Shown here: piece after piece, positions 1 through 64,000 of the stretch
How the letters are laid out: the number at the start of each line of letters is the position of its first letter
Numbering within the stretch: the stretch's first letter is position 1
Assembly (NCBI GenBank): GCA_003864495.1
Contig: ML133500.1
Location: 148,710-212,709, forward strand
Direction of reading: 5' to 3'
Source of the DNA: Nemopilema nomurai
Taxonomy: Eukaryota; Cnidaria; Scyphozoa; Rhizostomeae; Rhizostomatidae
DNA: 64,000 nt
Notes under the pieces: model-generated
Told to the model about the DNA's origin: nothing
Database searches by the model: none
Seen by the model: only the letters and a program-made list of their open reading frames with translations
Translations under genes and position numbers: made by a program

Positions 1-86
1 GTCCATTAACGCCAAGGAAAAAGAACTAAATGTAAATGATCAGAAAAGGAGACAGAACACAGAGCTCAGTTGCCAAAGTCGCTTAC

Positions 87-3000
87 CTTCGACGATTCGA
101 TTTGATTTCCCACTGTTATGGTGCAAACAGGTGAACTGGTATCATCATCATTACTTGTTATCTATAAATCACATAATTTAAGATTCAGTGATTAAGATAA
201 TATTTTTAGTCATTAGAAGGATTTCAAGCATGAAAGATGCAAGTGGTAAGATAATGCTGCCTAGTAAAACTTTTCTTATCTTTTATAAACAAAGTTAATA
301 ACTGAAAAATAAGAGCTTGGTATTTCAAGCAGTAATTGGTGAAGCCCGGTAAATAATAAGCCAGTTGAAATAGCTCGTTGTTCTCAACCAAATTTTGTAT
401 TTTATAGCACCTCTTCCCTTGGTTAGAGGCTACTACGGTCAGAGGTTGATAGATGCCAATTTATATTAATACACCTCAATCCTCTACTTTCCTTTTTGGT
501 AAAATGGAGGTTATAATAGTGGTAGGCGATAAATAAGTGAAAAATACATAGAAAAAATACAATCGCTTGATTGTGCAAGTAGAATTAGTCAAAGTCCTAC
601 TGTTACATAAAATTAATGTGGACAGTAAAGCGGGGTAAATTTTGCAATCGAGACATCTGCTGAAAGTTGCTATTTGAGCTATGATTGGCGTGAAAGGTGC
701 AAAAAACCAGACTTCAAAATCCAACAAAGAAGTAAATAACTCCAAGTATTCCTTAAACTCAAACGAATTCCTCGTTTGCATATATAACGAGGCTGGGCGA
801 TCAGGAGGCACGGCCACAATGCAAATGCCACGTGGGATATCAACTAGGCTTCAAAAGAACCTTACTGGCAAGTTCTTGGCTGAGTCCAGCTTGACAAACA
901 AAGCTGCAGTCGCCAACTCTCCTTCTTTGTCGGGCTTCACGGAAGAAGAACGCACATTACTTCGAATTCTCATTGTAAGCTTATTACAATGAAATCTAAT
1001 AGGCATTTAACTATTAAATGACGGATATTGGGTTACTGTAAAGTATGTCGATGATAGGATCAACAATCCACATTTCTCGGATGAATAAATTGCATTAAAG
1101 GTCTTTTGTATGTAAGCAGAGGAACATTTCTAAACAGGAATAAGTCACTGACAAATATGGAAGAATCTTTCTGTGGCTTGATAAGCAAAAAAACAGATAG
1201 TGGTAGTTTGAAGCAACGTCGAGAGGGACCTGTTGTGAGAAATTCACCCTTAGGATTTGGGAAGATATTTCTAAAACTCATTGCTTTTCAAAAACTAAAG
1301 GACAATGAAAGTATTGCATCCTCGGTTCTTTGTAAAGTGCTTTGTTCCTTCCTGATCAGAAAGTAACTTGAGTTAATACCTTCAGAAGATCTGCTGCTTT
1401 GCTACTGAAGCTGAGCCAATGACACCTGAGGTGAATCCTACCAGACTTGGCACCTTCTAATGGCAGCCACTATGATGCAAGAAAACGCCATTTGGCTGCA
1501 TTGACATGGAGAAAGTATTGCTCTACGTTGGCTTTCAAAAGCACTCGCTGCACTGACTACATGGATAATTGACCTGAGTGTTGTCATACCCAAGACCATT
1601 ACTTTCAATATCAACAAGAATAATAGAATAATTTCAAAGCAATCTTTCTTAGTAAGCATTTTTTCAATCGTAGAAGATAAAAAATTAAAGATGAGAAAAG
1701 AAACATTGACCTTTGTAGACCTCAACCTGCAACGATTCTTAATGGTGAGGTTTTGATGACTTACGAAATCTGATGATCCAAGCTTCGCAATCTTCTCAAG
1801 GCTTATCTCGGAGCTGGAAAGGCAGATGATTTTACAAATGCATGAATTGCTTATCGTTCAATAGATGATTTAAATTATTCTTACCTGTTACAGTGCTGTT
1901 AGTGGACATATGTTTTTAGGAAAGATTTGCATCAGTCACACGACATCTGAACTTGTGTATAAGTTTCAAAATAAAAAAACTCAAAAAAAAGGGAAAATGA
2001 TCATTTTTGTTCTTTCCTTTTTACTTGTAGGGGTAATGCAGAGACAGGCTTGGTAGAATGGAGAAAGTAGATATTTCCGTGGACCAAAACTTGCTTTCTT
2101 CTACTGCATCAACCTTACACTGAATAGAGAAAATATAAATGTCATACCTGCCGAGGCTTTCATCAGAGGAGCCAACATCATGATCAAAAACCTGCAACTT
2201 GAGTTTTCTTCCATGAATGCTCTCAATAAAGACCTATCAAAAAAATTAGATTGCAATATGATTCAATTTTTTTTCAACACCTTAAGAAGTGCAGCGATGT
2301 ATGTATAATCAACGTGGGTATGTAAATCGTAATTCTATATACTTGTAAACTTGAAAATTTTTACCTCAAAGGATTCATTCCACGCAGGATTGAGAGTCTC
2401 TTCCTTTGCGGCCGTCTTAAGGGTTTGGGTGCCAACTGAAATTCAATAGTTACCTTGAAGTGGCATCTTCCTCGTAACATTACTTTGTTACAAAAATAAA
2501 ATAGTCGAGAAATACCCAAAAGCGAATTTTACTTTTCTAGCAAAATTCGAAAAGTTATCTGCGAAATTTACATGGACAACCGCAATAGCACAAGGAAAGA
2601 ATAGGGAGAAATATTGTTAGGCCAAATCAGAAGCCAAACAAAAAATGGAAATTGCTTGGCCCCTTAGATCCCCTCGCAGCTTTTTCTATCATTTCTTTAT
2701 TCTGTAACTATTCTAGACTGCTACCGCATACCCAAGACTGAATTATCCGTTCCCCTTATTCGCGCGACGCGCAATGCATTGTGGATCCTGTGGTTAAGCG
2801 TGCGTTGTTTACATTCGCGTTTCTATCGCAATCGTATACAGTTTTGATCGTCAATCAGGTACCAAAATGGATTCTAGTGCAGTTTTTGATAAATTGTCAC
2901 CTCTTGTCACCACTCAACAAACAAACCAGAAAAACATAGCTTACTTTAAACTTTACAACTTGAAAGTCTTGAGTAATAAGCACCAAGAGTGGCTAGGCCT

Positions 3001-6000
3001 CGCTTGAATGGCAAATGAAACACAGGAAAATAACTGCATACCGGTCAAAATTACATAGGGATCAGAAGTGTTTTTGCTGAAAACATTGATGTCCTTCGCC
3101 ATTAAGTCCTCAGCTTCTACAACTTCGATTCGGAGTATTCCCTGCAAAGATTCAAATCACTTTCATTAGTAAACATTCACAACCTTGATGAGCTTCCACT
3201 TAATTTATATTTAGACTAGAAATATGAAGATAAAGGAAGATTTTGCTTGGCAAAGTGCAAAGTGAATATGTCTAGACGGTCAGCTAAAGAAGATAATTGT
3301 TGGTTTGTTGATTATGTAAAGAGTTTCATTAAAATCGTAAGTGCCAAACACTGCTTTTCTCTGCAGCTCTGGAAGCTGTTTTACTCCGAGTACGCCTTCC
3401 ATTCTAACAACATTTCATAAGAATAAAAAGTATCATATAAAACGTATGCAGGTTTCACGAAGCTTACGTCAGGCAAAGGATACTTCAGTGATTCTAGGTC
3501 GATATCTTTACCAATGGGGATCTTGATACGATTTGGAAGAACAACGAAGCTTGAAATTGCCTCTCTCACAACACAGTGAAGAATGTCGCTGAAAAAAAAT
3601 TGCTACTACTAAAAAAGTGCTTCAATTTTCTTATCAGAAAATTATGATCTTGTTTATCATTATTATACCTATTCTTGCAATGGTATCCCGTTATCCCAAT
3701 TTTCATACCCAGTCCTGTAATTTGACATCCCGTAGTTCAAGCCTTAATTCCTTTGAATAAAAAGTATTTTGTGCTCATTATTTTAGGGGAAAGCTCTTAG
3801 ACTGTCAATCACCACTTAGAAAACATTCCTCTCTCATACTCACCAAAAGATGTTCTGGAGAAAAGGGGACAATTCTTTTAAACAAAATGGATATTAAGAA
3901 AGAACCGTTAAATTTTCTTTGAAAGAAAATGGATACGGCTATTAACATTTTTTGAGAATATCTTGCTCATATAAAAAGCTAAAAAATTGAGTCAGGAAAT
4001 GCTAAATGCTAAACTGAGAGTTTAAACTGCGAAATCCGGTGCATTCTCAAGAACTTTCCTGGTGCAGACGGGCTTCAAGAGTTGTTGTTGAGGAAGTCTT
4101 AGTCAATATCAATACGAGTCTCTCATAACAATGTACAACACACTAATAGTAGAGAGTATGTATAAATTATCAGGAATCATGATTAATAATTTATGAACCT
4201 CAAAGCCCGCCTTTACCAGTTGTTAATAATTACGCTCAGCGATGGATTTTGATTTCTCTTCAGAAGGTTCAAAACGTTTCCATAATGAGGCACTTAAACT
4301 GTCTACAGAAGATAATTCACGTTCATCGCCTATGTTGTCCATCAACCAGTGCAGGGTTTTTTGTGCAAAGGCAATTAAATGATGTTCAAGGTCAAACAAC
4401 AACAGCTGCACTTGTGCAAAAACAATTTTTGAACATTGAAGATTTTCGTTTTTCCAATAAACATTATGCTTCTGCGTTAGACTAGTAAAAGCTTCTAAAA
4501 AATGGAATTCTCCGTAAAGATTTGTTTTCATTTTCCAGCATGTCAAGACAAGTAGACCTTATCGAATTAGCTTCGAAAGAGGCCTATACAAAGGCAGACT
4601 TGAACAAACTAGACGGAATAACAGAAAGGGCCTAAGGTAAATTTCAATTCATTGCTTTCTTAAGACTTTCTGTACAAGACAAATGAAATGCCCTTCTGAA
4701 ATGATTTAAAATGAAGATGAAGAGCACAACTCGAACAGGCCAGGAAAGTAAACAAATAAATGAATGAATGAACAGGTTTATGAACAAATAACAGAATCGA
4801 ACGAATTAAGTAGAAAAGAAAGAGATTTGAGCACAAACATTTGGGCTTCCGCAGATTGCCTAAACGAGAGGACCCTTTCATTACGTAATTTTCTTCTTCA
4901 GTTGTTGGTGAAGCAGATTTTATGATCACGTGGTAGAGGGGGGATCTGATACTTGATGTTTGTAGCTCGCCATGAAACAACTATTGGCGTATCGAACGCA
5001 GTTACCACGAGGGCTTTAACAGAAACTGTGGCGAAAAAACACCCAACACTGTTAGCACGTAGGTTCAACCCATAAATCACCCATTTGAATGGCTGAAAAG
5101 CAGGAGAACAATTATAATGTTGGGCGAATTACTTTCAAAATCCTTGCACAAAACTCTTGCAACAAGACATGTTCCTCACAAGATGAGTTCACTTGACATA
5201 GCGCTATAAGCATTGTTCTAGGTTTGAAATAGGAGGCGGGGGCAAAGTATGCAACAGGTGGCCTAGATTCGCAGGCTGAGTTGCACGCGGAATATTTCAT
5301 TGGATTTCCGCATAGAATGTTTGTGCTCAAATTAGTTTCCCACTGATAATCTGCCCTATGATAGAACAAACAACCAGAATAGTTTAAAATACTGATGCCT
5401 CCAAAACTGTCAATACTAATTCTAATTAACAAGTATCCAAGTTCGTTTCGACTCACTATAATAAAGGACATAATAAATTCGGGCAACAAAATAGCAATTT
5501 CACAAAAGCTAGAAATTGCGGAACCAGTTTTTGCATACTTAAAGTACTTTTTCATCCGACACTCGTCAGAGTGTGCAAACCATGGACAATAACCAAAAGC
5601 TGACGGAATAAATAGTCAGTTGCGGATCGAAAACACTAGAGGATGATGAGCAGAGCGCGTGATTGGTTACAGTTGATCAATCGACGTCACTCAACACCTT
5701 ACTTTTAGATGAGGAACTCTTTCTGTTCACAAAGAATGGGAAATATCATAACCAATCAAACGTTCTTCTAATCACCCTCTAGTGCATTCGATCACACTCT
5801 GAGAAGTATCGGACGAAAAGTATTTCAAGCAAGCAAAAACTAATTCCGCTATTTCTTGCTATTGTGGTGTTTTGTACTGCAAAACACTTGCTCAAAATAG
5901 CAATTGTTTTGTATGGTGATATTTCATTCTTAACATTGACAAAGCGGAAAAATTGTCTTGCGAAAAGCAGTTACCTGAGCCCTGGGACATCAAGGACATT

Positions 6001-9000
6001 CAAGAGGTCGGTCAAGTCGAAGTTTACATCCTAAAACGAATTGAAACCATAAAAACATGCTAGAAGGAACAGCGGCATAATGTAAGACTTGACTAAGCTT
6101 TTATCTAGATGTGTCAGTTCTCAGCTATGGTATAGGCACGATCACTTGAAGACACACAATACTGTCTGAACTTAAAAAGCCTAGTTTAAGGCATATGTAT
6201 TGATTGGAGAGGATTCACACCCCTTAAGGCAGCACACAGCGGATTCACACCTCTTTTTCCACAAGAAATATTTTGAGACAGCAAGGATCAAACAAACCAA
6301 AATATTCACAGGCAGATACAAAAAGTTATACAAAAAGAAACACCGACGAGACGCACGTTTTCTAGCCCAAGACACCAATACCACAAAATAATTAACATAA
6401 AACCACGAAATTGGCCATTAAAACCATTTGAGATATCATATCTTCCACATACAGACAGGTACTTACTAAAAGCTTTCTTTTTACGTTAAAACATTCTGAA
6501 TAGCATTTAAGGACCGCGAAATCTCTAAAAAGCCTCATAATTTGTCATCCTCTGCAGTTTTAATGAAGATAACTGCTTGCTGTCTGTTATAAGTTGCGCA
6601 ATGCTGTTTAGCGCTGTGCACGTTAGTGTTGCATTGCTTACATGATTATTGCGCAAAACACGAAAGTCTGAGAATAGCCACTCAGTTTCATGCTCTATAT
6701 AGCATAAGCTTGTGCTGCTTTAGATATCAACTGGATTGTTCTATCAAAACAAAGTACGCACCGGAGTATCCAATAAGTACAACGCCATTCCGCCAATCAG
6801 AGGAGGCTGAGAAACCAGGGGGTTCATTTCAAAGCGAACCTTTCCACGAATCTAGAGAGAAAAGCTTGAATCTTCGATGCCTAGACTATGTACTCGGGTT
6901 CAAATCCTCTTTAAGGCTAACAAACCAGTCAAGACACAAATTAGATTATTCATATGTCTTGCATATTTGAAGATATTAAATTAGTAACGCAAGCTAAATA
7001 AACTAATATACAAAATATCATGCTGGCTTGTAATCACAAACATGTAATCACAATCATGTAATCATAATCATCTAATCACAATCATGTAATCATAATCATC
7101 TAATCACAAATGTAGTGAAGCCGTGATTTGTGAGAAAAGCGAAAATCTAAACTGTCAACTTTTCATGTCCGAGAAGCTCTATGTCACTAGAAATGATGCA
7201 CGCCATTTGCACATGCTTGTACAAAGAACAGACGTCCAAACATTTGTATATTGATGGCCCCCATGCAATAGCTGATGAATATCCCTGTACACTTTCACCA
7301 TATGTCAATATCAAAACTACTTGCACCCAGTTTCATGCGGGGGATTTTTAGTCTTGCTTCTATCTTTAAAATCAATTTTTCATTATTTATAATTGCTTTC
7401 TGTAGAAAAGCTAAACTGAAAATGAGAAGCAGCAGGGTAAGAAATTCGCGTACAAGTGTCTTAGCAATAAAGGAACAAGTCACTTGCTTGAATGTTGGTG
7501 ATTCCAGCGGAGATCCCTTTTACTTTCACCTTGACAGTAGCATCACCGGCGTATCTGGCATATTAAGAACATCAAATTCACTGATACGTAATATCGTTTT
7601 TAAAATGAGAAAATATAGTGTTGTAAACAAAATATTCAAAGTGAACATACGAGTTATAGAATGCCAAAGGGTTACTGGAGCTTGTCTCGGAAAGCTCTGG
7701 ATGAAACTGTAGCCGTCATTCAAGGAAGTAGGCCCATTAATATTTGTAGTCCAATTATGATTTTTTTAGCAATAAAACTACCACAAAATTTAAACAGAGT
7801 TGAACAAATGGCTTAAATGTTTATCACATTACACTAAGTAACAACATTAAGAATAGTTTAGTGAAATTCAAAAAGAGCATCTAAACCAGGTTCAGAGGTG
7901 AGCGGTGAAAGAAAACATTTAAAATATTTTTCAATGCACCAACGGAAGAACAGCGAATCATCTTCAAATGTTTTAATCAATTGTATTTGATACGAATAAT
8001 ATGCATTTCTATTGCATTCACTTTGATAATGTTCTATAAAAGCAGTACGGTATGACGTCATTTGTAATTGAAAAATGGTTTAAGTCAACAGTTTCTAACA
8101 TACAGAGAGATTAAAAAGCATTCAGCTATAGACTGGCCTTCAGACAGCCTAGGTAACATTTGGCCGACACATACGTTGGCTGGTTTAAATATTTAAGATA
8201 ATTTGAATTATACTCAGCTCACATTAAATCACAGTCCATAATGATCTCCGATCGTTCGATGTTCTTGGAATAGACTTTGATTCCACCGAATCTAGGAGCC
8301 TAGAAGATAAAATCACATACACTGAATTGCATTGACACGCATAGTCCTCATTTTGAACAAGTTTCTCTGTCACAAAAACATATGAGATACTAATTGAGAT
8401 AACATACTAATTGAGCACAATGCAGGGTAAGGATGGTCGATAAATTCTCTAAACATCAAGACATTTAAGAATGGTGCTTAATAAAAAAGACTGGTGATTT
8501 TACAGATAATGTTCGTATAATCTCACTATAAATTAGCGAAAATAATGAATTAAAGAAATAAGTTGATCCTTGTATTGAGACCATAGTGCTATCTAATTGT
8601 ACATAGTCACATTGAGAACAGCATAGGAAACCTAAAACCCCGAACACCTTTGATATATATAGCGATTATTCCTTGGAAACAAAAGGTTACTTCGGTTACC
8701 TGATCACCAAGATGTATTTTCTCAAAATAAAAGGATTTAATTATGCCAGGAAGCTTCTCTTGAATCTTTGGCTCAACACTTTCTTTCAGGATTTTTTGCA
8801 CCATTTTGTCAACAAACGGCCACATCTGGGCAATGATCTGGATAGAGACATGATTGGAGGTTTTGAAAAATCTATGAAGTTCATGAAAATTGCATATTTC
8901 CTTCCAATAAGTAATTAAATATCTTAAAATTTGGAATAAGGTTTATCCTTACTGAACAGAAACACAGACATTTAATTCATAGTTGCATGCGATCGAAATT

Positions 9001-10322
9001 CACAGGAAATCCATAACCATCAAAACAACTTCACATAATCACAGCATCTCCAATTAAAGATGCAATTAAAGATGCAATTAAAGAACATATAAATGTTACT
9101 CTTATTTTACTCAGATTGCCCACTTGCTGCTTGGGTTTGCACAAATACAACTTGTACAGTTTGTAAAATTCATTGTACCTTTGTAATCTTTTCACATCTT
9201 GCTTTTCTTGGCAAAGGCAAATTAAAAAATGATGGTTACAATGATACTATAAATAACATGATTTGTTTGAAGTAGTGCCCACTATGCAGTGTAAAGAAAG
9301 CCTGTGAACCATCCTTGAAGCACTGCAAAAAACTTTGATTTTTTTGGTTTTCTTGGCAACCTTATACCAAATGATCCTTATTTTCTTAATAAAGCAGCAA
9401 AGTTTCTAAGTAACATGCTACCTGTAGAATAACACAAAGCATGTATTGAGCTTACCTCATTAAGCCATTCTGCTCTCTGCATGTCAGGAAAATCAACCTA
9501 CAAAAAAATATGCCCTTTCTTTAGACACACAAGTACCTCCAAATGGCATACTTCTTTTGTAAAATGGCTTTTTAGATTCACCACTAGACAAAAAAGTTCT
9601 ATCCTTCTTTCTTATTCATCGCACTTCTGCTTTTTGCACAAAGATGCAATTTTATGCAATGAACAAACTAACTAACTGAATCTTATACGTATATTATTGA
9701 AATAGTGGATTCTCCACAAAATGCCTGAAAATTAAAATGAAACATTTCAGAAAGATATCAAACCTTCACTCATGAGGCAACCTTAGCATATCAACATCTT
9801 TACATAATAACCATAACTTTTCAGAGAAAATTTTTACCAAAAACAAGAGGCACAGGTATCTGATGCACACACAGACATATGCCTAGACATGTAGACACTG
9901 TAAAGGCATAACAGTCTAACAGTTCAAGGTATAACAGTCTGAATCATAAGGTGAAATCACACGTAAATTTAAGACAGATATTTCCATTCTGGAATATAAG
10001 TGTATTATAAACTTACCCATGATGGGAGATCTCTTCTTTGTATTAAAACACTTTGCTCATTTCGTGAAACCTCAGCAAGTGACTTCATCCTCTTTTCCTT
10101 TTCTTTTTTATTCAGTCTCCATAGTGCAAAAACCAAAAGCCCCATCAACACCCAAACATAGTGTAGTCCCAGCCATCCAATTGTCCAGATAGCAAGTGCT
10201 GCAGCAACAATCTTGGCATGATGAATGACAGCAGCTTTCACCTTCTGGCCATCAAAGCCAGCAACAGTCTCCCTTTCCCTCTTGCTCTCACCTGAACCAG
10301 CCTCATCATTCTGATCAGGCAT
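87..10322 (-). CDS. ESYT: Extended synaptotagmin (E-Syt), 5' part, 15 exons seen, continues beyond left edge
   Basis: Tether that joins the ER to the plasma membrane and moves lipid through its SMP domain, with Ca2+-regulated C2 domains (family knowledge). Exons read in order: 10322-10017, 9497-9456, 8837-8700, 8299-8223, 7554-7488, 6851-6762, 6030-5975, 3588-3468, 3141-3042, 2435-2365, 2233-2148, 1813-1765, 1469-1380, 979-866, 135-87. The first thirteen junctions keep phase. Residues 1-34 are polar. A hydrophobic hairpin covers about 35-68, then RRDLPSW and AEWLNE lead into the SMP domain (about 110-290, with MWPFVDKMVQ and VVLPNRIKIP). C2A follows (SDPYVI, NPAWNESFE, acidic FDHDVGSSDES loop that could bind Ca2+), then the beginning of C2B. 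The start is the ATG whose product has the family's short polar head. A very small exon between 866 and 135 is missing from my model: phase and homologue length both ask for roughly 8 residues. The 7488 junction uses a GC donor. Confidence 0.93.
5500..5870. mobile_element. MITE-like element with long imperfect terminal inverted repeats (family A, full copy)
   Basis: Bases 5505-5576 and 5793-5867 are inverted copies of each other. Both arms carry GCGGAA, then AGTTTTTGC, then a TACTT(T)TTC-TCCG block, then CAGAGTGTG at the inner edge. About 215 bases lie between the arms and show no coding potential. It sits in an intron of the E-Syt gene. Partial relatives are seen at 48365-48478, 35588-35638 and, for an internal piece, 23243-23296. 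Target-site duplication is not clear. Confidence 0.65.
7041..7110. repeat. Short tandem repeat, about 28-bp unit, just over two copies
   Basis: Units of the form AATCACAATCATGTAATCAT plus AATCATCT repeat directly. It lies inside an E-Syt intron between the exons at 6762-6851 and 7488-7554. No function is indicated. Confidence 0.8.
9051..9086. repeat. Three copies of a 12-bp direct repeat
   Basis: GATGCAATTAAA-type units repeat three times in the E-Syt intron between the 8700-8837 and 9456-9497 exons. Simple slippage repeat. Confidence 0.75.
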
Positions 10323-11691
10323 TTTTGGGTTTATTTCCCTTGATGAGCAGGAAAAAAAGTTTGATAACAATGAAAAATTTGGAATCTTCAAATCCAAAGA
10401 AAACTGTTCGTGATACACCTGAGTTGAACCATTCCTGAGAAAATTTGCAACTTATAGAAAAACAGAGCTACTTACATCAATTATAGAGAGTAGTAAATCA
10501 ACAGTTGGCAAAGTGAAGAGTTGACTTAAAGATTATGGTTAAGTAAGCAATAAAGAATATTAATAGCACCCAAATGAAGAGTTAGCTTCCTACTACACCT
10601 TTTTGTCGCAAAACAATGCCCTGTAACAATAGGCACATTATTCACGGAAAGACAAAAGTTAACAATAACATATGTGTGGCAGTCACTCTACTTGCTGTTT
10701 TATGTACTTTAAATTTTTTCATATTCTTATATCATTTTGATCTGCAAAGCATGGGCTCAGACACAGGTTGGAAAGTGGAGGGGCCAAGGAAGATTTTAAC
10801 AATCATAACGAAAGATATTTAGAAAAGCTCTATTGCTTTGCAAAAAGTTAGGGGGCCGTGGCCCCCCCAGCCCAGCAAAGTCCCCCTCCCTGGAGCCTTT
10901 CAGCCCTGGTTGCTGCAGAAACACCTGCCCATTTGAAAAACCTGAAATACATCAACTGTGATGCAGCGAATTAGGCAATGATTGGCCTCTTTCGCAAAAC
11001 TGTTTAGCTTACTGTAAACATACCCAAAAAGTGAAATGAGCGATGTATCAAAAACATTTCGCTAACTTAGTTTACAATTAATAAACAATCACCATATTTC
11101 AAATTACGCATCATTACCTGACCCTATTCCGAAATACTTAAAAAATGGTACCAGCCCCCCTCCCCTGGGTTGAATTGATGCAGAATAGCTATTTCTCAAG
11201 CCCTCTCTCAATGCGGCAACCTGTTGGTGAGCAATATAACAAAAGTACAATCGTGCATCTTTATAGGTAGCCCTTTTTTACAATTAAGATTTCGAAATAG
11301 GCCACCTTACTTGCAGGGAATATATTCTGCAAAACTTGTAGATATTTTGAAAACCTGCTAAATAGCGATTAGCTATAGTTTATCCCATAACATTATCCAT
11401 CCACATCCTGCGACTCGGTTTTCATAACAACACAAAAATTCTCCTAACAACACAAATACAAAAATTGGTCAAAACCGCAACAATTTTGGAACAAGCTAAG
11501 CACAAAACATCTCTAAGAGTTGTGATTCAGAAACTTTGTTTACAAATCTTCTCAATTATTGAACAATACAAAACAAAACCGGTATGGAAAGCCTTGGCGT
11601 AACCTCGGTCGCTTTGTACAAGACCAGTTGTTTACAAATCTTGAAAACCACGTTCCGCTAGGGTGTTCACTGTTCAGCAAGTCCCCTCATT
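10323..11691. other. Upstream region of E-Syt, no gene seen
   Basis: Presumed 5' leader and promoter side of the E-Syt gene. It holds two C/G-rich patches (about 10851-10905, with a GGGGGCC/GGCCCCC palindrome, and about 11152-11171) that stand out from the AT-rich background and may be decayed repeats. I see no open frame with splice signals here. Confidence 0.5.
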
Positions 11692-12452
11692 TTAATGGAT
11701 ATGAGTCATTGTTTTGAAAGACGAGGAAGCTGCACAGTTCCCGCCAATTTTTAACAAAAAGGCGGGAGAGCGGAGGAGGCTTGCTGTTGGTTTGAATCCA
11801 CGAATCTGAATTTTCAGTCCTTTCAGGCAAACTGCCTGTAGATATGTAGCGGCCAAAAGTAAGATGATGGAAGTAAGGGTAAGAGTAAGGTTGCTGACCA
11901 TGCATGGGCAATTTGCAGGGAAAGTTCGGGCAGGCGAGCAGTATCGTCGAGTCACATTTGCTGAAAAGATTTCTTACTCGCCACAATAATCTATTGTTAA
12001 TGTATAGACAAAAGCAAAAGTCGTAGGTTGTCTGAGCTTACCGATCTGACCTTTAGGAAACTTGACGTCAAGATGTCCGTTAGTCCAATGTTTATGCGGC
12101 GAAAGTGCTTGGTGATCGTAGCATAAGTCTCCACCAGCTGCGCATGGCCACAGGTCTTTTAACAAAACTCAACCAATGCGGTTGGCAGGTTACAGTCGTA
12201 AACTATTGCTTGCTGTCGAAGTATGGTTGAACAAATATCTATTGTTCTGCACCGTCGAAGGGCATTGTCTCCATAGCACCAACCCGAGGCTAGACAATGT
12301 TTTTGTTTTTTCGTGGAAATTGCTTCCGGGAGCAGCTGCTTCTCTCTTTGCAGATTTACAGATTGTGCTCTTCGATATGCAATCAAAGTTGTGAAGGTTT
12401 TGATAGTCTCATAGAAAGATAAACTCTTCCAAGCTATCCATAGATTTTGCAA
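11692..12452 (-). CDS. Candidate three-exon gene for a Cys-rich, possibly membrane-anchored protein (unrecognised)
   Basis: Three stretches join in phase with usual splice signals: 12452-12194 (donor gtaacc), 12155-12042 (acceptor ends AAAAG, donor gtaagc) and 11960-11692 (acceptor TTTTCAG, stop TAA). The product would be about 213 residues. It has cysteine pairs around HCLASGWCYGD, LWPCAAGGDLCYDH and YCSPARTFPANCPC, followed at once by a hydrophobic run (LTLTLTSIILLLAATYL) that could be a membrane segment. I do not recognise the family. The start at 12452 is only the first ATG in the frame, and there is no convincing signal peptide. It is transcribed away from nothing obvious and lies upstream of E-Syt on the same strand. 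It could also be chance: the exons are short and no homologue is known to me. Confidence 0.33.
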
Positions 12453-13296
12453 GGTGCCCGTTTGCTCTTATACTTTCATCTTAAGTGGAAAAGGAAAACT
12501 TTCGGGAGCCATTTCCCTATGCTGGATTCTCTTAAAGATTCGACTATTCTATGTGACTGTGGTAGTATCTTCATTTCATCGAGAACATTCCTGTTACCCC
12601 CTCACTTGAAGATTGGCTCCTTTGCAATGGTGTAAGATCAGCAGGTCAGCAACTGCCAGTTAGATATTGCCTTTGGGATCGGTGTTTCATAATTATATGA
12701 CGCACACACAAGCCTAAGCCATATGTTATAACATCTTAGAAGCCCTTTTGACTTTGTGGACTGTCAAATATTCATCTTTCCTAAACACGAAATTTAAAAG
12801 CACAAAACCAATTCTGAGCCACTGGTGCTGGCCTACTATTACAAATATCTCCACCAAGGCATTTGAACTATTGCGGTAAAATAATTTGATGCTTTCCTAT
12901 CTAATTACGTGTGACGCAGTTTCATGCTCCTGATTTGATTCAGGCTCACTGTGTCTTTGATAAATAACTATAAAAGCAAAAGCTCAGCACAGTTACTGGC
13001 CTAAAAACGTGCTCCTTTTAATCAAACTCTCTTTAATTGATCTTGAAATTCTATTACATCTCTTGGGAAAACTTTGTTATAATAATGTATTCCTAGCCGT
13101 TGGCGAAAGGCCAATGGCCTTAGGATTGGCCTATTTCAATCTGTTTTATCTTACGATGCGGTCAACCCTTGAAAACCCAGACGAACAGCCATCAAAGTTT
13201 CGAATTTTGGATGGCAAAGAGAGTCCGAGCATGCCATTTTGAAAGTGGCATTGAGCATTCATCAAGGCTTGGTAAAGACAAAAGCTTTATTTTTAC
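12453..13296. other. No gene seen
   Basis: AT-rich sequence between two unassigned candidate coding stretches. Nothing repeated or conserved could be identified by eye. Confidence 0.5.
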
Positions 13297-13788
13297 CTAG
13301 TTGAGAACATTATTGAATAAAGCAGCTTGAAAAACAAAATTCCCCGAACAGCGGAATTGCATATATTTCAGAAGTTTTGTCTGTAGCCATAAATCTACTG
13401 GTGAGTGAGAGCGTTCCAGTAATTGGCTCAAGTATTTTCTATCAAACATGGCTTCTTCATTAGTTGATGTTGATCCTTCGATGGTAAAACAGTACGCTTT
13501 AAAACAAACAATTGCCTGATTTAGAAGAGAATTATAACAGGAAACGCATATTCGTGGTTGATGAAAAAGAAAGTACAATAACGACGTGTTTTTCAGCTGC
13601 TGCAGGTACCGAAACCACTTTGGTTTTTCAACAAAAAGAACGATCAAGTGCGCATTCATCAAATCAGCAATTTGAGGTGGAAAGTTGATGCAGCTGCCGC
13701 ATGTCTTTATGTTGCATGCTTTGCTAATTGAATCAGAAAAATGAGCACAATCGATGGGAAATTCATTGCAGCAGCCATCTGCTAATGG
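13297..13788 (-). CDS. Candidate terminal exon of an unrecognised Cys-containing protein
   Basis: One frame stays open for about 164 codons from an acceptor-like AG at about 13788 to the stop at 13297, and an AATAAA follows within a few bases of the stop. This is a layout expected of a last exon. The N-terminal part is Cys-rich (CNIKTCGSC). The middle holds ICVSCYNSL and further cysteines, and the rest is Leu/Lys-rich. The first cysteines loosely recall the end of a ShKT domain, but one spacing is off by a residue and the rest of that domain is not visible. No upstream exon could be joined. It may be a decayed gene or a chance open frame. Confidence 0.28.
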   Translation of the reverse strand, partial: PLADGCCNEFPIDCAHFSDSISKACNIKTCGSCINFPPQIADLMNAHLIVLFVEKPKWFRYLQQLKNTSLLYFLFHQPRICVSCYNSLLNQAIVCFKAYCFTIEGSTSTNEEAMFDRKYLSQLLERSHSPVDLWLQTKLLKYMQFRCSGNFVFQAALFNNVLN

Positions 13789-15993
13789 CTAAGCTTTGCA
13801 GACAGGTTTAAAAGGGCAGCTCAAAGAACACCATTAGCATCTTCACACGTGCTAACTTTCAACTCCTCTGCAATTGCTTTAATATTCTAGGTCGCTGCAA
13901 CTAAAATTTGAATCTTTAAACATGAACAGTTAATTCGGAAATCAGTCGCTAAATCCATTTCAACTCTGTATTTTCATTAAGGCACTTACGTATGATTCAC
14001 ATCTTGGGAATTGAAATATTATTATGAAATGTAGAATGGTGTTTACAACGAAGGAAGACATAACATATCCGCCCCTAACAGAGTTACCTTTGTAAATAAA
14101 AGCGATTTATTAGAGCTTACCTAGAAACTATAAGCGATTGAATAAAACTTACGACTTAAACTGAGTGACTTATCCGAGACAGTGTCTGAGCATCATGTGG
14201 ACTCTGGTAAGGGCACAATTTCTCCATGCTCTCTAAAACAGACAATAAGGTTGATCTACACATGATCCACATATTCAATTGTTTCACACGGAAAGAGCCT
14301 CACTCTATTCCCAGCAGATATCTACATCTTTGGTATTAATCTAACACCTCACAGTGCCTCCCCAATCTCCTTCCCACTTTATTACGGTCTCTTGTTTTCC
14401 TCATTCTTATTGCTCATTCTACAGTACAAGGGTCCTCGTCTTTTCAGTCTTACTGAATATGATGACTCTAGCCAGATTCAAAGCGTTCAACCGGTCATGC
14501 ACCGTTCTTAGACTTATCAATCGTCCTTAGTTTCGAACTACAGTCTAATAGTTCAATATTACAAAGAAGATTTCCATTAAGAATGGATGCGTGATTTATT
14601 TTTTCGCAGTCGTCCCGACTATATGTTTCAGCAGCTACAACTGAAATCTAAGATAACCATTTGATAAACATTTGATGGAAATCTGGATAGGATTTTTAAA
14701 ACTTATTGCACTTGCCCAACCATGCAGTAATTGATCACAGTCTAGAAAAAATAACTTCCAAATAAGAATTCATACTGTGTCACATGGTAATCATAGGTCT
14801 AGGTTTTCCTAGGCCGGAGACATTAAAAGTCAATCCAAAAAGCACACAGACACCATGCTCATTTAAATACACCAAGAAAATAAAAAAATCATTTTCACAT
14901 CCAATACCTAAAATATATTTTATTAACACTATAAACAAATCAAGATAACTGACAAACTATCTCGTTTATAATACAAGAAAATTCCGTAAGAAAATATAAG
15001 AATCATATTCGTTTATATCATAAAAACCATAATCTAATCAAACAAACTTTTTCGAAATCTACCTAGCTTTCTATCTTCTCTAATATGTTTGCGACGAAGC
15101 ACAAACTTCCACAGACGATTTAACAGATAACATTCAGCCAGCGAAGTATCACAAAAAGACGTATATCGTCTCACAAGCAACCAAATCTACTATTATACAC
15201 CAAGAGTATTGCCAAAATCATCAGTCACACACTCAAAATCGGAATAATTTTAATATATAACACTGAGGAAAAACTTGCACCAAAGAAATCATCCTGCTTT
15301 AAATTACATATAAACATAAAAGGATGCTAAATTTTGCCAATACGAATAAAAAAATTTCGCAGGATTAGAGGACTATTTAAAAAGGGAATGAACTAAAAAA
15401 TAATGCCATAAGCAATGGAATAAACCAAGGATAAGTAGCCTGCCATAAAGCTAAAACGTCATCAGGTGGTTTGAGCTGGATGCACAAGACTTAAAAAAAT
15501 CTAAAAATGGGTAACGTCTTCTAGTAAAGAAGGCACAATTATTTCAATATACAAAAAATTATCCTTTATCCTTTATGCGTTAGTTGTTAGTTTCTGGACA
15601 AATCCAAAGTAACACTACATTATTACCAAATGAGAAAATGAATTTTCAAAATTGATGACATAAAACAAAAGTATCTGAGAAATCAGATTTCTTGACACGT
15701 GATTTCTATAAAAAATAGTATAACGTTGAGTGCGTTTAAGTAAATTTGTCAACGGTGGAATCGTGTATCAGAAAATTTTCAAGGTACTTCATTTCAAAAA
15801 CCGACTCCATTCCGACCAACAGCGCCCACTAAGGGAAACAACCAACCAGAGAGCTGGCCATTCGTTAAATGACATTGATTATGTCACGTGGTTAAACGAG
15901 TGCCACTGCAAATGGCAATATAACTATAAAAAGACTACAGACTTAAAAACATAATTACTAAAACCAGTAAACAAACTAATATACAATCTCGCT
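13789..15993. other. No gene seen
   Basis: About 2.2 kb of AT-rich sequence with stop codons in all frames, downstream of the SH3BP5-like gene (its 3' UTR probably starts here). No convincing repeat or RNA gene was found. Confidence 0.5.
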
Positions 15994-18900
15994 CTATTCA
16001 TTATCAACATCACTAGTATTATCATCTCTATAACTACTTTTTCTATCGGGATTATTCATATATTCTGTCAATTTTAGCTTTTCCGTCTCATTTAGCGAGG
16101 CTTCATTCATGGACTTCCGGAAATTCTCGGTCGATACTACCTCCTTACGGTCCATGCGCTTTCTCCGTTCTCGATGAACTTCCTCGCTAATGTTCTCCAA
16201 ATTTCCCAAAACTTTCGAATACTGTTCCTTGGCAAAACAGATACCCTCGCCAATCTTTTCAACGCGCTCTCTTTGTTGCTGAAAAACAGTCATGAGATTA
16301 GACATGCCTTCGGGGTGTCCAGAAAAAATCTATTTATCAACCAGCAAATGAAAACGAGTGAAAGTGCTACAAAATGAATTTTATATCGTATATTCATGTA
16401 TATGTATTTTTGAATTTGCATAAAAATAGTGCAGGATGATCAAGAAAAAACTCTTGAAAAATGCCACGAGTTAAAGCATTCTGAAGACCAATAGGGGCTC
16501 AAGAATAAAATTTTGAAGAAAAATCACCCCTAAGCGTTTGTATAGCGTGTCCTTCAAATCGAAGTACGGCCTGAAAGTAAACAGACAACAATTGTACATT
16601 TCACAAAATTTTCAAGAAAAATAATTGAGGTAACCGAAATGATTGCCAACAAATAACAGGCTTTTGTCTCCATGAAGAGAAAAACAACTAGAAAGCCTGC
16701 GGGTTTTACGAAGGCCTAAACTGGAATGGAAACTTTGAGCTAAAACTTGCTTATATATGTTGAAGCAACTAAGCTCCCAATTAACACTCTACCTGGGAGT
16801 AGGGCCTAAACATCTTTTAGAATCGATAAAAAGTATAAGTAATAAATCTGATAGAGAAGTAAAAGAGATGAGCGATGAGAGGAGATTTGCCTGCCTTAAA
16901 ACTTAAAACGACATCTCAACCGCTAAAAAATTATCTCCCCAAGAAATATAGTAATCAAACATATATAGCCAAATACAAGCAACCGACAACATCCCTTTAA
17001 AATTTTCGGGCTGAAATCAAACATGACACCTCTATAAAAGTTGCAGAGCAAGAAGCTGTCTAAAAGTGACTGATGAAATAGCAATTTATGAGCATTTGTA
17101 CATAATATACGTATTTATGTGACACTTATTGTACTTCTAATATCGATTCCAACATAAGATAAAATTTCGCCAGTTTACCTGGCCTTCCTTATAGATTTTT
17201 CTGCTGATTTTCTGCTGTTTTCTTGCTGCTTCTTCAAGCTGTTATACTCTTGTAAGCATTCCATCTTCCTCTTGGCATATTCGTTTCTTCTATTCACAAA
17301 CTTTGTAAACTGTAACAAAAGAGGGAAGTCTGAATGTATATAAAAATTCAATTCAAATATAACCTAAACAGGTGACAAAATAGCTATATATAACTCTGTT
17401 TTTGAAAAGATTCCGATTCCATGTACTATATTTTTATTTTTCTTTGATTTAATATTGACCTTTTTTATGATTCTGAGGCCTCCCTTTACTAGATCAATGT
17501 CTAAATGGATAATGTCAGGTAAAATAGCACTTTCAAAATGAGAGTATGACCAGAGTAAGTGATCGGCTAACCAGCTTTACCTATTAAAAAGTTGAATTAA
17601 ACATGAGAGTAAAGTAGAACATGAGGTCTAATCGGTTTTAACATTTAGCTTTAATTGAACACCAAACAGATGAACAAATTTGATTCCAAGTGTGTGATAT
17701 GACTAAGTTAGTTTGAATAGTCAAGCAAGCCTGAAATAGATTGGGTGATGTAGATTCACCAGGGAAGAAAATCAACACAGATAACAGCTTCATAACGAAA
17801 CACACAAAAAAAGAAAGGGGTAAAACACTTTGCCTGTGAATGTCTTCATTTTTTTGCAAAATAAAAGGGTGAAAGGGGTTGAAAAATGAAAAAATATTGT
17901 CCACCAGTATCAATATCTGGCAGAGACAATGAAATTTCATGAGCAGCTGCAAACAAAGTGGGAAAATCATGTGTGGTAACACAGGATGACAGGCAACTAG
18001 GACGATTGCAACAGATCTGCTTAGCCACAAAGGCAAAATAACAGGAAACATCTGGTTTTTACTTTTAGCACTAAAGATAAAAGGGGTTTAAAAATTCAGA
18101 CAGACGGAAACAGGTTTGACGAAAAGAACAAAAAGGAAAGGTTTTGTGATAAGAAGCATGGACAAGCCTTCAAAGTAGATAGCAAATCTTGAGACTTTCT
18201 AATAAAAGTTATATCTGTTTCAAGCAAGAAAAAGAAACTATTTACATGACATTACGATAAGAAATGTTCAAAATTAGACCACAATTTTAAAAGAAAAACG
18301 TTTACGACTTTAACTGATAAATTAAATTTCCACAACAGTTTTAGTTAAGAAAATACACCTGCCTTTCGAGATCTTGAAATATAGAGCTACCACCGAGAAA
18401 ACATTGAAACAAAATTGGGTGAAAACAGCAGACTCATTAGTTCTTTTTTATTACCTCTATATTAGCTTGATTGATTTCTTCCTGCACAAGAGGATCCAGG
18501 GCTTTACTCTTGGAAGACAAAGCAGCTTTCTCTACTTCATGAACTCGACTCTTTGCTCCTGTGACACACCTCTCCAAATCTTGGCACCAAGTTTGAGCCT
18601 CTCGTAGCTCATCTTCAGCCTGCAGAAGAATCGACCAACAAGACAGAAAGTAACATTTGTAGCTCAATTAGCAATTTCCTGTCCACCATTTAAATAAAAA
18701 TTCATCCTTTTATAATAAAAAAGTAAAAACATTGTGGTTGTACAGATGGAAGATAAACGCCGCTGAGTGTAAAAACTTAATTTCTTCTCCAGAAAAAGAT
18801 TTAAAATGTCTGTTATATCACAAAAGAAGTGAAATTTACTGGAAAGAAAGAATATAACATGAAGGTTTGAGAAGCTAGGTTTTGACAACAATAAACATCA

Positions 18901-21543
18901 AAATACCTTTGCTAAACCCTCTTGGAGTTCAAAGTAAGATCTTGCTTTTGTTAGGTTAGATTCACCAACTTTCTTTGCACTGATGCTTAACAGATCTATT
19001 GCTTCGGTGACCATCCTCTGCATCAAAGCTTTAGCTTCCTACAAATGACAATACAAATTACTGTAATTCATTAAATGACAAAAGTTCAGACTGAGAAAAG
19101 TGACAACAGGGCACATTCAAATGATAAGAAGTATTTTCAATTCAAACTTACATCATACTCTGTTTCCAAATGATTGATTCCATCAGTTGCAGCATTCAAC
19201 TTTTCAAGCTCAAACTAAAATTGAAACGATGGACTGTGAACACAACGGACACTTAGTTCTATAACCAATGTTTCAGCTAAAACTAATTACTAGCACATTC
19301 AGCAAGTGCTAATGTAAGAGAGAGGCCTTAGAAAAAGGGATGACATTCTGTAAGTAATGAGGTAAAGGATGAGGAAAAGAGATAGGAGGGGATATTAAAC
19401 CAGAATGATGACATGAGTTGATATATAATTTAATTTATATTATTATCATTCAAAGAAAATAGATGATTAAAGTAAGTGGCAAACTAAACTTGATTTATGC
19501 AGCCAAGTTAAAAAACATTTAAGTTGCTGTCAGTCAGCAATTATGGTAATTCACATGAAAATTTAGGTAGACAAATAAAGGATTCAAATTTAAATACTTT
19601 GCATTAAGGGTAAATATAATATTCTATTGTTCTCATCAACAGCTGCTGTGTAAATTACAACCCTCATTAGTCATTTAAATAAAACCTCATGAGTTCATGA
19701 TTTACTTTGGATCGTAACCATGAGGCAAGTTGGTGAAAAATCACACACTTTTTATACAAAAGACAACTGTAATTATTACAGTATAATTTCTTCACTTATA
19801 ACTTATCTGTCATAAAGCTGGAATCAACAGAGTTTCTAAGTGCTTCTTTGAAGTTTATTAGGGGGCCTGAAAGCCAAATGAACCTACAAAAGCATATCCC
19901 CCCTCTTTACTCAACACTGTTTAGATAGTTAATGAGATCAATTTTCGTGTTTAGCAAAACAATATGGGCAAAAATTATAACTAGTGTTACCCCTCACAAT
20001 GGAAGTCCCTTGTTAAAGCACAAGGCCTTAAGGCAAAAAACCAATAGATTAAACAACATCACCTTCTAGCTGATAAAATGGAATGCATTATCATTTAAAG
20101 ATAGTCAACCCAAGTCAAAAATTCATCTTTGAAGAGTTCATATATTTCACAGTATTTTCTTTGAACTAGAACTATTCAATTACATGTAATACTGGTTTTA
20201 GAAATACAATCTGACTCGTGATTGATTTCTTCACAGAAACATAAAACACAGAGAGATTGCCATCAATTCAATTTGAATCTTATGCATCTTGTCATTGCTA
20301 TGTTAGAGGCCCTTTGCTTCTTATAATACTAATCAGATATTATTACTATTTAATTAGAACACAATCTGCCAACAGTTCTACATATGCTTGCAGATGAATA
20401 TTTAGTTGAAAAAAGAACATTTTCTAAAAACCTACATTTGTAAGCTCATGAAACTGAACTAAATCATTTTTTATATATTGAAAGCAGAATATGAGTCTGG
20501 CAAAGATTTAATAATGCTGTCGAGTTTGACTACATAATTGAGATGGTCATAACAAGAGCAAGATATGAAGATGAGACCTCATGATTGATGAGGCAAAATA
20601 ACCCACAGGGGACAAGATTCACAAATCAAACAAAAAAGCTTACAGTGAAATAAAAGATATATGCAAAAGGCTTTATAACCTCAATAATTATATTTCCTTG
20701 CTTCTTGGAGTAATTTTAGTCCATTCCTTTACATCAAAACTCTTTGGCTAAAAGGATTGGCTTTATGGATTTTTTTTAGAAATGAAGTATCTTTCATTTT
20801 GAAGAAGAAAAATATACCCATACTTTTCAGATCAATTAAGTAAATTGATGTTTTGCAGTGTTTTAGATTTCTTTGAGCCCCACTGTTCCTTTGGTTTCAA
20901 GTGATGGGTAACTTAAATCCATATCCATGTTTTAGTCACTAGCAAACCTGATTCTAAAGGATTTTAAGGGATTTCAAGACATTTAAAATATTTCAAGTCC
21001 ATAATTATGGGTTTTATGGATCCCAAAACTTTCCATTCCTGTGTTTGACATTTTCATGCAATAAAGTGACTCAGATCTGCAGTCCTAACTAGGCGTGGAA
21101 AAAACCAGAGGTCTGAACCATCCCATTCCGCGCAAAAATTGTTTGCAGGACACCCACTTTACTATAGGCTACGTTCGAATCCATATGCTTATTTTCGCAC
21201 TTACTTAGTGACTAAGAGAATCACAATCGCCACAGACATTTCTATAACACGTAGGGTGGAGTCTTTTAACGCCTGAGACCTATAAACTTTTCATTTTTGG
21301 CACCTTGAGCCTCAGAAAAATGAGGGTGAACGATTGCTAAAATTCACCTTCATTGTAATGGTATTAAACTTTCTAGATCAGAGAACAAATCCAATTTGGT
21401 TTTTTATTTAAACTCTACCCACACCATAAGTTTAAATTGCGACGTTCTCTTCAAATTGCCTTTGCTTACCTTAACATTTGAATTAACATCTGAATTTGAC
21501 CGTTGCCTTTCTCGTCTTCAACATGATCAACTGCAGTTGCCAT
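15994..21543 (-). CDS. SH3BP5: SH3BP5-like (REI-1 type) coiled-coil protein, seven coding exons
   Basis: Family members are coiled-coil guanine-nucleotide exchange factors for Rab11, and vertebrate SH3BP5 also binds the BTK SH3 domain. Exons: 21543-21470, 19214-19152, 19038-18907, 18619-18455, 17309-17179, 16570-16528, 16278-15994. Exons 2-7 join in phase and the product is a run of amphipathic helices (FELEKLNAATDGINHLE; KARSYFELQEGLAKAEDELR; RPYFDLKDTLYKRLGQQRER; YSKVLGNLENISEEVHRERR), matching the human protein segment by segment. The predicted length of about 297 residues is much shorter than human SH3BP5 (455) because the long low-complexity C-terminal tail is nearly absent. Exon 1 begins MATAVDHVEDE and ends with SDVNSNVK, but these lie in different frames: one base appears to be missing near the AAA run around 21506-21512 (see findings). 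Intron 1 is the longest in the gene (over 2.2 kb). Confidence 0.88.
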
Positions 21544-23406
21544 CTAGTACAAATACGTCAATGGATAGCTGGTTGATCGAAATCAGTTAACTCCAAGACA
21601 CTAACAAATGGGATGTAAATAGAAGTTAGAGAACATTTGCCGAAAAGGAGATTACATTGAACTGAATTGTAGAGCCTCTATTGCGAATTCTTACCCCACT
21701 GTCACTGACTGGTTTTCAACTCTAGCTAATCAATGTATAATTTTTTTCCAGCTATATATTGTGAATATTAACGGTTTTACCAATATTATCTTGTCAATTA
21801 CGATCAAATTAGGTCTTCATCAGTGTGGACTAGCTTTAATAAATTTGGGTGTGTACCTACCCCTGCTATCAACTGAACTCTCTTATGTACCTTCGTCTCA
21901 GTGATAGGAGCATGTTACAACTGTTTCATTGCCCTTTATCTATAACGTACTTACTTGCCTTCTCTTCATTTTCCCGAAGAGATTATTCATCACCCAATAA
22001 GCAGCTTCACTTCCTCTAGAAATCTCATTTATTTACCTCTTACACTTCTCCTTTATCCTAAAACCCTGTGGTCATGACTGACCTTATAAAAGCTTGTCAT
22101 GCACACCTTCAGTTCCTCAGGCCTCCCATTTCTCGCGCATTTAGCGGGAGTCTTACACGTAACCGATCATAATCACCCGCAAGTGCATTTCATATTGAAC
22201 AAAAATAAGGCGCAGATCTCGACAAATTAGAGAGCAAGGCAATTGCCTTGTACACCTCAACCTAGGCTGTTGCATTCTCGTGGAACATTGGTAAAAAAAA
22301 CAAAGAATTTTACAACTGCCTGAAAGTTACAATAAAAGCACGCCATTTTTGAGGATTTTTCACTATTTGGACATTTGAGAAAAGGGCATTTGATAAATGC
22401 AGAATCTACAGGTTAAAAGGTAATTTTTTAAATTTTGCTTTAGACTAAAGAACAGAGATTCTGGTCGTCAATTTATAACTAAAAGTGTATTGCTATCTGC
22501 TAGTTGCTCTATATGTCTTAAAATATATTGCTTCATGTTTGGGGTCAATTTCAATTTAATCAGATGCTTAGAAACTGTAAGAGTTCTACAGGAGAAGCTG
22601 TCCCGATCTATAAAATTACTATAAATCTTACATTTACCAAGGAAAAGACCAACACGTCTAGCATCAAGAGCTGACTTGCAAGATGAAGTTTCTGAATTAC
22701 GTCTTAGTTTTCTTAAATGCTAGATGCTGACGTGATCAACATAGCAACACGAAGCGGAAAAACTTCAAGGAAATGGTGGTTTCTGTTTTAGATCAAAATA
22801 TTAAGCAAACATTGCACAGAAAATTATTTGCAGAATCGATGTTCTGGACCTCTACTCCTTTGTTAGGCCCTGCTAAATGAAATTAGAATTAGGATTCAGC
22901 TTGGAATCACAGGAAAGCATAAGATGTGCACCGACTTTCTTTATTGTAAGTTACTGATTATCTCACTAGCTGAGCAAGGGTTAAATACTGAAATGATACG
23001 TTGACCAAGGCAGCTTAAATGGTTTAGGAATTGTCATTGCTCAAGAGTTTCGTTCTCAAAAAGGCACCCAACGTTCAAAGATCAAATGGCACTGAACATT
23101 GGATTGCTGTGATGATATTTGATGACTATTATTTTTTGATAAAATGACAATTTTTAATGCTCTTGGTGACAACTTCACCCAAGAGAATACGGTTGTCAAT
23201 CGCCATAAGGAGAATAAGGTTGTCATACCAAAAGCCATTGCGGATCGAAAACCAAGTGAAAGTTGTAAAAAGGAGCACGTGATTGGTTACGTTTTGCCAT
23301 ATAAACTCCTTCTTATGAAAATAAAATTTATTCCTGAAGATTTATTTTTGGTATCAGTTGGATAAAAAAGGGTCGTTACGCTTACTGAAGTCCACACAAT
23401 CCTTAC
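21544..23406. other. Intergenic side of SH3BP5-like, no gene seen; contains a fragment of repeat family A
   Basis: Presumed upstream region of the SH3BP5-like gene. At 23243-23296 a piece (GCGGATCGAAAAC ... CGTGATTGGTTAC) matches the inner part of the family A element at about 5622-5670. Two short direct repeats (AAGGTTGTCA, ACGGTTGTCA) lie at about 23188-23225. No coding exon was recognised. Confidence 0.5.
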
Positions 23407-23550
23407 CTGTTTTCAAACAATGGAATACCTTCATTACGTCAGATAGTTCTATTGGCTTCTTAGAAGGTACTGCCACTAAAAGGGAACCTAAAGTACCTAA
23501 TAATGTGGAACCTGTATAATAGTAGGTAGTCTGGAACAATTGCTGGTAAT
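23407..23550 (-). other. Orphan coding-exon candidate
   Basis: A 144-base open stretch bounded by a good acceptor (TTTGGCCAG) and a good donor (gtaagg), phase 1 to phase 1. It would encode about 47 residues with a hydrophobic centre (YYYTGSTLLGTLGSLLVAVP) followed by SKKPIELSDVMKVFHCLKT. I do not recognise it and found no flanking exons to join. It could be a remnant of a mobile element. Confidence 0.28.
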
Positions 23551-23702
23551 CTGGCCAAAATCAGTAAGAACGTGGGCTCGAACAGAGGAGGTTGGAGTAG
23601 CCAGGACTAGTATCTTTGCAAAAGGCACTCTAAGTTGCACTCTAAGTTGTTAAAGGCATAGGTACTTACTTACCTATCGATAGGAAAAATCAACATCTAG
23701 TA

Positions 23703-24088
23703 CACGCTTTTCTATAAGGAACCTACATGTAGAAGGCCGAAATATTTAAAGAACTTAGACTACTAAAAACGAAATCCCTAAGGAACTTTTCGATTTGAAA
23801 ATATTTTATAACTGCAAGCATCAAGAACTAAAAAGCCGGTTCCATTTGTTTGCCGCCAATACTCGCATAGATTGTTTGCTTTTCGTGTGTCAAGTGCTTC
23901 GTCGATTAGTTTCCGCATATGCTGTCTCGTCCCTCTCTCCATTAAGTGCTAAGGCTTATTGATATGCAGTGAAAATTGAGGAACTTTTAAGGAACTTTTG
24001 GTACTAAAATCTGATGATTTGAGGTCTACGAATAAGGAACTTTTGGAACTAGGCCTTGAGGTAGGTTCCTTATGAAAAAAGCGTGTAA
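23703..24088. mobile_element. Small inverted-repeat element upstream of Ral
   Basis: The left end (about 23703-23727) reads ACACGCTTTT, a few variable bases, then TAAGGAACCTAC. The right end (about 24061-24088) is its reverse complement with a few changes. The interior carries several copies of an AAGGAACTTTT motif. The outermost bases are TA on both sides, compatible with a TA target site. It ends about 255 bases before the Ral start codon, so it may overlap the promoter or 5' leader. Confidence 0.6.
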
Positions 24089-24343
24089 TAGGAATGGATT
24101 GGAAAGCCCAGAATTGAAAACATGTATTAGCCTATGACGAGAACACAGGGGAATGAGAGACAAATTATCGCTGCGCAGGATAGAAACCGAACGGATCAGT
24201 TTGCCTGGGCGTGGAGGAATAACTGTGACATGCTTTCCTTGTCCAACAGTGCTAAAGGACAACGCCGGAATTGATTATTTTTTGTTGTTTTCATTACAGA
24301 GAAAATTAAGTCTAGGGAAGAACCAAACTAGAAGAATCGCAAG

Positions 24344-26073
24344 ATGCCTCCGAAAGAGAAAGTAGCTGGCGTTCACAAAATTATTATGGTTGGAAGCGGC
24401 GGTGTTGGCAAGTCGGCACTCACTCTGCAGTTTATGTATGAAGAGGTCAGTTATGCTTGTTCAATAATTGTAAACACACTGTCAACATTATTATCTAGCA
24501 AGTCCTAACTTATCATAGTTTTATTAGTTATAGGCTAGTTTTGTGTACCATATTTAGCACTATTTGAAAATTTCTTTAAGTCAATCAAGAATCAATAAAA
24601 ACTGAGGAATCTAGGCCAATTTCCTGACTATAAGAGCCTTTCGTTTCCTTATATCAGCCAGCTTACCAGTCAGACATTTGGTTTAAAGAAAAATTTCGTC
24701 ACTTGCTGTATCAATGTTTTGTCGCATTTTGTTGCCCCTGACAATTACCAATAATATTGAAGTTAATGAGTAATACATGAATTGGAGTGGCCGACACTTT
24801 AGAATCACCTGATAAATTTCACCGCGCCCCCTTTGGATAACTTTTTTCCCCAAATCTCTCCTTCCTTCAGATTTAAACTTGGGAACATATGACAATAGGA
24901 GGCAAATTTGAAACCGCCATCTGAAACTTAAACATTTGGATATTTACTTCCATCATCAAGGAAATCCGATTTTAGACAGCGTTTCACACACACCCTGAGC
25001 TTTGGTGTGCCCAGCTTAGCTTCAAATGTGATTCCCATATTTTAAAGCTGCTGAGCTTATATTAACCCATTTATTGCAAAAGTATTGGAGAAGAGTGCTA
25101 AAAGCCTTGTGTTTTTCAAAACATTAAATATCCATAAACTCTAGTGTTTTAGGTCACTCTGGCATTATTTATCATTCCTTTTTTTTTCTTTTCGATGGGT
25201 TTAGAATTTTAGGAAATATACTTTAGGACTCCTGACATTGCAATAAAATAGGCCTAAGGAACTTCTCAAAACTAAGAAACAAGAAAATCATCTTTATTCA
25301 GGAACTACAACAAGCTGGAAATAACTACATTCTGGACCCAGCCCACCATCCAAAAATATCTTCCACCTAAGGATCTTGTTCCACCTATTTCTGCATTTAC
25401 CAGCTTATTCTGTATTACAATGTGAAATGGGTGGATTATCAAAAAAATTTAAAAGCCAAAAAGGTGCTTCATAAATTTATGTTTAGAAGGCTGGTACCTT
25501 TGCAACTATAGGAATTTGCATCATCGAACACATATTAGGAAAAGTATACTTATTTGTTTTTAATCTATTTTATGTTAGTTTGTGGAAGACTATGAACCTA
25601 CAAAGGCAGATAGCTACAGAAAAACAGTTACGCTAGATGGTGCTGAATGCCAAGTAGACATTCTAGACACAGCAGGACAAGAAGATTATGCAGCCATTCG
25701 AGACAATTACATCAGAAGTGGTGAAGGATTCCTCTGCGTGTTTTCCATTTGTGAACCAGAATCTTTCAGCTCAACCTCAGAATTAAGAGAGCAAATCTTG
25801 AGAGTAAAAACAGAGGACAGTATACCATTTATTTTAATTGGAAACAAAGTTGACCTTGAAGAGAAGAGGCAAGTTACCCATGACGAAGCTGAAGCAACTG
25901 CCAAAGAATGGAATGTTCCTTACCTCGAAACATCAGCAAAGACCAATGTTAATGTTGAGAAGGTTTTTTATGATTTAATGAGAATGATCAGGTCTCGAAA
26001 AACAGATGAAAGCTCAAAGCCTGGTGCAAAGAAGAAAGGGAAAACAAAGAAAAGGAAATGCATCATTCTGTAA
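24344..26073 (+). CDS. RAL: Ral small GTPase (RalA/RalB type), two coding exons
   Basis: Ras-family switch that acts with the exocyst, RalBP1 and phospholipase D in vesicle delivery and actin control. Exons 24344-24445 and 25579-26073 join exactly after MYEE to give 198 residues. Motifs: P-loop GSGGVGKS (17-24), switch I with the Ral-specific [11 protein letters not shown] (39-49, Mg-binding Thr42), DTAGQE (64-69), NKVD (123-126), ETSAK (151-155), a Lys-rich tail and the C-terminal CAAX box CIIL, whose last Leu predicts geranylgeranylation. The N-terminus is a few residues shorter than in human RalA. The single intron (about 1.1 kb) sits just after the P-loop exon. Identity in the G domain is high throughout and no break is seen. 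The gene is transcribed away from the SH3BP5-like gene. Confidence 0.98.
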
Positions 26074-27180
26074 AGAGCGTCTATAACTTTTATAGGCAAG
26101 GGACAACGTTGCCCTTTTAAATCACCAATTGAGGTGGTGATACATAATTTTGATTTTTACATATGCACTAAGTCCTAGTCTATGGTTGTAATTTTCTTAT
26201 TCTATAATGAGCAAGTTTTTGCCAAATGCCTCATTTATATATCAGAAAGTCACTATAAGGTACTATTTGGCCTTTTCATATTAAGCAAGCAATGAAATAA
26301 TTAGAAATGGAAACATAGAAATGAGATGGTGATTTGCAAATGTAATGTTTTGTACCATGGAGCAGCCAGGTGGGCTATAAAGAAGATTATCATTGGAATC
26401 AGTAATTGTAACTTCTACTATTACTTATTAATATCCTAACACTTCTTTGATGTTTAGAACTGATTCTAGGGCTATTATTTTGCCAGTATGTAATTTTTAT
26501 TTTCAATGCAGCTTTAGAACAGACATCTTATCCAAATCTTATTCTAACAATCAACATTTCAATGTGTTATGAAACTGTAAAGGAAAGTTGATGTACCTAT
26601 GTATTGTAGAAGGATCCATTTCATATCTATATCGGTCCAATAGATACAGGCCCAATTTTGCCTGGGCTCAGTCTCTATTGATATTGCTGGTATTTGAAGG
26701 TCTTTGTGATCCTAAAAGCTGCATCTTAAAGCAGTGACTTGCTTGTGGTATGTAGTTATTTGCTAGTAAATATTTATGTGAATCTTGCTTAATCACCGTA
26801 GCTGGTTCATAAAGTTCTTGTAAAAGTTTTGTTTTGATTATCAGTATTTTGTGGTAGGGAAAATATAACTTGTAATGTTTTAATGCTTATTTCCTTTTTC
26901 AATCAATATTGTTTGCAATCTTGAGTAGCTGCAGAGGTTTCATTCATAATCAGTTGTTTCCTTGATCAGCTGATGTTTTGGCTAATCTCATTTTTCATTT
27001 TTGTTTAGCCTGGACATGTGTGCTATGACATGCGCAACATAAAAAGACTAGTCATGACTTTCACTGCTCAGGTGGTGCAGGAAATGTCTTAACATTTTCA
27101 AACAGGACAGATAACAGACATTGCTTCTTCAACACATTTTATTATCCTACAGTGTCTAAATAAAACAAATAAAAATGTGA
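26074..27180 (+). other. Ral 3' UTR
   Basis: Non-coding T/A-rich sequence following the Ral stop codon. Two AATAAA signals at 27159-27164 and 27168-27173 are the first strong polyadenylation signals downstream, so a UTR of about 1.1 kb is inferred. Confidence 0.6.
27159..27173 (+). terminator. Polyadenylation signals of Ral
   Basis: Two near-adjacent AATAAA hexamers about 1.09 kb after the Ral stop codon. The assignment is by position and sense only. Confidence 0.55.
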
Positions 27181-28045
27181 TTCAATCTGCATCGAATATC
27201 AAATATATAAAACAGGAACCATTTTACTCCCCCAAGTACCATATTTTGTACCTAAAGCGGAATTTTCAATTAATACCAAACTGCTCAAGATCAATTCTAC
27301 GCAAGCTGTTCAATATACAAGGACAACAATCTATAACTTGGTACAGCTGATATTCCAAACACTCATTTCCCTTTATCTTGAATTCAAAACCACTTCAAAA
27401 ATATTTGTCCAACAAAGCTTTTTGTGGTGGTAGAGATACAAGAAATTTTTTCTCTTAATGTTCATCTACAATGCTTCTGAAGAACATTCGTGTGTATGTA
27501 TAAAATTCAATGTTAATAGATCTATCTAAAAATAATCACTTCCTCAAAATGACATAAATTTTATCTATGGTTCCATTAAAGTCAGTTTACAATCCAGAAA
27601 TAGGCAAGTGTTACCTTTCTTTATTGCAAATACTGCTTTTGGTTCTCTTTAGACATTTGGGAAACCGCTTTATTTTTTTTTGTCAAACAATTTGAATGTT
27701 GAACTTCATACATCGTGCGGCCTCATTAAAAGCTCTATGCCTATATAAAACTTCTCTAAACTGCGTTACTTATATAGATACTCCGATAAGCCAAAAAGAA
27801 TCTCCTAGCAGGCCTCAATAATCGGACTGTGAAAACCATTGGCTGCTCATAAACTACCGAAGCAAATAAGTGGTCTTATTTAGTGGTTATCAACTGGTCA
27901 TATAAGGCTCTAGTTCCTTCTGTATTAATAGAAAATCAGTCAAATGCCGACGCCATGACGAAAACAACTTCCAGGGGAATACTTCGACTGTCAATTGCTA
28001 CCCTCAGCTAGGCGTTACCACATCGCCTGCTCCTGACAACAGCGC
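27181..28045. other. Intergenic, no gene seen
   Basis: Space between the convergent ends of Ral and the unassigned minus-strand gene. A minus-strand AATAAA (TTTATT at about 27669) could serve the latter. Confidence 0.5.
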
Positions 28046-30752
28046 CTATATCGAAGGCAAAGGTCCTGCAAGTTTAGCCAAATGATTGACTGCTACTATG
28101 AGAGCTTTCCTTTGCTGCTGATAGCTCGTCTCGGTATTCTTTCCCGATATTATGTCAGCAACTTTTTTCTCTTGTTTTTTATACTCTTTATCTCTTAGAG
28201 AATGACAACGTTTCAAGATTATTTCCAAAGTATCTTTGCGTGCTTCCACAAGACTTTTCGGACATTTTGGCACAAATTTTGTCTTCTTGACTTTTCCAAT
28301 TGTCGCCTTGGCAGTTTTTGCTGAAAAGTTATTGCGTTTAAATTTTAAATTTCATGTATGGAGGTGGCAAGGTAGTGTGCCATATTCGGCCAATGGGGGC
28401 TTAGAATATTCATGGGATTTTAAAGTAATTAAAGGTTGAGGAGTAACAATTAGAAAATATAGGAATATAGTTTGCTTCATAATAAACCTTCGATGTAATT
28501 CCCTCGCATCTAGTTCCCTGCTACTTCTCTTGTACACCCTTGAACCAATATGGGTTGTAAAGACTTTTGAAGGTGTATGAAACAGTCTGGCGGGCTTTAT
28601 ATTTGTGCTTGAAATATTTTCGAGGATTACTACTGTCCCAGTATAGCACATACTTTATTACCACCCTCTGTGGTGTCCAGGCATTGGCATATATTAGAAA
28701 ACAAACACTCTTTCTGGCTCGATGCTCAATCCTAGCAGAAACATAGGCCACCAAACCTTCAAGAGCAGACAACTTATCACATACCAGATTAAGCCTAGTT
28801 CTTCCTTCCCATTTTTAAAACGAGTTTCACCTTGGTTCAAAGAAATTGAGTTGGGAAATTGTTTTGGAGAAAAGAGCATTGGTTGATCACAAAAACGAGC
28901 ACAAGAGGTATCTGTGCATTTCGTGACTTCAGCCTTCGCTGGGTCGTGGATGCCAATCGTATAACAATGCATGTATCATAGTTTAAAATGCACCTACCAT
29001 CTCCTATTGGCATTCCTAGTAGATCCCTCAATTTACCTAAGTCAGAACATCAATAAATTAACAGAGTTAAGTGAAGGAAGAAAATTAAAGAGTGAAGGAA
29101 GAAAATGAAAGAGAGAAGCAATTCACGTTTCAAATATGAGGGAATAAATTTTCTTAAACTAGGGCACGTGCTCTCGATTTAACCTCTCTCGAATCTCCAG
29201 AAATGGACTAGGATATAAAATGGTCACCACTCACTAAATTCCCTGACATTGTTTTCTTGGACCAGAAAAGAGCTTTCTTTTTTCTCCACTTCGACGCAGA
29301 AGAAACCTTTTGCTAAAAGGCAAAACTTGAAGCGTATATATTTCTGAATCTGGATTTCTGAAAGGAAATTTTGAAGAGGAACCAGATGTAAAACAGCATT
29401 TTGAAAATTATCTGGGTAAATAGATAACCCAACCGTAAATCTACCAAATTTACTGTTTCTGGCAAATTCCATGTCGAGCAAAATTAGACATCTTTCTCGG
29501 CATCTGTCAAGGTGTATAAAGGTACTCCCACGGTTTCAAACATGTTGCTTGTCTTGGGTTCAACTAGAAAGCTTGAGGCCCTTTGTGAAAGGAGCTGTCT
29601 ACATACCTAAGCTGCATACTATGAGTAGATATACAATGATTTTCGTCATATCATGCAACCGGCTCGCATCACGTGTCTCCACGACCTTATCAACGCTTGA
29701 TGCTGCTACCTACAAGAAAGCAATTTCATATGTTGCTGCGATTTTTTCATTGCAACGCTCTGTAATTGGAGAAAAATTCCTTCTTTTATGGCAAGAAATG
29801 GCGATAAAACCTTTATGTTGACAGCTGACATTCACTGAAAGTCAAACAGGATCGTGCTCAAAATACTTCTTTATGAACAACACTGAAGTTGCACTATTCG
29901 TGCCTTTGCAAACGGCAAGTGAACATAATAACTATGTTAACCCCCTGATTTTCAGAACAGGAATAATCACGAGGGCATGTTGGGACATGGATTTAATCAC
30001 AGTACAATAACGGAGTAAAGGTTTACAAATTATCTTGACGCATTTGAAACGACCCACATACAACCACGGTAGAATAATAAAAACGGATATTTTAGCTTTA
30101 TACCAGACATCGCAGAATTCACCGTCTGTTGATAAATTTGCAAACGTAATTCTTCACTTTAACATATCGAGCACCGTATGACCAAATAGCTACAGCACGA
30201 ACTTCTTTCATTAATTAAGATTGCGAACATTTCATTGCGAACAGAACGGTTTCAAGTTGCTGCTAGAGAACTGATGCGGTAGCCAGACAATTATCTGGTG
30301 CAGAATAATTTCTCCTTTGATCCTTATGTGCAAGATGTTCTACGGTTGTTAATTTTTCGAAAATGAATAACCAAGCTACCCTATTTGGTTTGTTCTTAGA
30401 TTTTGATTAAATATCAAATATTTCAAAGCTAAACGTTACGGGATTTGTTTGTTTATTGAAAAAAGTTGTCTTCAACAGATATATCAGACAAAACATTGTA
30501 AACTAACGAAAATGTTTTTGGGCCTATACCGCATAAAGTTTCAATTATTTACAAACAGTGGAAACATTCACTTAAAAGCCACTATGACTACATAAATTCT
30601 TACCAAATTTCCGGTCGTCGAACTTCGAAATCCTCATTTACTGTGTGTATTGGTCTAGACTGAACATCATCAATTTGGTCGACTCGGTTTAATGAACCAT
30701 AAGATGCTAAAACCTCATCCTGCAATTTCTTCGGTTTTCCTTTCTTTATACC
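28046..30752 (-). CDS. Unrecognised gene, Lys-rich protein; two exons supported, model incomplete
   Basis: Two coding exons on the minus strand are supported by splice signals and amino-acid character. 30752-30604 begins after TTAG, ends at a gtaaga donor, and encodes a basic then acidic stretch (KKGKPKKLQDEVLASYG, RVDQIDDVQSRPIHTVNEDF). 28320-28046 begins after CTTTTCAG, ends in a stop, and encodes KTAKATIGKVKKTKF, PKCPKSLVEARK, then helical KEYKKQEKKVADIISGK and a C-terminal VNHLAKLAGPLPSI. Their phases do not meet (2 against 1), so at least one more exon must lie between, and a start exon is missing. I do not recognise the family. The Lys-rich, helical, Cys-poor make-up would suit an intracellular protein, which is inference. 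Whether the two exons belong to one gene is not proven. Confidence 0.42.
28521..28790 (-). other. Open frame of unknown nature inside the Lys-rich gene
   Basis: About 88 codons are open to a stop at 28521, rich in Tyr, Trp, Arg and Lys (KYVLYWDSSNPRKYFKHKYK, LYNPYWFKG). Composition looks protein-like, but there is no recognised domain, no clear acceptor and no start. It might be an exon of the surrounding gene or a remnant of a mobile element. Confidence 0.2.
29224..29649 (-). CDS. Candidate two-exon small secreted peptide gene (or alternative first exons of the Lys-rich gene)
   Basis: 29649-29607 reads MTKIIVYLLIVCSL, a textbook short signal peptide, and ends at a gtatgt donor in phase 1. 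29357-29224 follows a strong TTTCCTTTCAG acceptor in matching phase and ends in TGA, giving about 58 residues in all. A second donor (gtgagt, phase 1) just before that stop would instead allow joining to the exon at 28320, making this the 5' end of the Lys-rich gene. I cannot decide between these readings, and chance is also possible. Confidence 0.28.
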
Positions 30753-32588
30753 CTAACCTACATAGAAATGAAGACTGAAAGTTCTAAATCATTTGCAATA
30801 AAAGAACTTCAAAACAAAATCCATTAAAATTGGATTATGATTACCGTTGTTTTCAATTTTCTTTCTTCCGCAGGTAGTCGGTCAAAGATCACCATTACAG
30901 GAAAAAGCACGTACTATTTCACCATTATTGTAAACAGACAAAACTATTATAGCCCAAGGGCTTCACGGAAGAGGCGTGGCATGCAATGGAAGTTGGATTT
31001 TCATTTTATTGAAAAGGAGCGATATTGACCACCTTTTCAAATTTAATAAGAACAAGCTTTTTTAGACGTGCATCGTTTTGAAGGAGACTAGAGCGAAGAA
31101 AAGAAGGATTTCTTAGATCAAGATGTCTTCTAATTGTGCAGCAAGGAAATCCCAAAAATTATTTCAAAGGCTTGCAGATGCTTAGCATGTATATTTTTTA
31201 AGTCTCTGGTGAATCAATTTCTTTGTAGCTTTAGGGGTTGAAATCCCGCACAGATTCAGTTAGGCCATTGGCTCAATGGACAGACAGAATTGAAAATGTC
31301 CTTGTTTTGAGAAAATTGTATCCCATGTACTTTTCCTCCTCATCATATATTGGCGGTGGCATAGTGTGTTTGCCAAGCCTTGTTTTGTGTTTGAGGTTTT
31401 AACAAATTAGATGAACCAAAATCTGCACAAAAACCTGCTAATTTTGCAATACAATTGTGTTCCTTATATCAAATAAATCTAATTCCCAAGATAAAATTTG
31501 TACAGCCACTTCATATCTGATATGTAGACTATGTAGATTTTCAGCAGCAAATAATGCATAGTGAATTTTAACAAATGGCACAAAACCATATTCTGGCAGG
31601 CAGGGTGCTGATGGAAAAAGTGTTTAGATAGGCGATATTTGAGCAAATAAGAACTGCACAATGTGAATCATGATTTTATGTCGAAAAATAATCAGATGAA
31701 ATGACACAGTACTTGAATTTCCAGACCGTTTAGAACATGCTCATTTTAACTGATGATATGGATTCACGATAAATTATTAGTGACTGCAAAATCTCAATCA
31801 TAGGTGGTATGGTCAAAACTTTCCATTTATCGACGATGAAAAGGTTTTTTGTCATCCAAAAAGATTAGCATTTTTAGAGCATAGCAGCAGCCTAGGACGA
31901 GTTTTGATGAGGCATTTTCATAAAAAATACCAGAAAATGAAAGTGAACGGAAAGCATTGCTGTGAAGCCTAAATTTGTCTCCTTTTGACCATGATAGGTA
32001 TCATCGCTCCGGGAACATATCCGCCTATTCAGTCTGTCGGAATATCAATAATGGCTGCAAAAACAGCTTGGCACAGCAAACCATGCGTGACATTGGTCCA
32101 GTGTGCTAGAACTAGAAAGCAGACAGCGTTTGATCGAGCCAATCTTATCGAACAGAACCAAGTTTAGTGCCGAGGCTAGCAACTGATAAGATCATAAAAC
32201 TGTACAAATCAAAGCCATGATAAAGATGTGTTGATGCTCGGATACTGAGGCCGGATCGTCTTCAATTAAAGCAAAACAACTGCTTTAATTGCCATCCCCG
32301 ATATGAAATAAATAGGTTGCCAACAATAATAGGCCCATTCATGGTGGTGACCCTAACTCATGCCTGTGCAGTCAAGCGCATAGGCCGTTTGGTATCGTCA
32401 CTGCATCTGCACAATGTTGCTGTAATTTTATAAAAAATATCCTACTTATATTTTGCAGTTTTCACCTTTTCAAGCCTAAAGTTTTTTTAATATGAAGACG
32501 TGAAAAGAAGAACAAAATCTACTTCGTTCATATTGGATTTGCAGAATAGCTACATTTTCATGGAAACTGTTTCTCACTAAAAGAGACG
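30753..32588. other. Intergenic, no gene seen
   Basis: Region between the minus-strand Lys-rich gene and the plus-strand secreted-protein gene, so it should hold both promoters. I see no coding exon or repeat that I can support. Confidence 0.5.
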
Positions 32589-35500
32589 ATGGCAAAGGAG
32601 AGACTTCTTATTCTACTTGTTTCCTTAGTAATAATACAGCAAGGTGAGCGAAATCATTTAGTACTTTCTTCTTCCAAAATAATCTTCTTCCAATCGTTCT
32701 TCTTATGCAATACATGATACTGTGGTCAACGAAGGTCGTTTACTGCTAGGCAATGCACAGCTGGGAAGGCCTACAACGATATCACTTAGACTAGGCAAGT
32801 GAAACGCAACTGCGTTTGGACAATAGCCTTTTATAAGAGACAAACTAGTGGAAAGTCCGTGTTCGTTTCACACTTACGCAATCAAAGAATTTCAAACGTT
32901 AAACGTCCAATATACCATCAGCATCGTCACTAACAAACTGATATTTCATGTCATATAACTCTGATAATAACCGTTTAGAGCCTGCCTATTAAAACAAACT
33001 GATTCATTATGGCTCATTCGAAAATGCATTCGATTGAGACATTGCATACATAGGTAAAAATGGCAACGCTATTTTCATATGCACAGCGGGTTGTAACAAC
33101 CGTTGATGGCTACGAGCCTTTCAATAGGTTATAATTGGAGAAATCTGGGTTCTGCAAAGACCCAAGGGGGCTCTTAGACAAGAAAACTTTGGTTATTGGG
33201 AAACATCGTGCACTGCACCACAGCGAAGTCGGGTGTTAGTGTTGTGCAGTTTGGATACAAGGAATGGTTATAATGAATAAGTCTTCTTGATGCTTTGTGA
33301 ACAGTGAATAAATAGAGGGTAGTAAGACGGCGATGGCAAAAAGTTGGCAAGAATAGCTGAAATTTCTGTGCAAAGAAAATAAAAGAAAGTATCTTGAGTG
33401 AAGTAGCAGTGATATTTGAAAAGAATTGACTTTCGCAGAATGAACTTCCAACATCTATACACCAGACTACCAGACTTCTATTGCAATTACTACTTCCAAA
33501 CAAACACAAAAGACTGTCTGTCTTAAGTACTTTGGGTAGCTAACAATCAACTAAAATTGAGTTTTACTCTTTTAGTGTTATCGACACCGCTGACCGTTGT
33601 GTCAGACAAGTCTGGCGAGCAGCAAGTGAAAGAGGCTTTAAAAAAAGCCGAACAGGAGGCCGAGAAGGCAGCGAAGGAGGGCCAAACGAAAGAAAAGTCA
33701 AAAGACGAAGAAGGGACTAAAGAGTCGCATATTCAAAGTCACAAGAATGAAATGCTGGAAGGGAGCAACGACACGAAAGATGAGAAAGCAAACAAACGTA
33801 TGAAGGCTATGGCAGCTAAACTAAACAACTTAGTTATGAAATTTCAAAGAAAAGTGATGGCAAGTAAGAAAAGTTCGATACTTCTTATTTATGATAAAAT
33901 TAATTGTTCACCAGCGTAGGGGTAGGATACCACCCCTCAAATGACTCGCACGAAAAAGTTCCGCCTAAGAAGATGTACTTTGATATGTATAATTACAAAT
34001 TTATGAAATCGTTGCTTCCCAACAACTCAAATAGTCACTTAATATTTCAAACTACCCAACAATTCTTCAAAGTTCAATCTTATAATTGGCCTGCCGCTCA
34101 ACCATTTGCGTGTTTACATTTTACATCTACAGAGTGACTTTTTTAGAAATCTTAGTGCCATTGCCTTGAAATGTAACCTGCATTCTTTTTTCGTAGACAA
34201 ATTGCACCGAGCACTTCAGCGAAGAGTTGCTCTTGCAAATGCGGGCAAAAAGAGAGCCCAAGCTAGTAAAGTTTCGCAAAAAGGCGCTGGCTTTGATCTC
34301 AGTGGATTGGGTAGGTATCATAAGTACTCTATAGACTTTGTACTTGCTTGTACAGAACGCTTTAGCAAAGTTCGATCCTGAATAACGGTTAAAACATGTA
34401 AGCATTGATGATCTACGATCACTATCGCTACAACTGCCCAGCTAGAAGACAGGGCCTAGAGAGTCCGCTCCCTGTTCAGTCAGGGACTGAGGAACGTCAT
34501 TGATACCTTTTTGACATTGAATGACCAACGTCCCGCTTCCCAAACACAGATCCACTGTCATCACCCAGCAACCAAATGCCAACATCCTACAGAGAAGATA
34601 CAAGGTTGGAGGACCGCTTAGCACTCGAGGCTGAGGAGGAGAAGAAAGTTAAAGATGGGGAAACGTATGACGAAGACGCTGGGTATGGCGATTCGGTTAA
34701 GAGCTACGCAGGAACAACCAGCCTGTCGCCGAAGGAACAGGCATCACAGGAAATGCAGGTATAGCAATTCGTAATCGTAATCATCTCTATGCATATAATC
34801 TCTAGTTTCCTTGTAAATTAATTTGGTGGGTTGGGTGTTTAAACAATTTTCATTATGGATTTATGTGTTTGGTTTTTCATTTTCAAAATACGAAAGACAC
34901 AACATTTGGCATTTGTTTATTAGAGAACATATGATAGCCATGGTTCGTAGAAATGAGATGTTTCACCTTCCCTTACTCCAGAAGGGCACGAATAACAAAT
35001 CTTCAAGGTTGTTTATTTAAGATGTTGTGTAATTTACTCATTGGAAATGATGTACCTTCATTTCAGCAATACAGTGCTCTCATATCTTCTGAAAGCAGCA
35101 GAGAGCTGTCTCAAATTCAAGACGAAATCTCAAAAGCGACCCAGTCCAGCATGGGGAAAGTGTCCGTGCAGGGTGAAAATCTAAATGCGCCCTTGGAATC
35201 ACCGTCGCCTGCAAAAGACATGGGCTTGGGGGCTTTGGGTGGCCTTGGAGGCTCCAGTTTCGCTGGGCTCGGAAACAGCCTCGGGGGGCTCGGATCCCTG
35301 GATGGCGGAGCGTCATTTACGTCACAGTCGCTTAGTTCACAATCCCTGGGGACAGATTCTGGGTTACCTGGTAAGCAGCAGGTCATCAATAGCTGTCCAT
35401 TGAGGACACGCCCATCTGGTTTTTGTCATCTGTCTAAATAATGAAGCCCAACATTAATTGATTTGAGCAAATGCTTTTGTTACAGAACTTCATAATAGCA

Positions 35501-36613
35501 AGACCAAGCAGAAACCGTTATTAAAAATTACTTTTAAGGACTTTAGTAGTTCGAGGTTTAGTACTTTAATGGCACGACTTTAAAATACCTAAAGTACACC
35601 AAGCATGCAAAAACTACTTCCGCTACTTCTTGCTATTATAAATTCTCTTTGATAATCGTTTATCAAAACCTCTTAACCCGAAACTAACCCGCGTCTAGGA
35701 GGACTCCGAAGGGGTCTAAACCAGAGAGTGTTTTACCAGCAGGTCTAAACCTTGGTGGCCAATCTGATGCGACAAGCATTTTGGGCGGAGGGACACAAGA
35801 CCAAAGTATGTCAGGGGCAATCGACATAAACTCATTGGGTGGATCTCAGGGGGCAGAACAGCTACCGAGCATGCTGGGTGGGGGTGCAGAGGTGCAGAGC
35901 TCCGTCCAGGATGCGGGCCAGAGCATCGAGGGATCTCCCGTCCAAGGTGCATTCAGTAAGAAGGTTGGCAGCCACTTAATTGCTACACAATCTCAAGTTC
36001 CTAATTGTAGGAGGGTCTAATATGGAGGAGGGTTTGGCATTTCAAAACCCGAAAATGAGGAGGGGGGGCATAATAGATTGAAATACTTAGAGTTTCCGAA
36101 TAGAAATGGGTATGTAAAATGTCTGAAAAATTATGTTTCCCAACCCCCACACCCCCTTCTACAATTGGGAACTTGAGAGAATTAAACCTATTGAGGCCTG
36201 CCAGCAGTTGCTAGCGCAATTGTCATCTGCGCTACTGTCATTACATTATACAAAAGTATCAATGGCTTATGAATTTGTTTAGTTATATGAGAGAATCATA
36301 AAAAGAATATATCATGCTTCTAAAATGCAAAGCAGGCAATATTAGGAAAAATGAAAAAAAATTGCAAAAAACAAGATGTATTGTAATTCCTGCTCGCGTC
36401 TGCCCAATTATAACATTAACTATTCACTTTTCTTTCAGTCTAAGATCTCGAAACGAAGATGGAAGGTGAGTGTTCGATTTGGATCCCGTTTGCTTCGTTG
36501 AGACACATTAACACAACGAACTTGTAAAAGATTTAGCTCTATGTTTGATTCAACAGGGCAAAAAGTCAACTGGACGCAAGGTGCACAAAAGCAAGAAAAG
36601 CAGAAAGGACTGA
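32589..36613 (+). CDS. Unrecognised secreted low-complexity protein, eight exons, about 409 residues
   Basis: Exons 32589-32643, 33576-33863, 34197-34310, 34595-34758, 35067-35370, 35743-35963, 36439-36465, 36557-36613 keep phase throughout. The start gives a signal peptide (MAKERLLILLVSLVIIQQ). Then comes a Lys/Glu-rich helical part (KEALKKAEQEAEKAAKEGQ), a basic block (KLHRALQRRVALANAGKKRA), an acidic block (RLALEAEEEKKVKDGETYDE), then a Gly-Leu-Ser-Gln region (LGALGGLGGSSFAGLGNSLG; LGGGTQDQSMSGAIDINSLG) and a very basic tail (KKSTGRKVHKSKKSRKD). No cysteine, no folded domain and no family that I recognise. It is probably extracellular and disordered. The donor after exon 6 (gttggc) is weak: a stronger one eight bases earlier would break the frame, so either that exon end or the tail frame is uncertain (another reading ends near 36639). 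An AATAAA lies at 37013. Confidence 0.7.
35588..35638. repeat. Fragment of repeat family A
   Basis: Matches the right inverted-repeat arm of the element at 5500-5870 (AAGCATGCAAAAACTA, then TTCCGCTA, CTTCTTGCTATT). It lies in intron 5 of the secreted-protein gene. Only this end is seen. Confidence 0.55.
35992..36177. mobile_element. MITE-like element in intron 6 of the secreted-protein gene
   Basis: About 186 bases bounded by inverted repeats: CTCAAGTTCCTAATTGTAG at the left and its reverse complement with one T/C change at the right, followed inward by G-rich (left) and C-rich (right) tracts. It begins only about 28 bases after the exon 6 donor. No clear target-site duplication. Confidence 0.65.
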
Positions 36614-37877
36614 GAAAGAATTTTCGAAGAAAAGAATGAAGATTCGACAACGAATTACGCTTAACACTTCGTGTACGTAACATAGCAAACTCAAAGCTTC
36701 CGTAATTCTATGCAGAAGAAACTTGTATCATTTTCAAATATAGATTAACGATTTGTAGATTGACAACTACATTGATCTGACCACAAAATAGTGACCAACG
36801 AGCTCGCTAGCAGATGAACATCGCTACTTTACTGATGAGAAACAAATCGCCATGGAACTAAATGGAAAACTTACCATGTGATGGGCTTATAAGGTGCTTC
36901 TAAACTGACCCATTTAGAAATGAAGATAACTTGATATCTTCCCTTGATATCTGTTGTGCAAAGAAAGCAGATTTATCTAATTTTGAACTCTCGTTACAAT
37001 CGGTATGAAGACAATAAAAATATTCATTCTAAAATATAAATATATTTATTTTTATATATATATAAATAAAGATACTGAATATAATATGGTAAGTTATACA
37101 TACCTTAAAATTTATAGGAAACATTTGATGAAACGTAAAGAGAGTCATATTTGCTTGATTCCTTGGTCCAAGTTCATGTTATGAAACAAGTTGTGACAAG
37201 TGTCATTGATGACTGAGTCACTAAACTGTTGACTGAGAAAAAGGCACCTGCGCAGGATACCACGTTAAGGATCATACTTGGAGCAGAAGATCCTGATACG
37301 GATTTAAACTGAACGGCATAACATTTTGTTTTCACGGACACGACACTGGAGCCTGGAGATCTATCTGACCATAGCACCACATTCCATTGAAATTTTCATT
37401 TCAAGCATTTTCGTCCTTTCAGTTGTTCCCCTGAGGATACTGCAATATGTCGCGATACCTTGTTGGCTTCAGTCATTTAACGTTGTGAAAACGAAACAGC
37501 AGACGATGAAACTGCTGTTAACGGGCATCGTCGGCACAGGCCATCTCAGGATAAACTACTTACTATCTAAACTATCGGAAGATCAAACGATAAAGGTAAA
37601 CTATCTGCATTAAAAAAAATTCATGGTATTAAGCCCTTTTAAGCATCAGTGCATCGCGTAAAAGTGCCCAGAAATGGGCAAAATTGACAGAAAAACTTCG
37701 AGTAGCAACTGAAGACATTTTGACGCAAAATTTACCAAATAGTTTATGCTTTAAAACCACCTAAAATGTTCAACAACATACTAGCAAAGTACATCCATAG
37801 AGACCCTTGCCATGCGATCAGTTTCCAATACGCTGCCCGATTTGCATTACATACAGTCTCTGTACATGATTCGGATT
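36614..37877. other. Convergent 3' region of the secreted-protein gene and CPSF2
   Basis: Holds the plus-strand 3' UTR, an AATAAA at 37013-37018, and an AT-rich simple-sequence patch at about 37030-37080. A 95-codon plus-strand open frame at 37326-37613 has no supporting features and is not annotated. Confidence 0.55.
37013..37018 (+). terminator. Polyadenylation signal of the secreted-protein gene
   Basis: AATAAA about 400 bases after the predicted stop codon, on the gene's strand, just before an AT-rich patch. Confidence 0.5.
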
Positions 37878-40800
37878 CTATACAATAGCATACTGCCTAT
37901 AAAGGAGCTCCCTTATCAAGTAATAGTCTTCACACAGGCTCCAGAAAGTCCTATTTTCCCAGCCTCGCTCTAAAAACGAAAAAATATAACGAATAACAGG
38001 CGGGCTAGGTGCTATTACAATTCTTTTTAGAACAAAAAGCTTTATAATTATACATCTAAAACAACAAGGAGAGGTCTTAGCACAGAAGGGTTGGGATAAC
38101 TTTGAAGAAGCTATTCAAAGGTAAACTGACGTGAGTTGGAACAGCATCAAAACAGTTTTCTCTCCAATTCGAAATGTCAAAAGCAACATAGAGCAACAGA
38201 AATGTGAAAAGTACATTAATGAGGAATAGACAAAGTTGTTAAGTAACAGCATTTCTGTGGCTAAGGGGCAGAAAAGAGTGTTGATAGTACAGACAGAAAT
38301 GGACTGAAAGACAAGCAACTCACCCTTCTGACTGCAACAATATTATTGCAAACTAGAACACCACCAGCAAACTCCGCCTGAAGAAACATAAAAGTGTATT
38401 TGTTTACACCAAAGTCTATAACGTCTTGCAATGGCTTTGTGCAAATGTCAAAGGGCAATGGGGCGGGGTCAACGGGTCAAAGGCTGGTAATTGTATGGAC
38501 AATGGAACGAGGTACAATGGGTAGTCGAAGAGTGTGAAAGAGGTTACTTGTTGAGTGACGTTAAGCTAAGTGACAACAAGAGTTGGAAGGCAAAATCACC
38601 ATACTGAGCCAATGTGCTAAAACTTAATTAGTATTAATTTCACTTTAATAACATATCACTAGAAATTCACCCAACAAATTCAACAGCAGTTAATAACAAC
38701 AAAAGTTTGACCTGAAAAGGCTTGGATGAAGGAAAGACAAGTGAAATAGCGACTTACAGTACCTGAGAAACGGCTGAATCAAACTTCTGTCTTTTTTGTT
38801 TTTGTATTTTTGTTGTTGTATTGTTTTCATGGATATTTACAGGAACAAGATTTTTGTTGAATCCTACATGGCTTAGCATTACAGGCCATTTTGTGATAAG
38901 CTTCTTAAAGCCCATTTTGCGGCACAGCATAATCTTATTAGATGTCTTTCCAAAGCAAAAAATAGAGTTCGCACATACCTGAATGCCTGCTTTGGTTAGA
39001 ATTTGCTTGAAGTCAGATAATCTTGGTTCATCGACGAATACGCTCTGGTGACCAGGAACCTAGACAGCAGAAATATAACAATATAATTCTAAAACACAGC
39101 AATCATCACCAAAGGTTAGCGTTGAACAAACAACGAAGTTGCTCCTGGTGAGGTTTTGACTTCCAAAAAGTATAATCTGCTAAAACTTGCTGCGGCAAAA
39201 AAATTTGTTGGAGAGTACCTTGTAGCATTGATACATGAAAATGATGTTTTAGCCGAATAGTTTACAGAACATGGTGGGTATAGCTGACGGTACAGAAGTC
39301 ACTATAGTTCTGTCTGTAAAGAATTGAGGCATTAAATAGCTGCCTCTTCAGCCATTATGAGACCTTGCTTTATGGGCCATACAAAGTCCAGCGTGAAACA
39401 CAAAACCATCCAGTTAAAATAACTTGCATACAGCACAACAGAAACAGCCATGCGCACCTCTTCGGAAGGAAGCTGCTCCAGTACGGGGACCACTTCTCTA
39501 CGATAATCGTCATCCGTTTCCATTTTTTCGTCCTGTCGCTTGTCCGACTTGGTTCGCTCTATCACCAGGCGGCCATCTACCCAAGCAAGTTCAGCCTCAC
39601 GAGTTTGTGCAAATGAAAGAGAACTTACCAAAGAGTCTTTAAGCTTCACCTGCAAGTAAAGAAAGCAAAATGTATAGACAGAAAGAATTTAAGAAACAAT
39701 TTCAAAAGTGATGGTTTCCTAACAGCATTTGATGGTCTATGACTGTACACAGTATTCAACTGGCTATGAGTAGGGAATCTAACATATTTTTAAGTATCAA
39801 AAAGGTAAATGAAATTATAAAATTTTATCAAACAAGACCCATCAATGAGCCTTACAAAGATACATTAAAAACTTTTCATCTCTTCAAACATCCTTTGACA
39901 ACACACGGTAACTCACTACATTTAAATGCTCAACACGGGCAAGCGCCATTCAAGGCAGTCATGTTAAAGATGTGGAAAACTTTACCTGGTAAATATGACT
40001 CTCTCTGGTAGCATCTATTGTCTCCCCGATTCGGGGAGCAAATATATTTCCTGATGTCATACCCAAATTCTTCTTACAATGATCCATTAGATGTTCAGTT
40101 GCTTTTTCGGTTCCATGGACAATTATCTAGGTGGATTTGAAAGGATTACTGCATAATCACTTAATGAAAAAAGCTTGTGAAGATCCTCCAAAAGTGTGTC
40201 AATAGCTTGCCCAAGATTTTTTACTTTCGATCCACATCAAGTTTCGTCAAGTTCAATGAGCGTCGAAATTACTGTGCACTTTCAACAAAAACTGGTTCAT
40301 TGTGAGCTCACATGGATGTTAGACAAACGATGGGACATTACTTAAGTAAAACAGGACCACAAACACCTCCAACAGCCCTAGCTATGAGTAGAAAGCTACA
40401 AGAACGTAAATTTGGGTACCAGCTGCCTTGGTTTCACCAGAGAAAGAATTCTTTTGACAGATTCGCCATCCGATCTTCCTTCAAAGTCTATGTACTTTAT
40501 CTGACATCTTCAAAATACAAGAAAAAACGTTCACTGACATGATGGAAAAAATGTCTTCCCTAGGTGCAAAAATGTTTCATTTCGAACAGGTAAAATTACA
40601 CAAAATGATTCTCAGACGCTGCCAAATCAAACTCCAAAACCGCAGCAAGTGTAACCGCAGCTGATAAAGCAACTAATGTTTCTTACTTGATTTCTATCTT
40701 CTCTTTGGTGATGACGCATTTGGTTGGAATTTTGGAAAGATCTGTCATTGAACAAAAATATTAATGCAGGACTCATTTTTGAACGAACAAAACGCACTTA

Positions 40801-43800
40801 GCGCAACATACAAGGAAAATATTCGAGCCCTGGTAAGCAGGAAAGATAAAAATCTTGGCAATGTCGTGTTTTGTTTGCAAAGAATAATTACAGTCATTAA
40901 CAGGCAAACCAAATGAGCCACTTGTAGCAGCAGCCACCTTCTAGACGTAGTGATTCAACTTGTGTACATCTTTCAATGAAATTATGTGAAGCGATCAGTA
41001 CAATTGTACATTTAGGACTGGTCATTTGATTTTGGTTTCACCTTTTATCGGCGTTGTAGCTTCTTCTATCTCTTCTTCCTACAAATAAAAGTAATGAATA
41101 TGAAATGATGACGCCTTATAAAAAAACTGCCCAGAAAACCTGTCTCCAGTTAACACCTTGAAAAACCTCCAAAAGCCATTTAGATGACAAAAGTGAGTGA
41201 ATGAAGTTTGACTGAGCATCAGTGTGAACAAAAGAAAAAAATCCAGTAACAAATAGTCAAGATCGTTACATTATATGATCAGATTATGAAAACCCTTGTT
41301 CATCTTAGCCAAACAACGAAGCTTTTGAAAATAACTTGAGCAATCAGTTTATTCTCAGTATGATACCAGACTCGTTGACTAGCGTTGACGACAGAATTTT
41401 ATTTGGAAAAGTTGCCATGATTAAATATTCGATTTAATGGCGATTGCGCAACTTTCGCCAGCACACGTACAGCAACAACAACGTTATCTTCTTCCATCAG
41501 TGTGGAATCTTGGATCAAGTAGTCTTCTGGCCTGTAAGAAAGGAAAAACACTTATGCTTTGCTTTAAGGCTGACAAACAAGTAAACGCATTCAATATCAA
41601 ACTTTCAATTATCATCCAATGTCTGGAGGATAATTCAATACTTTTTCTAACTGTACAAGTATTATTAAAACTTTGATCAGTTCTAATACCACCTTACTCA
41701 AACTTCTACCAGAATAAACAATAAAACTTTGAAAAACTAGTGCACAAGAGAGCAACATAATAATTTGATCAAGAATGTTCTACAACCAAATGAACATAAA
41801 CAAAGAGGCTCAAACCCATTAGAACAAGTGTCACCTACAAAGAATGTATTGTTTATGAATTTCTCAATGGAACGTGTAATTGACAGAAGATGCATACCTA
41901 ATTATTTCGCCATAGTCATCCCATTTCAGTCTTTCCTCTTTGAAAGGAAACATCGGAAACGTTTTTGCTTGCTTAAAGAAGTTTCCTTTTGCCCTCAGCT
42001 AAGAAAAAGCAGAAATACTTATTTGACTAAAAGGAAGAAGAGTCAAAGGTGACTTTTTCTAACTGCAAGTAAAACTGGTGGGTCTTTTCTCGAAGCATTT
42101 GACGAATTGTTTGCGAAATGAGAATAAAATACTACACAGATTTAAATCCCCCTTGGACATCTGGAACACACTGGTTCATAGAACAAAGTATCATATAACT
42201 AAAGCCGCTTTTAGCTGGATTAAAAGTTACAAGTCAACGAAAAACGACTACCCTAGGTATGTTATCAACATTGTAACATTATAAGGATATTGTAATGTGC
42301 TGCAGAATTGCACACTTAGCTACAATTACATCGCCAGACGCACTGGAATAATTTCTAAAGATCTCATCATAGTAAAATGGATTTACGTTAAGTACAGTCT
42401 ATCATTATTGAACTACTTTACATATCAATCAAATTTTTTTCTCTTTCCTTTATTCAATAACAAGTTCAAAATCAATACTGCGTTTTAAAAAAAGAGCCAG
42501 CACGTGTGAATCTTTTGTAGAGCATTACAGATTCTTATGCCAATCACACTGCGAAACCTTTTTGCATCTCTGTTTTAACAGCTATTCCAAAAAATTGCCC
42601 GAGTTGGTAAATGTCCGGACAGACAAATCGGTCCTCTAAAGAACAATGGGAAGGACATGAAATGGACAAGAGGAAGCGACAAATCTCACCTTATCGTCGG
42701 ACAACATTAAGTCGTATTTCGATTTCATTCCTACATTGCCATTATTAGGAGCATCCTCCTCCTCACTTTCGCTCTCACTCTCCTCCTCATACTTGCTGGC
42801 GCGTCTAAAAGGATATAAATGGTACACTAGTTCAAGACTTCAATCACTTCAATCAAACGATACTGCTTAATCGCCACAATCACCTTCACGAAATGATGCT
42901 AGTCAACGACTTGAATCACTTCAATCAAATGTTGCTACTTAATCGCTAGAATCACTCCTATTGAGTGGTGCTAGTCAAAGCCCTTAATTACTTCAATCAA
43001 TTGAAGCCAGTTAATCAATTCAATTGCAGGTATCAAGCCAGAAGTGTATCAGATGATTAAACATTCTATGAAAATATCAATATTCCTATTAACAAACGAA
43101 AACAGGAGTGTGTTAAATTTGCAAAAATTCCTTAAAAACAAAACACATTGTCTGGGAGGAACATCCTTTCAAGACAGTTTTAAATGAGACTTTAAAAACC
43201 GAGACAATACAGCAATTGAAAAGTTTCACAAAGAAAGGTCCCCCTAAAAGTGCAAATCTCGAAAACAAACATGGCCTAGACATCACCTTTCGGCCTTTAG
43301 CTTCTCTTGCATTTTCTCTAATTTAGCTTTTTCTCGTTCTGCTTCTAAGTGTCTCTCTAATTCCTCTCCCTCAAGTTTCATTCGTGTTTTTACCTGAAAC
43401 ATGACAACGGAAAAAGAATCCAACTTGAAACTTTCTAACAAATGCAGTAAAGCAAGTGAAATCATCACTAAAGAGAAAAAGCTGGATAAGACATTTAATA
43501 AGGTTGACAAAATGCCAAAATGGGTCACCTGACTTATCAATAGGAAACAAATAAAATTTTGTAAATTAAATCGCTTTCCAAATAAGCGTCTTAATTACAA
43601 GCCAGAAACAGTCTGAAGAAAAAGCAGCTAAAAGCGATAGTACAACAAACCTCAATTTCAATAGATTCTAAACTTGGATTGTCAATAAGTTTTCTAGCTA
43701 AAGTGCCTGGTGGTGTGAGGGTGGTGAAGATGACGCTGTTGTTTGCAGAGCCTGCCCACTGTATGAAGAGGCTTCTGGCAAAGCCGCAGCTGAGATCGGC

Positions 43801-46800
43801 AGTACTGGCAAGCACGACCTGCGAAACAAATGCAATAATAAAAAAGAAATAACAACTGGTGGGCTAGACGAATGACTGACTTCCAAAGTATGGATCATTG
43901 AAACAACTGTACACTGTAGCGACGTGGAAGCCAGGAGATACCTTAAAAATGATGACGTTCTAACGAGAAGTAAACGTGAATGCATTTGGACCTGTGCCAC
44001 GTATCCATCTGGAGCTTTAGTGACACCCAGGGCACAGATGACTTCGCCAGAATACTTCTCAGGTTATGGTTACAGCTTTGTAAACAGGTACAAGGACCTT
44101 AAGCAACTAGTTATTGTGAATATATCTCTTTGAAAGGTATCCCTTACCTTTGGCGAAGGAACCTTGTTAACATCTGCAAGACTGTGGCAGAGTGTAACAT
44201 GTCTAAGAAAGAAACAGGAAACAGCTTAGGTGTAAGTTACATTGTTAATAAGATACAAGCCATAGTGCCTCACTCATATTACGTGCTGGTTATGGGTTTG
44301 AATCTAACCTCAATTTATGGTCTACATACTGGCGTTCCGTCTTGCATGAATGAGACAAGTGACATAACCGTGATACTGCAGGAGAAGACCAGTGTCCCTA
44401 TTCTTCGCACTGCTAGACATTTCTATAAGACATTTCTACAACAGGGTCGTGTATATGGATTGAATACTACAAGATATCCACTACAATCCTCCTTTACGAG
44501 GAATCAAAATACACGGATGAATAATGGAATCAATAATGGTCGAAAAGTGAACACATACACGGAAAGGCCACAATTAAGCACTGGAAGATATCCACAAGAG
44601 CATTGGCCTTGAGTTACAAGCAATACAATGTCATAATAACGTGGTTCATGGCAAACAGTACTCACTTAAATTGGAAAGGATTGTTCCGTCCGGCTTCAAA
44701 GGTCTTCATCATACGATCGCTCATCCATTCAACCTAAGGGGACGCACAAAGAAAGATAATTGGAATGGCTCTTTCACTACAGCATCTCAGTACATGCATC
44801 CTTCATCTGTCTGTAAGTTCCTTTAATCATGAACTTGGGCGTCTACAGCTGGGTCTAGGTTGCTGCTCTAAGTTTCTACTTATTGACCAGGCAAGTAGAA
44901 AGCACTCTGTTGTTGCGAGCACAAATAGTCTAATCAACTAATCATAGATCAGTGTTTGATTAATATCTCACTTGAAACTTTACAAATGGTTATAAGGAAA
45001 GTATGATAAACTACACCATCATGATAATATTGATGAAAAGATTTACATCAGCAATTTAAGGCAATTTCCTATTTTTTTCCTAATATTGAGAAAGATTAAG
45101 GGTGAAGTTACGTTCTAATGAAAGCAATCTAATTGATGATGAAAATTAAAAGAAATCTGATTGATGATGTTGATGTCAATACAGGGTTGCCAGACTGGTG
45201 TTTTATCAGCACGGAACGTCGTAGGAAGTGGATGTAGACAAAGCTATGAACATCCTGTGACATAAGAGTATAGTTATCACAGTACGTACCTGGGATTTTG
45301 CGAATTCCACTACATTATAGCTCACATTATTGAGGAGGCAAAGAGAATAGGCAAAAAGTCCAGACTCTTGGGTCCATAGTTGATCCTGAAATGAATATCA
45401 ATTTATGAGCCGTTAATCTTTGCGGAAAGAGAAAGAGTTGAAAAATCAACGAACGTGAACAATAAATTTTTCCAAAATTGGATATGAACATAACACAAAA
45501 TGAAATAAAACATATCAACACTCCCTATTCTACAAACCAAAGAAAGTTTCAAAATAACTTTTCTCAAAAGCAATGTTAATGAACTGAGATGTGTTTGTAG
45601 CTTACATTTATTTTCAGCGATTACTTTATTAGCAACTATTCGTCAGCATGAAATTACATTAAGATTGATAACTCCAATACGATCAGTGTCATGTGCAGCT
45701 TAGTCTTGTACGTGGAGACAATTAGGTCATGCATTAATACGTTTTTTAAAAGAAAAGAAACATTGCTTTTGGTTTTCAGTAAAATGCACTTGCAATCAAC
45801 AATAAATCTGAAAGCAAAAGAACCGCGTGATGTGACGTCTCTTCTCCATGACCAAGAATCAAAGAGATATTTATAGATTATATTCCTTATAGATACGTGA
45901 TACATTATCGACGCATCTCGAAAGACGCATCATCTACCCTGTACTGCATGCTGTAAAATTCTACTTACAAGCAACTGCGTCAGCTCTAACACTCTCCCAG
46001 CTGTGTCTACGGCTAGGAGAACATTGCCATTCCTTCGCACTGCTGTGTGAATATTGTCTAGAAAGTAAAAACCAATTTTCAATGCTAAAACCATATTTCA
46101 CTTCAACAAAAGGCATGGCTTAGATAAAAACAATTATAGTTCAAAATCTAAGAGTTTGCCAAATATGAAGATTACCCACCCATAAGCTGAATGTCTCTAT
46201 CCTTCCTTCGTGCTTGGATATTCAGAGCAGTGAAAGCATCAGTTATAAGAAGAGATGGTCGACTGAGGGTTTCTAAAACTGCTCCATTGAGATGACTGGG
46301 TATAAAAATTTTGAATAAATTAGCTTTTTCTTCACAAATGCTTCTAAGCAGTGCTTATAAAAGAAAAGAGAGAGAGAGAGGTATCAAGAACCAGAATAGC
46401 GGATGTAATGTAATGATGTAATATGATGTAATGTTAAATCAGATGTGACTTTACAAGAAGTTCATGTTAGACCTTGAGGTACAACCCTCATATTCGAGCT
46501 TCTATTTGAAATTGCCTGAAAGCTTACTCCTGCTGCAATCAGATTGGCATTCCTTGCTGTTAAATGTCAAGTGAAATTAGCTGGCATTTGGCATTAAAAA
46601 TTGTAACATTCAGACAAAAGTTGACAAAGTGGGTGAATGAAAGGACCAAAGCATTAACTAAAAATACAAAACATGATATCAAAAACATTGGTTCATCACA
46701 ACTGACCAGTCAATTCGGTCTAGCCAGTCAAAGAACAAAGACCTTCCTTGCATCATATACATTCAAGTCCATTGTTTTACTAATCTTACTAAAAATAGCC

Positions 46801-49089
46801 AGTAAATGTTGTATACTGACTACACTTTACAAAGCATTCAATAGTGGTAGAATACTAACATTTCCTTCTTGTGGTTATAGTCAACAGCGTATATGATCTC
46901 CTCCTCCCCTTCTTTCATGATCTTCCACATGGTTCCCCCAATCATGTGACCAGCAGCGTAAGGTGTGATGCTAAGCCCATGACCCCTTCCTTCAAATAAG
47001 CATGATAACTCAAGTGGCTTAGACAAAATTCAACACAAATTGTAATAAGCTAGGTGATTAATAACTTAATGATCCACAGAAGAAAGATCTCATTACTTGT
47101 AACAGGTAGCCAGCAATTACACAAAAATATTGTGTTGGTTCGATCAGCTGTGAATGCTGCTAGCTGTTCAAACTATTCTGTGACTTTCCTTGCTAATCTA
47201 TTGTACCCTCGGCAGAAACAACACACAGAAACCCTTTCTTGATAATTGTTGCTAAACAGATTCACAGACTAAAAGTTTTATTCAGAGAACAGTGCTTTAG
47301 AAGAACGATTTTAAGAAGTTATATTTTCTGGTACACTTTAATACAGATTGTGTTTTAAATATTTATGCTCTAATTTATTTGGCTTCATGTTATCATAATG
47401 ATAACATGAGCAATTATAAAAAATTTTCAAATCAATGAAAATTGATAAAATAGTGCTTGCAATCAAATGCTGAACCTCACAAATAAGATATCTATAGATA
47501 TGACTTGTGCATTTCGACATTGCATAGAGAAGCCTGACAAAGGATGGGAATTTTGATTGCAACAAAAGACAAAGAATCTATTGGAAGAACCTTAGTCCTA
47601 CCATATGGTTGTTTCACAATGAAATGATAAAAACAAACCTTTCAGACTGACATGCTGTGAATATTTTAACTGTGTGATTTTCTCAAAAGCTGCATCAACA
47701 TCATCAAGTGAAAAAAGTTCAAAGTCCTCTTCATTTTGATGTGACTAATAAAAGGAAAAATATTTTTCAATTCAAAAAATCAATTGTGACTAAAATTATG
47801 AAAATTAAACCTAAATTTATTTCTGTTATGGTCTTTGATGATCAATTTTCCAAGATAGTGCCTAAATTGTCTCCAGGCAGCAAATGTCCTCTATCCTTGA
47901 TAGCCAGGTATTACTACCAATATCACACATTTATGCACACACATGCCTGGATGGGTATTTACCTGCAGGCTAGTAACAGTAGATGCTGGCTAAACCTTAA
48001 ACTGCAATGCAAGTACTAATGATTTTGGTATGTGGTCAAAACTTACAAATAACTTAAAATCTGAGTTGCTTCACCAATAAAACATACCCTGTCAATGTTC
48101 AACTGACCAACTGCCTCTGCTACTTTATATATACCTCTTTTATATAACACCTAACATTTTCTAGCTTATCTCTCATTTCAATATATTTTCTGAGAAGTCA
48201 ACAATAAAGATAAAACATAAATCTAGCCTCCCCTCACTCCGCATAAGACATTTATCTTCAATAGGTTTCTCTTGGTAATTAGGAAAAGCAGTCACTCCAT
48301 TATACCTTTTGTAAGGACCACATCATTGAGGCAAAGCCTCACTTTTAATTGGTTATAATTGATAATCATTTATTCTGTCAGCTTTTGGTTGTTTTCCGCT
48401 GTTTGCATACTCTGAGGATAGTCAGATGAAGAAGCACTTTAAGTATGCAAAAACTAGTTTGCCTTTTCTTGCCATTGTAAAATATTCTAACTGAAACTAT
48501 ATCTGCACACCTGAAAAAAGTCATACATGAACATTTGACCCATCTTATAAACTGGAATGGTTGCGTAAATAGGGCAATTGAGACCACATTTTCCAAAAAC
48601 ATATGGTATGGCACCAAGATGATACAGGTCAGGCTGGGATAGTAAAACGGCATCTATTTGACCAATGTGCCTAAAAATTAAAGAAAAAAATTTTGAAAGT
48701 TATGTCACTTGGTACCTTCAATATTTCAGCAAATTGTGCAACCCATTTACAAGAACATATATATACATAATTTACTTTTTACTTTTTAGACTTGAAATAA
48801 AACCACTGCTGTAAGAAGAGGAATAGTAGGGATTCAACAAGTATCCATATTCTTAGATAGCAGACATGTCTTGTTCCTAACTACTAACCCAAATGAGTTT
48901 TTGAATATATGAATAATTGCATTATAAATGTAATTCTTACCATTTTATGTTTTCAATTGAGTCCATGCTTAGAATCTCATTCCATCCACAGTCTAGCAAA
49001 AATCTAAACTCATCGACTTGGAGCAAGTAACAGAGTGGTGACTCATCTTGGGCACCGGACAATGCAGTGAAGCGAATAATTGATGTCAT
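37878..49089 (-). CDS. CPSF2: CPSF2 (CPSF100), cleavage and polyadenylation factor subunit, complete, 22 exons
   Basis: Non-catalytic partner of the CPSF73 endonuclease in pre-mRNA and histone mRNA 3' processing, acting in the nucleus. Exons: 49089-48941, 48670-48511, 47744-47639, 46989-46860, 46295-46180, 46057-45969, 45385-45290, 44733-44666, 44202-44148, 43818-43651, 43393-43287, 42804-42690, 41998-41898, 41531-41471, 41078-41042, 40741-40687, 40507-40420, 40126-39986, 39649-39458, 39059-38979, 38377-38324, 37969-37878. All junctions keep phase. It begins [20 protein letters not shown] and has the metallo-beta-lactamase/beta-CASP fold with the degenerate metal motif ([11 protein letters not shown]), as expected for CPSF100. 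It also has [25 protein letters not shown], an acidic linker ([12 protein letters not shown]), [18 protein letters not shown] and the C-terminal domain ending LLYRQYAIV. About 753 residues if intact (human 782). The last exon is one base short, shifting the frame just before the conserved C-terminus (see findings). Confidence 0.97.
42838..43022. repeat. Degenerate tandem repeat, unit about 71 bp, about 2.5 copies
   Basis: Repeats of the form ACTTCAATCACTTCAATCAA ... CTTAATCGC ... ATGCTAGTCAA lie in a CPSF2 intron between exons 12 and 11. Shorter CTTCAATCA sub-repeats are visible. Confidence 0.7.
46365..46440. repeat. Simple repeats in a CPSF2 intron
   Basis: An AG dinucleotide run (about 46365-46380) and GATGTAAT-type repeats (about 46403-46433) between exons 5 and 4. 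No function is indicated. Confidence 0.7.
48365..48478. repeat. Partial copy of repeat family A in CPSF2 intron 2
   Basis: Matches, in reverse orientation, about 100 bases of the left end of the element at 5500-5870 (CAGCTTTTGGTT, GTTTGCATACTCTGA, ACTTTAAGTATGCAAAAACT). It ends about 30 bases from exon 2. Confidence 0.65.
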
Positions 49090-49341
49090 CTTCTTATATC
49101 AAACTTGCACACTAACAACTGTCAAAAACGAATAAAACTAAAATTGGCTTTGCCAAAAATGTCTTCATTGATCTCTACTTGCATTGAATAGGCATCTGTA
49201 CATACTGCACAGATTTTGTACATATGAACACAGACAAACTGCCTTGCATATCTTAGTTACAATGAAAATGAACTGGGCAGAACTGACATAAATAAAACCA
49301 ACATATAGCATTAGACACACTTTAGGTTTCAAACACTTCAC

Positions 49342-49383
49342 CTTTTTGAATCGAGCCTGTCCTGGAGTTCTTCCTTTTGTTGC
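49342..49383 (-). other. Possible 5' non-coding exon of CPSF2
   Basis: A 42-base stretch with a good acceptor (TTTTATCTAG) and donor (gtgaag) lies about 250 bases upstream of the CPSF2 start exon, which itself may begin at an acceptor just before its ATG. Without transcripts this is only suggestive. Confidence 0.3.
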
Positions 49384-49962
49384 CTAGATAAAAATCACCA
49401 AAGCGTTTGAGATTTGAAGTCAAATTTGATGGAAAGTGGCCTATTGTTGAATGACTAAGTGGCTAGAAGCCTATGCTTATCAAATGTTGTACTCGTCTTC
49501 CATCTCGCAGGCATGCTTTGGTAGTAGATACTACGACGCCATTACTAAAAGCCTCGATTTGGGTCTGAACAGCAGCAACAACGGTTGATCTTTCGCATGC
49601 CCCCCAATGCCCCTAGTGACTACCACAACACCTCAAACATAAAACTACGTCAATTTTCGTTTTTTTTTTGGACGTTTCTGCACCCCTTTACAATAAAGCA
49701 CAATTGTCAGCAGTGATTGCAAAGCAACTTGGATGATTGCCAAAGAGTGGCGATCGTGCAGAAAGAAACAAAGAAAAACCATGGACACATGAAAACATGT
49801 GACCAGGGGAAGGTAGGCACAGACCTTTTCAAAAATACAAAATTGAATTAAAAACACAACCTTTCGTTGTCCAGTTTCGTGCAATCCACAGAAATTGAAA
49901 AACTACCCATATGCAGCAGTGGCGATATTACCTTCATTGTATTTTGTTCACTTTTTAGTCAT

Positions 49963-50263
49963 TACCGTAAATCCTCGAATTAGCCCCCTGGGGGCTTATT
50001 TATTTTTGACATTTTTGGATGGGGGCTTTTTCGAGGGGGGCTTATAAAAATTTTTGTAACATGTCACATAAAAATATATTTTTTGAAATTTCTTTCTTTT
50101 CATAATATAAAAAATAGCCCAAGTATAAAGTAACATTTGATCAAATTATTAACAAAAATTTGTGTGGTAATTCACTAAAATGCCAAAGGCAACCTCAGGA
50201 GTCAAAAATTAACAAATCGAGGGGGGCTTTTCGAGTGGGGGGCTTTTTCGAGGATTTACGGTA
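49963..50263. mobile_element. MITE with terminal inverted repeats and TA target duplication
   Basis: Element 49965-50261 (297 bases) starts CCGTAAATCCTCGAA and ends with the reverse complement. Each end continues into GCCCCC / GGGGGC tracts, so the imperfect inverted repeats are about 24 bases. TA flanks it at 49963-49964 and 50262-50263. The interior is AT-rich and non-coding, with additional internal copies of the G-rich end motif. The TA duplication suits Tc1/mariner-type or related mobilisation, which is inference. Confidence 0.8.
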
Positions 50264-50406
50264 TGTTAATACCCTTGTCTAGGAAAAGAGACGCAAAAGC
50301 GGGTATTCCTTAATTTTTGAAACTATTCAGGATGGGAAGGTTATTGATTCACTCTATTGATTAAATTAAAATTTAATCTTTATTATCGTCACAACTTTCG
50401 TTTACA

Positions 50407-50689
50407 GCCTCTGCGAGGGGGTCCTGATAAAGACTGGATCGAGCGTTTTATTGTTCTCGTTCTTGAAAGGCAGCAGCCTGCTGACATTTTTGAGCGCCAT
50501 TCGCAGATCCTTCTCCTGGCGGGAACATTCAAACTGAGCGCAAAGGTCAACTTGGCAACAAGATGGAGCCGGATGCACAAGCCCAAAGGAAGCGTAGAAT
50601 ATGGCAAGTTGTGTCAAGGACTGATGGAAAGAAATGGAATACGAAGAATCAGAATAGGAAGACAGTGTGAAACCAGTACTTTTCATCGG
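50407..50689 (+). other. Orphan exon candidate, strong splice signals
   Basis: A 283-base stretch, richer in G and C than its surroundings, follows a strong acceptor (TTTCGTTTACAG) and precedes a strong donor (gtaagtac). One plus frame is open throughout, reading DKDWIERFIVLVLERQQPAD, IFERHSQILLLAG and a basic C-terminal part. The opposite strand is open too, so openness alone is weak evidence. A second plus frame has an ATG (MEPDAQAQRKRRIWQVV) but stops before the donor. I do not recognise the product, and no partner exon is visible on either side. It could be an exon of a long non-coding transcript that would span the downstream palindrome. Confidence 0.35.
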
Positions 50690-52639
50690 TAAGTACAGTT
50701 TTTTTATAGATGGGCCTAAGAATTTGTCTAGCACCGAGGCCTTCGACTGAAGTGGCTTATATTCAAGTGCTTTTTCTCTAAAACTGGACATGTGATTACA
50801 TAAAAGGGCGAATAGGTTTTGAAGCTGTAAACAGAAATCAATAACTTATGATGCAAGTTCATTGCTCAGTATTCCCATGTCATATTAAGAAGAATGCTAT
50901 GGATTCAACTTCGAAAGGACTAGCCACATGTTGTCTGTATGGATGCTTGTATCCTTTGAATTCTAATAGTCAACTTGGAAAAATTGTTCGATCGCACGAC
51001 CACTGGCTGGAGGCATGTTTTCAAACCTAGCATTACAATGGAGGCACTACAATATGTTTTGATTGATTCGAACTTTTTCCCTAAAATTTTCGTGTTTCAT
51101 TTCTCAAAAGATTGAAGATGTGTGTCAAAAATGAATGGTTTCTGTGAAATAAAGCAATTAAGTGTAAGGATGTAACATGCCCTTTCTATTACATCCTAAA
51201 GTTTTCTAGTATTCTAATTTTACACAACTGCTATAAGTTTTTACTCCACACATTGCTGGCATTTATCTAACATGTAACATAACAGTGTTATACCTGGAGG
51301 CATTTTGGCAACAGTTTTCCATGGTCTAAGGCATTAAAAAATTTATTCCAGCCCTGATCATCATTCAATTTACTGCTAGCAGGGACATGTTTGACTTATC
51401 TTAACGCTATATTTGAAAAGTGACAGAAACCTTCTTTGTTGTATAGCACTTAATCTTCCAAATACACTTTCTATTGATTAACACATTTACGAAATACATT
51501 TTCCCTGGGTAGCATTGTAATGGAGCAGCTGTTTGCCTAATTTATTTTGGCTTGAATCTGTTCTTTGGCACATTTGTGATTCTTCACAGTGACTTATCTA
51601 GCACTTATCCAACATTTTCAAGCACATGTATTGAAAAAGATTCTTTTTGTTATAAAAGAAAGACTCACTGAACCTTTCTTCTTCAAATTCTGATGCTCCT
51701 AGACGGGACAAATTATTAGTTTTTAAGTCACCAGCAGTTGTTTTTTCACATCAGCTTCATCCATCAAAGCTAATGCACTACTCATCTTGTTAGGACTTAC
51801 TTAAATTCTTTATTTCAGGAGTTTTGCTCAGAAGTCAAATTTTTGTTAGAAGTTAGCTGCTTATAAATTCTAGAACTATCAAATTGGTTTTTTATCCTCA
51901 TGATGTTCTGCAATTTTCTTTTGTATAATATTTGATCATCAAAATTGTGCTTGGTGACTCTAGTTCTGCCCTGGCATCCATAGAGCTGCATATTTGTATG
52001 TGCCTGTGTGGATTTGCTCTTTAGAAATATTTATTTTGTTTAACTATAAGCATTAATCTTTTTTCCTTAAAAGTTTGCTGGCAAGCATTTGGTTCATTTG
52101 TCGCTAAATAATAATCATAATATTGCTTCCTTCTGATGATTGACTAGTGAACAATTTTTGCCTTCAACCTATCCATCTAGATTTCTGATTATCTATCCAT
52201 CTAATCCATCTAGATTTTATTTTGGCATTATGCAAAATTATCTTTCGTATTCCCATTCTCTTTTTCGATGTTCCGAGTTAAGGTTGTACCTAAGCTAAAA
52301 TAATATCTACAAGGATAGGCAATTTCAATTTTTAATTACATTATATTAAAAAGTTTGCCATTATTTCAAAAAAATGAAAGTATCTCCGAGTTGTAGGCTG
52401 AACTAGCTTTTTCAACTAAAAGGGGCTGACTATAACAGCTTCCCAAAGGCTTTACTCAGAGCAAGGTTAGGTAGTTGAAAACAGGCTAGAGTGCTGTGTG
52501 TTTGTTGGCTAACATTCCAACCCTTTACATCAACAGCTTACTTATAAGATCACATTGCCCTAATTTTTCCAAGTAGTCATAGATTTTGTCTACATTTACT
52601 GCATGACTGTGTAACTTGCATAATATGAAATACCTCAAA
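50690..52639. other. T-rich sequence without gene
   Basis: About 2 kb with stops in all frames and no identified repeat. It may be an intron or non-coding transcript downstream of the orphan exon. Confidence 0.45.
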
Positions 52640-53285
52640 AAGCAACTACTAAATCAGATAATATAGCAAAAGTAGCTTTGCACGTATGTAGATTCTATAT
52701 CCAGCTTGATTATGTAGAAAGTAGCTGGTGCAAATAGCCAAGTCTGTAGTTGCTTGAACTCAGATAGAATGTTGTCTTAAGCGTTTCAGGAGTTTTCTTA
52801 GGCATTTTAAATAGCTTTTCAAGGGCATATGAAAAGGAGCTTGTTGAAGAAACATATAAGGAGCTTGTTGAAGGAAACATTTAAGGTAGGAGTTTGAAAA
52901 CCTTTAAGCACTTGTCTTAGAATGTATAGAAGGTAGCTATTTGCATTGATTGGACTGAAGACAGCTATTTAAGGCGAGAAGTGAAGTATATGCTAAAGAT
53001 AGAGGCAAATAACAGTAGCTTTTTAGGGACAAATGAAAGCAGCTGCTTCAAGAAAGCAGATAGAAGGTAGCATTCTAAAGACCTAAAGCGGTAGCTAATC
53101 ACGTGTATAAAGAAAGTGTCTTCTTCTGTCATGACTTTAACGTAAGTAAACATTAGCTAAATGCCGGTAATTGAAACATAGCTACTTACAAACGCGTGGT
53201 CATTAGCTTTAAAAGAATAAATTATGGTTGCCACTTAGGGATCAAAGGAGAATAGCGCCTTAAGCACATTACGAAAGTAACTACA
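52640..53285. repeat. Degenerate outer part of the palindromic tandem array
   Basis: Recognisable but strongly diverged units (AAAGTAGCTG, GGTAGCTATT, GACAGCTATTTAAGG, CAGTAGCTTTTTAGGG) recur about every 25-27 bases and become more regular toward the right. No mirrored counterpart is seen beyond 55435. Confidence 0.6.
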
Positions 53286-55435
53286 CCAAGGCAGATTGAA
53301 ATTAGGTACTTCAGGACCATCCAGAAAGTAGCTACTTGAAGGTTCATAGAAGGCAACTATCTGAGGGCATATACCAAATCGCTGCCTATAGATAGATAAA
53401 AATAGCTAGAAAGTAGCTCCAGGGACATATAAGTAGTAGCCACTTAAGGGTAGATAGAAGTAGCTACTTAAGGGTAGATTGAAAGTAGCTACTTAAGGAC
53501 ATATAGAAATTAGCTACTTAATGGTAGATAGAAAATAGCTACTTAAGGACATGTAGAAATTAGCTACTTAGTGGTAGATAGAAAATAGCTACTTAAAGAC
53601 ATATAGAGAGTAGCTACACAAGGGTAGATTTTACGTAGCTACTTAACAGCATATATATTGTAGCTACATAAGGGTAGAAAGAAAATAGATACTTAAGGGC
53701 ATACAGAAATTAGCTACTTAATGGTAGATAGAAAGTAGCTACTTAAAGATATATAGAGAGTAGTTACTTAAGGGTAGATTGAAAGTAGCTACTTGAGGAC
53801 GTACATATAGTATCTCTTTAAGGTTAGATTGAAAGTAGCTATATAAAGACATATATAGATTAGCTACTTAAGTGTAGGTTCAAAGTAGCTACTTAAGCAC
53901 ATATAGAGAGTAGCTACTTAAGGGTAGATTAAAAGAAGCTACTTAAGGACGTATATATATATTAGCTACTTAACGACGTATATATATTAGCTACTTAAGG
54001 TTAGATTGAAAGTAGCTACTTAATGACATATATAAGTTAGCTACTTAAGTGGAGATTCAAAGTAGCTACTTAAGGACATATAGAGAGTAGCTACTTAAGG
54101 TTAGATTGAAAGTAGCTACTTAAGGACATACATATAGTAGCTACTTAAATGTAGATTAAAAGTAGCTACTTAAGGACGTATAGAGGGTAACTACTACTTA
54201 AGGGCAGTACCATAAGCAGCTACTTAGTACCTGTACCTTAAGCAGCTACTTAGTACCTGTACCTTAAGCAGCTACTTAGTACCTGTACCTTAAGCAGCTA
54301 CTTCGTACCTTTACCTTAAGCAGCTACTTCGTACCTGTACCTTAAGCAGCTACTTCGTACCTGTACCTAAGCCATTAAGTACAGGTAGGAAATAGCTGCT
54401 TAAGGTACAGGTACGAAGTAGCTGCTTAAGGTACAGGTACGAAGTAGCTGCTTAAGGTAAAGGTACGAAGTAGCTGCTTAAGGTAAAGGTACGAAGTAGC
54501 TGCTTAAGGTACAGGTACTAAGTAGCTGCTTAAGGTACAGGTACCAAGTAGCTGATTTAGGTACAGGTACTAAGTAGCTGCTTATGGTACTGCCCTTAAG
54601 TAGTAGTTACCCTCTATATGTCCTTAAGTAGCTACTTTTAATCTACATTTAAGTAGCTACTATATGTATGTCCTTAAGTAGCTACTTTCAATCTAACCTT
54701 AAGTAGCTACTCTCTATATGTCCTTAAGTAGCTACTTTGAATCTCCACTTAAGTAGCTACTTTATTTACGTCATTAAGTAGCTACTTTCAATCTACACTT
54801 AAGTAGCTATTATATGTATGTCCTTAAGTAGCTACTTTCAATCTACCCTTAAGTAGCTACTCCCTATATGTCCTTAAGTAGCTACTTTCATTCTACCCTT
54901 AAGTAGCTACTCTCCATATGTGCTTTAGTAGCTATTTTCTATCTACCATTAAGTAGCTAATTTCTGTATGCCCTTAAGTATCTATTTTCTTTCTACCCTT
55001 ATGTAGCTACAATATATATGCTGTTAAGTAGCTACGTTCAATCTACCCTTGAGTAGCTACTCTCTATATGTCCTTAAGTAGCTATTTTCTATCTACCATT
55101 AAGTAGCTACTCCCTATATGTCCTTCAGTAGCTACTTTCAATCCACCCTTAAGTAGCTACTCCCTATCTGTCCTTAAGTAGCTACTTCATTCTACCCTTA
55201 AGTAGCAACTCTTTAAGTATCTATTTTCTTTCTACCCTTATGTAGCTACAATATATATGCTGTTAAGTAGCTACGTTCAATCTACCCTTGAGTAGCTACT
55301 CTCTATATGTCCTTAAGTAGCTATTTTCTATCTACCATTAAGTAACTAATTTCTATATGTCATTAAGTAGCTACTTTCAATCTACCATCAACTAGCTCCT
55401 TTCTATATGTTCTTAAGTAGCTGTTTAATCTACCC
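53286..55435. repeat. Giant inverted repeat (palindrome) built of about 25-bp tandem units
   Basis: Left arm (about 53286-54370) and right arm (about 54375-55435) are reverse complements with almost no spacer, centre at about 54372. Outer parts of each arm alternate two 25-base units, TAGCTACTTAAGGGTAGATT plus five bases and TAGCTACTTAAGGACATATA plus five bases. The inner part of each arm uses a different unit of about 26 bases (CAGCTACTTCGTACCTGTAC plus CTTAAG). Each unit contains most or all of the self-complementary 12-mer AAGTAGCTACTT. Arms match unit by unit: about 110 bases around 54120-54230 and their mirror at about 54515-54625 differ at one position, so this is a true inverted duplication rather than independent palindromic units. 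Resembles foldback-type elements with subrepeated arms, or a satellite array. Confidence 0.9.
54974..55345. repeat. Direct duplication inside the right arm, offset 239 bases
   Basis: The segment starting TTAAGTATCTATTTTCTTTC at 54974 recurs at 55213 and stays almost identical for about 130 bases, through CAATATATATGCTGTTAAGT and further. The left arm has only one counterpart (about 53610-53740 reversed), so the duplication happened after the arms formed. Confidence 0.75.
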
Positions 55436-56878
55436 TAATGTAATGCAACGTAGCCCTACAAAGTAATAGCAAAAACAAAATAGACAAATGTAGTAATATA
55501 TTATAGTAAGAAGTTGTAATGAAATATGGTGGCAATGTGCATAGAAGTTGAAACGACAGAAGACTGGCGTTAATGACCCATGTAAGTTATTCCAAACAGT
55601 TATTCAGAATACCCTATGTCGCCATCTTAACCGTGTATCTTGTGCTATTTCGCATAAATATCTACGATGGTTCAACAATTAATTGAAACATGTTTCTCTG
55701 CAGTTTTCCATGAGTCATTGTTTTGCTAATTTGACTTTCTCTTCTTGAATTTCTGAGCCAAAAATGCTGAAACCTATTGGAAAGCCTTCAGGGGTGATTC
55801 GATCAACCAAAGCAACTGATGACAGTGGCCTTTCGCACGTACCATCGCATCTACCCTTTCGTTTATAATAATTCTGCTATCTATTAAAACAGGGTAGCAT
55901 TAATTATGACCCGTTTCATGGTCGGTACATATCTCGCAATCTTCAAATAAAGTACGTTTAGGTGTGAAGTTAATTAGAAATCGCTTGAAATGTTATTTTA
56001 CTGGAATATATGAAAATCCAATATTTTTGAGGGAAGCATGCGACAAACTGATACTTCTTATCTCGAGAGTAGCTTATAGCATATAACAAGAATGATGTCC
56101 AAACATAAACATAATAACGCGAATGATTTAGCTTGAATCATTTATCGATATTACAAATTTTACGCATTCCACGTTATGTATTCCTTCTTCCATGCCACCT
56201 TATTCTTTCTTCCGTCTCACATTGCCTCTTTTAAGCAAAACTAACTTTTAGAAGAAATCCTAATTTTGGACTCAAGTCTCTTCATAGAAGGTATAGCATA
56301 AATTTCTATAATAACTTGCAATCGAGTCCACATTAAGTCACAAAAGTTTTATGGCACAAAAGTATCCAATGGCTCAATATCGAGGTGCAATCACCAACAG
56401 CTATTTTCTGTTTGTAAAAAGAGCAGTTAGAACAATTTTAGCGAGTATTCACCTTTCACGGATTAACTCATTGCAGTCGAGGACAATATTGGAAGTAAAA
56501 CAATGAATCATGAAACAAAATATGAAAGGGCCCTGAGTACTAGGCCAAAGGGAGATATTTTTGCTTCACTACTAGGGCAAATAAAGCTCCAACTGGAGCA
56601 GAAACCCCACTAGTTGCAATGTTAAAACAGGCACTGCCGTCTTATCTCTAGATTTTACACAAATATGCGGGTGTGTTCACTATTTCGACCAAGTTTTAAG
56701 CACGTTCCCTCAAGAACAAAGCAAATTGGTTTGGTTGGTTTGAATTTATGTAAATTCCCTCCGATGTGAAATGAAATCGAGAATTCATGCACTCTCGTTT
56801 TCGATCAGTGCACACTGAAGATCATCTACCACAACAACAAATGTTACCTCTCCAAACTCGTGATTGATTACCTTGACA
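55436..56878. other. No gene seen
   Basis: Non-repetitive AT-rich sequence between the sharp right edge of the palindrome and PHYHD1, presumably including the PHYHD1 promoter. Confidence 0.5.
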
Positions 56879-62153
<5,275 letters not shown>

Positions 62154-62978
62154 TACCAATCACGTCCACGCTGCAGCTATTTAATGTACAATTCTGATAA
62201 TTTTTATAGATTTCAGTTATTACTAATTATCGCTTTGACTATTTGTTTTCTTAGTTTTATGAATATCAGGCTTAGCTTTTTTATTTTATGGCAGCAACAC
62301 GAATAACTAGTTTTTTCTTACTGCTCTTTGTACCTTTTTAGCTTCACTACATTGTCCAGGTCATTAATTGCACTATGCCGTCTAGGAAATTGGATTTTTC
62401 AAACCGACTTGTAGTCTGTCTTTCTAAGACCTAATACGCTCGAGTTTGGCTCTGTGGAAACAAACCGATCCTAATGACTCGATCGAAGTGTGAGAATTTT
62501 ACGAACGAGTGGATTTTACACGTGCCAAGTGCGAGAGAAACTCTGGTGAACATTATTTTGTTGTCGTTGAGTGTACATGGTCAAGAACATATCATATCAA
62601 ATAGCACTAACTTCGGGATAAAGTTCACCGATTTGTTCAGCCCAAATCGATGTCGTATTTGTGAGAGCCTGGTTACTGGAGGAATTTAAAATCCGAAGAA
62701 TACACGACAAAATGTTTGGGTCGTAATTAGTAAACATTGCCACATGTTTCGTAAAGTTCTGTATGATTCGATCGCGATTTTTAACAGAAAGTACTGTTTT
62801 TGCCATAAATTAGATATTAGGTCTTTATTTTTGTAAGCTTTCGTTACTTACAACTATAAAATTAATCGGTAATCACAACCCATAGTCGGTATAAATGAAA
62901 TAAGTAAAGTAAGAAAATAAGTAAACAATAGAAAGTGGTTATTTTCGGTCTCTTCCCCGGCACTTGTTTGCTGGTAGG
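62154..62978. other. Convergent 3' region of PHYHD1 and N-WASP
   Basis: No coding sequence. It holds the N-WASP 3' UTR with a minus-strand AATAAA (plus-strand TTTATT, 62824-62829) about 150 bases after its stop. No clear AATAAA for PHYHD1 was found. Confidence 0.5.
62824..62829 (-). terminator. Polyadenylation signal of N-WASP
   Basis: AATAAA on the minus strand about 150 bases downstream of the N-WASP stop codon. Assigned by position. Confidence 0.5.
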
Positions 62979-63569
62979 TTAGTCTGACCAGTCTTCATCA
63001 AAATCATCGTCTTCCTCATCATCATCTTCATCTGTAATAAAGAGAAGATTATCACAGTAACGAATCTCAAAATCGCGGTAGTATACAGTTTAGCTGAAAC
63101 TGCGCATTCATTTGCATTTGATGTGTAAAGTTTGGTAAAGAATCAGATTTCCATTTAGATCTTACAAAGAGGTAAGCCTGTAAAAGATGGGTTGCCATGA
63201 AAACATTCAATTATCACCCCCCAATCGAATCGGAGAAGTCCTCTGCAATCACGATTACTATGTAAGCTGTGAATGGCAAAGACACACTTGGCACAGTTTT
63301 TGAAACGTCCAGGGGTAAAATAGGTCCCCTTCAACATATTTCAGCCATTTAATAGGATCTCTAATTAGCCGAACTGCAGGGATTGCCCGATTGGGAAAAC
63401 TGCTAGAATAGAGCATGGCTCATAGGCATCAATGTAAGCAAAGCTGTATTTTAGTCTAACCGGAAGATTGAATATGCTTCTGCCTGTCTTGCAATGCCTT
63501 CATCAGCGCACCAGCCATACCAACAGGCTCCGCTGATGTCGGTGAAGAGGGCTCATCCTCATGGGAAAC
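62979..63569 (-). CDS. WASL: N-WASP (WASL), last two coding exons, partial
   Basis: Activator of Arp2/3-driven actin branching downstream of Cdc42 and PIP2. Exon 63569-63461 encodes SHEDEPSSPTSAEP then the central/connector helix (VGMAGALMKALQDRQKHIQS), matching the GALMEVMQKRSKAIHSS segment of human N-WASP. Exon 63031-62979 encodes the acidic tail DEDDDEEDDDFDEDWSD with the penultimate-type Trp that contacts Arp2/3. The two join in phase 1 at SS-D. Only the C and A parts of the VCA region are in the window. The WH2 motifs, proline-rich region, CRIB and WH1 must lie beyond the right edge. The upstream exon is not found before 64000. No break is seen. A WAVE family protein is less likely because of the connector sequence and the acidic spacing. 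Confidence 0.9.
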
Positions 63570-64000
63570 CTACAACGAACAAAAAGCATGACATATAGGA
63601 GCTAGAGTTCCAAGTCAACTTACACCAAATATGAGCAAATGTCCCTTGCTAGGACTACTAAAGCCAAAGGGATTTCTGGGACAGATCTAAAGCGGCCTGC
63701 TATGAGAAGAAATTACATAGACAGGAATAATGGTATGGCACTAAGACAATTAATGTGCCCAAAAATGTCCTTTACCGGAATTGCCGGTCATTTTCAGTTC
63801 ATTATAATGATAATAAAATGTCCCGCACAAAAGAAACAACTTTTTTATTTCAGGTCTGATTCCTTTTTTTTATAAAATGAAATATACTCTTAAAACCAGA
63901 ATAATGTTTCTTATAAGAAAAACTTGATCATCTTCTCAGACACAAGCTTAATGATTGTGATTAAAATACCATATGCTATTTTCATCTGTATTTGTCATTT
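63570..64000. other. N-WASP intron, no feature seen
   Basis: AT-rich sequence upstream of the last-but-one N-WASP exon. No further N-WASP exon was identified. Confidence 0.5.

Follow-up and report, generated by a model that had tools for sequence, protein, structure and literature searches.

Structure of the palindromic locus

The window analysed here, a DNA stretch of 64,000 nt (G000:C134:148710-212709), carries a palindromic minisatellite located downstream of a conserved block, designated Y. The following features were delineated at this locus:

50403-50803, plus strand: block Y, conserved, apparently noncoding and promoter-like, with constant side and orientation in the 9 informative loci
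50804-52600, plus strand: stretch from Y to the array, which shares colinear blocks with other copies at about 61-74% identity in the case of the window
52600-53410, plus strand: left arm, degenerate outer units, delineated partly by eye
53411-54186, plus strand: left arm, outer 25-bp units (50-bp dimer)
54187-54215, plus strand: left outer/inner junction, mirrored at 54574-54602
54216-54363, minus strand: left inner 26-bp units, in the orientation opposite to the outer units
54364-54387, plus strand: asymmetric core TACCTAAG-CCA-TTAAGTACAGGTA
54388-54573, plus strand: right inner 26-bp units
54574-54602, minus strand: right junction, mirror of the left junction
54603-55436, minus strand: right arm, outer 25-bp units, including a direct duplication of about 125 bp

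Elsewhere in the window, an exon of a Ras-family GTPase is present at 25579-26070 on the plus strand (Pfam Ras, E 1.7e-45; nearest to Ral by eye), and GC-rich short repeats of TTTTTCGAGGGGGGC lie upstream of block Y, at 50012-50043 and 50221-50252.

Comparison of the window with its own reverse complement revealed an inverted self-match at 53390-55422 with 82% identity, and the core pattern was matched at 54353-54387, with a chance expectation of 0. These matches, together with the tandem units, confirmed the palindrome reported in a first-pass annotation of this DNA, which had described two arms of about 1.06 kb. The right arm is bounded, its units ending at 55436, and the palindrome is plain at 53411-55436; the left arm is longer than described, since beyond the regular units, which start at about 53411, degenerate units decaying past 53286 extend outwards to about 52.6 kb (the far part was traced by eye).

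From the core outwards, each arm consists of 26-bp units GAAGTAGCTGCTTAAGGTACAGGTAC, a junction, and 25-bp units alternating as a 50-bp dimer; the inner units differ from the outer ones and both kinds are mirrored, as the annotation had also stated. The consensus of the 26-mers aligned to that of the 25-mers of the same arm with a score of 20.0 in reverse complement versus 11.5 otherwise. Because the two kinds of units in one arm are opposed to each other, the palindrome is a nested object, reading outer-in, inner-out, core, inner-out, outer-in. Just outside the inner units, the two arms of the window are unlike at one position, as judged by eye, and the duplication in the right arm, likewise read by eye (54978-55102 and 55217-55341), has no visible counterpart in the left arm.

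The units had been described as centred on a self-complementary 12-mer, AAGTAGCTACTT. Strict self-complementarity is not the feature that is best kept, the outermost pair of this 12-mer being broken in 420 of 1061 outer units. The best-kept stretch, common to the inner units, is CCTTAAGTAGCTA, every base of which is retained in 86-99% of the same 1061 units; these were picked by likeness to the 12-mer, and retention at its positions is therefore inflated.

Distribution of the palindrome in the genome

The genome searched comprises 212.9 Mb in 226 contigs, among which the mitochondrial marker COX1 was not detected. With the left arm of the window as query, at least 297 matches were obtained (40 of 174 candidates were scored). 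Searches with the core pattern gave 72 rows for a 3-nt spacer and 31 for a 4-nt spacer, and removal of 13 and 9 reverse readings left 59 and 22 places, respectively. At least 81 cores on 34 contigs are thus recognised with up to three mismatches, the patterns requiring half-sites within this limit and more diverged cores escaping them. The palindrome, for which the first-pass annotation had raised the possibility of dispersal, is indeed dispersed, and a unique curiosity is ruled out by the many copies; with so many cores on so many contigs, a chimeric read is very unlikely as its source.

Among gaps between neighbouring cores on the same contig, 31 of 47 do not exceed 30 kb (median 14.0 kb), and contig C72 carries five cores spaced 11.4-12.0 kb apart. 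Up to nine arrays of about 2 kb each are present per contig, and 16 of the 34 contigs carry a single one. Cores on the same contig often have the same spacer: CAG was found in eight clustered cores of C23, CCA in four of five cores of C120, CGAA or CAAA in eight cores of C92, and ACAG in three cores of C95, while it is variable on, for example, C70, C72, and C129.

For detailed comparison, 22 copies were used: the window, L009-L028, and one copy of C23, the centre of L010 being placed by hand. Common anatomy, comprising 25-bp units, opposed 26-bp units, a core of 24-25 nt, and the mirror image, was observed in 21 of them; L010 lacks the core. An inverted self-match was present in all 20 of the 9.9-kb regions around copies. 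L024 and L025 are near duplicates, and most of the other copies are clearly different in sequence. The numbers of inner units are unequal between the two arms of copies. Given these differences, the unequal unit counts, and flanks that are not mirrored, an artefact of assembly or of foldback reads is very unlikely.

An exact 35-mer search yielded no match in viral and prokaryote collections, and no Rfam match at gathering thresholds was obtained for the window and 12 loci. Literature dealing with palindromes and inverted arrays, with foldback elements, with hairpin RNA, and with jellyfish satellites was searched by title and abstract opening, mostly outside subscription papers, and no description of this palindrome family was found among the matches listed.

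Block Y and the larger repeat unit

Block Y, of about 400 bp, was detected at 10 of 22 places; its side and orientation relative to the palindrome are constant in all nine informative ones, and the tenth, L029, lies between two palindromes. The identity of Y is about 60-74% between most groups, and the region from Y to the palindrome consists of blocks that are colinear between distant copies, with identities of about 58-77%. The side away from Y is common within some groups, with few matching pairs across groups. The flanks of many copies are homologous to one another, and on one side they are colinear over 3 kb.

When the genome was searched with the Y block of the window, at least 40 matches were obtained (40 of 90 candidates were scored). 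Among the matches listed, the nearest besides the query itself were three at 84-89% identity, the others being at 72-78%; 22 of the 40 have a core within 10 kb downstream, at a median distance of 5.6 kb, and three have a one-strand array within 16 kb. The other 15 have neither a core nor a one-way array among the matches listed, and all three of these that were fetched do carry arrays. In L033 the array is inverted and its 26-mers are one-sided; L034 carries seven core hits in a run and L035 eight (about 11 copies by TRF), neither with a palindrome. Of the three one-strand arrays, that of L036 (C7) was read: behind Y, about 118 dimers of 49 bp follow one another in a single direction, with none of the GTACCTGTAC/GTACAGGTAC 26-mer motifs.

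Long stretches in which all listed matches to the 25-bp satellite are on one strand and leave out the 26-mer end of the query lie at C7:251984-257676, C7:304133-311486, C47:374387-379582, and C72:966218-972076; the first of them was read and is a one-way array, and more Y copies are present on the contigs of these stretches. The short array of L035 is adjoined by an independent inverted repeat (L035:1016-2039 and 3425-4447) with copies of about 1 kb that are 98% identical; portions of this stretch have matches in the downstream flanks of L011, L024, L025, L026, and L015. The flanks of L012 and L013 contain a 320-360-bp repeat, about 70% identical, inverted on the two sides of the palindrome at unequal distances. 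In the right flank of L025, a tandem duplication of about 2 kb adjoins the palindrome, and none is present in L024 over the compared stretch. Reverse-transcriptase fragments (Pfam RVT_1) were identified at L011:9216-9896 and L031:7976-8641, and one copy adjoins a rhodopsin-type receptor exon (7tm_1).

In the window, Y contains CTGGCGGGAACATTCAAAC at 50516-50534 and a splice-donor-like GTAAGTACAG that closes the stretch 50681-50698. The donor-like GT[AG]AGT is retained in 14 of 16 rows of the Y alignment, from which the L010 row was left out as non-homologous, and GGCGGGAA, CGCCAT, and TGATTGACAG are present in Y of some copies; we take these to resemble E2F, YY1, and PBX/PREP sites. By its sequence, the block resembles a promoter joined to a first exon. 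A protein-coding exon is argued against, since Y looks open in single copies but indels, as seen by eye, shift the frame between copies.

Such a block upstream of a palindrome could belong to a family of hairpin RNA genes, in which Y would serve as the promoter and first exon, and a transcript through the palindrome would fold and be cut to small RNAs. The single orientation of Y upstream of the palindrome in all nine informative loci, the retained donor-like sequence, and the presumed factor sites would agree with this, and hairpin RNA loci of Drosophila likewise have a promoter-like block with a long inverted repeat on its downstream side. However, in the 16 of 22 copies whose orientation was given by Y or by homologous flanks, 282 G-U and 277 A-C mismatches between arms were counted in the sense direction. 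The pattern of an RNA hairpin under constraint, with pairing kept and G-U tolerated, is thus not seen, and a selected hairpin is less likely because G-U mismatches are no commoner than A-C ones. Unlike the Drosophila loci, the jellyfish palindromes lack the mismatch bias expected of RNA pairing, and other units carry one-way arrays (the runs of seven and eight hits and the roughly 118 dimers). We consider a hairpin RNA family unlikely, although the mismatch comparison bears on a selected hairpin and cannot exclude transcription.

Comparison with foldback transposons

It had been proposed in the first-pass annotation that the palindrome could be a Galileo/FB-like element with the arms as its termini. 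According to published accounts, Tetris and Galileo of Drosophila possess long inverted arms with internal tandem repeats, the number of which shifts independently in each arm, and occupy independent insertion sites with 7-10-bp target-site duplications, Tetris also having an outer flanking domain (PMC4079207, PMC3573991). The arm repeats of Tetris are described as forming separate one-way satellite arrays as well (PMC4079207), and recombination and conversion of the long arms are proposed for Galileo (PMC3573991). The jellyfish palindromes are similar in their long inverted arms of internal tandem repeats, the unequal repeat number per arm, the dispersed copies, and the one-way arrays. They differ in occupying a similar place in a larger unit, in their unmirrored flanks, in having 25- and 26-bp units in two opposed orientations, and in the fixed core.

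Independent sites with unrelated flanks were not found; the flanks are homologous among many copies and colinear on the upstream side. No inverted match between the 1-kb flanks was detected in 19 of 21 copies, and the other two, L016 and L023, had matches of 49 and 43 bp, respectively. A separate outer domain is not obligatory in Galileo and FB. The ends of the arrays, viewed by eye in one copy, are too frayed for a target site to be delimited. No transposase candidate was noticed when the ORFs of 110 aa or more in 20 loci were inspected by eye, and two ORFs of a C72 unit that appeared hAT-like by eye gave no Pfam family at E 0.1 (12 ORFs were scanned against Pfam in all). By eye, no sharp common edge was visible upstream of Y; a seemingly sharp edge at this position in C23 appears to be that of an adjoining reverse-transcriptase element, and L027 and L019, again by eye, are alike beyond it. 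On these sequence characters, a free-standing foldback transposon, with the arms as subrepeated terminal repeats of an FB-, Galileo-, or Tetris-like DNA element, is disfavoured, and we regard it as very unlikely.

Comparison of arms, junctions, and cores

The identity between the two arms was 0.92-1.00 in the first 200 bp from the centre and 0.74-0.96 in the last bin, the first exceeding the last in all 22 copies; the bins derive from local alignments whose extent varies, and the first consists mostly of inner units. The mirrored order of unit variants, noticed in the first-pass annotation for the window, was examined in all 22 copies: in 16 of them, none of 300 shuffles of the dimers reached the observed score, and in the other six (the window, L009, L011, L012, L013, and L027) between 1 and 6 of the 300 did so. 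With 2 of 300 shuffles reaching it in the window (z 2.5), the unit-order evidence is modest for this copy alone.

Within a copy, the 60-nt junctions of the two arms were 94.7% identical, versus 67.4% in 908 comparisons of copies from different contigs, and the within-copy value exceeded every between-copy value in 20 of 22 copies. L019 ties, and the junctions of L010, the copy lacking a core, are poorly mirrored (0.64). In the next 300 nt beyond the junction, identities were 85.9% within and 75.6% between copies. The inner 26-mer consensus is identical in 20 of 22 copies, with 99.3% identity between contigs. By these values, the centre is uniform, but individual copies or clusters have arms and junctions of their own, which are nevertheless mirrored. 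The arm identity decay, the unit order, and the junctions support the earlier proposal that an inverted duplication or gene conversion between arms took place after the array had diversified.

Arms more alike within than between copies, as in a palindrome undergoing arm-to-arm conversion, are thus seen in 20 of 22 copies by junction but not in the closest copies. In four-way counts of sites at which arms are alike within a copy and unlike between copies versus the reverse, the ratios were 30:2 for L011/L012, 38:18 for L015/L026, and 10:4 for L011/L013, whereas the trend was opposite for L024/L026 (11:24), L025/L026 (9:20), and L019/L028 (1:12). The closest pairs, L012/L013 (0:127) and L024/L025 (0:159), show no arm renewal. 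Because of these two pairs and the three with the opposite trend, arm conversion must be slow or patchy.

The core was in orientation B relative to Y in 13 and in orientation A in 9 of 22 Y-core pairs, two of which, on C17, are 8-9 kb apart and possibly mispaired; orientations are mixed inside the C23 cluster. A narrower, overlapping set of 16 copies, oriented by hand using Y or homologous flanks, gave 12 B and 4 A. Since the wider pairing gives 13 to 9, we do not claim a strong polarity. In the C9 pair L012/L013, the cores are opposite although the flanks are 97-98% alike. An element of about 2.1 kb was also observed at L014:6831-8937, in the right flank of L017, and at 2250-4369 of L031 (C23). 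It splits a satellite arm in L014 and, in C23, the stretch from Y to the palindrome.

A uniform centre may also be read in terms of selection on a protein-binding array, with CCTTAAG[T/C]AGCTAC, spaced 25-26 bp, binding an insulator, CENP-B-like, or origin-type factor, and selection fixing the core and inner units. The constancy of the inner consensus would agree with this, as would core half-sites well kept around a variable spacer of 3-4 nt, a pattern partly built into searches that demand half-sites within three mismatches. A binding role would also be compatible with CCTTAAGTAGCTA being the best-kept stretch and common to outer and inner units. However, the number of units ranges from a handful to hundreds, the motif bias derives partly from the selection of units, and we know of no protein that binds this motif. 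Judged by sequence features, a selected binding array seems distinctly improbable.

Alternatively, the core and inner 26-mers could be a small mobile or homing palindrome that invades one-way arrays and turns each of them palindromic. The uniform core and inner units, combined with copy-specific yet mirrored arms and junctions, would be consistent with this, as would the core-free one-way array read in L036 and others suggested by one-strand matches. Against it, the spacer variants resemble mutations of one ancestor and are often common along contigs, and we know of no mobility factor for the core; to this selfish core we give very little credence, slightly less than to a foldback element. In a related reading, the core and inner units would be a self-propagating palindrome seed, spread between units by break repair, that folds a local one-way satellite into mirrored arms and later flips in place, which we consider conceivable but not likely.

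Proposed renewal of the palindrome from its core

The patterns to be explained are the common anatomy, the same side of Y wherever it can be told, near-identical inner units, private but mirrored arms, outward decay, and core inversion. The common centre with copy-private mirrored arms suggests that the repeats renew from the middle outwards. The explanation that we favour, with confidence little better than even, is that a duplicated noncoding unit carries a minisatellite whose symmetry is restored again and again by copying that starts at the core.

According to this scheme, an apparently noncoding unit, composed of the promoter-like block Y and a 25-bp minisatellite about 2-9 kb downstream, would have multiplied by local tandem duplication and been dispersed over many contigs. 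In many units, the minisatellite would have turned into a nested palindrome around a fixed core; short, largely self-complementary units may help nascent strands to fold back and start the mirroring. The centre of the palindrome could be prone to breaks or cruciform extrusion, and repair starting there would copy one arm onto the other, leaving arms in register and most alike centrally. Repair may also copy cores between units, spreading one inner 26-mer genome-wide, while recombination between inverted inner arrays would occasionally invert the core, and slippage would alter the number of units in one arm at a time.

Under this reading, mirrored private junctions and outward decay would result from copying between arms, the uniform inner unit from exchange between units or from selection, and core flips from recombination between inverted inner arrays. 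The scheme requires no separate function, and the repeats may be transcribed or bind proteins. Free exchange between contigs is precluded, since the core spacer is often contig-specific. Several observations count against renewal from the core: the closest pairs of copies show no arm renewal; the uniformity of the core and inner units would also be explained if these were under strong selection; L010 and the tie of L019 do not conform; and 15 of the 40 Y matches have no array among the matches listed, and of the three fetched, all with arrays, two are without a palindrome.

Palindromes of the sex-chromosome type, with arm-to-arm gene conversion, are large and carry genes, and their arms are more alike than are different copies. 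The jellyfish palindromes are similar in the latter respect, but their arms are a minisatellite, and identity drops outwards from the centre. Layered centromeric satellites resemble the palindromes described here in that mirrored layers of greater divergence flank a uniform centre, but the palindromes form arrays of only about 2 kb, at most nine per contig.

Long palindromes are usually considered unstable. Here, a family of them occurs in graded states, from a few satellite units through a long one-way array to full nested palindromes, and thus represents a natural series for the formation, renewal, and inversion of palindromes, in which conversion, selection, and a selfish core may be weighed against one another at a constant centre.
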